The notes under the pieces: generated by a model
What the model saw: only the letters and a program-made list of their open reading frames with translations
The model's database searches: none
Told to the model about the DNA's origin: nothing
Shown here: one piece after another, positions 1 to 64,000 of the stretch
Layout of the letters: the number at the start of each line of letters is the position of its first letter
How positions within the stretch are numbered: the stretch's first letter is position 1
From: Chytridium lagenaria
Taxonomy: Eukaryota > Chytridiomycota > Chytridiomycetes > Chytridiales > Chytridiaceae
DNA: 64,000 nt
Reading direction: 5' to 3'
Assembly (NCBI GenBank): GCA_025449115.1
Contig: JAHLKC010000012.1
Coordinates: 248,001 to 312,000 of the forward strand
Translations under genes and position numbers: made by a program

Positions 1-2846
1 GAGAAGTGGAATGAATTGGTGGTGGTACGTTGCCGTTTTTTTGTTTGTCTTGTTTTGGGGAGAAAACGTTGAGTGTTTTTTTGGGGGTAAAATAGGCTTT
101 TGTTGCCAAGGCTACGGGACAACCTATCCCAACTGCTGTGACTGAACGTCCTCCTGCTCGGCGTCGTGATCCTCGTCTTCGTGCGGCTGTTGAAACCACT
201 GAAACTCAATCTCTCCTCCCTTCTCTTGGAACGCTCGCCCCACCTGTTCCCATCATTCAACCCCTTATCGACCCCGCTGCACTTCTTCCTTTCCTCATCC
301 CCCAAACCAACCTACAACCCATCCCGCAACCCATTCCCCAAGTCGCCATTCAACCCCCACCTCAAGACCTCTCTCTCACTCTCTCAACCCAACAACCCCC
401 AGAACCCACCTCTGACGCCCTCTTCCACCCACATGACGTTGAACTCCCTGCTTATGAACCCGATGACGCGCTCTACGTTGCAAAGGAGGCTATTGAACGG
501 GTCATGGAGATGGAGCCGATGTTTGCCGTTCCGGTAAACTTGGTACCGGTTGTTGGAGTTGGGTTTGTGCCGGATGGGGAGGGAGGGACGGATACCATGC
601 CGAGTGCGAGGGCGGGATGGATGATGGTTGTTTTGAGACTTGTGACGGCGCATCCGGAGGAGGAGGAAGGGGGGTTGATGGGGAAGGTGTTGGAGTTTAT
701 TATTGAGGATTTTAAAAATAGGTAATGGCTTTTTTACTCTTTTTTTCCGTCGGTGAAAGTTGCTGAATGTTGGGAATTGTTTTAGACAAGAATTGGCTAT
801 TCTTTGGTTATACGAAGAATATCGCCTATCCCTTGAAACCACCGATACCTCTCGCTACACAACCCTCTTTATGAATCTTCTCCACGGGCTCCGTGGTGAT
901 CCTCGATCCGGTGATGAAAAGCTCCCTGGTCTCGATCCCCGTGATCGCACGTTCACGAGATTCCTTGTTGACGCCCCACATGTGCCTGAAGAGGCTGTGG
1001 AGGATGTGGTGAGAGGTTATTGCGAGGATGCGGAGAGGATGTCGCTTGGGTTGACGACGTTGAGGGATTTGGTGTTGTTGAGACCGACGATTCGGGGGAG
1101 GTGTTTGGAGATGTTGTTGGAGTTTTGTGTGCATGAAGGTGGGGGTTTTGTATGTCATGACATTCCCTTTTTATTCATATCTTCTTTCGTTTTTTTCTTT
1201 TCCCTTTTTTCTTTTCTCCTTTTTAGCCAAGGTCACGAGGTCGAATGCTATTTTGATTGTGAAGAGATGGGTTGCTCCTGATCATCCGATTTTGGGGGCG
1301 CCGGTGGAGGAGGTTGCGATGGGGAGTTTGAAAAAGCTTTTGGAGCCGCCGGTTCTTGGTGAAAAGACGGAGGAGGTTAAAGATGAAATAGGGTGGGTAC
1401 TCTTCTTTCCGCGAAGTATGGATTGACGGCTCTTTATTTTTAGGGATGTGAAGCAAGAAGAGAAGAAGGAAGATGGACCAAAAAAGTGGGAGGAAGCGGA
1501 GGCGATTAGACATTTTGAGTTGTTCTTTGCGTTGTGTAGTAAGAAACATGAGTTGTTGAAAGAGTAAGCTTTTTTCTTTTTTCCTATTTTTGTTTCTTCA
1601 ACTCACTCTTTTACTCATTTATTATAGAATCTTCCAATTATACGCCTCCTTCCCATCAGAGGTCGCCGGTTACATCCTCACCCACATTGAACCTCTCATT
1701 CGTTTCATGGCATCATCAGCAACGGATAAACTTCTCTCCATCCTTTCCTCATTCCCCGAAGGTTCTGAACCCCTCGCCCTCCGCATCGTCACCGTTCTCT
1801 GTGATGCCAGCAAAAAATCCGGTCCGATTGATCGCACCCTTGTAGCCGCTATTTGTCCTTGTATGAAGACCGTAATCTTTCCGCAGAATTCGTCTTGCCG
1901 ATTTTAGAGACGTTGGATAAGGTGAATATTTTTTGCTATATGGGGAGGGATCTTCGTTTTTATTTTTTTTGTTTTAGGCTAATTATTTATTCTTTTTTGC
2001 GTAGAATGCATTCTTGAAGAGTTTGCCCAAATTGCTGATGCTTTTGGATGGCAACGAGGAACAGGCAAAGGTGGCTGAGGAGGCGGTTATTAAGGTTATT
2101 ACGCCGGTGACAGGGACCGGGGTTGTGGCGGAGATGAGGACGCCGCCTGTGAGTCCAGCCGAGTTTATGGTGACGGTGCATAATCTTGAGGAGAGTGTTG
2201 GGGTGATGAAATGTTTGAATGGTGAGTCTATTTCTTGGATTTTCAGAATCTCAATGACGTTTGTGCTAGGCGTGCGTATGTGCTTTAAATATCCGGAAAT
2301 ATTTAAACAGGAGATTCTCGGAATGGTAATTCAGAGGCTTATTGATCAGCCTAAAACGCCGATTCTTTTCATGAAAACTGTTCTTGAGAGTGTCAAGCAT
2401 TACCCGTTATTGACTGGGTTCAGTATCACTGTTTTAACGCGTTTGGCTGGAAAGAAGGTGTGGACTAACAAGAATCTCTGGGAAGGGTTTATTCGATGTT
2501 GTGTGGTGAGAACCCTACACAAACATGTAGATTTGTACTTACAACCTAAATCTAGCTTACCGCCCCAGACTCCTTCGCAATGCTTGTCGGCCTCCCGCAG
2601 AAACAAATTGAAGATATTCTCGCAAAAAGCCCTCCGCTCAAACCAAAGCTGTTTGAGTACATCAACACGCTCCCACCTCAACGGTCAGCGCGCTTAAAGA
2701 ACATTATTAAACTTGTCGCGCCCCCAGCACCGCCTCCACCACCACCTGGTGATTGGGACAGGGAACGTGGAAGGGATTATCGGTATGATCAGGGAGGGCC
2801 TAGTGTTGATGAGAGGGGAAGAAGACGTGTGGTCGAAGGGCATTAA
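1..2846 (+). CDS. SYMPK: Symplekin / Pta1-like mRNA 3'-end processing scaffold (3' part, 5' end outside window)
   Basis: Scaffold of the pre-mRNA cleavage and polyadenylation machinery in the nucleus. The C-terminal symplekin region is readable across at least eight exons: a proline-rich stretch (about 160-480), LLHGLRGDPRSGDEKLPGLD (about 880-940), YASFPSEVAGYILTHIEPLI (about 1638-1700), RLAGKKVWTNKNLWEGFIRC (about 2443-2502), and an end with ILAKSPPLKPKLFEYI followed by a short proline run and a charged RDxR tail. Introns are short (for example about 722-785 and 1392-1441) with GT and AG ends. One single-base frameshift near 1855-1862 separates DRTLVAAI from the continuation LYEDRNLSAEFVLPILETLD. 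The stop TAA at 2844-2846 lies 9 bp before retroelement 1. Family assignment is confident; exon edges are approximate. Confidence 0.85.
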
Positions 2847-2855
2847 TTAATACAT

Positions 2856-3027
2856 ATAATCTGAATATATGACTTGAGATTCCAGGTGGACTTCAATGTT
2901 ACACAGCGTCCGGACTAGTTCGGACACTGCGAAGCATTGAAGTCGGCGGAGATGGGAATATGGGCAGATTGCCCATTTTCTTCCATCACAACTGCATCTT
3001 CAGTGCAGTCCTCCTCTCGTCGTTTTT
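2856..3027 (+). repeat. Element 1 split direct repeat A1 (172 bp)
   Basis: Matches A2 at 8640-8811 over its whole length by eye. It contains a long imperfect palindrome (2890-2943): outer arms ACTTCAATG and CATTGAAGT, inner arms GTCCG and CGGAC. The copy begins 9 bp after the symplekin stop codon. Confidence 0.93.
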
Positions 3028-3055
3028 TATCGGACACTACGCTTCCTCGCTCCTA

Positions 3056-4640
3056 ATGGCTGCTGCCCTTCCTCCCCTGGACCCCAACACGACTACTTAC
3101 GACGGCACTCTCCTTAGTGCTTTCCAGTATCGTAACCTTCGAAACGTCGCTCTAGCTTTGGGCATGGTACCTCCCCTCCCTAACTCTCTCCTGACCCTGT
3201 TGCCAAACGTTATGGCTTACCTTTCAGCTATTGACCCTCGTCCGGCTATGGACCCTCATACTTTGTTGGTAGCTTTCGGTGGCCCAAATGACCGCAATGG
3301 TGAGGGTCAAGCTGGTGCGAACGGTGATGGCGGCCCTGGCGGACAGAACGTTAACAATCAGGACCAGGAAATCTTGGGCAACAACCACAATGCTAACAAT
3401 GGCAACGGAGCAGACCCCGCTGCTCCCGTCGAAAATGCAGTTGTTCTTCATGCAGGCAACCTCGACAACGGTGAAGAAGACGTCCGCCGACAGCTCCAAG
3501 CCCGCATCGAGTTCCTTGAGAATCAAAACCGTTTAACGGCTGCGCAACTCTCTGTTGCTATGCGTTCCGGCACTACTCGCGTTCCTCTCTATCCCGCTCC
3601 GGCTTCCGCCTTGGATCTCGGCCAGTTTCTCGTTGACGCTGACCGGCTTGACGACCCCCTGTTACCTGTAAGTTCCTATTTCATCTCTGTCTTTCCCTTT
3701 TCTTCCTTTTTTCACGAGTCTTTCAACTCCGGGCAAGCTTTTCCACCATTCCACGGGATGACGGTAGCAACACCCATTTATTCTTTTCATTTTTCATATC
3801 ATCCCATTCTTGCTTTCTTCCTTCCCTTTTTCTATTTGATCTTTTCCAGACGACCGTCTGCCTCTGGACCCCGGTCCTCCTTTCCTACTATTGTTTGGAC
3901 GACTGTCTTCCTTTCTTCACGACGTTCGTCGCCCTCGCATTTTATTCTGGACGACCGTCCCTACCACCTGGACAGCTGTCCTCCTACCTCCACGTGATTC
4001 CCATCATGTTTTCCAACCAACCTAATAACTTTATGTCTTTCATAGGACATTTCCATCTATGTCTCGCTTGGCGGGTTTTCCGTAACGAGGCCACCATGTT
4101 TACTCGCCATGACATGGGTACTCCTGCCTGGTCCACCACCCGAGAGGCGCTGTTCCACCACCTTAACCGTATCCGCCAAATCGGTGTGGAGTGCCGTTGT
4201 CTTTCTCCTGCCAGATTGACGCCTGGGAAACCCTCAGCTCCGGCAATTATTTTCGTCTTCCCGACGACTCCTTCCCTTCAAATTGGAAGTTACCGCCCTC
4301 CTCGACGTCCTAGGTTGGTACATGCCAAGTCCAAACGCCAGCCTCATCACGACAAAGGTCGCCGCTGTTCAACGCCGCCTTGGTGAGACAGTCCGTATGA
4401 CAGCTCACCTTAAAACCCAGCGCCGTACTGAACCCCAACCCTCCTCATCTTCATCCCGTCCCTATGACCGTCCCACCCCTCACCCAACCTTCAAACAAAG
4501 AACCGTCCTCGTAAGGAACACACTTGTGGTCATTGCCATGCTAAGGGCCACTTTGGCCACACCTGTACCCAGCCTTGCCAGAAGGCCAGCCCCACCAGTG
4601 ACCTTTGTGTGCGTAACAAATGTCCTTCTTAGCTTTCCTT
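3056..4640 (+). CDS. Element 1 ORF1, gag-like protein with CCHC zinc knuckle (intron, frameshifted)
   Basis: Presumed nucleocapsid-like protein of element 1. The chosen ATG is at 3056, just past A1. The first exon codes a Gly/Asn-rich linker and a short coiled stretch (RRQLQARIEFLENQNRL), ending LDLGQFLVDADRLDDPLLP. A GTAAGT donor follows at 3668 and a TTTCATAG acceptor ends at 4045, giving a probable 378-nt intron. Downstream, in another frame, is a zinc knuckle with spacing C-x2-C-x4-H-x4-C (CGHCHAKGHFGHTC, 4525-4566). At least two frame changes between 4045 and 4525 prevent a single ORF. Element 2 has a related ORF1 with an intron at the same place relative to a shared GQ motif. Confidence 0.65.
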
Positions 4641-4734
4641 TTCATTCCCTAGTTCTTTCCAAAGCATTTATTAATAAACGCTTCCTCCTTACCAACTGTG
4701 TTCTCCTTTCACCTCTGTGGTTCCTTTTAGCTTC

Positions 4735-6900
4735 CGACACCGTCTCACTGGTGTTCAGTTTCCGGTGAACCCACCTTACCTCCTTCACGGCCGGCGTTGG
4801 CTTCCCTCCTCCAGGATATTCTATCCGGCTCTCGTCACCTCACTCCATCGGATATTTCCTTCCCACACCCCGACTACTTTGTCGCCGGCTGTGTTAACGC
4901 CAATACCTTACCCATGTGGGAGGAAATACTGGCATATTCTCCTACCAAAGAAGCCTCTACCATTACACGCTGGATTACCGAAGGTATTCGCGTCGAGGAA
5001 TTCATGGTTCCTTTTACTGGCTACCACCGCGGTCTCCCTTATTCCAGCGACACTCCCCCTCGCGGCCTCGCTCCTTGTATCCGGTTCACCACAATTGCTG
5101 CCTTCGTTGAGACCTCCACACGCAAGGACATCCTCTCTGGTGCACGCCGCATTCTGGGCCCTGTCTCCGATGGTTTCCCACCTTCTCTCCACATGGTTTC
5201 CCCTATTCTCATTGAACCTACAAAACCACGCAAGTGCGACGATTGCACCCTTCTCAATTGCTGGATGCAACCTCCTAAGTTTACGATGGAAGGCCTCCTC
5301 TCCCTTACATATTGGGAATCCCACCGCGCAGCCGTCATCGATATTGCTAGTTGTTTTAATAACATTCCCCTCCATCCTTCCAGTTACAAGTACTTTGGTA
5401 CTATAGCTGTCCTGGATGGAGTTCCTCATTACCTCGTCGCCACCGTCTTAGTTTTCGGCTGGTCCCCCTCGCCCTACATTACTCAAACGTTAGCAACGGC
5501 GTTAACTCGATTTATACGCGCTTGGCACATACCAGTTGTCATTTGGATTGATGACGCAGCGCTAGCTCCCAGCACCACGGCTTCCTGCTCCACTTCTTGT
5601 GCTGCCGCAGACTCCGTAACAGCTTGGTGCCTCCTTTGCATCCTCACGGGCTACTTCATTTCTTTATCCAAGTCCATCTTTCTCGCCGACCCCTTTTTGC
5701 TTTCTGGGCTTGAATGTTGACCTCCATTCACGCACTTTCTCTATTCCGTCAGACAAGCAACAAGTTTTCTTATCTCTCGTTACAACAATCCTCTCGCGTC
5801 CCATGGTCCACCTCTCTGTTTTGGAACGCTTCGCAGGAAAATGCGCGCACCTCTCTACCATAACCCAGGAGGGCTCTCTTCACCCGCCAACTTTACATCG
5901 CCATCTCCAATTCTCGCCGCCACCTTAATCGAAACAAGAAATCCACTTCTCTTATCCACCTGACCCCACCAATCCTTGACGAAGTTCACTTGTGGGCTTC
6001 CATCGTCGAACAAAATTCTCCGTACCTCTGGGCTACCTCTGCCCACCGAGTAATAACGATTCGCACCGACGCTAGCAATACTCGGTGGGGTGGTCATCTT
6101 TTTCAGTCAGCTCCCCTTGCTCAACTACCCACCTCTTCAAAAATCCCTGCCTTCCTTCCTTCTCCTCTTGACCTCCAAGCTGGCGGTGACCTTGACGTGG
6201 ACCTCCTGGCGGCTGCCGGTGCTTCCATAAATCTCCGCGAAGCCGTTGCCTGCTATAATTCACTCGTCGCTTTCACTCCGCACCTGCAGCGTTGTTTTGT
6301 TGACGTTTACGTTTCGCCGGACCTCAATCGTGCTTTGCTCTCCCCTACTTCCCGCGATTGGCTCAATATTGGCGTCGATAACGAAGGTCTTTATAAGGCT
6401 CTCGTTAAAGGTTTTCACGCTCTTCTCCCATCAATAACGAGATCCGTAAGATTTTCACCCTTTGCCAGTCCTTGGCATCCGCGCTCGATTCCATCACATC
6501 CCTGGGGTCGAGAACATTGAGGCAGATGCTATTTCCCGTGAAGACCCTTCAGCCGATTTTGCTCTCCTCCCTCACATCTTTCACCGCATTTCAACCCGCC
6601 ATGGCCCTTTTACCATCGACGCCATGGCTACCCTGGTTTCCCACCAAGTCCCGCGATTCCTTTCCCGTTATCTTGCCCTGGTGGCCGGCACTAACTTTCT
6701 TGCTTGGAAACCTGACCTTCATTCACCACCTGAAAACCTCTACATTTTTCCCCCTTTCTGTATGCTTGTTCCACCATACACCACCTTTTATCTTTACGCC
6801 TCACTTTTACCATAGTGGTTCCCCGCCTTTTTGAGTCCTGGTACCCCGTTTTATCAGCTGCCGCAACGGAAAGTTGGTTATTAGGTTCAAAGGGCGACTT
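4735..6900 (+). CDS. Element 1 pol: reverse transcriptase and RNase H (frameshifted)
   Basis: Copies the element RNA into DNA. RT signatures: PTKPRKCDDCTLLNCW (about 5218-5265), motif A VIDIASCFNNIPLHP (about 5334-5378), the motif B region VFGWSPSPYITQTLATAL, and motif C VIWIDDAAL with the catalytic GATGAC at 5550-5555 (IDD in place of the usual YxDD). RNase H follows with TDASNTRWGG (about 6064), an INLREAVACYNSL glutamate segment (about 6226) and the final EADAISRED (about 6518). Behind it is the DIRS-type extension GPFTIDAMATLVSHQVPRF. No protease or DDE integrase is seen. The frame changes near 5718, 5930 and 6450. The family is clear; whether it is active cannot be judged. Confidence 0.85.
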
Positions 6901-7110
6901 CATGCTCCGCGGGATACTGCCGCACGGCCCGCACCCTCACCACTTTACCTTTACCTTATGATTTTATAGTTTTTCACGTGGCCATTAACCACCCTCTCAC
7001 TATATTCTTCCTTTTACATTTGCGTTTTAAATATATTAGACTGTACACAAGTTTATTCACCACTTTCCTTTTCCTGCCTCCTTTGTTCTAACATTCCTCT
7101 CATTCAGACC

Positions 7111-8504
7111 GGGGCCGTTCTTCGCACATGCCACCGCTGTGCTTCCTCCATTCACCCCAACCACTTATTTTGTCCCCAGTGCGGCGCTCAGGTTGTTACT
7201 CCCGTCGCTTCCTTTCCTCCCTCCATTGACCAAGGCTATTTAACTGAACGACGCAACGCGTTTGCGTCCTCCCTTGCTCTCCTTCCCAAGGTTCTCCTCA
7301 AGATAAGGCGGTATCCGCTTTCTCTGCTTTCCTCTCCTCCCTCATACCGCCAGTCGATTTAACTACCGCCAATCCCTCCCTGGTTGTTGATTACCTTATT
7401 TCCAAGGACGTTTCGGCGAACACACAATATCACCACCTCGATTGTCCCCACAAAGGTATCGCCTTAGCACAAAGGCGTACCTTTGTTCGCTGTCCGGCAC
7501 TTACCTGCCCTTCGCCAACCCGTTGCCCGCACCGTCTTTCCGAATCCCACGCAAAGCTTCTTTGTCCCATTCGCGCTGCTCCAACCTCAATCCAAAATCA
7601 CATTAGTCTGCTCAAAACTGGTTTACAATCTGCAGGTTGGACCGACCCTGGTCTCCCTTGACCTCTCCGGGAACCCTGCTGATTCCTCCATGGTCCGTTC
7701 GTACCTGGAGTTCCTACAACGTGAAGGACAAACAGCTCTTTTGTCTCCAGTGCAAGCTACTCCAGTTTTCCCTGAGAAACTCGCTGTCGCCCTTTCTTAC
7801 TGGTCTTCCATTGCGGCCCAAGCCCGACGTTCCCGCTCCGATCGTTCAACTCCTCGCTTCACCCGCTTAGTCGCTCTTCAGAACGTGGCATTTTGCCTCC
7901 TTACATCCGAGGCCGGTTATCGTGGTTCCGACATTGACCGGCTTGACCCTAACGCTATCACTTGGCTCCCGGATGGTAATGGAATCCATATATCCTTGTA
8001 TTCCGGGAAAACCATCAAAGCTGGCATGGTCGAACGCATAATTCTTCGTCCCGGTCCCACTCAGTCAACGTGCGTTATCCATGCATTACGCGAATATGCT
8101 ATTGAATCCCGCACCATGGGCTATCCGCTTCTCGACGGCCGTTACGTCTTTCCGTCCATCACGCCCGTTTCCTATGACCCCAACTCCACCATCTCCTACC
8201 CGGTCATGCAACAACGTTTTGCCACCGCTTTACGTGCACGACGTTGCTACATCAACGAAACCCTCCATGGCCTTCGCGTTGCATCAGCCATTTCGGCAGT
8301 TGTGACTGATGATGGCATATCCGCGGCGATGGCCACCGGCCATTGGCGCTCTCCTGCCACCGCGCCCGATATTCTCAATTGGCTCGCGCGGTTACGCCAC
8401 AATCCCGCATCACCGCCATTAACTGGCAACGCGCTTTGTTAAAATGGCGTACCGATCTTCCTGCCTTTTTCTTTTTTAGTACTCTCTATTTTGTACCTCA
8501 ATAA
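7111..8504 (+). CDS. Element 1 tyrosine recombinase (integrase of DIRS/Ngaro type)
   Basis: Integrates the circular element DNA. The catalytic domain shows the first Arg in GYRGSDID (about 7918), the HxxR box in LHGLRVASA (about 8263), and GHW (about 8338). After a one-base shift at GCGCCC (about 8363-8370) the frame continues as ARYSQLA, giving the nucleophilic Tyr, and runs to a TAA at 8502-8504 that overlaps an AATAAA. Upstream is a Cys/His cluster C-x15-C-x4-C-x5-C-x12-C (7431-7565) that is conserved in element 2, and a small zinc-ribbon-like CHRC...CPQC near 7120-7180 that is not. Another frameshift lies near 7650-7680. The start is uncertain; an acceptor-like CATTCAG ends at about 7110. 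Confidence 0.85.
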
Positions 8505-8571
8505 ACACCTTCATTATAAGCATTGGGACTTTTGCTCACCAGCACTCTTCTACTTTCTTCCCCTAAGCACT

Positions 8572-8642
8572 GGCTTTAGACTTACTGCTCGCTGGAAGTC
8601 CCGCTTATTTCCCATAGCTGAATCGTCAACATTATAGTCATA
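8572..8642 (+). repeat. Element 1 split direct repeat B1 (71 bp)
   Basis: Matches B2 (9040-9110) with about three mismatches. It runs directly into A2 and shares the three bases ATA (8640-8642), the likely core where recombination joins the two element ends. Confidence 0.92.
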
Positions 8643-8811
8643 ATCTGAATATATGACTTGAGATTCCAGGTGGACTTCAATGTTACACAGCGTCCGGACT
8701 AGTTCGGACACTGCGAAGCATTGAAGTCGGCGGAGATGGGAATATGGGCAGATTGCCCATTTTCTTCCATCACAACTGCATCTTCAGTGCAGTCCTCCTC
8801 TCGTCGTTTTT
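8640..8811 (+). repeat. Element 1 split direct repeat A2 (172 bp)
   Basis: Second copy of A1. It carries the same palindrome (8674-8727). It lies between B1 and the tRNA-like segment. Confidence 0.93.
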
Positions 8812-8962
8812 CACCACCCACCCTCCTGTCCTCCTCTATTCTTTTACGCAACTTACTATATCCATTTTACGTGCCCCCACACCGTCTTCCTTTCTTTTCA
8901 CCATTTCGTTAATTCTTTATTTTCATTTTATTTATTTTCTTTCCTATATTTTCTATGTTACA

Positions 8963-9015
8963 CACCACACTGTGACTTTCAGCCCCAGGTTCAATTCCTG
9001 GCAGCCGGTGTGGTG
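8963..9015 (+). ncRNA. Element 1 tRNA-like hairpin with T-loop and Pol III B-box match
   Basis: Closing stem CACCACAC (8963-8970) with GTGTGGTG (9008-9015), 8 bp. Inside it is a T-arm-like hairpin: CCAGG, loop TTCAATT, CCTGG (8985-9001). The hairpin includes GGTTCAATTCC (8988-8998), which fits the B box GGTTCRANNCC. No D-arm, anticodon arm or clear A box is seen, so it is not an ordinary tRNA gene. It lies between A2 and B2, the same place as the fold in element 2. Expression is not shown. Confidence 0.5.
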
Positions 9016-9039
9016 GGGTTTATCCGCGGATCCGCTTCG

Positions 9040-9110
9040 GGCTTTAGACTTACTGCCCGCTGCGAGTCCCGCTTATTTCCCATAGCTGAATCGTCAACAT
9101 TATAGTCATA
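9040..9110 (+). repeat. Element 1 split direct repeat B2 (71 bp), right end of element
   Basis: Matches B1 with about three mismatches and ends ...TATAGTCATA at the right boundary. Seipin starts 128 bp downstream. Confidence 0.92.
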
Positions 9111-9237
9111 TTTTCTGGGATGACGTCGTTGAATAATTAAAGACAAAAACGCCAATCAGGAGACAACTCTCGTCCAGAATCTCTTCTTCGCTCAGCTACC
9201 CCCTGAAGGGCTATAGCCACAAAACAAAAATATATCA

Positions 9238-10827
9238 ATGTCAACGCAGTCTTCCACATCGACCTCATGGGTAATGCATTTTTAGAAAGCCATACCTAAT
9301 GTTTTTAGGCGTCCACCATCCGTTTGTTCATGTGGATCCCCACCCGCAAAGTCCTTGAAGCAGGCATCACCTTTCTCACCCGCACCCTCTCATCCGACAA
9401 AACCCAACGATCCGCACTTGGAATCATCGTCTTCACATGCCTTCTCCTCGGACTCCTCTCCATCTCATCACTGACCTATGGCCTCTTTTATTGGCTTTAC
9501 ATTCCAAGAGTCGCGCATCTTGTGCCAGTGTACCTGCAATATCCGTCATTGTTGCCGCCTGAGCCGAATTATGCGGGGATGGAGGCATTGAACATTCCAT
9601 ATGGGGTTGCGGGGTTGATGCAGAAGGTTGAGGCCAATGTAAGTGGAGGAGCGTGCTGTGTGAGGACTAATGGTTTTTTTTTTTTTTGGTTTTAGTCGGG
9701 GTTGAAGGTGGATCAGCATTACAATTTGGGGTTGCAGCTTTGGGTGCCAAGCTCTACCCAGAACTTTGATTTAGGTAAGTTGGGGACGTGAATGTTGCTC
9801 TAAAGTAGGATTAGGTAACTTTATGATATCCATGGAACTGCAATCTGCCGCGAATAGACATTGAGTGTATCAAACAGGCCGGTAAGTTTTACTTTTACCA
9901 TCACATCATGCTAAAATCAACCAAGGTTATCTTAAAATACAAGTCCCCACTTTTACGCACAATGTCAACTGTTTACACAGCTGTACCCCTTCTTTTCGGT
10001 ACAACAACAGAATCCCAAATCCTTAACGTCCCTCTCATAGAGGACTATGCGGAAACCAAAGACTTCCCCGCCCACCACGCCATCATCCGCATCTCAACCG
10101 CTAAGCTCCAAGTCTACCACACCTACATCACCGTTGAGGCTCATTTCCAAGGTCTCCGCTATTTTATGTACCATTGGAGCGCCACAACTGCCTCTGTTTT
10201 CATCTCCTTCTTCATGTTCTGGTACTCCATGGTCGGACTTGTGCTGTGGAGAATGTTTGTGTCGTGGTTCCAGAATGCGGGAGTTGCAAACGTTGGGAAG
10301 GAGGCACCGACGGAGCTGTGGAAGAAACGGGCGGAGGAGGAAGTGGAACCGACGGATTTGCATGTGGGGCAGGAGCTTTTTCAGGAGAATTACGCGGCGG
10401 AGGCCACGACTTCGAGTGATGAGGATGACGAGCCGCGTGAGTACGATGACAGGAGGTATCCTTACGCTTCACTTCAAACCAATGAAGGCAACGGTACAGA
10501 AGACGTGCATGTTTTAATCCCAAGAAAGTTCTTGGGAACCCTGTCGAACCTATTTTGATCCCAGGTGGCGCGTCTTCTATGCTCTCGCCAACCTCTCCGC
10601 AATTGTTATCATCCGACCCATTCATCATGACGGGCCCAGCCTCGCCTACAGTGTTGACGTCTTCCCCGAATAGATCCACGGTGCCAGCTATGTACAGGCA
10701 GCCGTCGAATCCGGTGCATCTACCGGGAACGGTGGGGTCTCCCGCGTTAACGGCGACTAAAATGGAGGGAGAAGTGGTTAGGGATGTGTTTGATGAAGAT
10801 AGGGGATTTAAAGCGCAGAACGCGTGA
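9238..10827 (+). CDS. BSCL2: Seipin (lipid-droplet assembly protein of the ER)
   Basis: ER membrane protein that forms oligomeric rings at ER-lipid droplet contacts. The ATG at 9238 opens a short exon that splices (intron 9271-9308) to an N-terminal membrane segment (SALGIIVFTCLLLGLLSISS). The luminal seipin fold is seen in LQLWVPSSTQNFDLGNFMIS, SNRPVILKYKSPLL and LLFGTTTESQILNVPLIEDY. A second membrane segment follows (SVFISFFMFWYSMVGLVLW), then an acidic cytosolic tail. Introns also lie at about 9640-9696, 9777-9814 and 9885-9926. Two frameshifts are likely: near 9862 (a TGA cuts the SNRPVILKY segment) and near 10528, after which the tail continues to TGA at 10825-10827. Without the second shift the protein would stop at 10557. 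Confidence 0.85.
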
Positions 10828-10899
10828 ATAAATAAATAATGGTGGTCATGGTTTTGTACAAGAACAAAGCTTGAGCATCTGTACAACTATATTTTCAAG

Positions 10900-12064
10900 A
10901 TGTCATTTGATATCGGCTTTGATGATGACAACTCGGCCCCTCAAGGTGACGCTCTCACTCCAAGTCAATGTTCTTGCATAGAGTTCTCAAAAGCTAACTG
11001 CCTACGTTTATTAAGGAGAAGAAGAGGCGAGACGATTTTATATCAAAACTGGCCGCTTTTGGCTGACTACTTGGAGTCGGTGTTAAGTTCGGACAAGAGC
11101 AAGGCACAGCCCATGCTTAACACCTAACGAACCAAGAAGTTTATGGGTAAAAGTCTACAGTTTTCAGCTTTTACTTTAACACACCAATGTTAGAATTACT
11201 TTTGAGATATGTATGAAGCTGAAGATGGCGTCTCACTTGAACGGGATATCGGAACCACCATAAACTATCTGATTCGAAAACAAGCCAATGTATTATTTCA
11301 AATTCATGAATCGTCAGAATGGTTGCGGCAGTTTATGAATTTCGTTATCCAAGACCGCTCATCCGCCATTACAATTCGGAACGTTTTTGCTTACTTTGAT
11401 GGAGTGCGTCAAAGAGCGGACACGGACCTCGAGCAGGATATTTTGGAAGCCATATATAACTCGTTTTTCCATTTGAAAGGCAGCTTTTTCAAGTATTGGG
11501 TAGTCTCACTGTATCGACATTGCTGAAGACCATAGACCTTTAGTTCTTTTCGATAATCTGTTTGATATCAATCAGGTGAACCCTCTCGTATATAGAGAAT
11601 GTTTACAAGCTTTAGACTGCATTGCCTACAACCCGGACATCTTTTTCACCTTGCTTAAATCTCCCCGCCGTATTCTCGACTTCGAGCCAAAAACGGCCGT
11701 GTCTGGTAAATTATTGATGGACAATGCAAGACGATTTTTGGATTAACGGGTATGATGAGGAAGGAAAGAAAGATTCAAAGAGGAGCTTGGAGGAGGACAT
11801 GGACGATGCGATGGATGAAGGGGAGGAGGAATATGTGCCAAAAATGGAGCCAAGCGTACAGCACTTGATACCGTCGAATTGCGTAACTGAATCGCTAATA
11901 TATAATTGCATGCTTATACCTCGCATTAACTGCATTCAAGATTTGGAAGCCGCACACTTATCTGCTTCAAAAGCAATCATGGCAACACTAATAATCGACA
12001 ACAGCCATTGTTTCCAGACTTAACGACTCTAGCCAATGTTATTCTCGTTACTGATCCTTCTTAA
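10900..12064 (+). CDS. Unrecognised multi-exon protein
   Basis: I do not recognise this gene. The ATG at 10900 gives an acidic start (MSFDIGFDDDNSAPQGD), then a helical-looking segment (RRRRGETILYQNWPLLADYL). Further exons give LIRKQANVLFQIHESSEWLR and a long helical block to about 11510, then DHRPLVLFDNLFDINQVNPL (about 11529-11590), a stretch to about 11740, an acidic linker rich in Asp/Glu (about 11755-11850), and a tail ending ILVTDPS with TAA at 12062-12064. At least three frame changes are needed, some of them introns. The overall style recalls replication or chromatin factors, but I could not match a family and give no function. Confidence 0.4.
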
Positions 12065-12740
12065 AAACGGATTCAGAATTTTGAATGTCAGACGGTGACG
12101 CTCTTCATCATAATTGGCATTTATTTCTTTGTACATACCGTTGAGGATGCAAGTCTACAGATAAGTATGAAGTCTACTTGTTGTACGGGGTTGTAAATGC
12201 TTTTCCGTAGTTTCGCAGTACTATCTTCCGTGCATCGATGGACACTTGACGGATCAGTACCCTTCTTTCCTTCGCTACCGAAACCCTGCCCACCTCGCGC
12301 GTTTTTCACCGTGCTTTATATAGCAAACCATAGCAGTGTTTCTATTTAAAATGAAGGATTTGAAGATAACCTGTACCTGAAGTAACGTCAACACTATTCC
12401 GCTCGCGTCCTTTTTCGTATTTTTATACATTTCGTTTCAGACTTTACGAAGGTCAAAGACTCTTTATTTAAAATTTTCATAGAGATAAAAATGCGGAAAT
12501 ATTTAATACTGTGAATACGGTATTCAATCTGATCAGGATTCAAGTTGAATTATTCAAATGGGGTTTTCGACAAAAAAGTCACCTTTTTAATTAGAAAACT
12601 TAAAATCACCATTTCTATGTTCCAAATAGATCCAAAAGAATGAGAGTCTTTATTAACAAAACCCAACTTGAGAATGATTCCAACATCGCCTATTTAAAGA
12701 TACCAACGCGACAGCACACACAACTACACACAAGAAACAC
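12065..12740. other. Intergenic stretch without a recognisable gene
   Basis: Between the unrecognised gene (+) and the galactokinase stop (minus). AT-rich, and presumably 3' flanking sequence for both convergent genes. I see no ORF with family features, repeat or RNA gene. Confidence 0.5.
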
Positions 12741-14619
12741 TTAAAGAGCGAGTCCCTTGAGCACAGCAGCACCGGAGGAAGCCCTGGATGCAAAGATCCA
12801 GTCAGAGATACGTTCAGCGGCGTTAGGGTCCTCCTTCAACCCCGGAATACGTTTGTAGTAGTACTGCTCGGTAACCTTTTGGATAAAGGTACCCACAGTA
12901 GGCTCGGCAACGAGAGAGACGGTGCAACCTCCCCACCCAGCTCCGGTAAGCCTGGATCCAAAGGCACCGGCAGACCTTATTTAAGTGCAGAAAAATATGT
13001 CGTTTGTGGTTAGATGAGAAAGCAAAGTAAAAGGAACTAAGAAAATCATTTTTACCTGCAAATGGAGGTGAGCTCGTCAATTTCAGCACAACTGCAGTTA
13101 AAGTCATCACGGCAACTGGTTTGCGACGCGTTCATTAGCTCACCGAGGTCCTGTACAAAGCAAAACATACGTGTCATTAAATTCGTTACGTTATAATATC
13201 CCATACCTTCAGGAGATCACCCGAGTAAGGAGGTAACATTTTGCAAACGTCACGGAACTGGAAGACACGCTTAGCCTCTGAGAAAACGTGTCTAGCCCTC
13301 TTCTTGAGCTCAAACCCGTCACACTTGATAACGATGGACCCAACATACTTCTTCTCGAGCTCCTCAACAGAAATGCCGAGACCATGAGCAGCTTCTTCAC
13401 GAGTGTATTTTCCGTCCTTAAACGCCGCATCCACAGATCCCTCGAGAAGAGAGAGAACTTCAGCCTCCTTACCCTCACCACCTCCAAACTTGCCATCAGC
13501 GATCTCACGAGCAATCCACTTGTCCTGGACTTCGCGAAGAGTGGCGGAATGATCCACGCCGACGTGTTTGGAAAGGAGAGCGGCGGCGAGACGGGTCTCG
13601 ACAACACGGAGGTTGTAGTTGGTGGAGCTGTGGTGTGCTTGTCGGCGGTAACGAGGGTATTGGCGATGACAAATACTAGGCCGGGGTTAGAGGGAGGGAA
13701 GCGGATGGGTTCGACAGCGAGCTTGGGGACAAAGTGGATGAGGAGGGCGGAGCCAGTGTTGCCCATGATCGAGATAGACTGGTCCATACTGATAGAGCAA
13801 ATATGAGTATGCAGTCAACACAGGCTTGAATAGGCATATTTGGGACTCACCCGCCAGACTGGACACCGCAGTAGCGTTCTGACCTGATAGCGGTCTGAGC
13901 AAGCTCACCCTTGGTGATCACTTTCCCAGACGCCGTAAGAGTGGCCAAAGCCGAAGCGCAGACAAAAGCAGAGCTGCTGGAGACACCAGCGCCAGCAGGA
14001 ACGTTACCGTCGATCACGATGTTGAGGGACTTGCCAGAGGCCAAGGAGGCCTCAAAGGCTCCCTTGTATCCGCACTTGAAATAGTTGGACCATTCATGCA
14101 GGGATGCATCAATGTCCACAAAGTTCTTACTGTCATGAGTGAAGGTGTTGTCGGGGTACTTAGTGCCGTTGATGTTGCTGACGGTCACGCGGGCGGGATC
14201 CGTCTGGTCCTTGGATTCGGCAACAGCAATGATAACATCCCTTGCAATGGCCATGGGGAGAACGCTAAATCCGCAGTAATCGATGTGCTCTCCTAAACAA
14301 TCGCGAGTAGTTGGTTAGTTGGGATAGGATGCAAGCAGGCGAAGCAAAACCATACCGATGATGTTAACACGACCGGGAGACCTTGCATAGAACTGAGGCT
14401 CCTGTCCAAACTTCTCTGTGAACTTTGCGCGGACAGCCTCATAACGAGCTCTAAAATTATAAAAGTTCGGTACATCAATATGGAGGACAGATGTATATAA
14501 AGAGATTCAACGATAACTAGCCCTGCATCGATTAAAAAAGCTTACCGTGCCGCCGGCAGAGTTTCTGCAGCATAGATGTCCTCAAGACGAGAGTAGGTAG
14601 GAGGGATTTCTTCGCTCAT
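12741..14619 (-). CDS. GAL1: Galactokinase (GHMP kinase family)
   Basis: Phosphorylates galactose in the Leloir pathway (cytosol). All GHMP motifs are visible: GRVNIIGEHIDY (end of exon 2 into exon 3), the phosphate loop [15 protein letters not shown] (about 13960-14010) and [14 protein letters not shown] (about 12915-12960). Six exons read 14546-14619, 14356-14450, 13851-14292, 13207-13788, 13056-13150 and 12741-12975, with GT/AG borders and introns of about 55-95 nt. The start is the ATG at 14617-14619 ([16 protein letters not shown]). One base appears missing near 13640, where HTTAP must change frame to reach [15 protein letters not shown]. The length, about 500 residues, suits fungal GAL1. 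A Gal3-like regulator cannot be excluded, but the intact Ser-rich loop favours an enzyme. Confidence 0.92.
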
Positions 14620-14951
14620 TGCTTGATAGCTGGGATGGTTTCCTGAGATGAGGTACGTAGAGGTCAAGGACAAAAAGGGGATGGCAATGCTCGAGTATGG
14701 GAGAAAGTCAAGGTTGTAGGTTTTAAAAACGTGACCAAAAAAAAAGTTTCAAAAGCCCGTCCGGTTCGGAATTTGTCGAGAACGGGTGTGAGCATGTAAC
14801 GAGATCTGCCAGATAACATCAAAATAACCCCTAATCTATTACTCCAATTACAATAACTACGATGCAGCTTCAATGCTTAGAGTTCGACGCGGACTCGCGC
14901 CGTCAATCATCGCATAGCTTGGTCTAACCCATTCAGCAATCTTTCGTCCTT
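14620..14951. other. Gap between galactokinase start and PPR gene end
   Basis: Both genes lie on the minus strand, so on this sequence the PPR gene ends at 14952 and the galactokinase gene starts at 14619. The 332 bp hold the galactokinase 5' flank and the PPR 3' flank. I see no further gene or clear regulatory motif. Confidence 0.4.
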
Positions 14952-17022
14952 TCATGGTAAACATATGACTCTCATCTTTCTTTCTCCTACTACGCAAATG
15001 ACAAGTATGGATATTCTCGCTCTGCTCCCCCGCCAATCTTTGTCTTTCAGAACACTTTTAATCCTGCCCAAAGCTTCAAAGCACTCAGGCTCCACAAACT
15101 CAGCGTCCACCGCCTGAAGAGCCGCCAAAGTCTCTCCCAGCCGATCCATGGCAATTGACGCGCCCTTGCGAATTTATCCCCCTTCCGTACCAGCCGCATC
15201 ACCATGACTTCAAGCATGACAGCAGTGACCCGAAGCGCCTCCATTATCGATTTCCCGCCATTATTCTCTCCCAGTGCAGCTATATACTCCTTCAACCCTT
15301 CATCCATCGTTTTAACCGCAACCAGAGGGCTTCGCTTGAGTCTTACCACCACGCCGCAAAATGTAAGCCAATTACGTTCAGTAACAGGGTAGCCATGTCG
15401 AAGTAGATATTGCATCTCCTTCGTCATCACGTCCAGCCATTTTGCGTAGACTTGCGAGATCGTCATATCCGACGTCGAAGATTTTTCCCCATGCACGAGT
15501 TTTCGGCATGCATACAAGTACATGTGCAAAACCGATTAAACGTGTATCCAGCGGGGCAAGTGGAGTGATTGAAGGCAAGAAGACCAAGAGGGCTTGAACG
15601 CGCCCACTTATAGACTTCCACCACCTCCTTGAAAGCACCACATGACCTTAAACCACGCATGATAGATAAAATGGCCTTTCCATCTACTTGAACATGATCT
15701 TGGAACTCCATGGCAACAGATAACACCTTCAAAAATTCCTCTACTGTTCCCTTTTCTACTTGAAGGTGCCTTATCATCTGGGAATAAAGGGCAGAGCTTA
15801 ACGGAAAGCTACGTCCCCTTTCACAACCCAAACTTTCCTTGTCACCCTCCTTCATCTTGCTAATTAACAATCTCGCATCGTCAACGGCAAGCGTGAAGGC
15901 AGTTTTGATTTGATCTCTCAAACCCATTTGCGAAAACTGCTGTACCAAATGCGAATAGGTATAGCCATCCGGTTTTAATTCCCGTTTCTGCATCTCCTCC
16001 ATCACCTTCTTTAAATACCCCATCCTCTTCCGCCGTTTCTCATTCGGTACTGCCTGCAGCAACAAATTAAGAGCGCGTAAGACACCAGAGTCATGCTCCC
16101 CATCATCTTTGACCATATTTCCCTTTTCACAATCTCATCGTAAATCTGCATGGCCGGGGTTATCTTGTTGACCCTAACGTAGGCTAACATGAGAGCGTGT
16201 AGAGCTTTCACGTCTATACTGTGTCCCCGTCGTGAGATTTCTTGGAACCAGTGTAATGCGAAATCGGGTATATCTGCCTTCGCGCTGGCTTCTACGATGG
16301 TGGTATAGGCGTGAAGGTCGAGCTGAATGTCTTTCAGTTCCATGAATTTGACTAAAGCTGCGGCAGACTTGTAATCTCCTCTATCGGAATGTGCAGAAAG
16401 AACCTTGGTTCCCAGGTTTAAAGCGTGTTGATGGTGCAAGGAGCGGCAGAATCTGATGTCTTGGGGTTTGCGTCCGACTGGACTCCTTCAGTTGAAAGCA
16501 GGCATTTAATGCGGGTCACCATTTCCTTGTAAATAGACTCCGCAAGCATTCTATCAGCAATGGGAGGCGATAGGCACCTCTGGATCAGGATGCCATAGTG
16601 TCCAGACCCAGTTCTCCCGAAACCTTTTTAATATCTTTCAACACCGAAGCTGCATCACCAAGCTTCCCCGCCATAAGATGCGAATTCAGCATCTGAGTAT
16701 ACACCCTCGTCTCCGCCGACATGCCCTTAGCTTTCAACGCTGCCATGAGATCCCGTGCGTATTCGACTTTCCTCCGAGCCATGCAATCCAGAATGAGCTG
16801 GGAAACACACTTTGTGACTCCGTCCATCTTCTTTGGTGAGTTCGTCTTGATGATATGTTCAGCGAGGTTCTTAGCCATACGGAATTTTCCTGACTGGGAA
16901 AGGGCGCTGATGACGGTGCATGCCTGACCGGCTGGAACGGGCTTCCCTCTCTCCATCTGGACCAGATAATCCACCAGCCCATGGAGGGCGAGCCCTTTCT
17001 TTATCTGACTCCTCGATGCCAT
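14952..17022 (-). CDS. Pentatricopeptide repeat (PPR) protein, probably mitochondrial
   Basis: PPR proteins are helical-repeat RNA-binding factors, usually acting in mitochondria. Repeats of about 35 residues are seen, such as VYTQMLNSHLMAGKLGDAA, AYTTIVEASAKADIPDFALH, LHALMLAYVRVNKITPAMQI and TYSHLVQQFSQMGLRDQIK. The likely start is the ATG at 17022 (MASRSQIKKGLALHG); an open frame continues upstream, so a targeting peptide could lie there. The frame changes near 16585-16440, 16110 and 15500-15380, partly as introns and partly as likely indels. The most plausible C-terminus is the frame ending at 14952 (ECFEALGRIKSVLKDKDW). The specific RNA target is unknown. Confidence 0.75.
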
Positions 17023-17362
17023 TGATTGCCCATGGTTTCCTTTGACTCCATTAGGAAGGGTGCACTTGAATGCACTTACCGTTGAAGGATATACAGCGAT
17101 GAAGCTACAATGGAAATATTTCTCAGTCTTTTTTTTTTTTTTGACTTTAAACAATCTTGGAACTCCGGCCGTAATGGCATATCTGCGCCCATATCTCAAT
17201 ATACACGAATTAAAAAGGACTGATCAACAAGATGCTGAAACAAAACAATTAACAAGAACTGGAGGGAGAGCATAAAGTAAGAGAAAGAACAATAAAATAA
17301 AATACAAGAGCTATTCGTTTGGTTGTTTTCTAGAGAAACCAAACACGAAAATTGATTCTTCA
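17023..17362. other. Gap between the PPR gene and the MBF-type gene
   Basis: A 340-bp spacer holding the PPR upstream region and the 3' flank of the MBF-type gene. It contains a T-run of about 15 near 17130-17145. No gene is seen. Confidence 0.4.
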
Positions 17363-20300
17363 TCAAAAAACCACGCCAAAATCCACCCTAGCCTTAATTC
17401 CTTTCTCAATGTTGGCAAAGGCTGCCCTCATGTTAGCTTTCAAAGTAGCGACATCAACCCCTCCAAGAATGATTCCGGTATCCGTCTTATCCTTCTCCAA
17501 CATCTCAAGCAATGGCTCAAGAATCTTATCACAGCGTCCAGCGGAAGATTACAACATGCTGCAACAATCTGTCTGCAAAGAATCTCTCGTTTCGCTACCT
17601 TTGCAAATTTGCTGGCAAATCTCCCAAGGTTTCCGTCCTTTACTTGAGGCGCAGAGTGTCCGCTGTCAACTTCCATGGAAGATGATGAAAGAATGACTTC
17701 CGGTACCTCAACCACAAAGCGTGGCGGATCAAGAACCAACAAGGTCTGATTAAGACGTTGAACGTCTTGCTCATAAAGTTTCTGCCAGTCTTTCACAAAA
17801 TCAATCAATAGATTTCAACTCATTCCTCTTGGCCTCTATCAATTCAGCATTGCCTGAAGTCAGAACCTCTGTGACGTCAGACACATCGGCTGCATCCATC
17901 AAAAGCCTCCATCGCCTCGTCATTTGACGCATTGGGGCCGAGTGAAGCCCATTTCTTAAGGGTTGACATTAAGGGGCTTGTCGATGCTGCGTGAAAGAGG
18001 TAGCGAAGACGGCCGGAGAGCTCTGGAACACCCTTGGCTTCAGCGCGAAGGATCTCGTTTTCTGCTCGAAGATTGGCTAGCTCGAGAGACATATCCTGAG
18101 CTGCACCTGCGCATCCGTCAACTTCTGGTGCTTTTCATTCAAAGATGCCGAGTAGTTTTCATTTAAGCTGTTAACCATTTTTGTAACAACTGAGAGTCAA
18201 AGACTTAGTATACCCGCCATGAATAGCCTCAAAATACAATTTCAAAGAATCGTAAACACACCTTCCGTTAAATCTCTCGCCTTTTTTTCAAGACCTATTA
18301 CATCTTCGATCCCCAAAGCTTCGCCAGAAATATTTGTTAACGGTGCTCCAGCCAGGCTTTTCCCGTTGGTCTCTGATGACTTGAGTAACGATGGATTAAT
18401 CTTGTTTTTCTCTGTTAAACTGTCAAGAATTTCGCGATCCTCCTGTATTTAAAATGTCAATTCAGATTTATAGGAAGATAAATATCATTATACAAGATAA
18501 GCAGCTTACATTTCGGAAAACATCATCCATTCCGAAATCTGTAGGCAGCAACCCCGCAAGATTCGGGATCTTTGGATCAGCACCCGCCTTAAGCAAGCTT
18601 GTCACAATAACCCGATTCCCCAATTCTAGCCGCAATATTCAAAGCCGTATCTCCATTAATATCCTGCGCATCCAACAGCCGACTCCAATCTCTCTCATCG
18701 TACTTGGGATCTTCATTTGTAAGCTTCACAACAACTTCATCCATAACCACTTCAGGAAGCAAGTTCACAATAGGTCCAATGGGTGGTGGTGTAGCAACAG
18801 ACGACAAACTGGATTTTGGTGTGGGTGGCGGCAACACATGTTCAATGATGGAGTCGAGATAGTACTTGCAGCAATTGGAACGTGCTTTAATGGCGGAAAT
18901 GAGAGCAATGTGGTGGAGAACTGTGCGCTGTCTGGCGTCGGTGATAAGAAGTGTAGCTTTTCCAATGAGACGGAGTAGGGCGTCGAAGCACGAAAATTCA
19001 TAGCAGTTTGGTACGAGGACTGAACGAACGAGAGCGGATTCACCGCCATAATTCACTGCTCGAGGATTGGCGCCACGATTTAAAAGAACTCTTAGAACCC
19101 CTATCCGACCAAGTGCAGCTGCCCAATGAAGAGCGGTATGGCCCTGGTCATCAATTATCAGGTCAATATCAATGTCCGGCGTGAGGGAGTTCTTATTCAA
19201 GGATTCGGGATATAATTGACGTCGCCGTTAGTGTTGTCAGCCTCAACAAAGATAGCGAGCAGGAAAGCACGATGTCTATCAAGCCTATGAGTGGGGGGCG
19301 GAGCACTTGTCGGGACAACAGTGGTAAACCCGTTGCCCTCATTAATCTTGGCCTTTTTCTTTTGATGATTTGTTGGCTTCTCATTAGATGCTGAAATGTA
19401 GTCCGAATCGTCGTCATCATCTGGAGAGCTCGGTGACGACGGTGTTTCTGAGCGTGAATCGTTATTGCCTGCATGGTATGGGCGTTTCGGGCGACGAGTC
19501 ATTCCATGAGGATCACTAGCGACCTGAGCGGTGGCAGGCGCCTGTTGCTGCTGCTGCTGCTGTTGTTGTTGTAGCTGCTGCTGTTGCAAGGCAAGAGCCA
19601 TCGCCGCTTGCTTTTTTGCGGATTGTGCTGTTGGTTTCTTTTCTGCGGGCGCCTCGCCATTGGCACGTTTCAATGCCGCCAAATGCTGCTCTTTCGTGGG
19701 CGTGTTGTCATTTTTTCCAGGTTGATAAGCTTCAAGGTCGAGCAAAGGCTTGATCAACTCGTATATCTCAAACTGCTGAGAGAGGTACACTCCACGATCG
19801 AAAGGAATCCTTAAAAGCACAGCAAGAAAAAAAACACGATCAGACAAAACGATATTAACGGGGGAGACTTTCCGTAAAATAACGTACCAAGTTCCCTGAT
19901 ACTTCCCATAACCGCCCTGTATTTTTTCGTGCTGACCCTGAGCAATCTCCTTGTCTAGAATTTTGGTACGTCTGCCCTTCTCAATGCCAGCAGCCTTCAA
20001 AATCTGCGTAGCATTCAAGTAGGAATCGGAACGTCGCCGCATCATGGCGACATTGCGGCATATCATCTCATAGACAGGGACACCCGAGTAGATAGCTCCA
20101 TACACAGTTCCGACAGTCTCGTTAGGTTCAGCTGGCTTATGAAGTGGGGCCTTTGATGCAGCGATGGGTGTTGTTTTTGAGACATCTGGCTTGGGTGCAA
20201 TTGCAAGTGCACCTCCTGCAGATGTTGCGTTCCCGGCTACAGTAGCAGCAGCAGCAGCAGCAGAGGCGGCGTCCAGTTGAGCCACCAACACCTGTGCAGT

Positions 20301-20546
20301 TGGTACAATGGGGGTTGTGGCTGCCGTACCAGCAGAGGAAGAGGTAGAGGAAGAGTAGGAGGAGGATGCAGTCGATGTTGGGTCAACGAGCCCTTGAGTG
20401 GGTACTGCTAGGCGGGACATGTCTGTGCTATCGTTCGTGGCGTTCAAGAGCGCAAGAGCATCTCCTGTGAAGGTTTCGTACGCTGTCACAGAGGGAGGGA
20501 TCAATGGCATTTCGGGCGCGTTGCCTGTTCCATCCAAATTCATCAT
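17363..20546 (-). CDS. MBP1: MBF/SBF-type transcription factor with APSES (KilA-N) and ankyrin domains
   Basis: DNA-binding subunit of the G1/S cell-cycle regulator typical of fungi (Mbp1/Swi4/Res group). The start is the ATG at 20546 after an Ala/Ser/Thr-rich N-terminus (poly-Ala near 20240-20262). The APSES domain follows: VYGAIYSGVPVYEMICRNV, YLNATQILKAAGIEKGRR, and after a short intron GVYLSQQFEIYELIKPLLDL. A poly-Gln tract encoded mainly by CAG/CAA lies at about 19540-19590. Ankyrin repeats follow (GHTALHWAAALGRIGVLRVL; GDTALNIAARIGESGY). The C-terminus has a coiled coil (LELANLRAENEILRAEA) and the family end domain (RQIVAACCNLPLD...), then GVDVATLKANMRAAFANIEK to TGA at 17363. Several introns and probable indels lie between 17500 and 18600. 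Confidence 0.88.
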
Positions 20547-22723
20547 GCTTTGGTTTGGGTGGAGGTGGAAATACGGATTTCGTGTTGCTTTCTAAGATGT
20601 TCAGATACCGCTATGGTCAAAAAATGGCGTTCAAGCGTGACCAAAAGCCTTGGTGCCGTAGCCTGTATTATGGCACGGGCACTGCAGGACTCAACCTTTG
20701 GCTGAATGCTTCACAGAGAAGCTTACTTATAGAAGAGATGATGGCGTGATGCTGGGACGACGTGAACGCGTCCAAGTGGAAGGACAGATAATATGAAACT
20801 GCAAAGACTGACAACGCCTGTCAATGGATATACATCCGATGTGCACGAGAACGGGGGCTCTACGACAAGGCAAGTTACCGGTTGCAACGTGATGGTGGGG
20901 GCGTCAGTGAGAGGTGACGGCGTCCAGTGTTGGGGGGATGAAAGGAGTTTTGTGTTTGACAAAAGGAGGAAGAAAAAGAAGAAAAAGTGTGAAAATTATG
21001 GGTATCACGAATGACATACCTGGAGGCTACTTACACCTTGGTAGGGTGGACAGCCGGGCAAGGAGATGCGGATGAGGCTTATAGCTTCGTCCATCTTCTC
21101 TGTATAGAGTTGTTCTGGGATTCGGATGTGATGGAGGCCTGAACGGATTCCGTTTTTGTGTTTTGACAACGTCTAAAGGCCGTCAAAGGGCCTTTGACCG
21201 CAAGACGTCTTTAGGATCATTGAAAGCATTTAAACGGTGTTTTACGAATGTCTTTTGTCACTAAATGATGCAATATGCTCCGCTTTGAGCTTTCAAGACT
21301 CTCGAGATTTGTTGGAGACTCACAGATTGCAAGCAGATATTCTTGTTAGAGAGTCAACGCTTGGGAACTAAGCCGCAGTTTGGTACAGCCATTTGGATGG
21401 GCCTTTGCTCTTTGCATTTATAGTCTTACTCAACAAACACGATCTCTCCTACATTCAACAGGATTCTAGGAAGGGAGGCCTAGGCCAGTCTTTGGGTGAT
21501 TTCTTCTGCTGTGGAGTTGTAGAGGATGTCGTGCGTTTGGTCTGGCCTAGGAGAATGGTGCAAATGGTTTCAATAGTGTTGACGACCAAGCAAATTCTCG
21601 GGATGTTGGCAGAGTTAAATTAATCAAGGGATAGTGGAATCAAGGATAGTGGTGGAGGCAATATTTGCGCATTAGATCGCATGATTGCGTATAGGGGTGT
21701 CCTAACCGAATTTAGTATAAGGTTGGCTTGCAATGGCGCCAAGTAGCCAATGGAGGAGGAGTCTTTGGTGATGTCGGGGTGGAGGCGGATATTAAGGGTA
21801 AGACTTTCCGCGTTTGGGGATGATGAGTTGTCCACCTGCGGCTGTGGAATCTTGTCGATTGAATTGAGATCATCTTGGTAGAGTGTGGCTAGGAGTGGGG
21901 ATTGTGGCTGAGGTCTTGAGGGGGTGGCCTATGAGGGATCTTCGGAGTGGGACAGCGAGCGCGTTCAAGGTGGTGTGTGAGCGATGGGATGAGGGATGGC
22001 CTAGAGGGTTTTGGCGACGAGATATAGTGATGAGAGAGTGTTTATCTGGACCTATCTTTGCTTTCCATTCTCCGTTTTCTCTCGAATTCTGTTTCTTTTT
22101 GTTTAAACTGTACGTTGTCATGTAGCGCGTTTTTTATGATATGTTAAATTCGATTATCCCCCTTCTTTATGTTTTGTCTTTTATCTCTGCAGGTTTACAT
22201 TCGTTCATAGAGTGCTTGCATGAGTGATAGAATAAATCTGAAGTGAGGTATGGGTCATGCACCAAATCGGTAGCTACTCGTCGCTGAGTCCTTTTCTCAG
22301 CTGTCTTCCGACAAAGCTCTTGAACATTAACCACCGCCACTTATTTTTTACGATGTCCACCATCCAACAAAATTCCATCTACGTACATAAGAAAATTGTG
22401 TTGGAGTCTTGCGACTGCAATCGAAAACTTCGACCGCACTTCGTCCACATAAAGTGTCGCGTCCACCAGCTAGACTCTCGTACCCTCATTAACGAGTGCT
22501 TAGGAACAAGTTTCCGGAAGCTTGCACTGAGTTAACTATCCTCGGAAACCCGGTCCCCAGCCCCAAAGATCGACACAGGGACAATGAAGCGATTACCCTT
22601 GAAGAACGCCTAAAAAGAGACCCTTAAGTCGGCAAAGTCCGCGATACCGGTAACCAGAACAATAGTCAGTGGAATGTATATAGCAACCGACTCCGGGTTG
22701 ATTATCTGACGACACTTGCGAGT
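20547..22723. other. Gene-poor 2.2-kb interval
   Basis: The longest stretch without a recognisable gene in an otherwise tightly packed window. Near the MBF-type start it must hold that gene's promoter and 5' UTR. A near-perfect palindrome GTCAAAGG-G-CCTTTGAC lies at about 21182-21198. Several short ORFs on both strands (for example 22352-22535, MSTIQQNSIYVHKKIVLES) have no family features. A degenerate gene or a long regulatory region are both possible. Confidence 0.4.
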
Positions 22724-24251
22724 ATGCCTCTCGCATCAAAGCCAAAGAAGGCCCAGAGTAAATCAACAGACAAAAAGAGAGCTGCTAAAAGCACCAGCGC
22801 GAGTTATGAAACAATATCAGTCCCAGTACCGCAACGGCGGCTCGTGAGTTCATCGCGGGCCGCGTCAGCCACTTCGATGGGCTCTACTTCATCGCATATC
22901 GCACCTGCAGTTTCAGGAAGCAATCGTTCCATTCGACAATCATCCTCAAGCTTGAGCAACGGCTTAAAAAGCAGGCGTCAAAGCGGTGGCATAAACCCTC
23001 CAAAGGCGCCGCAAGACAAGAGCCGGTCAAATTCAACGATCAACAATGATAACCCAAAGTCGAGAGCTGGATCTGTTCCACGTCGACCATCCTCCGGAAA
23101 TACGTTCTTACGACGGTCGTCCTCGGCTTTAGTTCCGGGACAAAAAGGGAGAAAGGGTTCTCTCAGTATGAAGAGCTTAAATATGGTTTTGACAGAAGAA
23201 CCGCCCCCGGAACCTCCCCCAAAATTGCTCAGCTCGCTTGAAGATCATCTCATGAAAGCATGCAGCACTGGTGACATTGATCTTGTTTATAGCTGCATTT
23301 GGGATAACGTGGACGTGAATTGCAGGTTGCCGTTTTATGGAACAAGGTAAAAGTCCATTCAAAAATGTATATGTTTGATTTGACTAATACACAAATTAAG
23401 TCCTCTCTCTGTCTCGTTTCGTCACGGGCACCAAAACATTTCGTCGGTCCTCCTTAGCTTTGGTGCATCTCTTGATGGTGACGAATATGGCGCGACACCC
23501 GTGCATTGGTAATTTCCATCTCTGGCTCCAGCTTCTGACAGTATTTTCTCAAGGGCGGCAAATAACGGACAGGCGGATCTAATACGAAGAATGGCAGTGG
23601 AGGGGAATATCAAGCATGACGATTTGCAAAAACGCGATCTCTTTGGCTCGACACCGCTCCATTTCGCATCTGTCAATAACCTCCACACAACCGTATCCAC
23701 CTTGGTAACATTGATATAAAAAAAAAAAAGTCATTAATCTCGATCATAGATTGACGTTGGAAGCAACCCTCTCATCACAAACAATGACGGACGCAGACCA
23801 AGCGATTTAACAACAGAAGATGCCATCAAGCAACTACTTATAGGTGAGAAGAGGTGGCAACCATTTCCTTTCTAACAACGAAATAGACGCGGAAGCATCT
23901 CATATCAAGGCCATAGCAGCCGCGAACAACAACGCCCGGAGCAGGATCTCCACTGTAAACAACGCATCTGCAGAAACCCGAAAATCCACCAACACAAAAG
24001 AAGGTCGATCACAGCGCGGAGGCTCAAAGACAAGTGGAAGTCGAGGGAGTAGCGCGAAAACGGCCAGGACCTCATCTGCAGGATCGCACCGGCAAAAAAA
24101 GTCCTATAAGCATGAGCCTCCATCATTGCCCCAAGGTCGGCCTCATAAAACTCAGGCCGTTACGGAAGTAGATGCTCCTTATAGAGAAACACCAGTATCG
24201 AAGACCAAGACATCAAGGAGAAATGACACAACTTCGTGGATGTACAATTGA
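22724..24251 (+). CDS. Ankyrin repeat protein with basic low-complexity ends
   Basis: The ATG at 22724 opens a basic, Ser/Arg-rich region of about 150 residues. A proline cluster (EEPPPEPPPKLL) precedes ankyrin repeats: EDHLMKACSTGDIDLVYSCI, then after introns DEYGATPVHWAANNGQADLI and DLFGSTPLHFASVNNLHTTV, and SNPLITNNDGRRPSDLTTED. Introns are about 23348-23400, 23508-23555, 23704-23750 and 23843-23885, all with GT/AG ends. The C-terminus is again Ser/Arg/Lys-rich and ends TSSWMYN at 24251. It is probably an adaptor; partner and location cannot be told from the sequence. The stop is 44 bp from the stop of the convergent carrier gene. Confidence 0.75.
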
Positions 24252-24295
24252 AAACCTCGATCGAGGATGATCACTAATTACACAGATATATGTGT

Positions 24296-25371
24296 CTATT
24301 GCGAATAAATAATGTAACAGATAAGCGCCAAAAGGTACAGACGCCTTTCAGCCGCTGGCCCACGTTCGAAAAAGTGCAGTACTTGCTCAACACCGAGAAA
24401 AAAGGCACCGGAAGCAGGGAAGGCTCGAAGCAAAATGGGACCGAGACCACGATAAAGGCCAAAGAATGTTTGTCGTCCAAGAAGATGTGTAAAACTCGAA
24501 CCAGGCGACGACTGTTGCCATTGTGTTTTTAGAGAATCAATGGGAATGCATACGATCCAGTTTGCGCACCCAGCAAGTCCTGATTAAAAGTCAGAACCGC
24601 TCCCGAGACACAATATAACCCATACCTCCGGACAAAAGAATAACGACAATATTCAGAATTCCTCCATCCCGGGGCCGCCCACCATCTCTTTCTGCTTTTT
24701 CTACCGCACGATTTAAAAAGCGTTTCACCACCTCGAACGTAGCAAAATAAGCAGCATCCCCGGGCACATCTCTCAACATAGTCAACCCAGTTCCTCGATA
24801 AAGACCAAAAATTCCTCCCCCTGCTTTCCATACTCTCACCATAGCCTTAACAGATTCCCTTGTTTGAGCTCTCAAACCAATCTTTTCCGTCGCAACACTT
24901 TTTTCAACTTGCAGCAAGATCTTTATCCGTTCCGCAGGACCCAAAAATAGGGACGTAGGTATGGATGCTATGGCACCTGCTGCTGCAACTTGCCAGATGC
25001 TCAGCGAATCTTTCCAGTCTTTGTGAGTGGCGCTAGCTTGTTGTGAATGTGATGCTGGTGTAAAGTCCATTATGACCCGCCTGGCCCAAGTGTATGAAAA
25101 GTAGCAAACACCCATATAACAGGTCCAGCTCCAGCAAGAACTGGTAAGACGCCTCGATATAATCCCGTCCATCCCTCTGCTGCCAAGATCTTGCGAGAAG
25201 CCTGAAGAGTGCTGGTGTATCCAAAGCTTCCGCTTTGCATTCGGACCTTTATCAGATCAAAGGGATGGGAGACCTTCCGTCGATCAGTCACTATAAAGAA
25301 ACCACGAAGCATACCAAGACATGGCAGATGCCACCAACGGCGCCAAAGAGAAATGAGTATCTATCTTCCAT
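24296..25371 (-). CDS. Mitochondrial carrier, carnitine/acylcarnitine-ornithine subfamily
   Basis: Inner-membrane solute exchanger with three carrier modules. The signature motifs are HPFDLIKVRMQ (first), GPAERIKILLQ (second; the PxERIK form is typical of the carnitine/acylcarnitine and ornithine group) and IPIDSLKTQWQ (third), each followed by its GLYRG segment (GWTGLYRGVL, GIFGLYRGTGL, FFGLYRGLGP). The start at 25371 gives MEDRYSFLFGAVGGICHVLV, spliced to VSHPFDLIK. A second intron near 24580-24630 joins LLSGG to LAGCANWIVCIPID. A likely one-base indel near 25105-25110 links GAGPVI to GVCYFSYTWARRV. The exact substrate cannot be decided; carnitine/acylcarnitine is the best guess from the second motif. 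Confidence 0.85.
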
Positions 25372-25523
25372 AGGCTTGCATTTTGACGTGAGACAAGCAA
25401 GTCAACTACTTTCAAAAACGGAAAAGGCCCAGAGGCTAACGTCATGAAGACGATTAAAAAAAGTCTGGCAGTTTATTGCTTTAATTATAAATGAGACGTA
25501 AATATATCTCCCGTCGCTCATCA

Positions 25524-27978
25524 CTAGTTCAGCGCCAGCTTGGCCAAAATCTCCATCACCTCCTTCGTAAGCTTCTGCTTAGCCTCCAAAAGCCCATCTA
25601 GAGCGGCCTTCAAATCCTCCGCTGCCGCCTTCTCAGCTTTAAGCTTGCGCACAAGCTCACCCTTCTCCTTAATCTCTGCTTCAAAAGCCATAATAGATTC
25701 TGTCTTGTCAACAGTAGCGGGCGCCTCCGTCAAAAGGGCCGACGCGGCCTTAGATTTCTTCTTCTTCGCGTCCTTTACGTCAGTCGCAGCCTTGGAACCG
25801 GTTCCAGAATACTTTGCTCGGAGCTCATCAATGCGTTTCTCGTCAATCCTTTGGAACAAAAGCTCAACCTTGCCAAGATGATGGCCAGGAAGAATGTCGT
25901 TAGCTTCCCAAGTATCGGTGATACGGCGGGTAGGAGCGTTAAGTTGACGGAGAATAGATTCGGAAGTTTTCGGGAGGTAAGGCGCCACGATTGCAGAGAG
26001 GAGATAGAAAAGATTCAGAGTAACTCCAACGACAGTGTTGCAACGATCTCGGGAGTTGAGGAATAAGTTGTTGTCAATTTTGTTTGACTGAAGGTAGTTG
26101 TTTCCAAGGGAAGATATGTCCATAACGAGCTTTATGCCCGTGCGGAGCGATTTCAAAGTCTCGATAGTATCAATGTACTGGGCCAAAAGCTCGTTGACAT
26201 CAGCAATCAACTTCACCTCTGCCTCGCCAGTGAGGGAGTATTCGGGCATGACTGATTTGTTACTTTCTTTCATTGAACGTGACCACGCGGTTGACAAGGT
26301 TTCCAAGATTAGCAAGGAGTTCTGAATTATTTGCAAAGATAAATGGTTGCCAGGCAAATTGGGAATCGGCAGTTTCCGGTCGGTTGCTGAGGAGGAAGTA
26401 CCGCCAAACGTCAACGGGGATTCCGGATTCATTCACGTTGTTACCAAAGACCCCTACACTACGGCTCTTTGAAAACTTCTCGCCTTCGTACTGTAAGTAC
26501 TCTAGAATATATTAGAGTTATAGCGGAGATATTGTACAAACCGGTGGTTGACAAGCAATGCAACAGAGTATATTCTTCACCGGTACCGATCAGAGAGGAA
26601 GGGAACATGACAGTGTGGAAGGGTACGTTATCCTTGCCCATAAATTGGTACAACTGGACGTTCTTAGGATTCTTCCACCATTTCTCCCACTCATCCGTGT
26701 AATTGCCGTTATAGAGAGGTATCTGGGTTCGCGTTACCATTAAGACTAGTTTTTCGAATAGAGACTTACCCAATCGGTGCATCAAACCACACGTAGAACA
26801 CCTTTTTGTCAAAGTCAGGCCGAGGAACTGAGACACCCCATTTCAAATCACGAGTAATGCAGCGGGGTTTTAATCCTTCGCGCAACCAAGAATTGGTAAT
26901 GTTTATACTGTTTTGAGTCCATTTTCCTGCAAAACGTGGTTAAAATCTAAAAAAAATGAAAACGTTTAAACAAACCTTTTTTACTTGAGTCATTTACCCA
27001 TGCCTCCAGCTTCGGTTGCAGGTCAGACAGATTCAGAAAAAGATGTCTCGAGTCCCTAATCACAGGTGTAGCTCCATCCACCTTACAACGGGGCTTGATA
27101 AGCTCAGTCGCATTAAGAAGCTTGCCGCACTTGTCACATTGGTCTCCGCGAGCATCTTCATACCCACAAAGCGGACAGATACCTTCAACAAAGCGGTCGG
27201 CCAAGAACCTATCATAAAATAAATATTCGACCAAGTAAATATAATGAGAATTAGAAAAACCGCGGAAACATACGATTCGTGCTTCTCGCAATACAACTGC
27301 GTCATAGTGTCCTCCTCAATTTTACCGCTCTTGTTCAGTTGTAAATAGATGCCTTGAGTTATGCTGACAGAAGCCATGAGCCTAATACATTAGAAAAGCT
27401 GTCTAACCTAGTTTGCTGTGCAGTGGTTGTCCTTCCAAAATGGTCAAAGTCACATTGGAACCAGTCATATGTAGCCTTATGATGAGCATAGTATTTGTCG
27501 CAAATCTGTTGGCACGTAAGACCCTCCTCCAAAGCCTTAGTTTCGGTGGCGGTTCCATATTCATCAGTTCCACACACAAACAATGTGTTGTAGCCCCTCA
27601 ACCGGCAAAAGCTTTGAAATCAGTTAGGTTGTCGTTGTAAGACCCTTCACATACCGAGCATACACATCTGCACTCAGCACACATCCAATAATGTTTCCGA
27701 GATGAGGAATGTTGTTGACGTAAGGTAATGCACTTGTGATGAGAATATTTCTCTCACCCTCACGCGGAAGGCTGCATGCAAAATCAATAAAGAGGTGGTG
27801 AAAGCATCATCAGTAATCTGGCCATGCAAGACAAAATAAGGAAAAGTGTGTCGGCAGTAATCCAACATGATATCCAACAAGAAAGAAGGATCACAGAAAG
27901 AAATGACTTTACGCACATCTTCCTCGTGTGGTGATCCAGCAGGATGGTGACGCTCTGGTTGACCTTTTGTTCGGCCAT
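25524..27978 (-). CDS. MARS1: Methionyl-tRNA synthetase, cytoplasmic type, with C-terminal WHEP domain
   Basis: Charges tRNA-Met. Class I signatures: the HIGH region [16 protein letters not shown] (about 27700-27750), the zinc-binding Cys pairs [19 protein letters not shown] (about 27115-27180), [25 protein letters not shown] (about 26600-26650) and the KMSKS motif as EGEKFSKS (about 26470). The anticodon-binding domain follows (to about 25850), then a Lys/Ala-rich linker and a WHEP module: [20 protein letters not shown] (about 25605-25665). The gene has many short introns. The start ATG at 27978 is tentative because exon 1 can be read in two frames. It is divergent from POLD3 with 60 bp between the start codons. 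Confidence 0.92.
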
Positions 27979-28038
27979 TTGCACAAAAGCTTTATTACGA
28001 TGACTCGGTCACACAATTAGCGACTTGCAGACAACGAA
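27979..28038. promoter_or_regulatory. 60-bp divergent promoter interval, MARS1 / POLD3
   Basis: Everything between two opposed start codons. It includes TGACTCGGTCA, which contains the TGACTC core recognised by Gcn4-type bZIP factors. That link is suggestive for an aminoacyl-tRNA synthetase but untested. Confidence 0.4.
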
Positions 28039-29925
28039 ATGACAAGGATGCAGACCGTAGCATCGGACATGCGAGAGTCTGCAAGCGACATGCTGGAGTA
28101 TCTTGTCAAGACGGAGAAGGATGTTGTGAGTGAAAAGTAGATAGAGACATTCTCTCTGGCTAATGCATGCAATCCTCCTTTGCATTACTTTCGTGCCCGT
28201 TGTCATCCAGATGACAGTCAAGGCACTGAGTCGCAAGTTGAAGATAAACATTAAAGAGGCGCAAAGGTGAAAAGGTCCAATGTAAGGAAGATTAATCTGA
28301 ATAAATTCGATTGCATATAGGGAACTGCAGGATTTTGCAACGAAGCACAAGGGAACTGTTCACATCACCTACCTTGTAATGGGCGAGCCGATAAAAACAG
28401 ACTCCGCATTGAATGATATAAGTGAAACAGTCGTAAAGATCGTTCAAGAAGAAGACCTCGAACCTTTCACATCCACCCTCCGCAATGCATCATCTGGAAT
28501 TTATAGCGTTGAACCTTCGCGTCTTACAGTAGGAATGCCTGTCACCCCCTTTCTAAAGTTTCGTAGAACTTTACAGATTTGGAAAACATGAGCTGGGCCG
28601 TTTATCAAAAAGACACCATGGAGGATATGAAGTGAGACTTACAATTTTGTCGTATTATTAACGGCAAATTAGGGCCTGCAGAATGATTCGTAACTCTTCC
28701 ATTGCTCTAAGAAAGGATATAGCGCTTGCGGCATCGACGCAAGTTCCCGGTAGTCAGATAAAGCCCATTAGTCAAGCAGCATCAATTAGCGCGTTAAAGG
28801 TATATTTTAATACAAGCGTTTATACCCCTAACTATGTTATGACCAGCCTCATTCATCAAAGGACAGCAAAGTATTGGAGCAAAAGAAGTTTGGAGAAACT
28901 TCCAAAGAAACAAAACCTACCGAACCAAAGACTTCAGCAGCGACTTCACCATCAACATCAAGCACGAAGTAAAATGTTTATTTGCTGCCTCTTTTAACGA
29001 TCTCAGTGTGTTTGCAAAAGCGAAGCAGGCACGAAAGTCATCTTTTTTTGAAAATCAAATTAAAAAGGACACGGAGAAAAAGGTTAAAGATCAGGAGGAC
29101 AAGATACAGAAGGAAGAAGAAAAAGCAAGGAGGTTGGAGAAAATTCGTTCGGAGGCGGTAGCGTCGGCACTGAAAAATCGTGATGTACATGAAAGCCTTG
29201 AAAAGCTTTTCGATGACGATGACGTAGGTCTCTTTAAAATGATAAATTACTTAGATTATCCTTAGGAAGATTCGTCGACACCTATGGAAGATGCACAAGG
29301 TTTAGAATAGTTTTGTTTTTTGACATACTTGTTCCCTTTTTTTCCTTTTTTCCTTCTAAATACGTGAGTAATTGACCGTCTGAAAAGATAATGAAAAGTC
29401 TCCGCCTGAAGACGAAGTGGTGGATTTGACTGATGGCATGGACGTTGACGAAAACATAATTAGTGATGCGGATTCCAAAGCCTAATCAATATATTGAAGT
29501 GAAAGACAATAGTAAGTTTTTTAGTATGCATGATCTTACCAATGTAGATGATATCGAAAAAGTGATCAAAAGGGTGCGAAAAAGAAGGAAGGTTATAAAA
29601 TCCGTCAGTCGACTCGTTGGAAAAAGTCTAAGTTCGTTGACAACACAGCTCATAGATATTGCTTGCTTATATAATTAAAGGAACTGTCGATGTCGAAGAT
29701 TGGGAATCTTACTCGGAAGATGAAGAAGTCGTCGTCAGGAAAACTCCCTTAGCGCCCATCGGCCCTCCAGCCGATAATACCTTACAAAAAAACAGAGCCG
29801 AGAACCCTGCAAAAAGTTTACCCATAACACCAGCCGATCCTCTAGAGAAGAAAACCAAAACCTCTAAATCGCGGGCCCCAGCTCAAGGCCAAAAGACTTT
29901 GATGAGCTTCTTTGGAAAGAAATAA
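28039..29925 (+). CDS. POLD3: DNA polymerase delta subunit 3 (POLD3 / Cdc27) with PIP box
   Basis: Non-catalytic subunit that links polymerase delta to the PCNA clamp. The first exon starts at 28039 (MTRMQTVASDMRESASDM). After a roughly 95-nt intron comes the family N-terminal winged-helix segment VMTVKALSRKLKINIKEAQ, then RELQDFATKHKGTVHITYLV. The middle is charged and disordered with several introns and probable indels (28600-29660). The extreme C-terminus carries a PCNA-interacting box, QGQKTLMSFFGKK, ending at TAA 29923-29925. The N-terminal helix and the PIP box together make the call good. NHEJ1 starts only 23 bp downstream on the same strand. Confidence 0.8.
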
Positions 29926-29948
29926 TAAAATAAACACATTTTCAGATA

Positions 29949-31108
29949 ATGGAGACGGGGAGACTAGAAAACTCATCATGGGTGCCTGTTAGCATCGTTA
30001 TGGCGGAGGATCCGTCGCCGAGCGTTATGATCCTGAAAGTAACGTTCTCATCGAATGGCTACACTGCTTTATTGTCGGACTTGAAGCAAGTTTGGAGCGA
30101 GACCGTGCAAGATGATCCGTCATAGAGAAAATGTTACGAGCTTTGCTCTTGTTCCTCCAATTGACGTTTCCGCAGAAAGGAGAACGCACCAGCGTACGCA
30201 AGAAATAGTGCAAGAGTGTTCCTTCCATACATTCGTCATCTATTCTACAACGAGAAATCATCCTATACATGCATGTCAGATCCCAGCGATTTTATTAGTC
30301 ATGTAAGCTTTTCTCTGATGCGTGCCTAACGTGTGAAGATGAACGTTAAAGTCACAGGGAACGTGAAAGGAGTGGACCTGGTATGGGAGTTCTCACTCCA
30401 AAGTGAACGCCAGGAAGCACCAAATATCATCTGTTCTCAAATTATATTTCCTTTGATGTCGTCTGCACTTCACTGCCGGACAGTCATTGATAAGTTGATC
30501 AAAACACTGGATACTAAAGAAAAAGATATTTCCATGCAATCCGGTAGCTCAAGTATTTTTAAGTGTAATTAGCGGACTTACGTTGGTGTAGAAACGCGAA
30601 AAGCCTTTAATGGAAAAGAATTTATTAATGACCATCGAACCATCACAGTTCGTTTTTGTTTTAAAAGTACATAAATAACCTTCTTTCTGACAGGACAGAC
30701 ATGAAGAGCCCTCACTCTTATCGACGTTCTTTGCGGATCCGTTTCTTTCCTACCTACACGCGACAGCGAGCCGTGCTCAAAATGACGAGCAATTGGAGTA
30801 TCTTGGTAAATGCTCCTTCCCAACCCAACTAACATATAAATAGATGCGGACTTCTCACAACTGCATTCCGTGTCTGGGAGCAGTCAAATCCATTCTGACA
30901 GTCAAGATCTACCGACGCAAAACACGATAGGACAGGTTCAATCGTTCATCTCTATTCGTCTAATGTCCCTTAGATCCCCCCAACTCAATCCCCGAAGGGC
31001 AAAGCATCTCAGTCTCAAGGCCCTCAAGCAAGCTTAATGGAGGTTTTAGCAGCAGAAAACGCCTTGAAAAAGCCCGCATCAAAACCCAAAAAGCGAAAGA
31101 TCATTTAA
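29949..31108 (+). CDS. NHEJ1: XLF / Nej1-like non-homologous end-joining factor
   Basis: Partner of XRCC4-DNA ligase IV in double-strand break joining. The start at 29949 gives METGRLENSSWVPVSI; the XLF head domain is seen in VTFSSNGYTALLSDLKQVWS, which matches the family's KxGYALLVSDLQQVW pattern, and in VDLVWEFSLQSERQEAPNII followed by PLMSSALHCRTVIDKLIKTL at the start of the coiled-coil stalk (about 30372-30530). The C-terminus ends in a basic KPKKRKII, the position of the Ku-binding tail in XLF. Introns are short, one from 30303. Frame changes in 30110-30300 suggest an indel. The stop TAA (31106-31108) overlaps the stop of the convergent GGPP synthase gene. Confidence 0.8.
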
Positions 31109-32314
31109 TTCTTGATCGTCTTGGCGTCTGCAGACAATAGGTCCACAACTTTCTCAAGAAGGGGGTTTCCGCCAAGTCTTGCTATTTCAGCTCTTGCGGA
31201 AGTTTCAATTTCTTTAAGTTTGGCGGCTGTGGCTTCAAATGTCTTCGTCTTTTCCATAAGCTTGATGGCGTACTTCTTTACATCGATGTCAGTTGTACGC
31301 TGCCGAAGAATGCCTGCATGGAATTATTAGAATAGTTATAAATTAATACGCACTCGCAAGTTGATTATCGTTGACTGTGGCTTTGATGCTGTGCATGATC
31401 AGATAGGAGTATTTTCCTTCGGTAAGATCTTCCGCAAAGCCCTTGTTCTGAGTATACTGGGATCGAAACCTGAGAATCAGAAGAAATATGACGCCCCAAC
31501 CTGGTCTGCTACTAAATTCAAATAATCATCGCGAATTTGATAATGGATCCCGATAAGGTCAACTAGAGGCACGTAATTACTTTTGCCACAGTAAGCATGG
31601 CTGTATAAATGTAATAACTAGATCCCTCACATTGCGGTGTCGGAGCAAACTTGCATCATTCGACAGGCTAGTCGCAGAAGTCCACCGGTTTCTTAACAAA
31701 TCTTAGCCATCTCCAAATGATTTATTACTATACTTACTATTTCTAACCATCTCAATATACTCTTCCTCTGTCGGGCAAACTCCGAAATCACGCCAATACA
31801 GTTCCATCCCTTGACCACGATGTAGGTTTATAAGCTCATCCGTAAAAATTTGAACAATCCTCGAATCCTTTATCTCCATAACACGTTGAAGGGCAACAAA
31901 ATACCTTTTAGCGTTAATTAACGATAAATATTGAGCGACTCACACATAGTTTGCAGAATTGATGACACTTGCTACTCCATAGATTTTATGGGCAACCGGA
32001 ATACCTCTGCGCAATGCAGAATCATCTTGAACGTCATCGATTCTTATGAACTATAAATACAGGAAATACAAGTTTCCTTACAATAAACTTGCGGTATGCA
32101 GCATCTCCACAACGTCACATATAACTTTCAACTGCTCTTGAGGCACCTTCATCCAATAATCAAAAGCCTCAAGCAGTTTCGTCCTAATTTCCTTGCCCTT
32201 ATGCTGAACAAGGTAATGAAACGGTTCCATGATGATCTATGATGTTGAGCGCTGCGATCCAACAGCATTCATTATTACCTGATCGTATTTAGCGACGGAC
32301 ATTGCTTCAGCCAT
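31105..32314 (-). CDS. BTS1: Geranylgeranyl diphosphate synthase (polyprenyl synthetase family)
   Basis: Makes GGPP for protein prenylation and other isoprenoids. The first Asp-rich motif is in [18 protein letters not shown] (about 32020-32075), the second in [12 protein letters not shown] (about 31530-31560); [14 protein letters not shown] between them is the conserved central segment (about 31660-31750). The start ATG at 32314 gives [12 protein letters not shown], followed by an intron. Six or more small introns are present. The stop TAA (complement of 31105-31107) overlaps the NHEJ1 stop. The sequence fits the short fungal/animal GGPPS type rather than farnesyl synthase, although chain length is not proven by motifs alone. 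Confidence 0.88.
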
Positions 32315-32352
32315 TCTCTGTGCTGAAATTTGAGCCAAATCGAATTGTCAAC
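32315..32352. promoter_or_regulatory. 38-bp divergent interval, GGPPS / GST-like
   Basis: The shortest start-to-start gap in the window. No TATA box or other recognisable motif fits; core promoter elements must overlap transcribed or coding sequence. Confidence 0.35.
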
Positions 32353-33730
32353 ATGGTGAACTACGACAAGTGGGCCAAACTTGATGATTACTCGAGTGAT
32401 GAAGATGCACCACGACCATCCGTACCTATTGACCGTAACACGGCGGCTGATCCAAAAGTGATTCTTTACACAGTACCTTGGGATCCGTATTGTGGTTGGG
32501 ATTATTCCGCTTGAGACATCTTTTGACGTTGTGTAGAGGAAATTCGCTGGGCTCTTGACCGACATGGCATGAGTTATATAGAGATTTCATACCCCTGGGG
32601 CCTCCATCTTTGGAAATCACTCTCCTTCTCCGACGCTAAACCTCATGCCCCTCAGTTAAAGTTCCCTGTTTTGGAAAATGACAAGCAGGAGGCATGTGGT
32701 GTTGTTTACATTCACCTTTCTGACATGGTCGATTTAGGTTTACAAACGAGACACGACCGATATCTTCATGTACATGTTCGCGCATTCCTTCCACAACCGC
32801 ATACGAGTCTACAGCATACCAGAAGCTCTGGAATTGCAGCAAGGTTTTGATAAAGAACTCGGACCAGCTGTCATTCGGATCTACGTTTCAACCATCTTAT
32901 CAAGCCCTGTTCTTGTTGAAAAATACATGCTTTCAAATGTTCACTTGAATACATGGAAAGCGATTAACCGGCTCTTATTCCCTGCCATACGATGGGCGTT
33001 ATACTACGTCCTCGACCTCAAGAAATCAAGCGTTGAAACGGCTTGGAAAACTGTGGATAAGATATTTGGGGAGGTTGAAAGGGAACTGGAAAAGGACGGG
33101 GGTCGGAAATACATTGCAGGGGATACCCTTACAGCCGCTGACATTAGCTTTTCATCTCACGCTACACTCGTTCTCTTCCCAAACGAAGCAGAAGATACGT
33201 TTGCATCAAGTCTGGGCTTAAAGCTACCATCGCTGAAAGAACTTCCGAAAGACGTATCTGCAGCCGCCAAACGCCTGCGTTCCACAAAGGCAGGAAAACA
33301 TGTGTTGAGAATGTACCGTAAAGAACGCGTTCCCAAAGAACGCCCGGAGGGTTTCAGAAGCCTCTTGTCGAAACACTCGAAAGAGAATAACCCTTGGTGG
33401 GCGAAAGATGGAGGTGAAAAGCTCTTCATTAATTTGTATGGGTGTTTATTCACCTATATCGTGATATGGGGGCTGGTGATTATCACGGCACCACTTTGGG
33501 CTTTAATTATGTTTGTTGGTATGCAAGGCGCTGGTGGGTACTACGCGTACTGCAAGTATCGAGGTTCGATTTTGGAGACTCGTGTGCAACAATTGTGGTT
33601 TGCTGTATTTGGAAAACATGAACCAACGGAACGAGATCTTCTTGAGCAAGAAAGCCAGAAAAGGGACAATAAGTTGAAACATCAAGACTCGAAATTGGAG
33701 GCCGCACGTGACGGAATAATGCAGCAGTAA
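32353..33730 (+). CDS. GST-like protein with C-terminal membrane anchor
   Basis: A thioredoxin-like GST N-domain (VILYTVPWDPYCGW, EEIRWALDRHGMSYIEI, PQLKFPVLENDKQ) is followed, after an intron of about 50 nt near 32690-32737, by TTDIFMYMFAHSFHN and an all-helical GST C-domain (KYIAGDTLTAADISFSSHAT, about 33107-33165). The C-terminal third has hydrophobic segments (LYGCLFTYIVIWGLVIITAP; LWALIMFVGMQGAGGYYAY), then a charged tail to TAA at 33730. The start at 32353 (MVNYDKWAKLDDYSSDEDAP) is the first in-frame ATG. Enzymatic versus structural role is open; membrane-bound GST-like proteins of this layout include metaxin-like and eEF1B-gamma-unrelated families. Confidence 0.7.
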
Positions 33731-33962
33731 ATGGATAGGCAAAGGCTCTGTACGATATGGGGTTTGAACTTTTTACAAAATCAAGTTCCATGATCATGAG
33801 TGAAAAAACTGTGGCCAGAAGTTTGAAGTTTTATGTGATGATGATGATGATAGTGATGGGAGAATGTGAAGATTTTTTTTTCAGCTTAGTTATTGAATGA
33901 AGCCGAACGATTATAAGGAAAATAAACTTTCCGTCTAGGATAAATCTACAATTTATTCACAG

Positions 33963-36900
33963 CTACACCAAAAACTTCCAATCCAGCAATGTTTTATGAG
34001 CAATATTCTTCTCCCCAAAATGACCTCTCACCCCTACAACCGCCATATCCACCAAAAACACCACAAGCGCAGCCATTGGTATTGAACTAGTCGCATTGTC
34101 GATGAATATGAACAAAAGGGCGTACCACACTAAAATGGAGAACTCAATGCCGCTTAAAAGTGTTTTGGCGTAACCAACGTTATCTAAAAATGTTAGGCCC
34201 TGACTGATGTATTAGACGTACCGTGCAGAAACGCGGAGGTGCTTGTAGAATCTGGCATAGCGCCAATGAACTTCTCAAAATAAGTTTTGGGGCGAGTTGT
34301 GTATTGAAGTTCTTTCAAGTTCTTCCGTATTTATTAGAAGCAGAAACAATAATAGAAGTCAAACCTTATCAAAAAATGCGCAGAAGAAACGGTTGATAGT
34401 TTCGTAAGCTTGCACGTCTCTCTCTGCGGCCGCTTTTGGTCGAGAGCTGACAGTTGGGTACCGCTCTAATTGCATTAAAAGGATATTTAAAAAGACTTAC
34501 GAATCCGCGACGACACTGGTTTCCGATTCCTCTAACATATATTAAAATTATTTGAGATATTACTTACATCTCCAATTACAATCCCATAAATCTTATCATA
34601 AGTCGCTCTCAACTCATTCGCCAAGAAAATCTCGAAACACTGCTGTTCCGTATTCTCAAGGCCTCGACCGGGTACCATATCATGCTAATTGCTATCAGAA
34701 AAGTAAATAAATCCAAGAACCTCTTCTTTTTTCAGAAAAAGATTCAGATCTGTTAAATTTGTGTCGGCCATAGGATGCACCGTCCGTCCGTGAATATAAT
34801 ACCCATGGCACCGCTCATCAAACACAATCAAACTGATATTGACATTGACAGTAAATCTGCGTACTGTAACAGCTTATCTCTGTAAAACCGATCGTAAATC
34901 AAAAATCTAAAGGCTGACTGCAAGAAAATTAGATTCAGCAAGTCAATACTAGCAAACCTGTGCTACTACCAACATCAACCACACAAGAAAATCCACGGCA
35001 AACAGAAGCACGGGGCTTCTTGCCCCCGGTTTGATGTTCCAAATATTCGGTTGAGGCGTTGCCGCGAATTTAACATCAAGCCCATCTAATATGAAGTACA
35101 TCCAGATGAGGAGGAACCATACGTTTATTTTTCGGTACGTCTGGAAAAGGTTAGGTTACTGTTTGTAAAATGGTAAGTACCTGTAATGAGTTCCATTGAT
35201 TCGCCATAAATATGGATCGCCAGACGCTGACGGGTGATAAAACTGGAGCAAGTTCGTTCCCATTTACCAGTAGCTTTCCTTTGGATTTCTCCCAGTCAAG
35301 GAAAAAAACGTCGGCTAGGCATTGTTCACGAATCCTATTCATAATGTATATCGTCTATACCATATAAATTATATAAGAAGTTATATGGTTCAAAGATATG
35401 TACCTGCCCTAATAGTGCCGTCAATAGAATAATCGAGAACAACCCAATATCATAGGTTGAGTTTGGGAGTAGCACATACAACGCTCCCTGTCCTTTATAG
35501 AAAAAGAACCAATAGCAACAAACAACTGCCAAGTACCAAAAGTATAATTGTCCGCCATTCCCAAAAGTATAGAGAAAAATTGGCCAATAAACTACGAGGC
35601 TGTCAGCGGAAGAAAATAAGGAAAGAGGCAACCTTCAAGTCAATCGAATCTCCAGGGCCTGACATATTCCTCTTATTCCAATTCCGTGCTTGCAGCAATG
35701 CAAACAAGATCATGAAAACCGTTGCCAGCGAAAATAAAACCTGCATCGTCAAATAGAATGTACTCATTGTCATCGAGTACGTCACTTTAAACTCAAACTT
35801 TGTCTGTCAGACTTTGTTAAAGAAAGACTTTTACCGATGGCGATGCATATTCACTTTTATCATTTATCTCAATCGTCCCATCAATTAACCTCGAATTATA
35901 CGCGATATCCATGACTGGAATATAAATTTTCCCAGACTCATTCTCGAGTTTTCGAACCCACAGAAGAATTGTGACTGCGATACGCATTGCTTGGAGTTGT
36001 TTTCCGGACACGCCGCTCACGTTATCGATAAGGAAAAAGCGACGCGTGAACGCACTGTCAGTAAACGTTCCTTCCATACTCGCATCGTCGCTTCGCCGAT
36101 TCCCTAATGCGTCTATTACGCGGACAGGGATAGGGATATACGCCCCTTTATCGTCAACGATGTCTATATTGTTAGTATATAAGAGAGTGAACACTGCTTA
36201 CAAGGGTCGTAGAATAAAGTCTCAAGAGTTGAGTTTACAACAAATGCTAGATTCACTTTACATCCAGATTTGTAATTGTAGCCTATCGTTCGCCATGGAG
36301 CTTCAGAGTTTAAATCTGATCTGCAAAACTGCAATCACAAAGTCAGGTCCCACATGAGAAGCTTGACGTACCTCTAGTTGACTACGGACGGGTTGATATC
36401 CCATAAAAGTACCATTTAGAGCATATGTCGCAAGAACCATATTGAAAGTTCCTTGGCTCTATCCCAATCATCAGTTCTATTAACAAGTAGTATTCTCACA
36501 TTCGCGCTTGCAAAGTCGATGGTGATGTTTGGTGACAATGTTACGATCTTGTTAACAGGTTTTTCTGAATAGAACAACCATGGCATGCCACGTGGTCTAC
36601 ATAAATAGGTTATAGTTTCAATAAAAAAAAACGGCATTACCTCGCAAACGGAGATGGAAATAGTGAAGGGAGCCGTGACGCGAGAAGACTGTTGTACTGT
36701 TGACAAGCTTCTGAGGTTTCCCGGTATAGCTGCAAAACGCAGAGATTACCAAGGAGTTGGCAGGCTTCCGGTCTCCATTCGTCCTATGTATTGGTTAGGA
36801 TTCGAAAGTAAAACGAGGATCGCACCCTGCAGCTCACTAATGCATCAGCGAAATTCCTTGTAAAGAAATCGGACGTTACCGAACTTGAGGATGACGTGGA

Positions 36901-37813
36901 GCCAGCCGGACTCATTGCGTTCTTCGAAAATGTCAAATTCAACATAAAAACGTAACATACCGCGTAGCTAACGGAAAAGGCGGAGGATGACAATGTGCTT
37001 GTTGTAGAGTTCATACATTTTCCTCCGACCTAATTAAAATTAAAATGATATCCTTATCGTGGATTTAAATGAATACCGGTCGTGGTAAAAATCCAAGGGA
37101 TGCATCACAGTTACACTCATATTGATTACTAGCAGCGAGGACGGCGACCATATTTTGGATGGGACATGGAATGCATCTCGAAAGATCATTTCTTGGATAA
37201 CTTCCTTTAGGGCATCCTGTGCAAATCGCGGTTGTCAACGGACTCCCTCGAGCATCTCTGTCCACTTTGAATGTTCACGTAAGTATTAAAGAGCTAATTG
37301 GGCGGTCGCCTTACACAGAAATTGTCCTGCGGGGCAAACACATGAGACAGCGTTGTTTGTAGAGTTAAAAGAAGTACGTTGGTCGCAGCTGAGACAGAAA
37401 GTCCTATCGTGCGATGACGTCTATTTTAAAACATAAGCTTGTTTCATGACTTTTCAGCTCTCACCTGATTTCCCGTGCATGCAGTGCATGATGCTTGGGG
37501 TTGAAGCAAATTACTTCCATCCTTCACAATAAATCCAGGGAGACATCTGCATATTCCTTTTGAGCGTATGATTATTGAGCATTCCCATATCTTTCATTAG
37601 AAATACCGGCATCCGAAATAACCGCTCCATCACTGCATGTCCGACACTGCAGCTCCGATATGTCCAAAGCCCTACCCGCAGGACACACTGGATTTACTAT
37701 ACTCAACACTAGATATTTCCCATAGTGACTGGGGCAGAGACTTTTGCGGTAAGATGAAAAGAAACAACGACCAGTAGTAGGATCAAAACACTTCTGGCAG
37801 TGGCGACTGCCAT
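33963..37813 (-). CDS. TMEM67: Meckelin (TMEM67/MKS3), ciliary transition-zone membrane protein
   Basis: A multi-pass receptor-like protein of the ciliary transition zone, so its presence implies a flagellated cell. The ATG at 37813 begins a strong signal peptide (MAVATARSVLILLLVVVSFH...). A Cys-rich region follows (PAGRALDISELQCRTCSDGA; CTGCPKGSYPRNDLSRCIPC). Conserved landmarks of the family are RRFFLIDNVSG (about 36020), DVFFLDWEKSKGKLLV (about 35280), VSVWRSIFMANQWNSLQ, YYIHGRTVHPMADTN (about 34760-34805) and the end IAHKTLLDWKFLV at TAG 33963. Several TM segments are visible. There are many short introns. A frameshift near 37710 separates the signal peptide from the Cys-rich region. Confidence 0.9.
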
Positions 37814-37840
37814 GATCTGAGTTTGTCAATTCCAATATGT

Positions 37841-38355
37841 TTATTTGTTTTTCTTGCGAAAGTAATCCCCAAGTTTCTCGACTGCCTCTGCTGCGACACT
37901 CGCAAACATGGAGGAGTCGTACGTGCCAATGATGTAGTGACCGTGTGTGCGGGAGATGATGATACCGCTCTTGTCCTTTGAAAACTTAGCTTGGAACAAA
38001 ACTGATGTTAGAGAATACATTTTTGGCATATACTGAGAGATTGTCGGATCTTACGGCCCTGTAGGCAACATCATTAAAACGTGATGGCTGCCTCTGACGT
38101 CCTTGCATCTCTAGGATTATCAAATGCGTTTTGAATGCGTGTATAGTCTTGAAGAGTCATCTTAAAACATTAAACGGCATCTCTCAATTTAATGCTACTT
38201 CAAACATTGTGACTTTGCTTTAACGGATCCATCCTTTCGCTGTAAAATTAAATAAGTGAGCACTACTCGTATGATAATGGTGTATCCACCTTGACAATGG
38301 CAGCATGATGGATATGCCGAGTCGACATCAACGCTTCCTGAAGCAGAGCATTCAT
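37841..38355 (-). CDS. PFN4: Profilin-4 family protein
   Basis: A divergent profilin known mainly from ciliated cells and male germ cells. The start at 38355 gives MNALLQEALMSTRHIHHAAI, spliced near 38288. Further exons give LQDYTRIQNAFDNPRDARTS and YRAVRSDNLSVYAKN, the family's central motif, and the C-terminal segment HGHYIIGTYDSSMFASVAAE with LGDYFRKKNK and TAA at 37841. It has the length of a single-domain profilin (about 130 residues). It ends 27 bp before the meckelin start on the same strand. The region 38030-38230 is split by introns or an indel, so the middle is approximate. Confidence 0.75.
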
Positions 38356-38401
38356 TGATGTCGCATTGACAAACGAAACCACAAAAATCAAACTAGCAAA
38401 A
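38356..38401. promoter_or_regulatory. 46-bp divergent interval, PFN4 / EMC4
   Basis: Lies between two opposed ATGs. A-rich on the plus strand just before the EMC4 start. No specific motif is recognised. Confidence 0.35.
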
Positions 38402-39219
38402 ATGGCCTCCTCGAAGTACTCGGTGGATTTCCACTCTTTGGATCAGTCGTAAGTGTATTCCAACGCATACATACACATGCAGGAACGTTGCAAATCGTAT
38501 TGACATTGATCCTGAAGCCGAAACAGCGTTAAGGGTCTTGATCCTACCGGGTTTTCTCCCTACAGCAACGACTCGTCAAAGGTTGCACTGGTGAGTCCAG
38601 TCTCAGACAGCTGTTCCTCCCAAGATTCGATGCTCAACGAACATTTATAGAAAGACAAGACTGCAGAAGATGAGAAGAATATTGTAACCCTCAGGCTAAA
38701 GGTTTGTGGGTCGTGAAGGGCAAGGGATGCTGATTATTGCATTAGAAAGCTTGGACGTCGCTCTGGCCCCCGGAAAGTCTATCCCGATGAACGCTTTCAT
38801 GCTCTGGATGTCTGGAAACAGTGTCCAGATTTTCTCCATCCTTATCACCGTCATGCTTTTCGTTAACGCCGCAAAAGCGATTGCTGGTACCAAACAAGGT
38901 ACCTGTTTTCACGTCAATTCTGATCGCTAAACATTTCACCCAAAGCTTTCGAAAGATTTGGCTCAGATGATGGTGGAAAGAAAGGATTTCTTTCGGATCC
39001 TCTTCTTCTTCCCAAGGCTGTGTACATATTGTCTCAATTCGGTGTCATGGTCTTGGCGTGTGGAAGTGTGGGGCCATGGGACTTTTGCCAACTGCGCAAT
39101 CTGACTGGCTTGCATTCTTGGAACCAAAGACGGTAAGATTAAACTCTCAGTTAAGATAAAAACTAATCAATCATGGGAAGATTGTTGAATTTACATCTGG
39201 AGGATCAATGTGGAAGTAG
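38402..39219 (+). CDS. EMC4: ER membrane protein complex subunit 4
   Basis: Subunit of the EMC insertase for tail-anchored and multipass proteins in the ER. The start at 38402 gives MASSKYSVDFHSLDQ, then an intron. The family core is VALAPGKSIPMNAFMLWMSG (about 38758-38816), followed by a membrane segment and, after splicing at about 38899, the last conserved block WKCGAMGLLPTAQSDWLAFL (about 39062-39121). A final exon after a roughly 50-nt intron gives IVEFTSGGSMWK and TAG at 39219. The match to the human pattern (IPMN, AGN, MGLLPT, SDWLAF) is strong. Small frame changes at 38580-38720 and 39010-39065 are introns or indels. Confidence 0.88.
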
Positions 39220-39370
39220 ACGGCGCATTATCCATTTCTCTAGCTTTCGATGTACCTCCATTTGTATCAGCTTACTTTTCTGCCCTTTTGCCAATAAAGT
39301 CCATGCGTCTCATTTTAGGAATTGTTTTCTGGTTGAGAGTGGTTTATTACAATGTGCTTAAGAGGGGTAT

Positions 39371-40956
39371 CTAACGATCAAGAATTCTTAGTAAACTATC
39401 TTCCTTGTTGAGCCGCAACGCCAGCATGATATCGGATTCAGGCATGTTTAGTCTTATCCGATTATTTGACGCTGCATGTTTCCCTTCCTGGACCAATATG
39501 AACCGTGAGGAGAACAGTCTTCTGCAGATTCCGGCAACGACGTATCCAGGCAAACCATCTTCATTCATTTTCAATGATATTCTCGACATCTCATCCACCA
39601 TCTTCATGAAATTAGTCTACACAAAAAAACCCATGCAAGTACCTCTCCCAGCGAAAACTCGGAGAGTTTCGTCCGTTTCATCAAACTACAAAATGCCACC
39701 AAAAACTGTTGCTCGGCTGGGGCGGAGTTTTGCACAGCACGCATTTGCGGCGAAAAAAACATGTCTTTGATCACAACTGTAATAAACTCTCTCGTTATAG
39801 ATTTCACACCCGCCTTATCTGATAATTGCATTTTGAAACTTTCTAAAGCATGCCTGGCAAACATTAACTTAACACCTGATAGAAAAACTCAACTGGCAAA
39901 TATCTAACGCGCGTCTTGCATCTCCTGAAATCCCCGCGACCTTTCTCGAACAAAACTCAATTGCATCTCGTTGAAATAAAAATGAATTTCCTGTCCGTGC
40001 AGCAATGATGCACGAGAGCTCATCAACTGTGTAGGCTTTAAACACAACTCGTTTTGATCCAACCCTGCTATTGATTTTTTGAAGAAACACGCGCTCCGGT
40101 AAGTCCATGGTGTTCGCAATTCCGACCACAATTAAGTTCGACTCTGCGGCACGCGGCCAGTCAAAAAAAGTTGTAGATAACTTCTTGTTTTTTGGTAACC
40201 AACATGTCAAGTTCGTCGAGAAGGAGAATACTTTACGTATAAGTTAATACGTCAAAGCTTGAAAGCACTTACATCGGCTTTCGCTCAATCGGTTTCGCTT
40301 TCCCTTTTCCCTTCCCCTTTGGTTTCTTTTTAAAGTAATCCGACAACAACTCCGCCGCCTTCTTGGCTCCGACTTTTCCTGAATGCGGGGAAATGTAACT
40401 CCACAACTCACAATAAGCTTGCGCAGGTTCGATAAGTTTCATGCAGTTGATTTCAAAATACTCAAAGTCTGGTAGTGTCTATCAACTAGATTAGTTAATA
40501 TTATTAGAAGTTATTACTTCTTCATTAACACTCTGCCGCATTGTTGCAATGACGGAACGAAGGGATGCGGTTTTACCTGTCCCAGGCACACCCGAGACAT
40601 CTGGAAACAGTCAGTTGAGTCGGTGAAAGATGGCTTACATATGCAATCGCCTGTATTTTGCTCAACGGAGCTTGAGAGGTAGGTGTACAATGACCCAAAC
40701 TCATCCTCACGCCCAGGAAGGTCTTCGGGTGGAGACGACAGTATGGAGGCGACTCGTGCAATCTCGGCTACCACCAACATTAATGTTCAGTATGATCGGA
40801 TAAGAAATAAACCTTCTTGAATTGAAGTATCAACTCGCTTTTCGACTTCATCAAGGACAGCAACTGCTTTCCAACCTTTTGCTTTTTGGATGAAGTGGAT
40901 GCTCCAAAAGGCGCATCTACCTCTCCTGTTATGGACTTTCGCTTTGGTCGAGCCAT
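39371..40956 (-). CDS. ORC1: Origin recognition complex subunit 1 (AAA+ ATPase)
   Basis: ATPase subunit of the complex that marks replication origins. The start at 40956 gives MARPKRKSITGEVDAPFG, a short basic N-terminus with no BAH domain seen. LPGREDEFGSLYTYL precedes the Walker A motif GVPGTGKT (about 40580-40605); Walker B LLDELDML is near 40205-40235; ESNLIVVGIANTMDLPERV and SGDARRALDIC (about 39910) are the ORC1-type sensor segments. A winged-helix C-domain follows and the frame ends at 39371. The sequence fits ORC1 better than CDC6 because of the IANTMDLPERV segment. Introns are short and several; the reading around 39860-39900 is unsettled. Confidence 0.88.
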
Positions 40957-41000
40957 CGGACAGAAATTGTCAGCTTTGAATGCAATATATCCTTTTCTAT

Positions 41001-42001
41001 TTAGAGAGGTCGATCCTGTCTCTGTTGTCCACGACCTCGGCGCCCCACAATAACATCCCAAATCCATAATACTGCAAAAGGAAATCCAAGGACTGCGAGG
41101 ACAAACCCTACTATAAAAGTCCATCCAGCTACAGAATTCAGATCTGGATCTGATTTTGCTATAAGTTGGTTTGCTCGAGCCTGCAGATACGAAAGTAAAC
41201 TGCGATCAATAAGGGTCCATATTTTTTTCACAAAAACACCCACCCTGAGTTGGTATACGTAATTAAATATGTCAAGCTGAATTTTGAACCTACAACGCCA
41301 ATGTATCAGAATTCACGCGTTTATCTTGCCGAAAATCTTACCAAAGCGACCAAGAAGGCGGCAACTTATTGTACCAAGGTTGCGTCCTCCAGCTATGCGT
41401 TACAAACTTAACCACGTTATCCCGAACCGCATCTTCTCTAATGTCCACACATTCCCATGATGTAAAAGTTTAACGGTTGGGTATGCCTTTATCTCCAGTA
41501 GCGCCGATGTTTTGGTATTAACGCTCCCATCAATCAACGCGAAGCGATAGGTGGAATCGTTGGAGAATTTGAGTGAGGAATTCGATTTTAATGTTGTGGT
41601 GATGTTGTCCCAGGAATTGAGAAGGGTCCTGGAGAAGGGGCAGTGGGGGTGGTAGCTATTTTAAGTAGTCAGTTTATGCTGGCAGAGTCTGCCAATGCTT
41701 ACACGCTCAATAGCCATACGTCCGAATATAATGAGGTGAGATTTGCGTCTGTGATGAAGAGAGAGTGCTTGAATGACGTAGGTATTATAGCGGATGATGA
41801 TGATGATGGTGGTGGTAATTTATCTTTTTGTAGCGATGGTGATGGTGATGGTGAGGCCTCGTCGCCTAGTGTTGATGCGAGTGTCCCTCCTCCTCCCTCT
41901 GCACCATCGCTGTTGCTTCCATCTTCCTGTGCACCCGAATGCTGTAATTCGGCTGAATCATCACCCTCCCCTTGCAGCTGTGATCCCTTTTCCAATGTCA
42001 T
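41001..42001 (-). CDS. TXNDC15: TXNDC15/TMX5-like transmembrane thioredoxin-related protein (CPFS active site)
   Basis: A thioredoxin fold is readable after splicing at about 41657-41705: SDVWLLSV joined to YHPHCPFSRTLLNSW. The active site reads C-P-F-S rather than CxxC, the CxxS form seen in TXNDC15/TMX5, an ER protein needed for cilia in animals. KAYPTVKLLHHGNVWT supplies the cis-proline segment (about 41470-41515). A last exon gives a membrane segment (SVAGWTFIVGFVLAVLGFPF) and a basic tail to 41001. The N-terminus is acidic and low-complexity; the ATG at 42001 (MTLEKGSQLQGEGDD) is tentative because no signal peptide is seen. TMX-like is certain in kind; the TXNDC15 assignment rests on CxxS and layout. 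Confidence 0.6.
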
Positions 42002-42059
42002 CTTAATCCCACATAGGATTGTGCAACCCTGGGATCTCAATTTCTTTTTCCATCAAAAA
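42002..42059. promoter_or_regulatory. 58-bp divergent interval, TXNDC15-like / TRP5
   Basis: Separates two opposed ATGs. Pyrimidine-rich then A-rich before the TRP5 start. No known motif is recognised. Confidence 0.3.
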
Positions 42060-44677
42060 ATGTCCCTGTCCATACGCAACGCATTCTCATCCGCAAAGGC
42101 TGACAGTTGAGTACTTTGGTCTCATTCGCAGGCATGCATGCATGCATGCGCATGGATTCAGCCTTCCACCTCATTGTATCTTGCTTACATTGTGTGATCT
42201 TGCTAGGTCGTCCTGTCTTTGTGGCCTATGTCACTGCAGGCTTTCCATCTCCCGCTGACACGGTCGACGTCTTGCTTTCCCTCCAAAAGGGAGGCGCCGA
42301 CATCATCGAACTCGGTAAGCCACCTCATCCCGCACATTGTATGCATTCTTACGCATTCTCCAGGTGTTCCCTTCTCTGATCCCATCGCCGACGGTCCCAC
42401 CATTCAAGATTCCACATCGGTATGTGACCATCACAACCACATCACACTTACGATCATAGATTGCATTGAACCATGGAATTGATATTCCTCAATGTCTTGA
42501 CTTTGTGAAGCAAGCGCGTGCCAAGGGTCTCCACGTTCCTGTTTTGTTCATGGGCTATTACAACCCGTTCCTTATTTACGGTGAGCAGAGGCTTATGGAG
42601 GACTGCGCTGCTATTGGTGTCAATGGATTTATTGTTGTGGATCTTCCACCTGAAGAAGCTGTGAGGTTCAGGAACCAGTGCAGCAAGAATGGGTATGACT
42701 TTTTGCCATTGTGGTTGTTCCGGCTAACGTTCCCATTAGATTGAGCTATGTTCCCCTCATTGCACCCTCGACCACAGATTCCAGGATGAAGCATCTGGCA
42801 TCTGTGGCGGACAGCTTTATCTACGTGGTGAGCACATTGGGTGTCACAGGTGCAAGAGCATCTGTCAACACGGAACTTCCAGAGTTGGTAAAGAAGATTA
42901 AGACCTTTACCGCAATTCCTTTGGCCGTTGGATTTGGTGTCAGCACCCGCGAGCACTTTGTTGAGGTCGGTCGTCACGCTGAGGGTGTCGTCATTGGCTC
43001 GAAGATTATCACAACCTTGAAGGACGCAGGTGAATATCGTTGATCGCATTTTCTTCTCACAGTTCATTAGATCCTTCGAAACGCTCCGAAACTGTTTACG
43101 AATTCGCAAAATCTATTACGCACAGGGATGTCAGCGTTACGTCTGGTCCCGCGGCTCCCCAAGCTTCCCAGATTGACGACACTGCCGAAGCAACCATTAA
43201 GATGACTCACACCCTTCATCCCCGTTTCGGCGAGTTTGGTGGACAGTACGCTCCTGAGGCGTTGGTGGATTGTCTTGAAGAGATTGAGACAGCTTTCGTG
43301 AAGGCAAAGAACGACCCTGGGTTCTGGGAGGAGTTCAGGTCGCATTACCCTTACATTGGCAGGCCGTCGCCTCTTCACTTAGCGGAACGTCTCACCAAGA
43401 AGGCTGGTAAGTAAAATTTTGTTTACTCTGGACAACTTACCACGTTTTGAACTTACCCCGTTATAAAAAAACTAAAAGGCGGTGCGCGTATCTGGTTGAA
43501 GCGTGAAGATCTCAACCATACTGGTTCACACAAGATTAATAAACGCGTTGGGTCCAAGTTCCTTTTGGCGATGAGGTTGGGTAAGAAAAGGATTATTGCC
43601 GGAGACTGGTGCTGGACAGCACGGTGTCGCCACTGCGACCCGTTTGCGCGAAGTTTGGTTTAGAGGTGTATTGTGTACATGGGAGCCGAGGATGTAAGGA
43701 GACAGGCTTGAACGTGTTTAGGATCAAGCCTTTTGGGTGCTAAAGTTGTGGCCTGTAGAGTCAGGTAAATGTATACAACTGATCAATACTTATGAATTTG
43801 CAGGATCCCGTACTCTGAAGGACGCCAATTAACGGAGCAATGCGTGATTGGGTGACAACGTTCAAGAACGACCCACTACCTCATCGGTTCCGCCATCGGC
43901 CCCCACCCCTTCCCTCAAATTGTACGTGAGTTCCAATCCGTCATGGAAGGGGAAGCCCGCGCGCAGATGCTTGAAAAGACGTTCAAGCTTCCCGATGTCG
44001 TTATGGCGTGTGTTGGTGGTGGATCGAATGGCGATTGGCACGTTCCACCCCTTTATTAATGATGCTGATGTGAGAATTATCGGCGTGGAGGCTGCCGGGA
44101 GATGGGATTGAGACTGGCAAGCACTCTGCTACTCTCTCGGCTGGTACTCCTGGTGTGCTTCATGGAACTAGAACATATTTGCTTCAGGACAAGAACGGTC
44201 AAATTATTGAAACTCACAGTATCAGTGCTGTAAGCCCTTCCTTTGGAAAACATTTTTAACATTTTACAGGGTTTGGATTACCCTGGTGTTGGGCCTGAAC
44301 ACGCCTGGTTGAAGGACTCTGGACGCGCCGAGTACATCGCTGCAACTGATGCCGAAGCGATGAAGGGTATTCGTCTTCTTTCTGAAACTGAGGGTATCAT
44401 CCCTGCTCTTGAGACCGCGCATGCTGTCTGGAAGGCGTATGAAATTGCGCAGACTTTGAAAGCAGAACAAAACATCGTGGTGTGTATTTCTGGACGTGGA
44501 GATAAGGATGTGGTTTCTATTGCCGAGGCATTGCCGAAGTTAGGCGAGCAGATTGAATGGTAAGGAATACATATTTTCCGTGTTGTATTTAGATGATATG
44601 TAATTGATATGAATTTATTCTGACTTTTTAAAAGGGATTTGAGGTTTGAGGGTGAGCTCAAAGGACGCGGGCAGTAG
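42060..44677 (+). CDS. TRP5: Tryptophan synthase, fused alpha-beta (TRP5 type), several frameshifts in beta
   Basis: Final enzyme of tryptophan synthesis. The alpha domain starts at 42060 ([15 protein letters not shown]), splices over a GCAT-rich intron to [14 protein letters not shown], and continues with [33 protein letters not shown] and [14 protein letters not shown] linker leads to the beta domain: [20 protein letters not shown], then the PLP lysine in [14 protein letters not shown] (about 43500-43542), and [17 protein letters not shown]. The gene ends [15 protein letters not shown] at TAG 44677. The fusion is typical of fungi. Between about 43540 and 44110 at least four single-base changes break the frame, for example an extra A in AATAAACGCG and an extra G in GCCGGAGACT, exactly where the conserved sequence continues. 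Confidence 0.93.
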
Positions 44678-44923
44678 ATTACAGTGGAGAGGGGTGTTTT
44701 TGGGATGGTCGCATGATCGGTTGTGTTAGAGATTATTAGTCTATTATTGCCTCATTTCGGAGGAAATATAAATCACGGAAGACCTCACTCATTGAAGCCA
44801 GTGTTGCAAAATCCACACTCCTTTATTAAGTCCGGGTAACGAAAAAGATAAAATGGATGGAGCTCAGTTCTTCCAGTCCGCCCTGCATAGAAAGTCAGTC
44901 CCAAATATCATTTAAAAATTCCT

Positions 44924-45577
44924 TCACCTCTCATGGTACGGAGGGTTCCTCAAAAACATCTTGGATCCACGCCACCATTGAGGATCGATGCGTCGTTCGG
45001 GAGCCAAAAAGATGTAAGTCGGCTTGACGTATCGTTCAGTATGGTAAACAGGCTCAGCCTTTGTTTTATCCAACACTCCGTACTGCCCCACACCTGGAAC
45101 GGGTGCCTTCAAATCAAGCGGTGCCCATCCATCAACCTTGCTCATGATCTCAGCTTCCTGTGCGCGAATCGAATCCAGACGTCTAACGAGATCCCTGTCG
45201 GTTTCAGCTTGAAGAAGTGGAACTAGACTGATACGTGCCCAAGCCTTTTCCCTCTTAAGTTCTCTGTATATTGAATCAGACTTGCGATTGTTGCAATCCC
45301 CTCACCGTCGCTCTGCATTTGATTGCTGTAACCAGTACCATCCGTAAGCCATGACACCGAGGGTTCCGATGATGATGACAGCACCTGAGGGACCTCGAGC
45401 AGGGATGTTGCGCTTGAATTGGATGGTCTCAGGGAAACCCCCCGGCGGGGGCAGGTCCTGCCTGACGCTTAAGGGGGTGTCCATCGTTTTGTATGTAGAT
45501 GCAAGAAAATCGAAATTTCTCAGTGGTATTGGTGCGACGGATGAGCGGAGGAGGCCTGTTGCTGACATGACCATCAT
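44924..45577 (-). CDS. NDUFA13: NADH dehydrogenase (complex I) subunit NDUFA13 / GRIM-19
   Basis: Accessory subunit of mitochondrial complex I. After an N-terminal extension the conserved block reads QDLPPPGGFPETIQFKRNIP (about 45405-45463), then a membrane segment (SGAVIIIGTLGVMAYGWYWL). An intron of about 43 nt (45260-45302) joins NAERR to ELKREKAWARISLVPLLQAE, followed by TDRDLVRRLDSIRAQEAEIM and the C-terminal EPVYHTERYVKPTY. The stop is at 44924. The ATG at 45577 is the first in frame; the internal Met at about 45565 is also possible. The order of motifs is as in the animal and fungal proteins. Complex I is therefore probably present in this organism. Confidence 0.88.
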
Positions 45578-45637
45578 TTCAAAGGAGAACAGCTCGCATG
45601 GTGAGGGGGTTGTAGTGTTGGCGTGCGTCGGAGAGTC
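45578..45637. promoter_or_regulatory. 60-bp divergent interval, NDUFA13 / ADA2
   Basis: G-rich between two opposed start codons; no specific motif recognised. Confidence 0.3.
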
Positions 45638-47267
45638 ATGAAACTGATTGATCCGTCGTAGAGAATGACTTCGGACACAAGTACCATTGCGATGCCTGTG
45701 AAAAGGATATAACGAACCTTGTCCGAGTCACCTGTGCAGAATGCAGGGAAGGCGACTCTGAACTGGACTTCTGCGTCGACTGTTTCTCAAGTGGCAAAGA
45801 AGTTAAAAATCATAAACGTACACACGGATACATGGTCAAGGTATAGTCCTTTTTTTACTTCCACATACTGACATTTAAAAGGAATGCTTAGACTTTCCAC
45901 TCTTTACACCAGACTGGACAGCCCAAGAAGAACTAGCGTTAGTAGATTGTTTGAAAACATTTGGAATTGGGAATTGGGAGCAGATTGCGGATCACATTGG
46001 GACAAAAGATAAATATGAGGTTGGGAAACATTATCAGGAGGTGTATGTGGACTCGGGGAGCTGGCCATTACCCGTAAGCTTTTTACATACAGTTTCACGC
46101 TGATAATTGTTGTTAGAATATTCAAACCACGTTTGATAAAGCTACTTCACGAAGGACGGTGATGAGAGATCCGAACCCACCTGTCAGAAAACCGTTCAGG
46201 GTAAGGGCAACCTTACAGGGTTTGGGCTGAAAAATGTTTAGGCAGCCACAAGTGGACCTGCGAACCATGAAATCGCTGGCTTCATGCCTGGTCGTGAAGA
46301 ATTCGAAACGGAATTTGATAACGAAGCAGAAGGCTCGGTAAAGGATATGATTTTCGACGACAACGAACCTCCGGAAGAAGTCAGTAAGTATTTTACAACC
46401 GTTCCCGAACGTCACATAACGGTGTTAGTGTTAAAAACCACCATCCTCAACATCTATAACACTGCCTTGGATCGCCGTATTGAACGAAAGAAGTTTTTAA
46501 AGGACCGTGGTCTCACCCACGAGTTTCGCAAAATCATTAATAACGAGAAGAAGAGGTCAAAGGAGGACAAGGATCTTCTAAATCGGGTACGCGTGTTTGC
46601 GAGAATGCAAACGGCGAATGATTTTGATAAATTCTTGGAAGGAATTTATCGTAAGCTCTTTTAGAAAAAAGGTTGGAATTAATTTTGGTGCAGATGAGGA
46701 AAGACTTCGAGCAAGGATTGCACAGCTCCAGGAGTTTCGTCGAATGGGTATTACGAGTTATGATCAGGTTCCTCAATATGAACAGGATAAGCAGACAAGG
46801 GTACTAAGCCTATCCTTTTCTTTCCTTTTTCAAGGGCCCTTAATGACCGTTTTGCAGGCTAATGCGGCGATGCGAGAAAGATACCCCGGAAGAGCAAGAA
46901 ACGATGAAGTAAGAATTCTTTTGAAGGCTACCTTATTAATGCAATCCAAAAAGCCATCACCGCCTCGCAACCCTATATCCCGTCAACCTAGCGCCACAGC
47001 AGTTTCAACGAAACGCACCGCCGCACCCCTCGATATCTCATCATCTGAAGGCATTGAAATGCTTCTCCCCAATGAGCAACAACTTGCTCCAACCTTCGTA
47101 TTTTACCTAAATCGTACCTTATTATCAAGGAGACATTGTTGAGGGAATGCGCGGCAAGAGGAGGATTGAAGCGCAAGGAGGCGAGAGAGCTTATTAAGAT
47201 TGATGTGAACAAGACGAGTCAAATTTATGATTTGTTTGTGATGAACGGGTGGATAAAGTTGAAGTGA
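45638..47267 (+). CDS. ADA2: Transcriptional adaptor ADA2 (SAGA/ADA complex)
   Basis: Adaptor that activates the Gcn5 acetyltransferase. Domain order: ZZ zinc finger (YHCDACEKDITNLVRVTCAE ... CVDCFSSGKEVKNHKRTHGY, about 45680-45832), SANT domain (DWTAQEELALVDCLKTFGIG ... HIGTKDKYEVGKHYQEVY, about 45913-46050), the central ADA2 region (FMPGREEFETEFDNEAEG; YNTALDRRIERKKFLKDRGL; FRRMGITSYDQV), and a C-terminal SWIRM domain (ETLLRECAARGGLKRKEARE, about 47133-47192) ending MNGWIKLK at TGA 47267. The likely start is the ATG at 45638 with a one-base indel near 45653, giving MKLIDP then VVENDFGHKYHCD. Short introns occur near 45841, 46075, 46200, 46650, 46800 and 47095. Confidence 0.92.
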
Positions 47268-47365
47268 GCGTTGTGCTTGTTGAAATCATCAAAGAGCTTC
47301 TTGATGCTTTCATCAGGTGTGTTTTGTATATATGGGTTTCGTGTTTTGCAAATACTAAATAATAA

Positions 47366-47887
47366 ATGTCTGAAGTGTCCGCAATCGTTGATGCACCCCT
47401 CCAGAAAATGAGGTTCTTGACCATGTATATTGTGCTGCGGCGGGATTTGATCAAGGTTGAAATTTGAGAGAGAGGTTTTTAACACGATCAAGGATCTTGG
47501 ATGGCCAACAGGGAGTATGGTGGGCCAAGGGGCTCACGCAACATCAGCGGTCTTATGGAGCAACAAAGAGCATCCAAGAGGTAAGTCCCTAATCTTTGAT
47601 GCGATCTTTGACATCCTGAATCTCAAAGTGTTGGAATACATGGAGTCTCTTCAAACCATGCACAAAGTTGTGTTTGAGGTGAGGTCATTATTATTTGCGC
47701 CTTTCAACCTTCTCAGACCAAAGACGAAAAAGGCCTGGAAAAGATTGCAGCATCCCTCCAAGAAGCCGGCATAATCCATCATAAATGGGTAGAACAACCC
47801 GAAAACATTCCCACGTGCATTGCAACAGGCCCTTACTACCGTGACGAAGTCCAACAGTATTTCAAGAAATGCCAACTCTTTAAATAA
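47366..47887 (+). CDS. PTRHD1: PTRHD1-like putative peptidyl-tRNA hydrolase
   Basis: Small protein of the PTH2-related PTRHD1 family. The ATG at 47366 gives MSEVSAIVDAPLQK, then MYIVLRRDLIK, spliced over a 37-nt intron to DLGWPTGSMVGQGAHATSAV. Two more short introns (about 47582-47629 and 47680-47717) join EHPR to VLEYMESLQTMHKVVFE and then to TKDEKGLEKIAASL. The end IIHHKWVEQPENIPTCIATG and QYFKKCQLFK match the family end closely. The TAA ends at 47887, 7 bp from the stop of the convergent gene. All exons are in frame, so this gene is free of visible frameshifts. Hydrolase activity is inferred from the family only. Confidence 0.9.
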
Positions 47888-47894
47888 ATATATA

Positions 47895-49820
47895 TTAATC
47901 CAATTCCCACATCGACACCCGCTTTCGACTGGACCTAATTTTAATCACGCTTTTCCGTTTCTTGCGATCGGTTCCTGGTGTACTTCCTTGGGGACTTGCG
48001 ATTAGAGTTGGTGCCGGAGGGTCCAGGGAGTCCCAGTCTATGTCTTTGAAAGATTCTAGTGATGTTCGATGCCGAGGAGTTTCGGAGTTGGGTCTGCTAT
48101 GGCGAGAGGGTGACCAGGGACATTTGCGCGGGGTTAGACTGTATGAGGATGTGATGGCTTGGGAAGGCGACGTAGGTTGTGGCTGGGATGTGGGCAATAC
48201 TTTAGGGACGTCCAATAGGAATGGGTTATCATCATCTACGGAAGGTGAAGACACCTGAGACCCTTTTAGTCAACGCGGTAAAAAAAATATGTTTACGTTT
48301 GAAATGACTGATGATTCCTGGGACGTTCTTCTCTTATCGTGAAACACGCTAGGTCCTCTAAGCCGAACAGTGAGGGCTAAGCTCTTTTTCAATTTCTCCT
48401 TCTCCGATTCCATCTTATTTAAGACAGGTTTTGTTATTCTTTCCCTCCGTTTTGCAGAAGGGCTTTTAAGACTGCTTCCCGATCGCGATTTCTTTGTCCT
48501 GTCTAAGCCTTCCTCGACCCGAGATTCAAACAAAGAAGATGCCTTGCGATGTTGAAGAGAGCTTGCCGATGACGATGATTTTCTTTCGGGGATCGTGCTC
48601 GTAGACGACGATTTCCTTAGCGGTACAGCCCCAGTAAACGAGGTTGTTGTAACAACGCGACGAGCCAAAGCTTTAAAACTCGTAGTTTTTGCTACATTTC
48701 GTTTCGTCAGTTTCGTTTCAGTTTTGCTCTTCGAGGAGCCTCCAAGCCTCTTCCCACCCATTCCGATTCCCTTTGAAAGCGTGTCTGTAAATGGCTTTTT
48801 GCTAAAAGATGTATCTGGTGATGATGGTTCAGAGTCTTCGTCGACTCCTAAGGCGTTGTTGATGACAGACCAGGCTTCAGAAGGGATTGTGGAATGGCTG
48901 AAAGATAGTGAGAACAACGTCCTGTGAACTTCTTCCTACTATGTTGATCTTAGAAGGTTGATGAATTGAGTTAAAGCGAGTATTTTAAATGAAGAAGAAT
49001 TTGCAGGCAAATGGGGTATTAAATCTTGTATGCATAGGTATTCCATAAAACCTTGCAAAGTTGATAACAGAGTGTCGCTTTCCGCGTCCATTTTCAAGAT
49101 TGACGGTCCAACAAGAACTTCCATAAGATCAGGTATTCGGCCATTTTCTCTTGAATACGCATTAAGGTCACCTTCTCTCTCCATAGAGATAATCTCCATC
49201 AAGATCACAATTTGAAGATGGGCTCTACATAAAATCAGAGAAGACTTGATCAAACTCTCTTACTCAAGTGTTTTAAGGCCTCTCAGATTTTGATTTCTGA
49301 TGTTCTTTGAAGCTGGTTCACCTCTCGCATCCATCATAATTCGGTTTAATTCCATTTGGTATTCGAATCCATCATCTGCAGCAATGGCTACGTCTACACT
49401 TTGTGTCGCCAAAACACGATCAGCGATGGTGGCATGCTTAGTCTCAAAACCCTTTTGACTAATCAACAAGCCTTGATATGATAACGCCTAAGACAGTAAG
49501 CATTGTTAGTCTACCAATACCTTACCAAGGACTTCGATATTCGCGTTTGCCATTGAAGTTTTGGGATGGTTGCTTTTGAGAGAATGTCTGTAAAGAGTGG
49601 CAATAGCTGCTGCCGTAGATCTCGGATACCCCTGGAGAGGAAAGCTTCTACTCCCTTATGGCAACGACGATGTGGGTCAGTCCACGGTGACAGTCCCCCA
49701 GATGACGGCCACACTCACCGTGTTGAGGAGAGCATTGTTGTAGGAAAGCCGCAGAAGGTCTTGGACAGATTGATTTGAGAAATCGGACATTCCAAAAACT
49801 TGTGCAGATGTGTGCGACAT
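47895..49820 (-). CDS. Possible Sld3/Treslin-like replication initiation factor
   Basis: The ATG at 49820 opens MSHTSAQVFGMSDFSNQS, spliced near 49719 to GVEAFLSRGIRDLRQQLLPL. Further exons give a helical region and, at about 49180-49250, the segment LCRAHLQIVILMEIISMERE, which resembles the xxLQLQIxLLLExLxL helix of fungal Sld3 and animal Treslin; DLMEVLVGPSILKMDAESDT follows. The C-terminal half (48254-48917 and 47895-48254) is basic and Ser-rich with many potential CDK/DDK-type sites, which also fits Sld3. The evidence is a single weak motif plus overall shape, so treat the name as a hypothesis. Retroelement 2 lies 10 bp upstream of the start codon. Confidence 0.35.
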
Positions 49821-49829
49821 GACAATTTT

Positions 49830-49869
49830 TGCCTATACACTACGGTTCAGTAGTGGAGAAAACACCTCA
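49830..49869 (-). repeat. Element 2 repeat B2 (40 bp), 3' end of element
   Basis: Identical by eye to B1 at 50165-50204. It contains a small hairpin: CACTAC, loop GGTTCA, GTAGTG. Confidence 0.9.
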
Positions 49870-49874
49870 ACCAC

Positions 49875-49898
49875 GCCCTGAGTCACCCGACTCAGGGC
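49875..49898 (-). repeat. Perfect 10-bp hairpin next to B2
   Basis: GCCCTGAGTC (49875-49884), loop ACCC, GACTCAGGGC (49889-49898). It is strong and GC-rich, and could be a terminator, a recombinase-binding arm or an RNA 3' structure of the element. Confidence 0.6.
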
Positions 49899-49918
49899 AC
49901 GGCGAGGATGTAATCTTG

Positions 49919-50002
49919 CCACCCGCGCCAGGAGGAATCGAACCTCCTGGGAACCAATCGATATGGGGCTAGAAGAAAAACGTGAGATTGGTTAGCGGGT
50001 GG
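49919..50002 (-). ncRNA. Element 2 tRNA-like three-way junction with T-loop and Pol III B box
   Basis: On the minus strand three perfect 8-bp stems form a cloverleaf without a D-arm: closing stem CCACCCGC / GCGGGTGG (50002-49995 with 49926-49919), second arm AACCAATC / GATTGGTT (49993-49986 with 49959-49952, loop 26 nt), and a T-arm CCAGGAGG, loop TTCGATT, CCTCCTGG (49950-49928). Single bases link the stems. GGTTCGATTCC (49944-49934) is a perfect B-box match. It lies between A2 and B2. It is not a normal tRNA because there is no D-arm or standard anticodon loop. Confidence 0.6.
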
Positions 50003-50017
50003 GCGGAGGTGGGAGGG

Positions 50018-50164
50018 CGACAAACGCTGCTGTGCGTATTGTCGAAAAGAGGAAGAAAATGTGATACTGTCCCATAAACTGCTCGTCTACAATAAAAACC
50101 TATCCAAAAAATTCTCCGAGAATTTTGTGTGACGTGGTTTTTATTTCTGTGTCACGGCAGTTTA
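50018..50164 (-). repeat. Element 2 split direct repeat A2 (147 bp)
   Basis: Matches A1 (56592-56738) by eye over 147 bp. It holds a palindrome AAAATTCTC-C-GAGAATTTT. Confidence 0.92.
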
Positions 50165-50204
50165 TGCCTATACACTACGGTTCAGTAGTGGAGAAAACAC
50201 CTCA
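50165..50204 (-). repeat. Element 2 split direct repeat B1 (40 bp)
   Basis: Directly abuts A2; same sequence as B2 (49830-49869). Confidence 0.9.
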
Positions 50205-50343
50205 GCCGTGCCCCGGAGTCGACGACGCCTCCAAAACTGAAAACCCGAGGCGACGGAAGGCACGGTGAACATTGAGGAAAAAAGGGAAAAAATCCGAAAA
50301 GAGAAGACGAGCAACATGAAATAACATAAGACATGCCAGACGG

Positions 50344-51909
50344 CTACAACAAGTGTGAAGACCACGTGGCAATACCACGCGCTGTGCAGAATGCAAACTC
50401 GGCATAATCTCTCAACCAAGAAGATAAGACTGATAGAGATGACGTGTTAGGGGGAAGGTGGGCAATTGCTGAGGAAAGAAGAGAATACCGGGCCGCGGTA
50501 TCAGCTGAAGCCCAACCCCCCTTCTGCATCGTAGCCGTGATGGCTTCAGCAGAGAGGCGTGTGGTGATGGCCGCGGCAACGCGGGTTCCAGCGAGAGAGC
50601 TGAACGGGACGCCCGCCGAGGAGAAGATTGGGCGTAGCCGTGAATTGGCCGAAGAGACCGATAGGTTCCGTTTGGTACAAATCGATTTGTTGGAGATAGC
50701 CGGGAAGAAATATGGAGAACCCGAGAGTGGGTGACCCAGGAAAGAGGACTCACGAGCGTAAAGAAGGAGTGCCAAAACTGGGCATGCCGCTGGCGAGGTG
50801 GAGCATAAGACCGGCACCCTATGAACCAAACCCATAGCGGATCGTGTCTTATGTTCACTAAAGATGAGCATGACGCCGGCATGAGAAGGGAGAGACCAGA
50901 CCCCCGCCGGTGGAAGGCGGACGAGATCACCCGCCCGGCGGCCGGAGGCTGCAGCGGTGAGTAAAAGTGCCCGTAGTTGGAGGAGGGCTAAACGACGGAA
51001 AGGTGATTCTGGATCACGTTGACGGGCGAAGGTGTTGGCGTCCTGTAAAAGGAGGTCTGCCACAACCTGAGTGGTGTTGGAAAAGACTGGGGTCGCTTGG
51101 ACGGGCATAACAAAGGCCTGCGCAGCTTCCCAGGAGATGATGTCTAAAAAATCATCCACCACTGGGGAGTCCGTGGGGTTCCGCGATGACGAGCTGTCTG
51201 AAGACCAAGGGTCCACGAAACCGGAGGCGTGGAAGGCCGTCTTGAGGCGGCTGCGGGCTGTTCGTAGGGCCTCCGGGGCTGCACGGACTGGACATATCGT
51301 GGGGTCGTATGGAACGCGAGCGTGAGGACACGTCTCCGGTGAAGAGCAAGTAGATGGTGTGCATGTGGAAATTGAGCGAGAGCGAGATGAAGCTGAGCCG
51401 GCGTGGGGGCAACCGCGCTGGTGATATTGGGTAGAAGCCTCGTGGTCCTTGTCGATCAAGTAACGAATGACGTGGGAGGGAGTAGCTGAATACCACGGGA
51501 TAGGATGGCGACAACGTGAAAGGAACGTGTTAAACCGGCGTAACTCAGCCTCCCTGTCCCGAAATTTAGGTAAAGAAGAACGGAACGCGGTCAAAGCTGT
51601 AAGTCGAGAAGTGATATAATCTTCATTGACAGGCTTGAATAAGGGAACAACGGTCAGAGAAAAGGTGGAGACAAAATAGGCTACACTAAGGAAAAAGGAA
51701 GAGTGTGAAAATGTACTAAGAAGAAGGAGAGGAGAAATCACACAAGAATGCCTTAAGAGTACAAGATAGAGCAATTGGTTGAATAGATTTTGACGCAGTA
51801 TTATAACCAGAGATAACGTCACTGTCCCCGCGGTGGCCCAACAACAAAGAGTCCTTAATATACGGGATAAGAGGAGGGAACCATGAGTCCCAGCGAAGGG
51901 GAAGAACAA
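50344..51909 (-). CDS. Element 2 tyrosine recombinase
   Basis: An uninterrupted frame of 521 codons; the real start is probably inside it, near residue 85-95, after an intron. The catalytic region has SGRRAGDLVRLPP (first Arg), a Lys in KTRSAMGLVHR, LAGTRVAAAIT (the HxxR box with the His replaced by Ala), GGW and the Tyr in TAARYSLLS. The N-terminal part carries the Cys/His cluster shared with element 1: Cys at residues 167, 183, 188, 194 and 206 (51292-51423). The domain is clear. The missing His may reduce activity, although family members vary at this position. Confidence 0.88.
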   Translation of the reverse strand: MFFPFAGTHGSLLLSRILRTLCCWATAGTVTLSLVIILRQNLFNQLLYLVLLRHSCVISPLLLLSTFSHSSFFLSVAYFVSTFSLTVVPLFKPVNEDYITSRLTALTAFRSSLPKFRDREAELRRFNTFLSRCRHPIPWYSATPSHVIRYLIDKDHEASTQYHQRGCPHAGSASSRSRSISTCTPSTCSSPETCPHARVPYDPTICPVRAAPEALRTARSRLKTAFHASGFVDPWSSDSSSSRNPTDSPVVDDFLDIISWEAAQAFVMPVQATPVFSNTTQVVADLLLQDANTFARQRDPESPFRRLALLQLRALLLTAAASGRRAGDLVRLPPAGVWSLPSHAGVMLIFSEHKTRSAMGLVHRVPVLCSTSPAACPVLALLLYARESSFLGHPLSGSPYFFPAISNKSICTKRNLSVSSANSRLRPIFSSAGVPFSSLAGTRVAAAITTRLSAEAITATMQKGGWASADTAARYSLLSSAIAHLPPNTSSLSVLSSWLRDYAEFAFCTARGIATWSSHLL

Positions 51910-53980
51910 TAACTGCCACCACGCGTAGAGAACGCAAATGATTGAGAACCGAAGGAATCATCGGAAAAGGGGGGTAAAGGTATAAGACAGGGTCCGGAAA
52001 AAAGACAGGAGGAGACCAGGAGAGAAAATTGGTCGTAATGGCCTCGGGGTCGAAATATCGAGAGATGAAGTCGCGACAGCGCCGGTTATGGCGCGAAGCC
52101 ATGCCGTCAATATCAAACGGTCCCCACAAGTGAGAAAAGCGAGCGAAAGCCGCATCGGAAATGCGATAATCGCCGGAGCAATCTTCGCGGGAGATGGTGT
52201 CTGCCTCTGTGTTGAGCTTGCCGGGTATGTGGTGGAAACGAAGAATGACATTATGGAAACGGGCAAGACGCCAAATACGCTGAAGGATAGAATTCAAGAG
52301 AGGAGAGCGGGAAGAACCCTTGGAAAGCGCGAGAAAGAGGCCCATATTGTCCACGCCCGAATCCACCCAACAAGGAGGGGGTTTGGGCTGCCAGTGCCTC
52401 CTGGAGACCGAGGTTCTGAACTGACACGTCAATCCATCGGCGTTCTAATGAAGGAAGAAGGCGGGAAAGAGAATTGGCGCATGCCAGAGCCTCGCGGATA
52501 TTTATGGAGATACCGGCGGAAGGAAGGAAATCAGGACCGAAGTCATCCCCGACTCTAGTATCCGGGATACCGAGGGCTGAGTGAAGAATGCCACCCCAAC
52601 GAAAATCACTGGCGTCAGTGTGGATGCACGCGTGAGATGGTTGGAGCCAGAAGGAAGAGTATTCGCGAGGGTCTGGGAGGCCCACACGGAGCCATTCGTG
52701 GAACTCCATCTCCAACTCGGGTGATAAAGGAATGAAGTGGTGATGAGAGCGTCTGGCGAGAGCGATGGAGAGGTACATAGAGCGAGTAAAGGATAGACCC
52801 CCAGGGAGGATTAGAAGAAAAATGTGCGCATTTACCCGCAATGCGTTCCAACAAGGACAAAGGTATTTGGTTGGATGAGAGGGCCGAGTTGACCAAGACC
52901 AGAAACGACGAACGCTTAACCTCAGGAATGATAAAACGCGGAAACGAAATCGATGATGAAGCCCAGGTAGAGAGGGTTACTGACAGGGATTGGGCGTGAT
53001 TTTGACAAGGAGAGAATGAAGCCCGAAAGAACGAGGAGAAGACAGAAGATGGAAACGCTCTCGTGGGTACGAGTCGAATGAGAAAAGCGAATGCGACGGG
53101 ATCTGGGACCAATGATGAAGTCATCATGTATACTTGAGAAGGAATGGACCAGGAACGAGCGTAAAGTACAATGGCGTTGACTAGGGTTTGACAAACGAAA
53201 GGAGATGGGGACCATCCAAATACCAGGACTGTGGCCAGAAGGAAGTATTCGATACCGTCCTCCAAGATTGCGGCGGGTGCCGAAGTATTTGCGGGAGGAT
53301 GGGTGAAGAGGAATATTCATAAAGGCCGATTTCAAGTCGATAACTGACGCACATGTGGAATCCCACGAAGTAAGCGAGGTAATCCCTTCCAACGAGAAAT
53401 GTGGAGGGGCCATCCACAGATTGAGAAAGTACAGTCGTCGAATTTCCTTGGTTTTGAAGGCTCCAAACCCGTAGGAGAAACGATATAGGGAGTGTACGTC
53501 GAGGAATTTGTAGGACCGAGAACGATGCGGGTACCATTCGCAATCTCGTCCATGGTGGCCTTAGTAATAAAGGATAGCTCTGGAGATTTGAACTTGGGGT
53601 TGCAAAAAACCTTCTTTGGTGGAAAGAGAAGAATCGTAAAATCTGTTGCGGTGGAGACCCTTGAAAGGACGGAAGAAAGACTCGATCCTGACCCCATGTT
53701 CGACCCAGGATAGGATGGATGAAGCTATGTCTGGGGGAGAGGCGGCCGTGATGCGGCGCCAGAAGTCCAAGCGGGAAGAGTTTACGCATCCTGCGACGAA
53801 GGAGTCGGAAGAGGGGAAGGAAATGTCGGAGAGTGAAGGTATATGCGTGCCCTTGAGGGCGTCATCCAACAAGGCCTCCATCGCAGGGAAAGACGGGACT
53901 GGACGGGGGGTGCCGTCAAAGGAGCACCATGCCGAAGGGAAGGGAGGCATGGTAAAAGATACTGATGGAGTAAAAAACAA
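51716..53980 (-). CDS. Element 2 pol: reverse transcriptase and RNase H (frameshifted)
   Basis: The N-terminal linker begins MPPFPSAWCSFDGTPRPVPS (about 53950). RT motif A is VIDLKSAFMNIPLHP (about 53300-53345). Motif C is split by a frameshift: VYM in one frame and DDFIIGP in the next (about 53115-53140), which together imply a Y-x-D-D box. RNase H is seen in IHTDASDFRWGG (about 52590-52625), INIREALACANSLSR (about 52460-52505) and NTEADTISRED (about 52180-52215), followed by the DIRS-type extension GPFDIDGMASRHNRRCRDF. At least five frame changes occur. The strongest similarity to element 1 pol is in the linker, motif A and the RNase H end. Confidence 0.82.
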
Positions 53981-54252
53981 GAATTTTCACCCATAAACAA
54001 ATTATATTTCTGACACACAACTCGAGCGCCGGGATATCGACATGGTGGAATCCTTTCGGCTATATCAACGGAGAATAAAAGAAAAAGTATACGACAGGAA
54101 AGCCAAGGAGGCTGTAAAGATAAGACCGTATAACCGAAAAATACGGAACAAACGGATAAGAACATAGACTGGTAGGGTAAAAGAGGACGAGAAAGGGAGC
54201 CATAGAAAAGGGCAAGACAATGTAATGAGCTAAGTAAACCCAGAAATAGAGG

Positions 54253-56531
54253 TCAACGACGAGGGGGAGAATAATGACGATCATCGCGAGGACGAGAAGA
54301 TGAGCCCTTGTCACGGGAACGATCGTCGGACCTATCATTGCGGTCACCGCCCCGCGAGCGAGAATGCTGTGGCTGAGAGTCCCGACGGTCATATCTGTCA
54401 TATCGGTCAGGCTGGGAAGGGAAACGGCCTGATCGGCCTACGTAGCGGGGGGAGTAATTAGATGTCGACGAATGAGAGCCCCGCCGTGACGACGAAAATC
54501 TGTTGCCACTCGTATTGTTGAACGAATGTGCCGCGGAGAACCGTGGACATGAACGAAGACCACAGTAGCGGCGACCACAAGGAAGCTGACAGTCCTCATA
54601 CACATGATCGTCAGAGGAGGAGCAATGGCGGCAAAAGGGGCGTTTGTCTGAAGAGGAAGCGGATGAAGCCGAAATACCCAAAGAACGCAAATCCTTGGAT
54701 CGTGAGAGAGCCAAATCATCAGCGAGTTGGCGAGCCGAAACCACAGACGGGTCAATTTGACCCACTTTAAGGACGGATGCGAAGTAATGCACAAGTTGGG
54801 TAGTCGTACAATGCGACAGGGTGGTAGAAATAGTTTGGGCGAGTTGCGCGCAATTCGTGATGCGGCGAGGAGTGATTAAATCGGCACCTGGAAGTCCGTG
54901 GGAGGTGGTCATTGATTGCATGTGCGAATGGAGGGAGAGCAATTTGGATGACAAAGCCTTCGGAGAAGAGAAGGAACTTCCAGCCGGAACGCCAATCGGG
55001 TTTAAGAGAGCTGCCCCGTGCTCTGCTAAAAGGTCACGAAGGACGTGTGCGAACATGCCCGCTGGAGCCGTGGGCGGGAGGCTCTGATGGAGCGAAGTAT
55101 TAGCCGCTGAGAAACGAAGCGGAACGCCAAAATTTTACTAAGAAGGTGGGAATTGAACCACGAGCCCTCCTCAAAGGTAAGCAGGAAAGCGGAGAGCCCA
55201 AGGACAGAGACGTGTCGAGGGGAGACCAAAATTTGAGACCAAGCAGAGATGGGAATGAAAAGAGAGCCCGAAATGGCACACGATAGAAAGCAAGAGCAGC
55301 AAAAGGAACGACCAACGCATGGAGCGGGAAATAAGGCGGAGGCGCCAAAAACGAAGAAGATACGAATGATCCTTAGTAGAAAGATGAAGACGTAGGGAAA
55401 GCCTGCACAAGATGAAGAAACGCAAGACCAAAAGAGTGGAGTCCATGACCAGAACGCGCTTGTACCAAGGAGGGGAAGAAGCCTGACTGTAGAAAGGGAA
55501 GGCAAAGAGACAACGAGAGAGGCCAAAGGCAGAGGGAAAAGAAAGAAAGGCAAAAGAAGAAAGGTCTATGAATCCCTTCCCAGAGGGAAGGGAGAACCTT
55601 AACACATCCTCTGTTTGGGAAGGCCTCAAAAAGAATGGAGGGACAAAAAAATATTGAGCGCGGAACACACCTGAAGGATTGTACACGACAAAGGCTCATC
55701 ATAAAGGTGTTGGCCAATATCAAGGAGAGGGTCAACCGAGTGGGAGGGAGCCGGAGATGGAGTCGCAGGGACCGTAGGAGCTGCCGGGGGAACTAAAGAG
55801 CCTTGGAAAGCAGCCAGGATGGAACGCAAAAGGGATTCTGTGGACGCGGGAGGTGTGGCTGGAGCCTGCGCTGTGGCGCCGGAAGGCGGAGGGATGACCG
55901 GAGGAGCGCCAGCAGGAAGAGGGACCCCAGACAACGCGGCGGGTAAAGGAACCAAAACCGGAGGAAGGGTAGCGATTTGAGGTGGGGCCTGGGAAGACGA
56001 AGGACCTGAAGGGTTTGGAATGTGAAAAGATTGGGTAGACGATGGAACCGGAGGAAGAGTCCGAGAAGGGGGAACCAGAAGGAGGGACCGCAGAGGAAGA
56101 AGGCAAAACCATGGGACGATTCAATGATAAAGGGAAATTCGAGGAAGAAAGGCGGGCCGGCGGTGGAAGTTCCCCATCCTCCCAGGAGCGGGGGTCGCGA
56201 AAGAGGGTGTAGAAGAAGAAGAGGACGACGAAGAAGAAGATGGAAGAGAAACCATAAGGGACTCGAGGGGGAAGTCCCACGAGCCTTCCGGAGAAAGCGC
56301 TGGACGAGGGAGAGACTGGAGTGCTGAAAGGAGACGGGGAACCAAGGTAAGTTTGTTCCCAGAAGAGCTGTGGCCAAGAGCACTGAGAGCTTGCTTCAGG
56401 GCGGTGTTAGACATAGCATCCAAGGAGACCAGGTCCACTGAGACGTTCGGGGAAGTGAAAGAAGGGTTCGATGGATCCTCCGAGGAAGGAGGAGTAGAAG
56501 AACGAAGGGAGGGAGTAAGAGGACGGGACAT
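54253..56531 (-). CDS. Element 2 ORF1: gag-like protein with SAP motif and Cys/His knuckle
   Basis: The ATG at 56531 begins MSRPLTPSLRSSTPPSSEDP; a SAP-like DNA-binding motif follows (LDAMSNTALKQALSALGH, SGNKLTLVPRLLSAL; about 56315-56425). A Pro/Ser/Ala-rich linker ends DIGQHLYDEPLSCTILQ, then a GTGTGTT donor at 55670. The acceptor is near 55107 or 55138, an intron of about 530-560 nt at the same position as in element 1. The second exon gives an all-helical region and a Cys/His stretch FCRHCSSSDDHVYEDCQLPC (about 54610-54670), ending in an Arg/Asp/Ser-rich tail at 54253. One frame change lies near 56100. Confidence 0.7.
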
Positions 56532-56591
56532 AGGGAAAAGAAAGAGAGAAGGAGGGTGGGGATGAGGTGTTCAGACGAGCCGTGGGAGAAT

Positions 56592-56738
56592 CGACAAACG
56601 CTGCTGTGCGTATTGTCGAAAAGAGGAAGAAAATGTGATACTGTCCCATAAACTGCTCGTCTACAATAAAAACCTATCCAAAAAATTCTCCGAGAATTTT
56701 GTGTGACGTGGTTTTTATTTCTGTGTCACGGCAGTTTA
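56592..56738 (-). repeat. Element 2 split direct repeat A1 (147 bp), 5' end of element
   Basis: Same sequence as A2 (50018-50164). Its outermost bases read TAA in the minus direction and act as stop codon for the upstream NSE1-like gene. Confidence 0.92.
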
Positions 56739-57947
56739 ATACAATAATAATTTACTTTCTTTGCGTGATACTTGGGAGGAGGTGGTGCTGACGGCGTCAT
56801 CGTCAAACTGTTGGTGCTGCTGTTGGTGCTGATCGAGAGGGTCGTCCAGCTCCTAAAGAATCAAAATCGTCCAAAATCATGATCACAATTTGCTGATATT
56901 GCAAGGTTACCTGAAGATTCCCACGCTTGCCCACAATCGCTTTCTGGGCATTTTCTCTGATTTGCTGAAAAATAGCGAGTCGCGCAAACGTATGCAAGCG
57001 TCCGTCACATTCCGAGTTTGTACATTTTTCAAACTTGTTATTATAAGCGGGAGAATCTACATCATTACGACTTACCTTGCTCAGAATAGTGTCTTTGCAA
57101 AGGGTACAGCTGTAGACATTGTCGTCAAACTCATTCCGAATATATTCTTTAAGTTCCATTTGCGATCGAAGACTTAACGAAAGCATGCCGGATCTAAATA
57201 ATTTATCAGACGATCAAACGGCATATGCCGTACTTCTCCGGTCAACCACTTTTCCTGAATCAGTTTATCCACGATATCCTCAGCGTTCTTTTTTGTCAAT
57301 GCGGCTTTACTTTGCTGCTTTCGTCATAGCTTCGATACTACGTACTTGGAATTGAAAGTTCTCTGCGCTGACGATGAGAGCAACCTGGTAATAGATCAGC
57401 CCGTAAAAGTAAATATATAACTCACCACTCTCTTGACAAAGGCAAGTTCGGTAACGCTAAAAGTGGTTGCCAATTGAGAAGCATCGTCACTGTTTAGATT
57501 AATCTTGTAAAAGCGTTAATCTTTATGTACAAAAAAGCAACGTACCAGCGCCCAATGTCTCCGTCCAGTCTCCATAGATAAAGCTGACGACAACTTCATA
57601 TCAATTGGAAACAAACTTTCATTGATCACCGACACGAAATCATCAAAAGCAGCTTTATCATATTCAACTAGAAACTATTTAGCTTCCGTCGTAGCTACCA
57701 AAAGAAACTCACGGTCGTGCTTGTCGCAGCAATACTTGAACAAGGATAAAGCATCATCGTGAGTTCCGAATTTTGTTGAGAGCCAGCAGTGCAAGAAGAG
57801 TCGATGTGCTTTTTGGAAGTTTTCGCTTACGGGACGCGGTGGGGCTGTTACTGAACCAGAAGGGGCCGCCTCCTGATCACTCTCATCGTCCGAGTCTCTG
57901 GACACATGCTTCTCTTTATCGGCTGTTAACCTCCTCCTTGAAAAGCC
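56736..57947 (-). CDS. NSMCE1: SMC5/6 complex subunit NSE1-like (RING-like C-terminus)
   Basis: NSE1 is a winged-helix and RING-type subunit of the SMC5-SMC6 genome-stability complex. Readable segments: FQKAHRLFLHCWLSTKFGTH (about 57755-57815), HWALxNLNSDDASQLATTFS with VTELAFVKRVVVALIVSAEN (about 57370-57560), IQEKWLTGE, ELKEYIRNEFDDNVYSCTLC and CTNSECDGRLHTFARLAIFQ (about 56965-57025). The RING is degenerate: the expected last Cys pair is not seen. After an intron (about 56853-56909) the tail is Gln-rich (DQHQQQHQQFDDD) and ends SKLLLY, with the stop codon formed by the first bases of element 2. The N-terminal start is unresolved; the 5' boundary given is a guess. Confidence 0.65.
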
Positions 57948-58683
57948 AAAGCATAAACTTGTTTAGCATCGAATATTTAGAAGGGAGCCCATCAGCTCTC
58001 TCTCACCGTTGTGAGCCTGCCTGGCTTGCTCGCTGTCTCGTTTCTCTCGTCATCCTTGCTTGTCAGCTCAAATCTTTTTTCAAACGGAGGAGGTCCAACA
58101 AACAACCTCGAAAGCCCAGGGCATTCTCACAGAACTGAATATCAAATAGCCTTCTCTGGAACTCCCAGCTTGACATGTCTTTGGAATCAACGTTCATCAT
58201 TAAACCCCACATGCCCTTCCCCCTAGAAAGTTTTAAGTCCTCTGGATCCTAAATGGGCGATAAAGATGGAATGGAGAGATTTGGACACTGCTGCCGAGTA
58301 CCATGACGGAGTTTTTGTAGGGTGATTCTGTTGCAACGAAATTATATGGGACATGAGAACTCCAGAGAGTCGGAGATACGGTCAATTAAACGGGGGCTTC
58401 AGCAGATGCGGAGGAGAGCTTTGTTGGAACCTTGACGAGCGCGTTGAAAGGCGCCGGATAACAAGATATGAAGCTCACGTTTCCGATGTGGGATTAAGTA
58501 ATACTGGGTCTATTGAATAAAGAAAGACAGACGTGCAGGCAGACTCTATTAGGACTTGCGTATGCAAAAAAAAAAAGCGACAGAATGATTTATATCTATT
58601 TAATAAATTAATCTGCAGAAAACTCTGCAGAAAAACTCAGATATCAACAAGAGACACGAGGGCAGTGTTTTGGGGTCACCAAT
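57948..58683. other. Interval with an unassigned minus-strand ORF fragment
   Basis: Between the NSE1-like gene and the CCDC39 end. On the minus strand DPEDLKLSRGKGMWGLMMNV and SSWEFQRRLFDIQFCENALG (about 58120-58250) look protein-like and follow an acceptor-like CCCATTTAG, so a small gene or 5' exons may be present. I cannot name it. No RNA gene is recognised. Confidence 0.35.
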
Positions 58684-61600
58684 TCATCTGTTTGAGCCTT
58701 CCTTACTATTCCTACTTCCCAAACTATTAATACTTGCACTGCTTGCAACACTGCTAGGTCTGGCAGGCTTTTTGATACGCTTCGCACCAGTGATTGACCC
58801 CATTTTCTCACTCGGAGTAGGAGATTCCGTCGTCGAACCCCCAAATCCAGTCCTTTCCGGTACTTTTGGTGGGAGCTGATAGCGGCTATCGAGATAGTTA
58901 GTTGAAAGTTCTCGTGTAAGGCTCTTACAGTTTATACTGATAACCCCCGATTTATCACCTGGACTGTTAGGCAAACTGCCTGTGGAGTATCTCGATCGAG
59001 TACCACCTGATGCACTGCCAGAAGTGACGCGGGGGACTTGTCCAGAAAGACGGAGAGGTACAATACCACCTCCACCGCCGCCGGTGAGGGAAGACCGGGA
59101 GGAGGTCCGGGAGGCGGCGCCACGACCGCGGCTACTACTACTTGAAGCTTCGCTAAGGTCATCGCGGATGGAGCTTGCTCGTGATGGAACCCTTGAGACT
59201 TGACGTGACGGAAGACTTATGGATTTCTGTTCAAAATTTTAGCTGTTTCCTCCATGCCCCTTCGTACCTCTGTGTAAAGCTGACTGACTCTATTCACAAT
59301 CTCGGGGTACTGTTCCATAATTTTCGTGAGCTCCGTAAGCACGAGATTCCCCAAGTCCTTGCATTCCCTTATCTTGAAATCTATTTCATCTTTTGATGAC
59401 TCTGGGACGGCTTTCCGAAGTTCTTTTGAATACCGCACAGCCGACTTGTAGGCACGTTCTCTCTTACTTTCCTGATCTTTCAGCTCTTTATCCATAGATG
59501 CCAGCTTATTTTCAATAACAGTTATGGCTTGAATTCGAGCGGACTCGTCGGAAGAGAGGTTGGACAGGGCGCGTTCAAGTTCTTGGAGGTTGTATTGCAT
59601 CATTTGTATTTCGTTGCGCTTGGCTTTGTAGCGTTCCATGGCGGTTTGATATTGCTAACAAATATTGTTAGTAAGTGACTTAGTTAGAATCACGCGCACC
59701 TGTTCGAGCATTTCCTTGTGCTGGACGTCAGTCGCATTAAGTTCCGCTCGGTAAAGACTATGGCATAGTTGGCATGAGTGAATATACAAAATCCGTTTCT
59801 TACTTCATCCTGTAATTCTCATTTCGATCATTCATAAGTCTAAGTGTATTCTCCAGCGCCTTAATCTCCTTCTCCGCCTTCCTAATCTTTGCATCCAGCT
59901 CATCACCCTCCCTTTGTAGCGCCTCCTTCTCCTGTGCAGCACGGATAACATAAAACGCTTGTGAATGTTCCTCCTCCCCTTCTTCAGGTGCAAACTGCGT
60001 CATGAGAATCTCATATCTCCTCCTAAGTTTTTCGACTTTGCCGACACGCTCTCGAAGCTCGGCGCAAGCGGAATGACGCTCTTCTTCAACGTTTTTGGTT
60101 TGGACGCGAAGCATGTCGTTGTGAATGGTAATTTCTTTTGTACGTTCTTCTAGGGCGAGTTGAAGCTGGATTTGACGGCTTTCAAGTCCGAATACCTTGA
60201 TATGTTAGCTTAATCAACTAATCATATAAGGATGTTTGGATCTAACCTCATCCGCCTTTGCATTTAGAAATCCGCGGAGTTTACGAAGTTCAAGCCTTAG
60301 AATATTCTCTTCAACCATTAGTTCTTCCTTCTCCCGAACTTTTGCGTTTAATTGATGGCTCTGTACTCATTTAAGACACAGTTTTGTGACATTTATTTTA
60401 CCGCGCTGTCTGTGTAGAGATTAAGCTCATCAATCTCTTCTTTGACTGAATCTCCCTCCTTTTGCAAGCCATCCATCTTGCGTTTCGCTTGCCTACATAT
60501 ATATCAAATCATAAACTTGTTACCGTCTGTACCGCAAATCTTCCTGAGATTTTTTAACTGGTTGTTGAGAAGAGTAACTTCTTCGTTTGATTTCAAGTTC
60601 CACGTTCAATTCATCAATACGCTTAAGAAGCAGATCCTTTTCCTCATCTGTGCGATCACCCTAAAATTCTTATACTTCGAACGAAACTTTGATAAACTAA
60701 CCTGTGCTCTTCTGATTTGCGCTCAAGCTGCTGGATTTGAAATTCTTGAGCGGTATAAAAGAGCTTGCTGTTTAAGAGCTTCTTGGTCCAACCTTATTAT
60801 TATGCGTTAGTTTAATAGTTGGTTTCGGACCTAGAAAAGGCTCACTTGTGGATATTACTTCTCAGGTTTTTCAAAGCAGCTTCACCGCCTGTAATTTCTG
60901 CATGAAATTCTTCTCGTCTGCTTTAATTTAAAAAGCTCCTGTGTTTTCTTAAAATCTATATCGAGTTAAAGGTTGAAGGCATGAACTATACGTTGCTCCC
61001 GGATAATCTTCAGTCCCTGTCCATCTCTTTGCTACGATATTCTTCTTCCTTCAAAATTTCTTGAAGCTATATAACATGTCAAAATAATACCATTTAATAA
61101 GAACGCCAAACCTCATGAGCCTTTGCTTCAAGTGTCATAGTCTCGCCGGTAACTTTCGCGAGTTTATCCCTTAAATTCACTCTCTTTTCTTTCTCTTTAT
61201 CAAGCCGCATCTGTTTATCACGGAGGTCAGATTTCATATTCTGAATCTCGTTCCGTTTATTTTGCAGCTCGCTTGACGCTATAGAATGATTAAAACTCAT
61301 ATTGCTACGTATCTCACTTTTATTAAGTGTTGTGCGGAGGACGTCAACGTCATCTTGAAACTGAGAAAAGTGGGATTGCTCCTGACTCAGCTCCGCCCTG
61401 AATCTATGTAAGAAAATCGGCTCATATTTCTGGTGTACCTAAATTTGCTGACAGTACGATCAAGGACCCCGATCCTTTTCTCTAGCTCAATGTTATTTTG
61501 CAACTGATTATCGAGGAAAGCTTGTTTTTCGTCGATGATGGATTGTTTATCTTTAATGTCATCCTAAGTAGAGTAAGAATTACAGTGATTCCAATGACCT

Positions 61601-62557
61601 ACACATGTACATACCTTTGATTTTTGATATCTGTCTTGTGAGTCAGTAATATCGTGGTCTCGATTTTGCATAGTTCGAAGTGCCGTCTCCCATTGGTTGA
61701 TAAGATCTTGCCGTTCCATATGAAGTCGTTTAAATTCTTCTGTCGTCTTATCCAGCTCAATTTGAGCCACCTGGGTCTCTGTCACCTATTGATGTCATTA
61801 ATTCCTATTTTGCTTTAAAATCAACCTCTGCGCTGAGAATCGATTTCCGCTTGTTTACTTCCGTCATGAGTTTTTCGGTGGCAAGGTTTAATTCTTTGAT
61901 ACGAATATCATCCTCCTTTGTATACTTCAAAAGCGCAAAGTTATCCTCCTCCTTCTCGGACTGTACTCTGAGCCATTCATCAAGTTCCTCCTTTTCAAGT
62001 TTCAACTCTGTTCGAATAGTCTCGATTTTTTCGTTCCCTTTGTAGATATTATTCTGAATCGTATTCAACTAAACTCGCGTTAGCTATCAAGTTTCAGATA
62101 GCCCGAATGTTATTACATGATCGGTTATTTCCGCAATCTCCTTTTCGATGCTTTTAATCTCTAATGATAATCTCCCGCCCTCCCGCTCAGCGATTTGTTT
62201 CAAGTGGTCCTCTGTTTCTATTTGCCGTGTTTTTGCATCGAATATCCCCTATTTTGCAGTAAATTTCATATCTCTGTGTTTACCCAAACCTGGGTATGTC
62301 TGATCTCTTGCTGAACATTCTTGAGATGCGATACCATTGAATCGGCCCTTGATGTATTGTCATCGAGAACCGCCAAGAGTGAGCTCAAGGCGGTCTCTTT
62401 TGACCGGATCTTTTGCAATTATACGTGAGAAGCTCATTCCAATTGCTACGGCTAAAGTTTATACGAAATTGCATACCTGCTTGCTAAGGGCTTTGTTCTG
62501 GTCATTGGCAAATGGTGGCAGCGAATGCAGATGGATGTTGTCATCAAAGCTGAGCAT
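58684..62557 (-). CDS. CCDC39: CCDC39 (axonemal 96-nm ruler coiled-coil protein)
   Basis: With CCDC40 this protein sets the 96-nm repeat of motile axonemes and is needed for inner dynein arms and the nexin-dynein regulatory complex. The start at 62557 gives [20 protein letters not shown], then NKALSKQ. Long heptad coiled coils run to about 59230 through many short exons. The diagnostic block is [20 protein letters not shown], followed by [20 protein letters not shown] and [20 protein letters not shown] (about 59830-60035), closely matching the animal protein. The C-terminus is Ser/Arg-rich and disordered, ending at TGA 58684. More than ten introns are visible. Its presence implies a motile flagellum. 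Confidence 0.9.
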
Positions 62558-63325
62558 GTTGTCCACACTGTGTTTGTCAAAATGCGGATTTGTCAAGTTG
62601 GACTTATTTGACTTGTCCTTTGTAGGATGAACAAGACATTCAAGTCACCACAGATGGCAATCATCGTCCGAGAGGCGTCGTGCCGAAAGAAAAGTTCGAA
62701 GGCTTTGAAGAGGGCTAGGTAGAATTATAAACCATTGATACGTTAAATTTCTTGCGCATGGTATCATTCATGTACTAAAAGAGCGTTCTTGATTGGAAAA
62801 TCGACGTCATTCCATTGCCTCGCTTTCTCAGTCGAGGTTCGCAATCACTTTCGCAACAACTTCATCTCTTTAAATCGTAGGTGGGTTGTCTTGTTATACC
62901 AGCTGGTCCGACGTCTTGAGTACGGGTAGGTAATGACGTCCCATTCAACCGATTCAGACTAAGGATTCCACTCGAGTAGTATCCCTCTTTGTTTGCCAAT
63001 GTCAACAGCCAGTAAGTTGATTTTGGATGGGATGGATGGGATGAGAAGGTTGGCGATATTACGGTAAGACCTCAATACTTGTAAAGTAAAGAAATCTTGA
63101 AACCCATCAACTGCTCCGCATCACCACTACTCCTCACCCAACATATTCAATCCAGTCACCGATAGTCGCGTTCGTAAGCCTGTATTCAGACTTTTAATCT
63201 GTAGGATTTAGTGAATAACCTAAATCCTACAGTGATAAAGATCATTGTTCATGAATCAACTTAAGGATAGCAACGGGATACGCTTGCGAATTGTTGACAT
63301 CAAATCAAATCGATATATTAAGTGT
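62558..63325. other. Intergenic interval with a perfect inverted repeat
   Basis: Between the CCDC39 start and the stop of the USP gene upstream on the minus strand. No gene is recognised. It contains CTGTAGGATTTA (63199-63210), a 10-nt spacer, and TAAATCCTACAG (63221-63232), a perfect 12-bp inverted repeat. Confidence 0.45.
63199..63232. repeat. Perfect 12-bp inverted repeat with 10-nt spacer
   Basis: Arms at 63199-63210 and 63221-63232. It lies about 95 bp past the stop of the USP-like gene, so it could form a hairpin in that gene's 3' UTR or serve as a dimeric protein site upstream of CCDC39. Confidence 0.75.
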
Positions 63326-64000
63326 CTACGTTTTTAACAATGTCCTTAGTGAACTATCTTCAACATATACGAGGCAATATGGGTTCGTATTAGACCCGCT
63401 CGTATCCCCAAAAATCTCACTCTGGTGATTTTCGACCACAGACACAACAGAATCATTATACTTCAACCATCGTTCTCCCTTCCCCTCCTCTCCGTAATCC
63501 CTCAAATATATCCAATAATGACCATACTGAGCTTCGCCTTGGTGAAACAGAACAGCATGGAGCACGTAAGGCTTGTTTTGGAATGGCTCATAAAGTCGAT
63601 CAAGTTGATCCGTGATAGCTGATATCTGCGCATCAAGTTGTTTGACGGCTTCTTCACGCTCTGATACCATCTCGGTGAGGTAAAAGACGGATTCGTAGAA
63701 GGCCGGATTTTCGTCCTCGTTTTCTTGAAGTGAATTTAACGCGTCCTGCAACACCGTCGACGAAATGTCGTCGCGATGAGATTGTAGAGCGCCTAGCTCT
63801 TTTATTAAGGCTTTTTCTTCACGTCGCTTCTCTTCGATAGCGGCCTCGTTGTCCACAAGATACCGGTCCAGAAAGATTCGTTCGTGAATCTTCATGAACA
63901 TGTTGGATTTAAATGTCGAATGCATCTCGACGCTATATTGTACTCGCTTAAATATGTTGATAAGCAAAATGTGAACCATGGAGAAGTAAAGAAGTAAAGA
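63326..64000 (-). CDS. Ubiquitin-specific protease (Ubp2/USP25-28 type), C-terminal part
   Basis: Deubiquitinating cysteine protease; only the last part is in the window, and the frame stays open to the right edge. The His box is clear: YVLHAVLFHQGEAQYGHYWI (about 63515-63575), then RWLKYNDSVVSVVE with the usual WxKYND segment and NPYCLVYVEDS near the end. A coiled-coil stretch (KRREEKALIKELGALQSHRD) precedes it, which with GHYWIY resembles the Ubp2/USP25/USP28 group. The stop is at 63326. The Cys box lies outside. Substrate is unknown. Confidence 0.85.
   Translation of the reverse strand, partial: SLLLYFSMVHILLINIFKRVQYSVEMHSTFKSNMFMKIHERIFLDRYLVDNEAAIEEKRREEKALIKELGALQSHRDDISSTVLQDALNSLQENEDENPAFYESVFYLTEMVSEREEAVKQLDAQISAITDQLDRLYEPFQNKPYVLHAVLFHQGEAQYGHYWIYLRDYGEEGKGERWLKYNDSVVSVVENHQSEIFGDTSGSNTNPYCLVYVEDSSLRTLLKT

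Follow-up and report, generated by a model that had tools for sequence, protein, structure and literature searches.

The window, that is, the whole 64,000-nt stretch of Chytridium lagenaria DNA that was analysed, carries on its minus strand a YR retrotransposon of ~6.9 kb (49823..56738), delimited by self-BLAST repeats, a YR ORF and an RT-like fragment and arranged as A1-ORFs-B1A2-B2 with split direct repeats. Repeats A1 (56582..56738) and A2 (50009..50164) are 98% identical over 157 nt. Repeat B1 (50158..50213) overlaps the start of A2 by 7 nt and is 91% identical over 56 nt to repeat B2 (49823..49878), which forms the 3' end of the element. The tyrosine recombinase ORF of 521 aa lies at 50344..51909 and has similarity to the ALOG domain; at 24.3 bits it falls just under the Pfam cut-off of 26.6, while the domain is above the cut-off in the YR relatives L032 and L034, the former with a Phage_integrase match under its cut-off. 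RVT_1 reaches 17.7 bits in the RT-like fragment, also under the Pfam cut-off. The element is a YR retrotransposon with split direct repeats, a tyrosine recombinase and an RT.

It stands among the Ngaro, PAT and VIPER YR retrotransposons, which share its A1-ORFs-B1A2-B2 layout, tyrosine recombinase and RT. The original prediction had named a DIRS/Ngaro element, and of this the YR retrotransposon with A1, B1A2 and B2 stood; weak Dam/MT-like matches under the cut-off in two families (E 0.08; E 0.0011) leave both Ngaro and PAT-like as assignments, and a Dam-like domain was not found in L032. With the best 7,991 candidates scored, the only protein relative reported came from the chytrid Blyttiomyces sp. 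JEL0837, at 41% across 77% of the query. Two scans of viral_contigs returned no relatives. A second YR retrotransposon occupies 2856-9110 on the plus strand, with A1 at 2856-3027, A2 at 8640-8811, B1 at 8572-8642 and B2 at 9040-9110 by self-BLAST, and with an RVT_1 score of 29.1, just under the cut-off of 29.6. No difference separates the 172 nt of its A1 from those of A2, which suggests that it inserted recently, yet the YR frame is broken into two pieces (7302-7652 and 7660-8406).

The gap between A2 and B2 of the minus-strand element measures 130 nt, of which 84 nt (49919..50002, minus strand) are taken up by a tRNA-like module, supported by folding, by other copies and by other families, and the remainder mostly by hairpin 2. 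This second hairpin (49866..49908, limits approximate, minus strand) is predicted between the module and B2, extends into B2, and has counterparts at the equivalent place in other families. Within B2 there is a short terminal hairpin (49838-49855) with the loop TGAACC on the minus strand. The self-BLAST repeats and the position of the YR ORF bear out the earlier placement of the fold between A2 and B2, outside the coding region.

Read on the minus strand, the closing stem pairs 50002-49995 with 49926-49919 (8 bp, CCACCCGC/GCGGGTGG), the second arm pairs 49993-49986 with 49959-49952 (8 bp, AACCAATC/GATTGGTT) around a loop of 26 nt (49985-49960), and the T-stem pairs 49950-49943 with 49935-49928 (8 bp, CCAGGAGG/CCTCCTGG). 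Single bases join the parts in the order closing stem, T, second arm, C, T-arm, C, closing stem. The T-loop TTCGATT (49942-49936) lies between CCAGGAGG and CCTCCTGG, and a B box, GGTTCGATTCC, covers 49944-49934 with 0 mismatches, in agreement with the perfect Pol III B box first reported in the T-arm. Folding reproduced the three perfect 8-bp stems of the original prediction, with a minimum free energy of -36.5 kcal/mol against a dinucleotide-shuffle mean of -19.76 (sd 2.86; z -5.85; 0/200 shuffles as stable). A tRNA-type T-loop had a probability of 1.0 in the folding model for this copy. An alternative strand at the A2 end, within 50009-50040 on the minus strand (TTTGTCGCCC), can pair with 49917-49926 (GGGTGGCAAG, minus strand); this pairing would compete with the closing stem, and a shorter version of it is present in L003 and L004.

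The 84-nt query returned five genome matches including the window itself, three of them full, one starting from base 5 and one from base 29. When L001-L004 were compared, variable columns made up 3/48 of the stems and 18/27 of the arm loop (Fisher p 4e-8), with 2/7 in the T-loop, 0/3 in the joints, 2/85 downstream and 10/19 upstream, the last count including row ends and gaps. The second arm forms 8/8 pairs in L001, L002 and L004 and 7/8 in L003; the closing stem is damaged in L004. Another copy, L005 (G000:C141:20184-23238), is a 3' fragment without the 5' half, its similarity beginning inside the arm loop of the module. As counterparts of the second arm, L059/L064 and L066 have only different hairpins. 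The second arm and the exact three-way junction belong mainly to the window family, and what other families have in common with it is the T-arm with its B box and an acceptor-like stem.

The distribution of this common part was assessed among the YR elements of the genome. The window YR protein had 78 matching pieces, and one stretch was taken downstream of each further YR locus among them, giving 34 stretches. A strict search for a TTCRANN loop closed by 4 or more perfect pairs was positive in 15/34. A detector combining T-arm and closing stem, its thresholds fixed after the families had been seen and its first pairs required by construction, was positive in 23/34, with ~0.4 expected (20 matches in 2.56 Mb of shuffled window). 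Three stretches with imperfect T-arms missed by the detector (L066, L071 and L072) were added by eye, which brought the total to 26/34. The stretches lacking a module were L056, L069, L075, L078, L079, L082, L086 and L088; in L082 a deletion reaches into the T-arm. Among the 26 stretches with two B-type loops, the detector found the module in 22, a figure that rises to 24 with L066 and L072, and the remaining two are L069 and L082. Conversely, L068 and L071 have a T-arm without two recognisable B loops. Stretch L069 (G000:C213:13800-15300) retains both B loops and hairpin 2, and its T-arm and near strand are gone, apparently deleted.

The module holds a regular place within these element ends. 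It is followed at near-constant distance by hairpin 2 and then by the terminal hairpin of B2, and its orientation is that of the element's own genes. The terminal CTGAA loop lies 80-90 nt after the T-loop in 25 of 26 copies measured, L068 having none. Two family-derived patterns gave 12 and 15 matches genome-wide, with 0 for reversed controls, and 27/27 of these lay in such element ends: 25 inside the 34 stretches, and two (C61 and C125) followed by hairpin 2 and a B-type loop. The second element of the window carries a module as well (8877..9015, plus strand), with a far strand at 8877-8884, a near strand at 8963-8972, a B box at 8988-8998 enclosing the T-loop at 8990-8996, and a 3' strand at 9006-9015. 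The A1/A2 identities of 98% in the first element and 100% in the second suggest recent movement of module-carrying elements. In stretch L074 (G000:C109:32700-34200) two modules stand in tandem, at ~501 and 918 on the sense-turned strand, and B-type loops number three, an arrangement that would be expected if the end of one element lay inside or beside that of another. A T-arm of tRNA type and an acceptor-like stem make up the module that is conserved across YR-retrotransposon families of one genome, and the notion that it might be a random host tRNA fragment found in a single copy fails, as other copies and families carry it.

The acceptor-like stem forms, in most families, between an upstream strand and the bases that follow the T-arm, and the letters of the upstream strand differ: CCACCCGC in F1, CTGGCTACC in F3/F4, CTCACCACACCG in F5b, TTGCCTGCC in F6b, CCTAGCACCATCC in F7, CCTAGCTCCACTT in F8, CCTAGCAC in F9 and a 16-nt strand in F10 (F1-F10 are groups by module similarity, not by tree). 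F2 forms the stem only with one T-T mismatch, and L061 offers no convincing far strand. When 5' regions were dealt to the 3' regions of other families, using 9 of 13 tabulated representatives with one per family group, pairing fell from the observed sum of 90.0 to a permuted mean of 66.9 (sd 5.0), and 90.0 was reached in 1/100,000. Shuffled upstream regions gave a pairing mean of 63.7 and, among 300 shuffles, a maximum of 74.0. Many pairings across families nevertheless reach 7-10, and the F9 5' region attains 13.5 with that at the 3' side of F10, which is purine-rich. The far region alone (10 of 12 representatives) scored 96.5 vs 70.6, with 0/20,000 permutations as high, the best match in F1 being the alternative strand that overlaps A2 and not the closing stem. 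For the near region alone the values were 65.0 vs 57.9, with 721/20,000 permutations, and the near stem was accordingly set aside as the main stem, being weaker than the far stem in permutation.

Where strands could be aligned, five double compensatory changes were found, two between F7 and F8, two between F4 and F6b and one between F4 and F2. Nine sequences of F2-F5 were aligned over 12 pairs, with L061, L062 and unalignable families excluded. In this alignment 99.1% of cells pair vs 31-46% when the strands are slid; its covariation score was matched by 6/500 shuffles and its count of double-change pairs (2) by 185/500. MAFFT family alignments misplaced some rows. The acceptor-like stems contain 6 G-U and 0 A-C pairs, a count that is uninformative on strand because the search that picked the strands allowed G-U and excluded A-C; the putative sense strand was instead assigned from the T-loop motif and the gene direction. 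The anticipated conservation and covariation were seen for the closing or acceptor-like stem and the T-stem, and the second arm showed conservation within its family and no compensatory change. The RNA structure itself is very probably under selection.

We also compared the module with the features of tRNA. A TTCRANY T-loop is present in 24/26 tabulated copies and TTTAACT in the other two; all 26 begin the T-stem with two G-C pairs, which mostly reflects the criteria by which copies were selected. In L058 and L067 the C56 position is occupied by T. The 7-nt T-loop (closing pair 53-61) had a probability of at least 0.5 in 19/31 sequences in short context, 19/31 in long context and 24/31 in at least one. 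It failed in both contexts in L057, L062, L063, L066 (0.0), L072, L076 and L087, whose C and G runs permit shifted registers or other pairs; in some families the T-arm is therefore supported by its conserved letters to a greater degree than by predicted folding. By our own count, T-stem and acceptor comprise 5+7 pairs, as in tRNA, in F2 (with its mismatch), F3, F4 and F6b, 8+8 pairs in the window family, which thus departs from the 12-pair criterion of tRNA, and ~19-21 in F7, F8 and F10. A D-arm was not found, and the arm loop of L001-L004 contains no GG that could serve as elbow guanines. A tRNA-like module in a YR retrotransposon, as first claimed, was upheld by the T-arm and acceptor-like stem present with compensatory changes in other copies and families. 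To call it a D-armless tRNA was an overstatement, given an arm loop without GG for the T-loop and a stacked helix of 8+8 instead of 5+7.

Several known identities were examined and rejected. ARAGORN reported 0 tRNA genes in the window. Rfam gave no match at gathering in the window and none within the module even at E<=5, and its two chance-level matches within 49700-50350 both fell outside the module; a ribozyme was rejected on this ground. A host tRNA gene or fragment was likewise rejected, as both searches were negative and the window copy has no more than 11 consecutive nt in common with 22 host tRNAs, those of the B box itself. Complementarity to host tRNA 3' ends, sampled with representatives of 12 families against those 22 tRNAs, which are part of the host set, reached 6-9 nt vs shuffled maxima of 9-13. 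These runs speak against a host tRNA primer-binding site of the LTR type, and the suggestion that a host tRNA annealed at the module primes reverse transcription was not borne out. A spliceosomal 3' splice site was considered from the pyrimidines and TAG of the arm loop and the TTTCAG before the T-stem in F2-F6; it was rejected because in F7, F8 and F10 the TTCA at that place precedes C or T, so that the motif is unconserved.

If the conserved letters acted as DNA, TFIIIC could bind the double-stranded B box as a promoter part or chromatin site and the RNA fold would be secondary. The B box has 0-1 mismatch in 26/26 copies measured, and in 8/26 a T run begins 18-24 nt past the first 3' base of the T-stem. 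However, the best A box match upstream had 2-4 mismatches vs shuffled means of 2.8-4.2, and the first T run is inconsistently placed, 18 to 121 nt away, and the 152 nt read in each of L058 and L067 contain no T run. A complete Pol III gene was rejected for its missing A box, and Pol III recruitment through a full internal promoter, which had been proposed, is disfavoured because no A box beats shuffles and no terminator is consistent. The compensatory changes of the acceptor-like stem would also be unexplained by a DNA site, L058 and L067 carry T at C56, and we regard the DNA explanation as improbable. Still less credible, and in our view highly improbable, is that the module is a passive relic of an ancestral captured tRNA fragment with no present role. 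Runs of 8-14 nt are indeed shared with host tRNAs around the T-arm, most often with tRNA-Gly(GCC), but in the window copy the 11-nt match is the B box alone, variation is far greater in the arm loop than in the stems, and families with different stem letters retain the pairing; the relic is disfavoured because of these compensatory changes. Processing of the RNA is a stronger contender, if still an unlikely one: RNase P and/or RNase Z would cut a long transcript at the T-arm/acceptor helix and give it a defined end, as in mascRNA and menRNA. The available part of PMC11693755 describes those RNAs as tail-end RNAs that are not tRNAs but mimic them by a T-arm and acceptor stem, like the module, and both enzymes as recognising the elbow and measuring distance from it; a C-to-U change in the mascRNA T-loop, as in L058/L067, had only a minor folding effect there. 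The T-arm beside an acceptor-like stem and the tRNA-type 5+7 pairs of F2 (mismatched), F3, F4 and F6b fit such cleavage. In contrast to mascRNA, as described in that part, whose D-type stem-loop has two elbow guanines, none were found in the YR module, and most YR families depart from the 12-bp geometry. Judged by helix length, an elbow-measuring RNase P or Z fits those four families and not that of the window, as the tRNA ruler is not kept at 8+8 or at ~19-21 pairs.

To our knowledge, how YR retrotransposons begin reverse transcription and close their circle is unsolved. We tentatively favour a cis-acting genomic-RNA signal that starts or organises both steps, and put its chances somewhat below even. 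The T-arm/acceptor helix would pass for a tRNA, either with the reverse-transcriptase/Gag particle that the element itself encodes or with a borrowed host tRNA-binding protein. Such recognition could mark the RNA as template, determine where first-strand cDNA begins close to the 3' end, and hold the RNA 3' end so that B1A2 might act as a circle-closing splint. We count for this signal the position between A2 and B2, the spread, the kept pairing, the slow stems, the specificity of the patterns, the A1/A2 identity and the analogy with retroplasmid and HIV-1 RNA described below; we count against it that the module lies ~100-150 nt from the element 3' end and not at the terminus, that the 7-nt T-loop is predicted with a probability of at least 0.5 in only 19/31 copies, that helix lengths differ between families, that L069 keeps B1/B2 without a module and L082 has a deletion into the T-arm, and that complementarity to host tRNA 3' ends does not exceed shuffles. 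These observations would fit a role in packaging, export or stability as well as one in reverse transcription. Near and far strands competing for one 3' strand might also form a conformational switch, for example between translation or packaging and reverse transcription. Both partners are present in F3, F4, F5, F6b, F7, F8 and F10, and minimum-energy folds within F7 differ, being of the near type in L060 and L074 and of the far type in L076, L083 and L087. Against this, the near pairing is weak in permutation when taken alone and F1 and F9 have no near strand, and a switch seems to us as improbable as the DNA site. The signal reading can be taken further: the T-arm/acceptor RNA between A2 and B2 would be a replication signal by which YR retrotransposons specifically mimic tRNA. 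It would bring in the reverse-transcriptase particle, replace the tRNA primer of LTR elements and time cDNA start and circle closing by near/far switching. We regard this fuller version as unlikely.

With its conserved pairing and fixed position, the module offers a defined target for work on cDNA and circle formation. If the cis-acting signal is the true reading, another class of retroelement copies tRNA features in its genomic RNA, namely the T-arm. Related arrangements are known. The available part of PMC11014452 describes a retroplasmid reverse transcriptase that initiates at a 3' tRNA-like structure; mitochondrial retroplasmid RNA resembles the module in having such a structure near the 3' end of a retroelement RNA, whereas the module is internal (A2-B2), showed no CCA end at the RNA terminus and belongs to a nuclear YR retrotransposon. 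In HIV-1, according to the accessible portion of PMC8191761, the PBS segment folds into a three-way junction that contains a tRNA-like element and supports reverse transcription, which was lowered when the junction was broken. Segment and module are alike in that retroelement genomic RNA forms a three-way junction, one arm of which mimics tRNA; unlike that segment, the module mimics the T-arm, sits 3' and not 5', and has no PBS that we found. Term look-ups in six papers on YR retrotransposons (PMC3783388, PMC4157794, PMC6681497, PMC8547959, PMC9210276 and PMC3266345) brought up neither tRNA nor hairpins nor secondary structure, and a search of the literature, mostly papers open without subscription, found no tRNA-like element or RNA signal of YR/DIRS retrotransposons. 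Two chytrid genomes are given as without detectable YR elements in the part of PMC3783388 available; unlike these, the Chytridium lagenaria genome has them.

Two further motifs were observed in these element ends. In most families a C-rich motif, CCCACCCACC or CCCACCNCC, stands right before the acceptor-like strand and is G-rich on the cDNA strand; in the window it covers the A2 end and just beyond, at about 50005-50020 on the minus strand. Between the YR gene and B1, L056, L071, L079, L086 and L088 have AATAAA followed by the motif AGCATTGG, which is perhaps a poly(A) site for a protein-coding RNA ending ahead of B1, separate from the longer genomic RNA.
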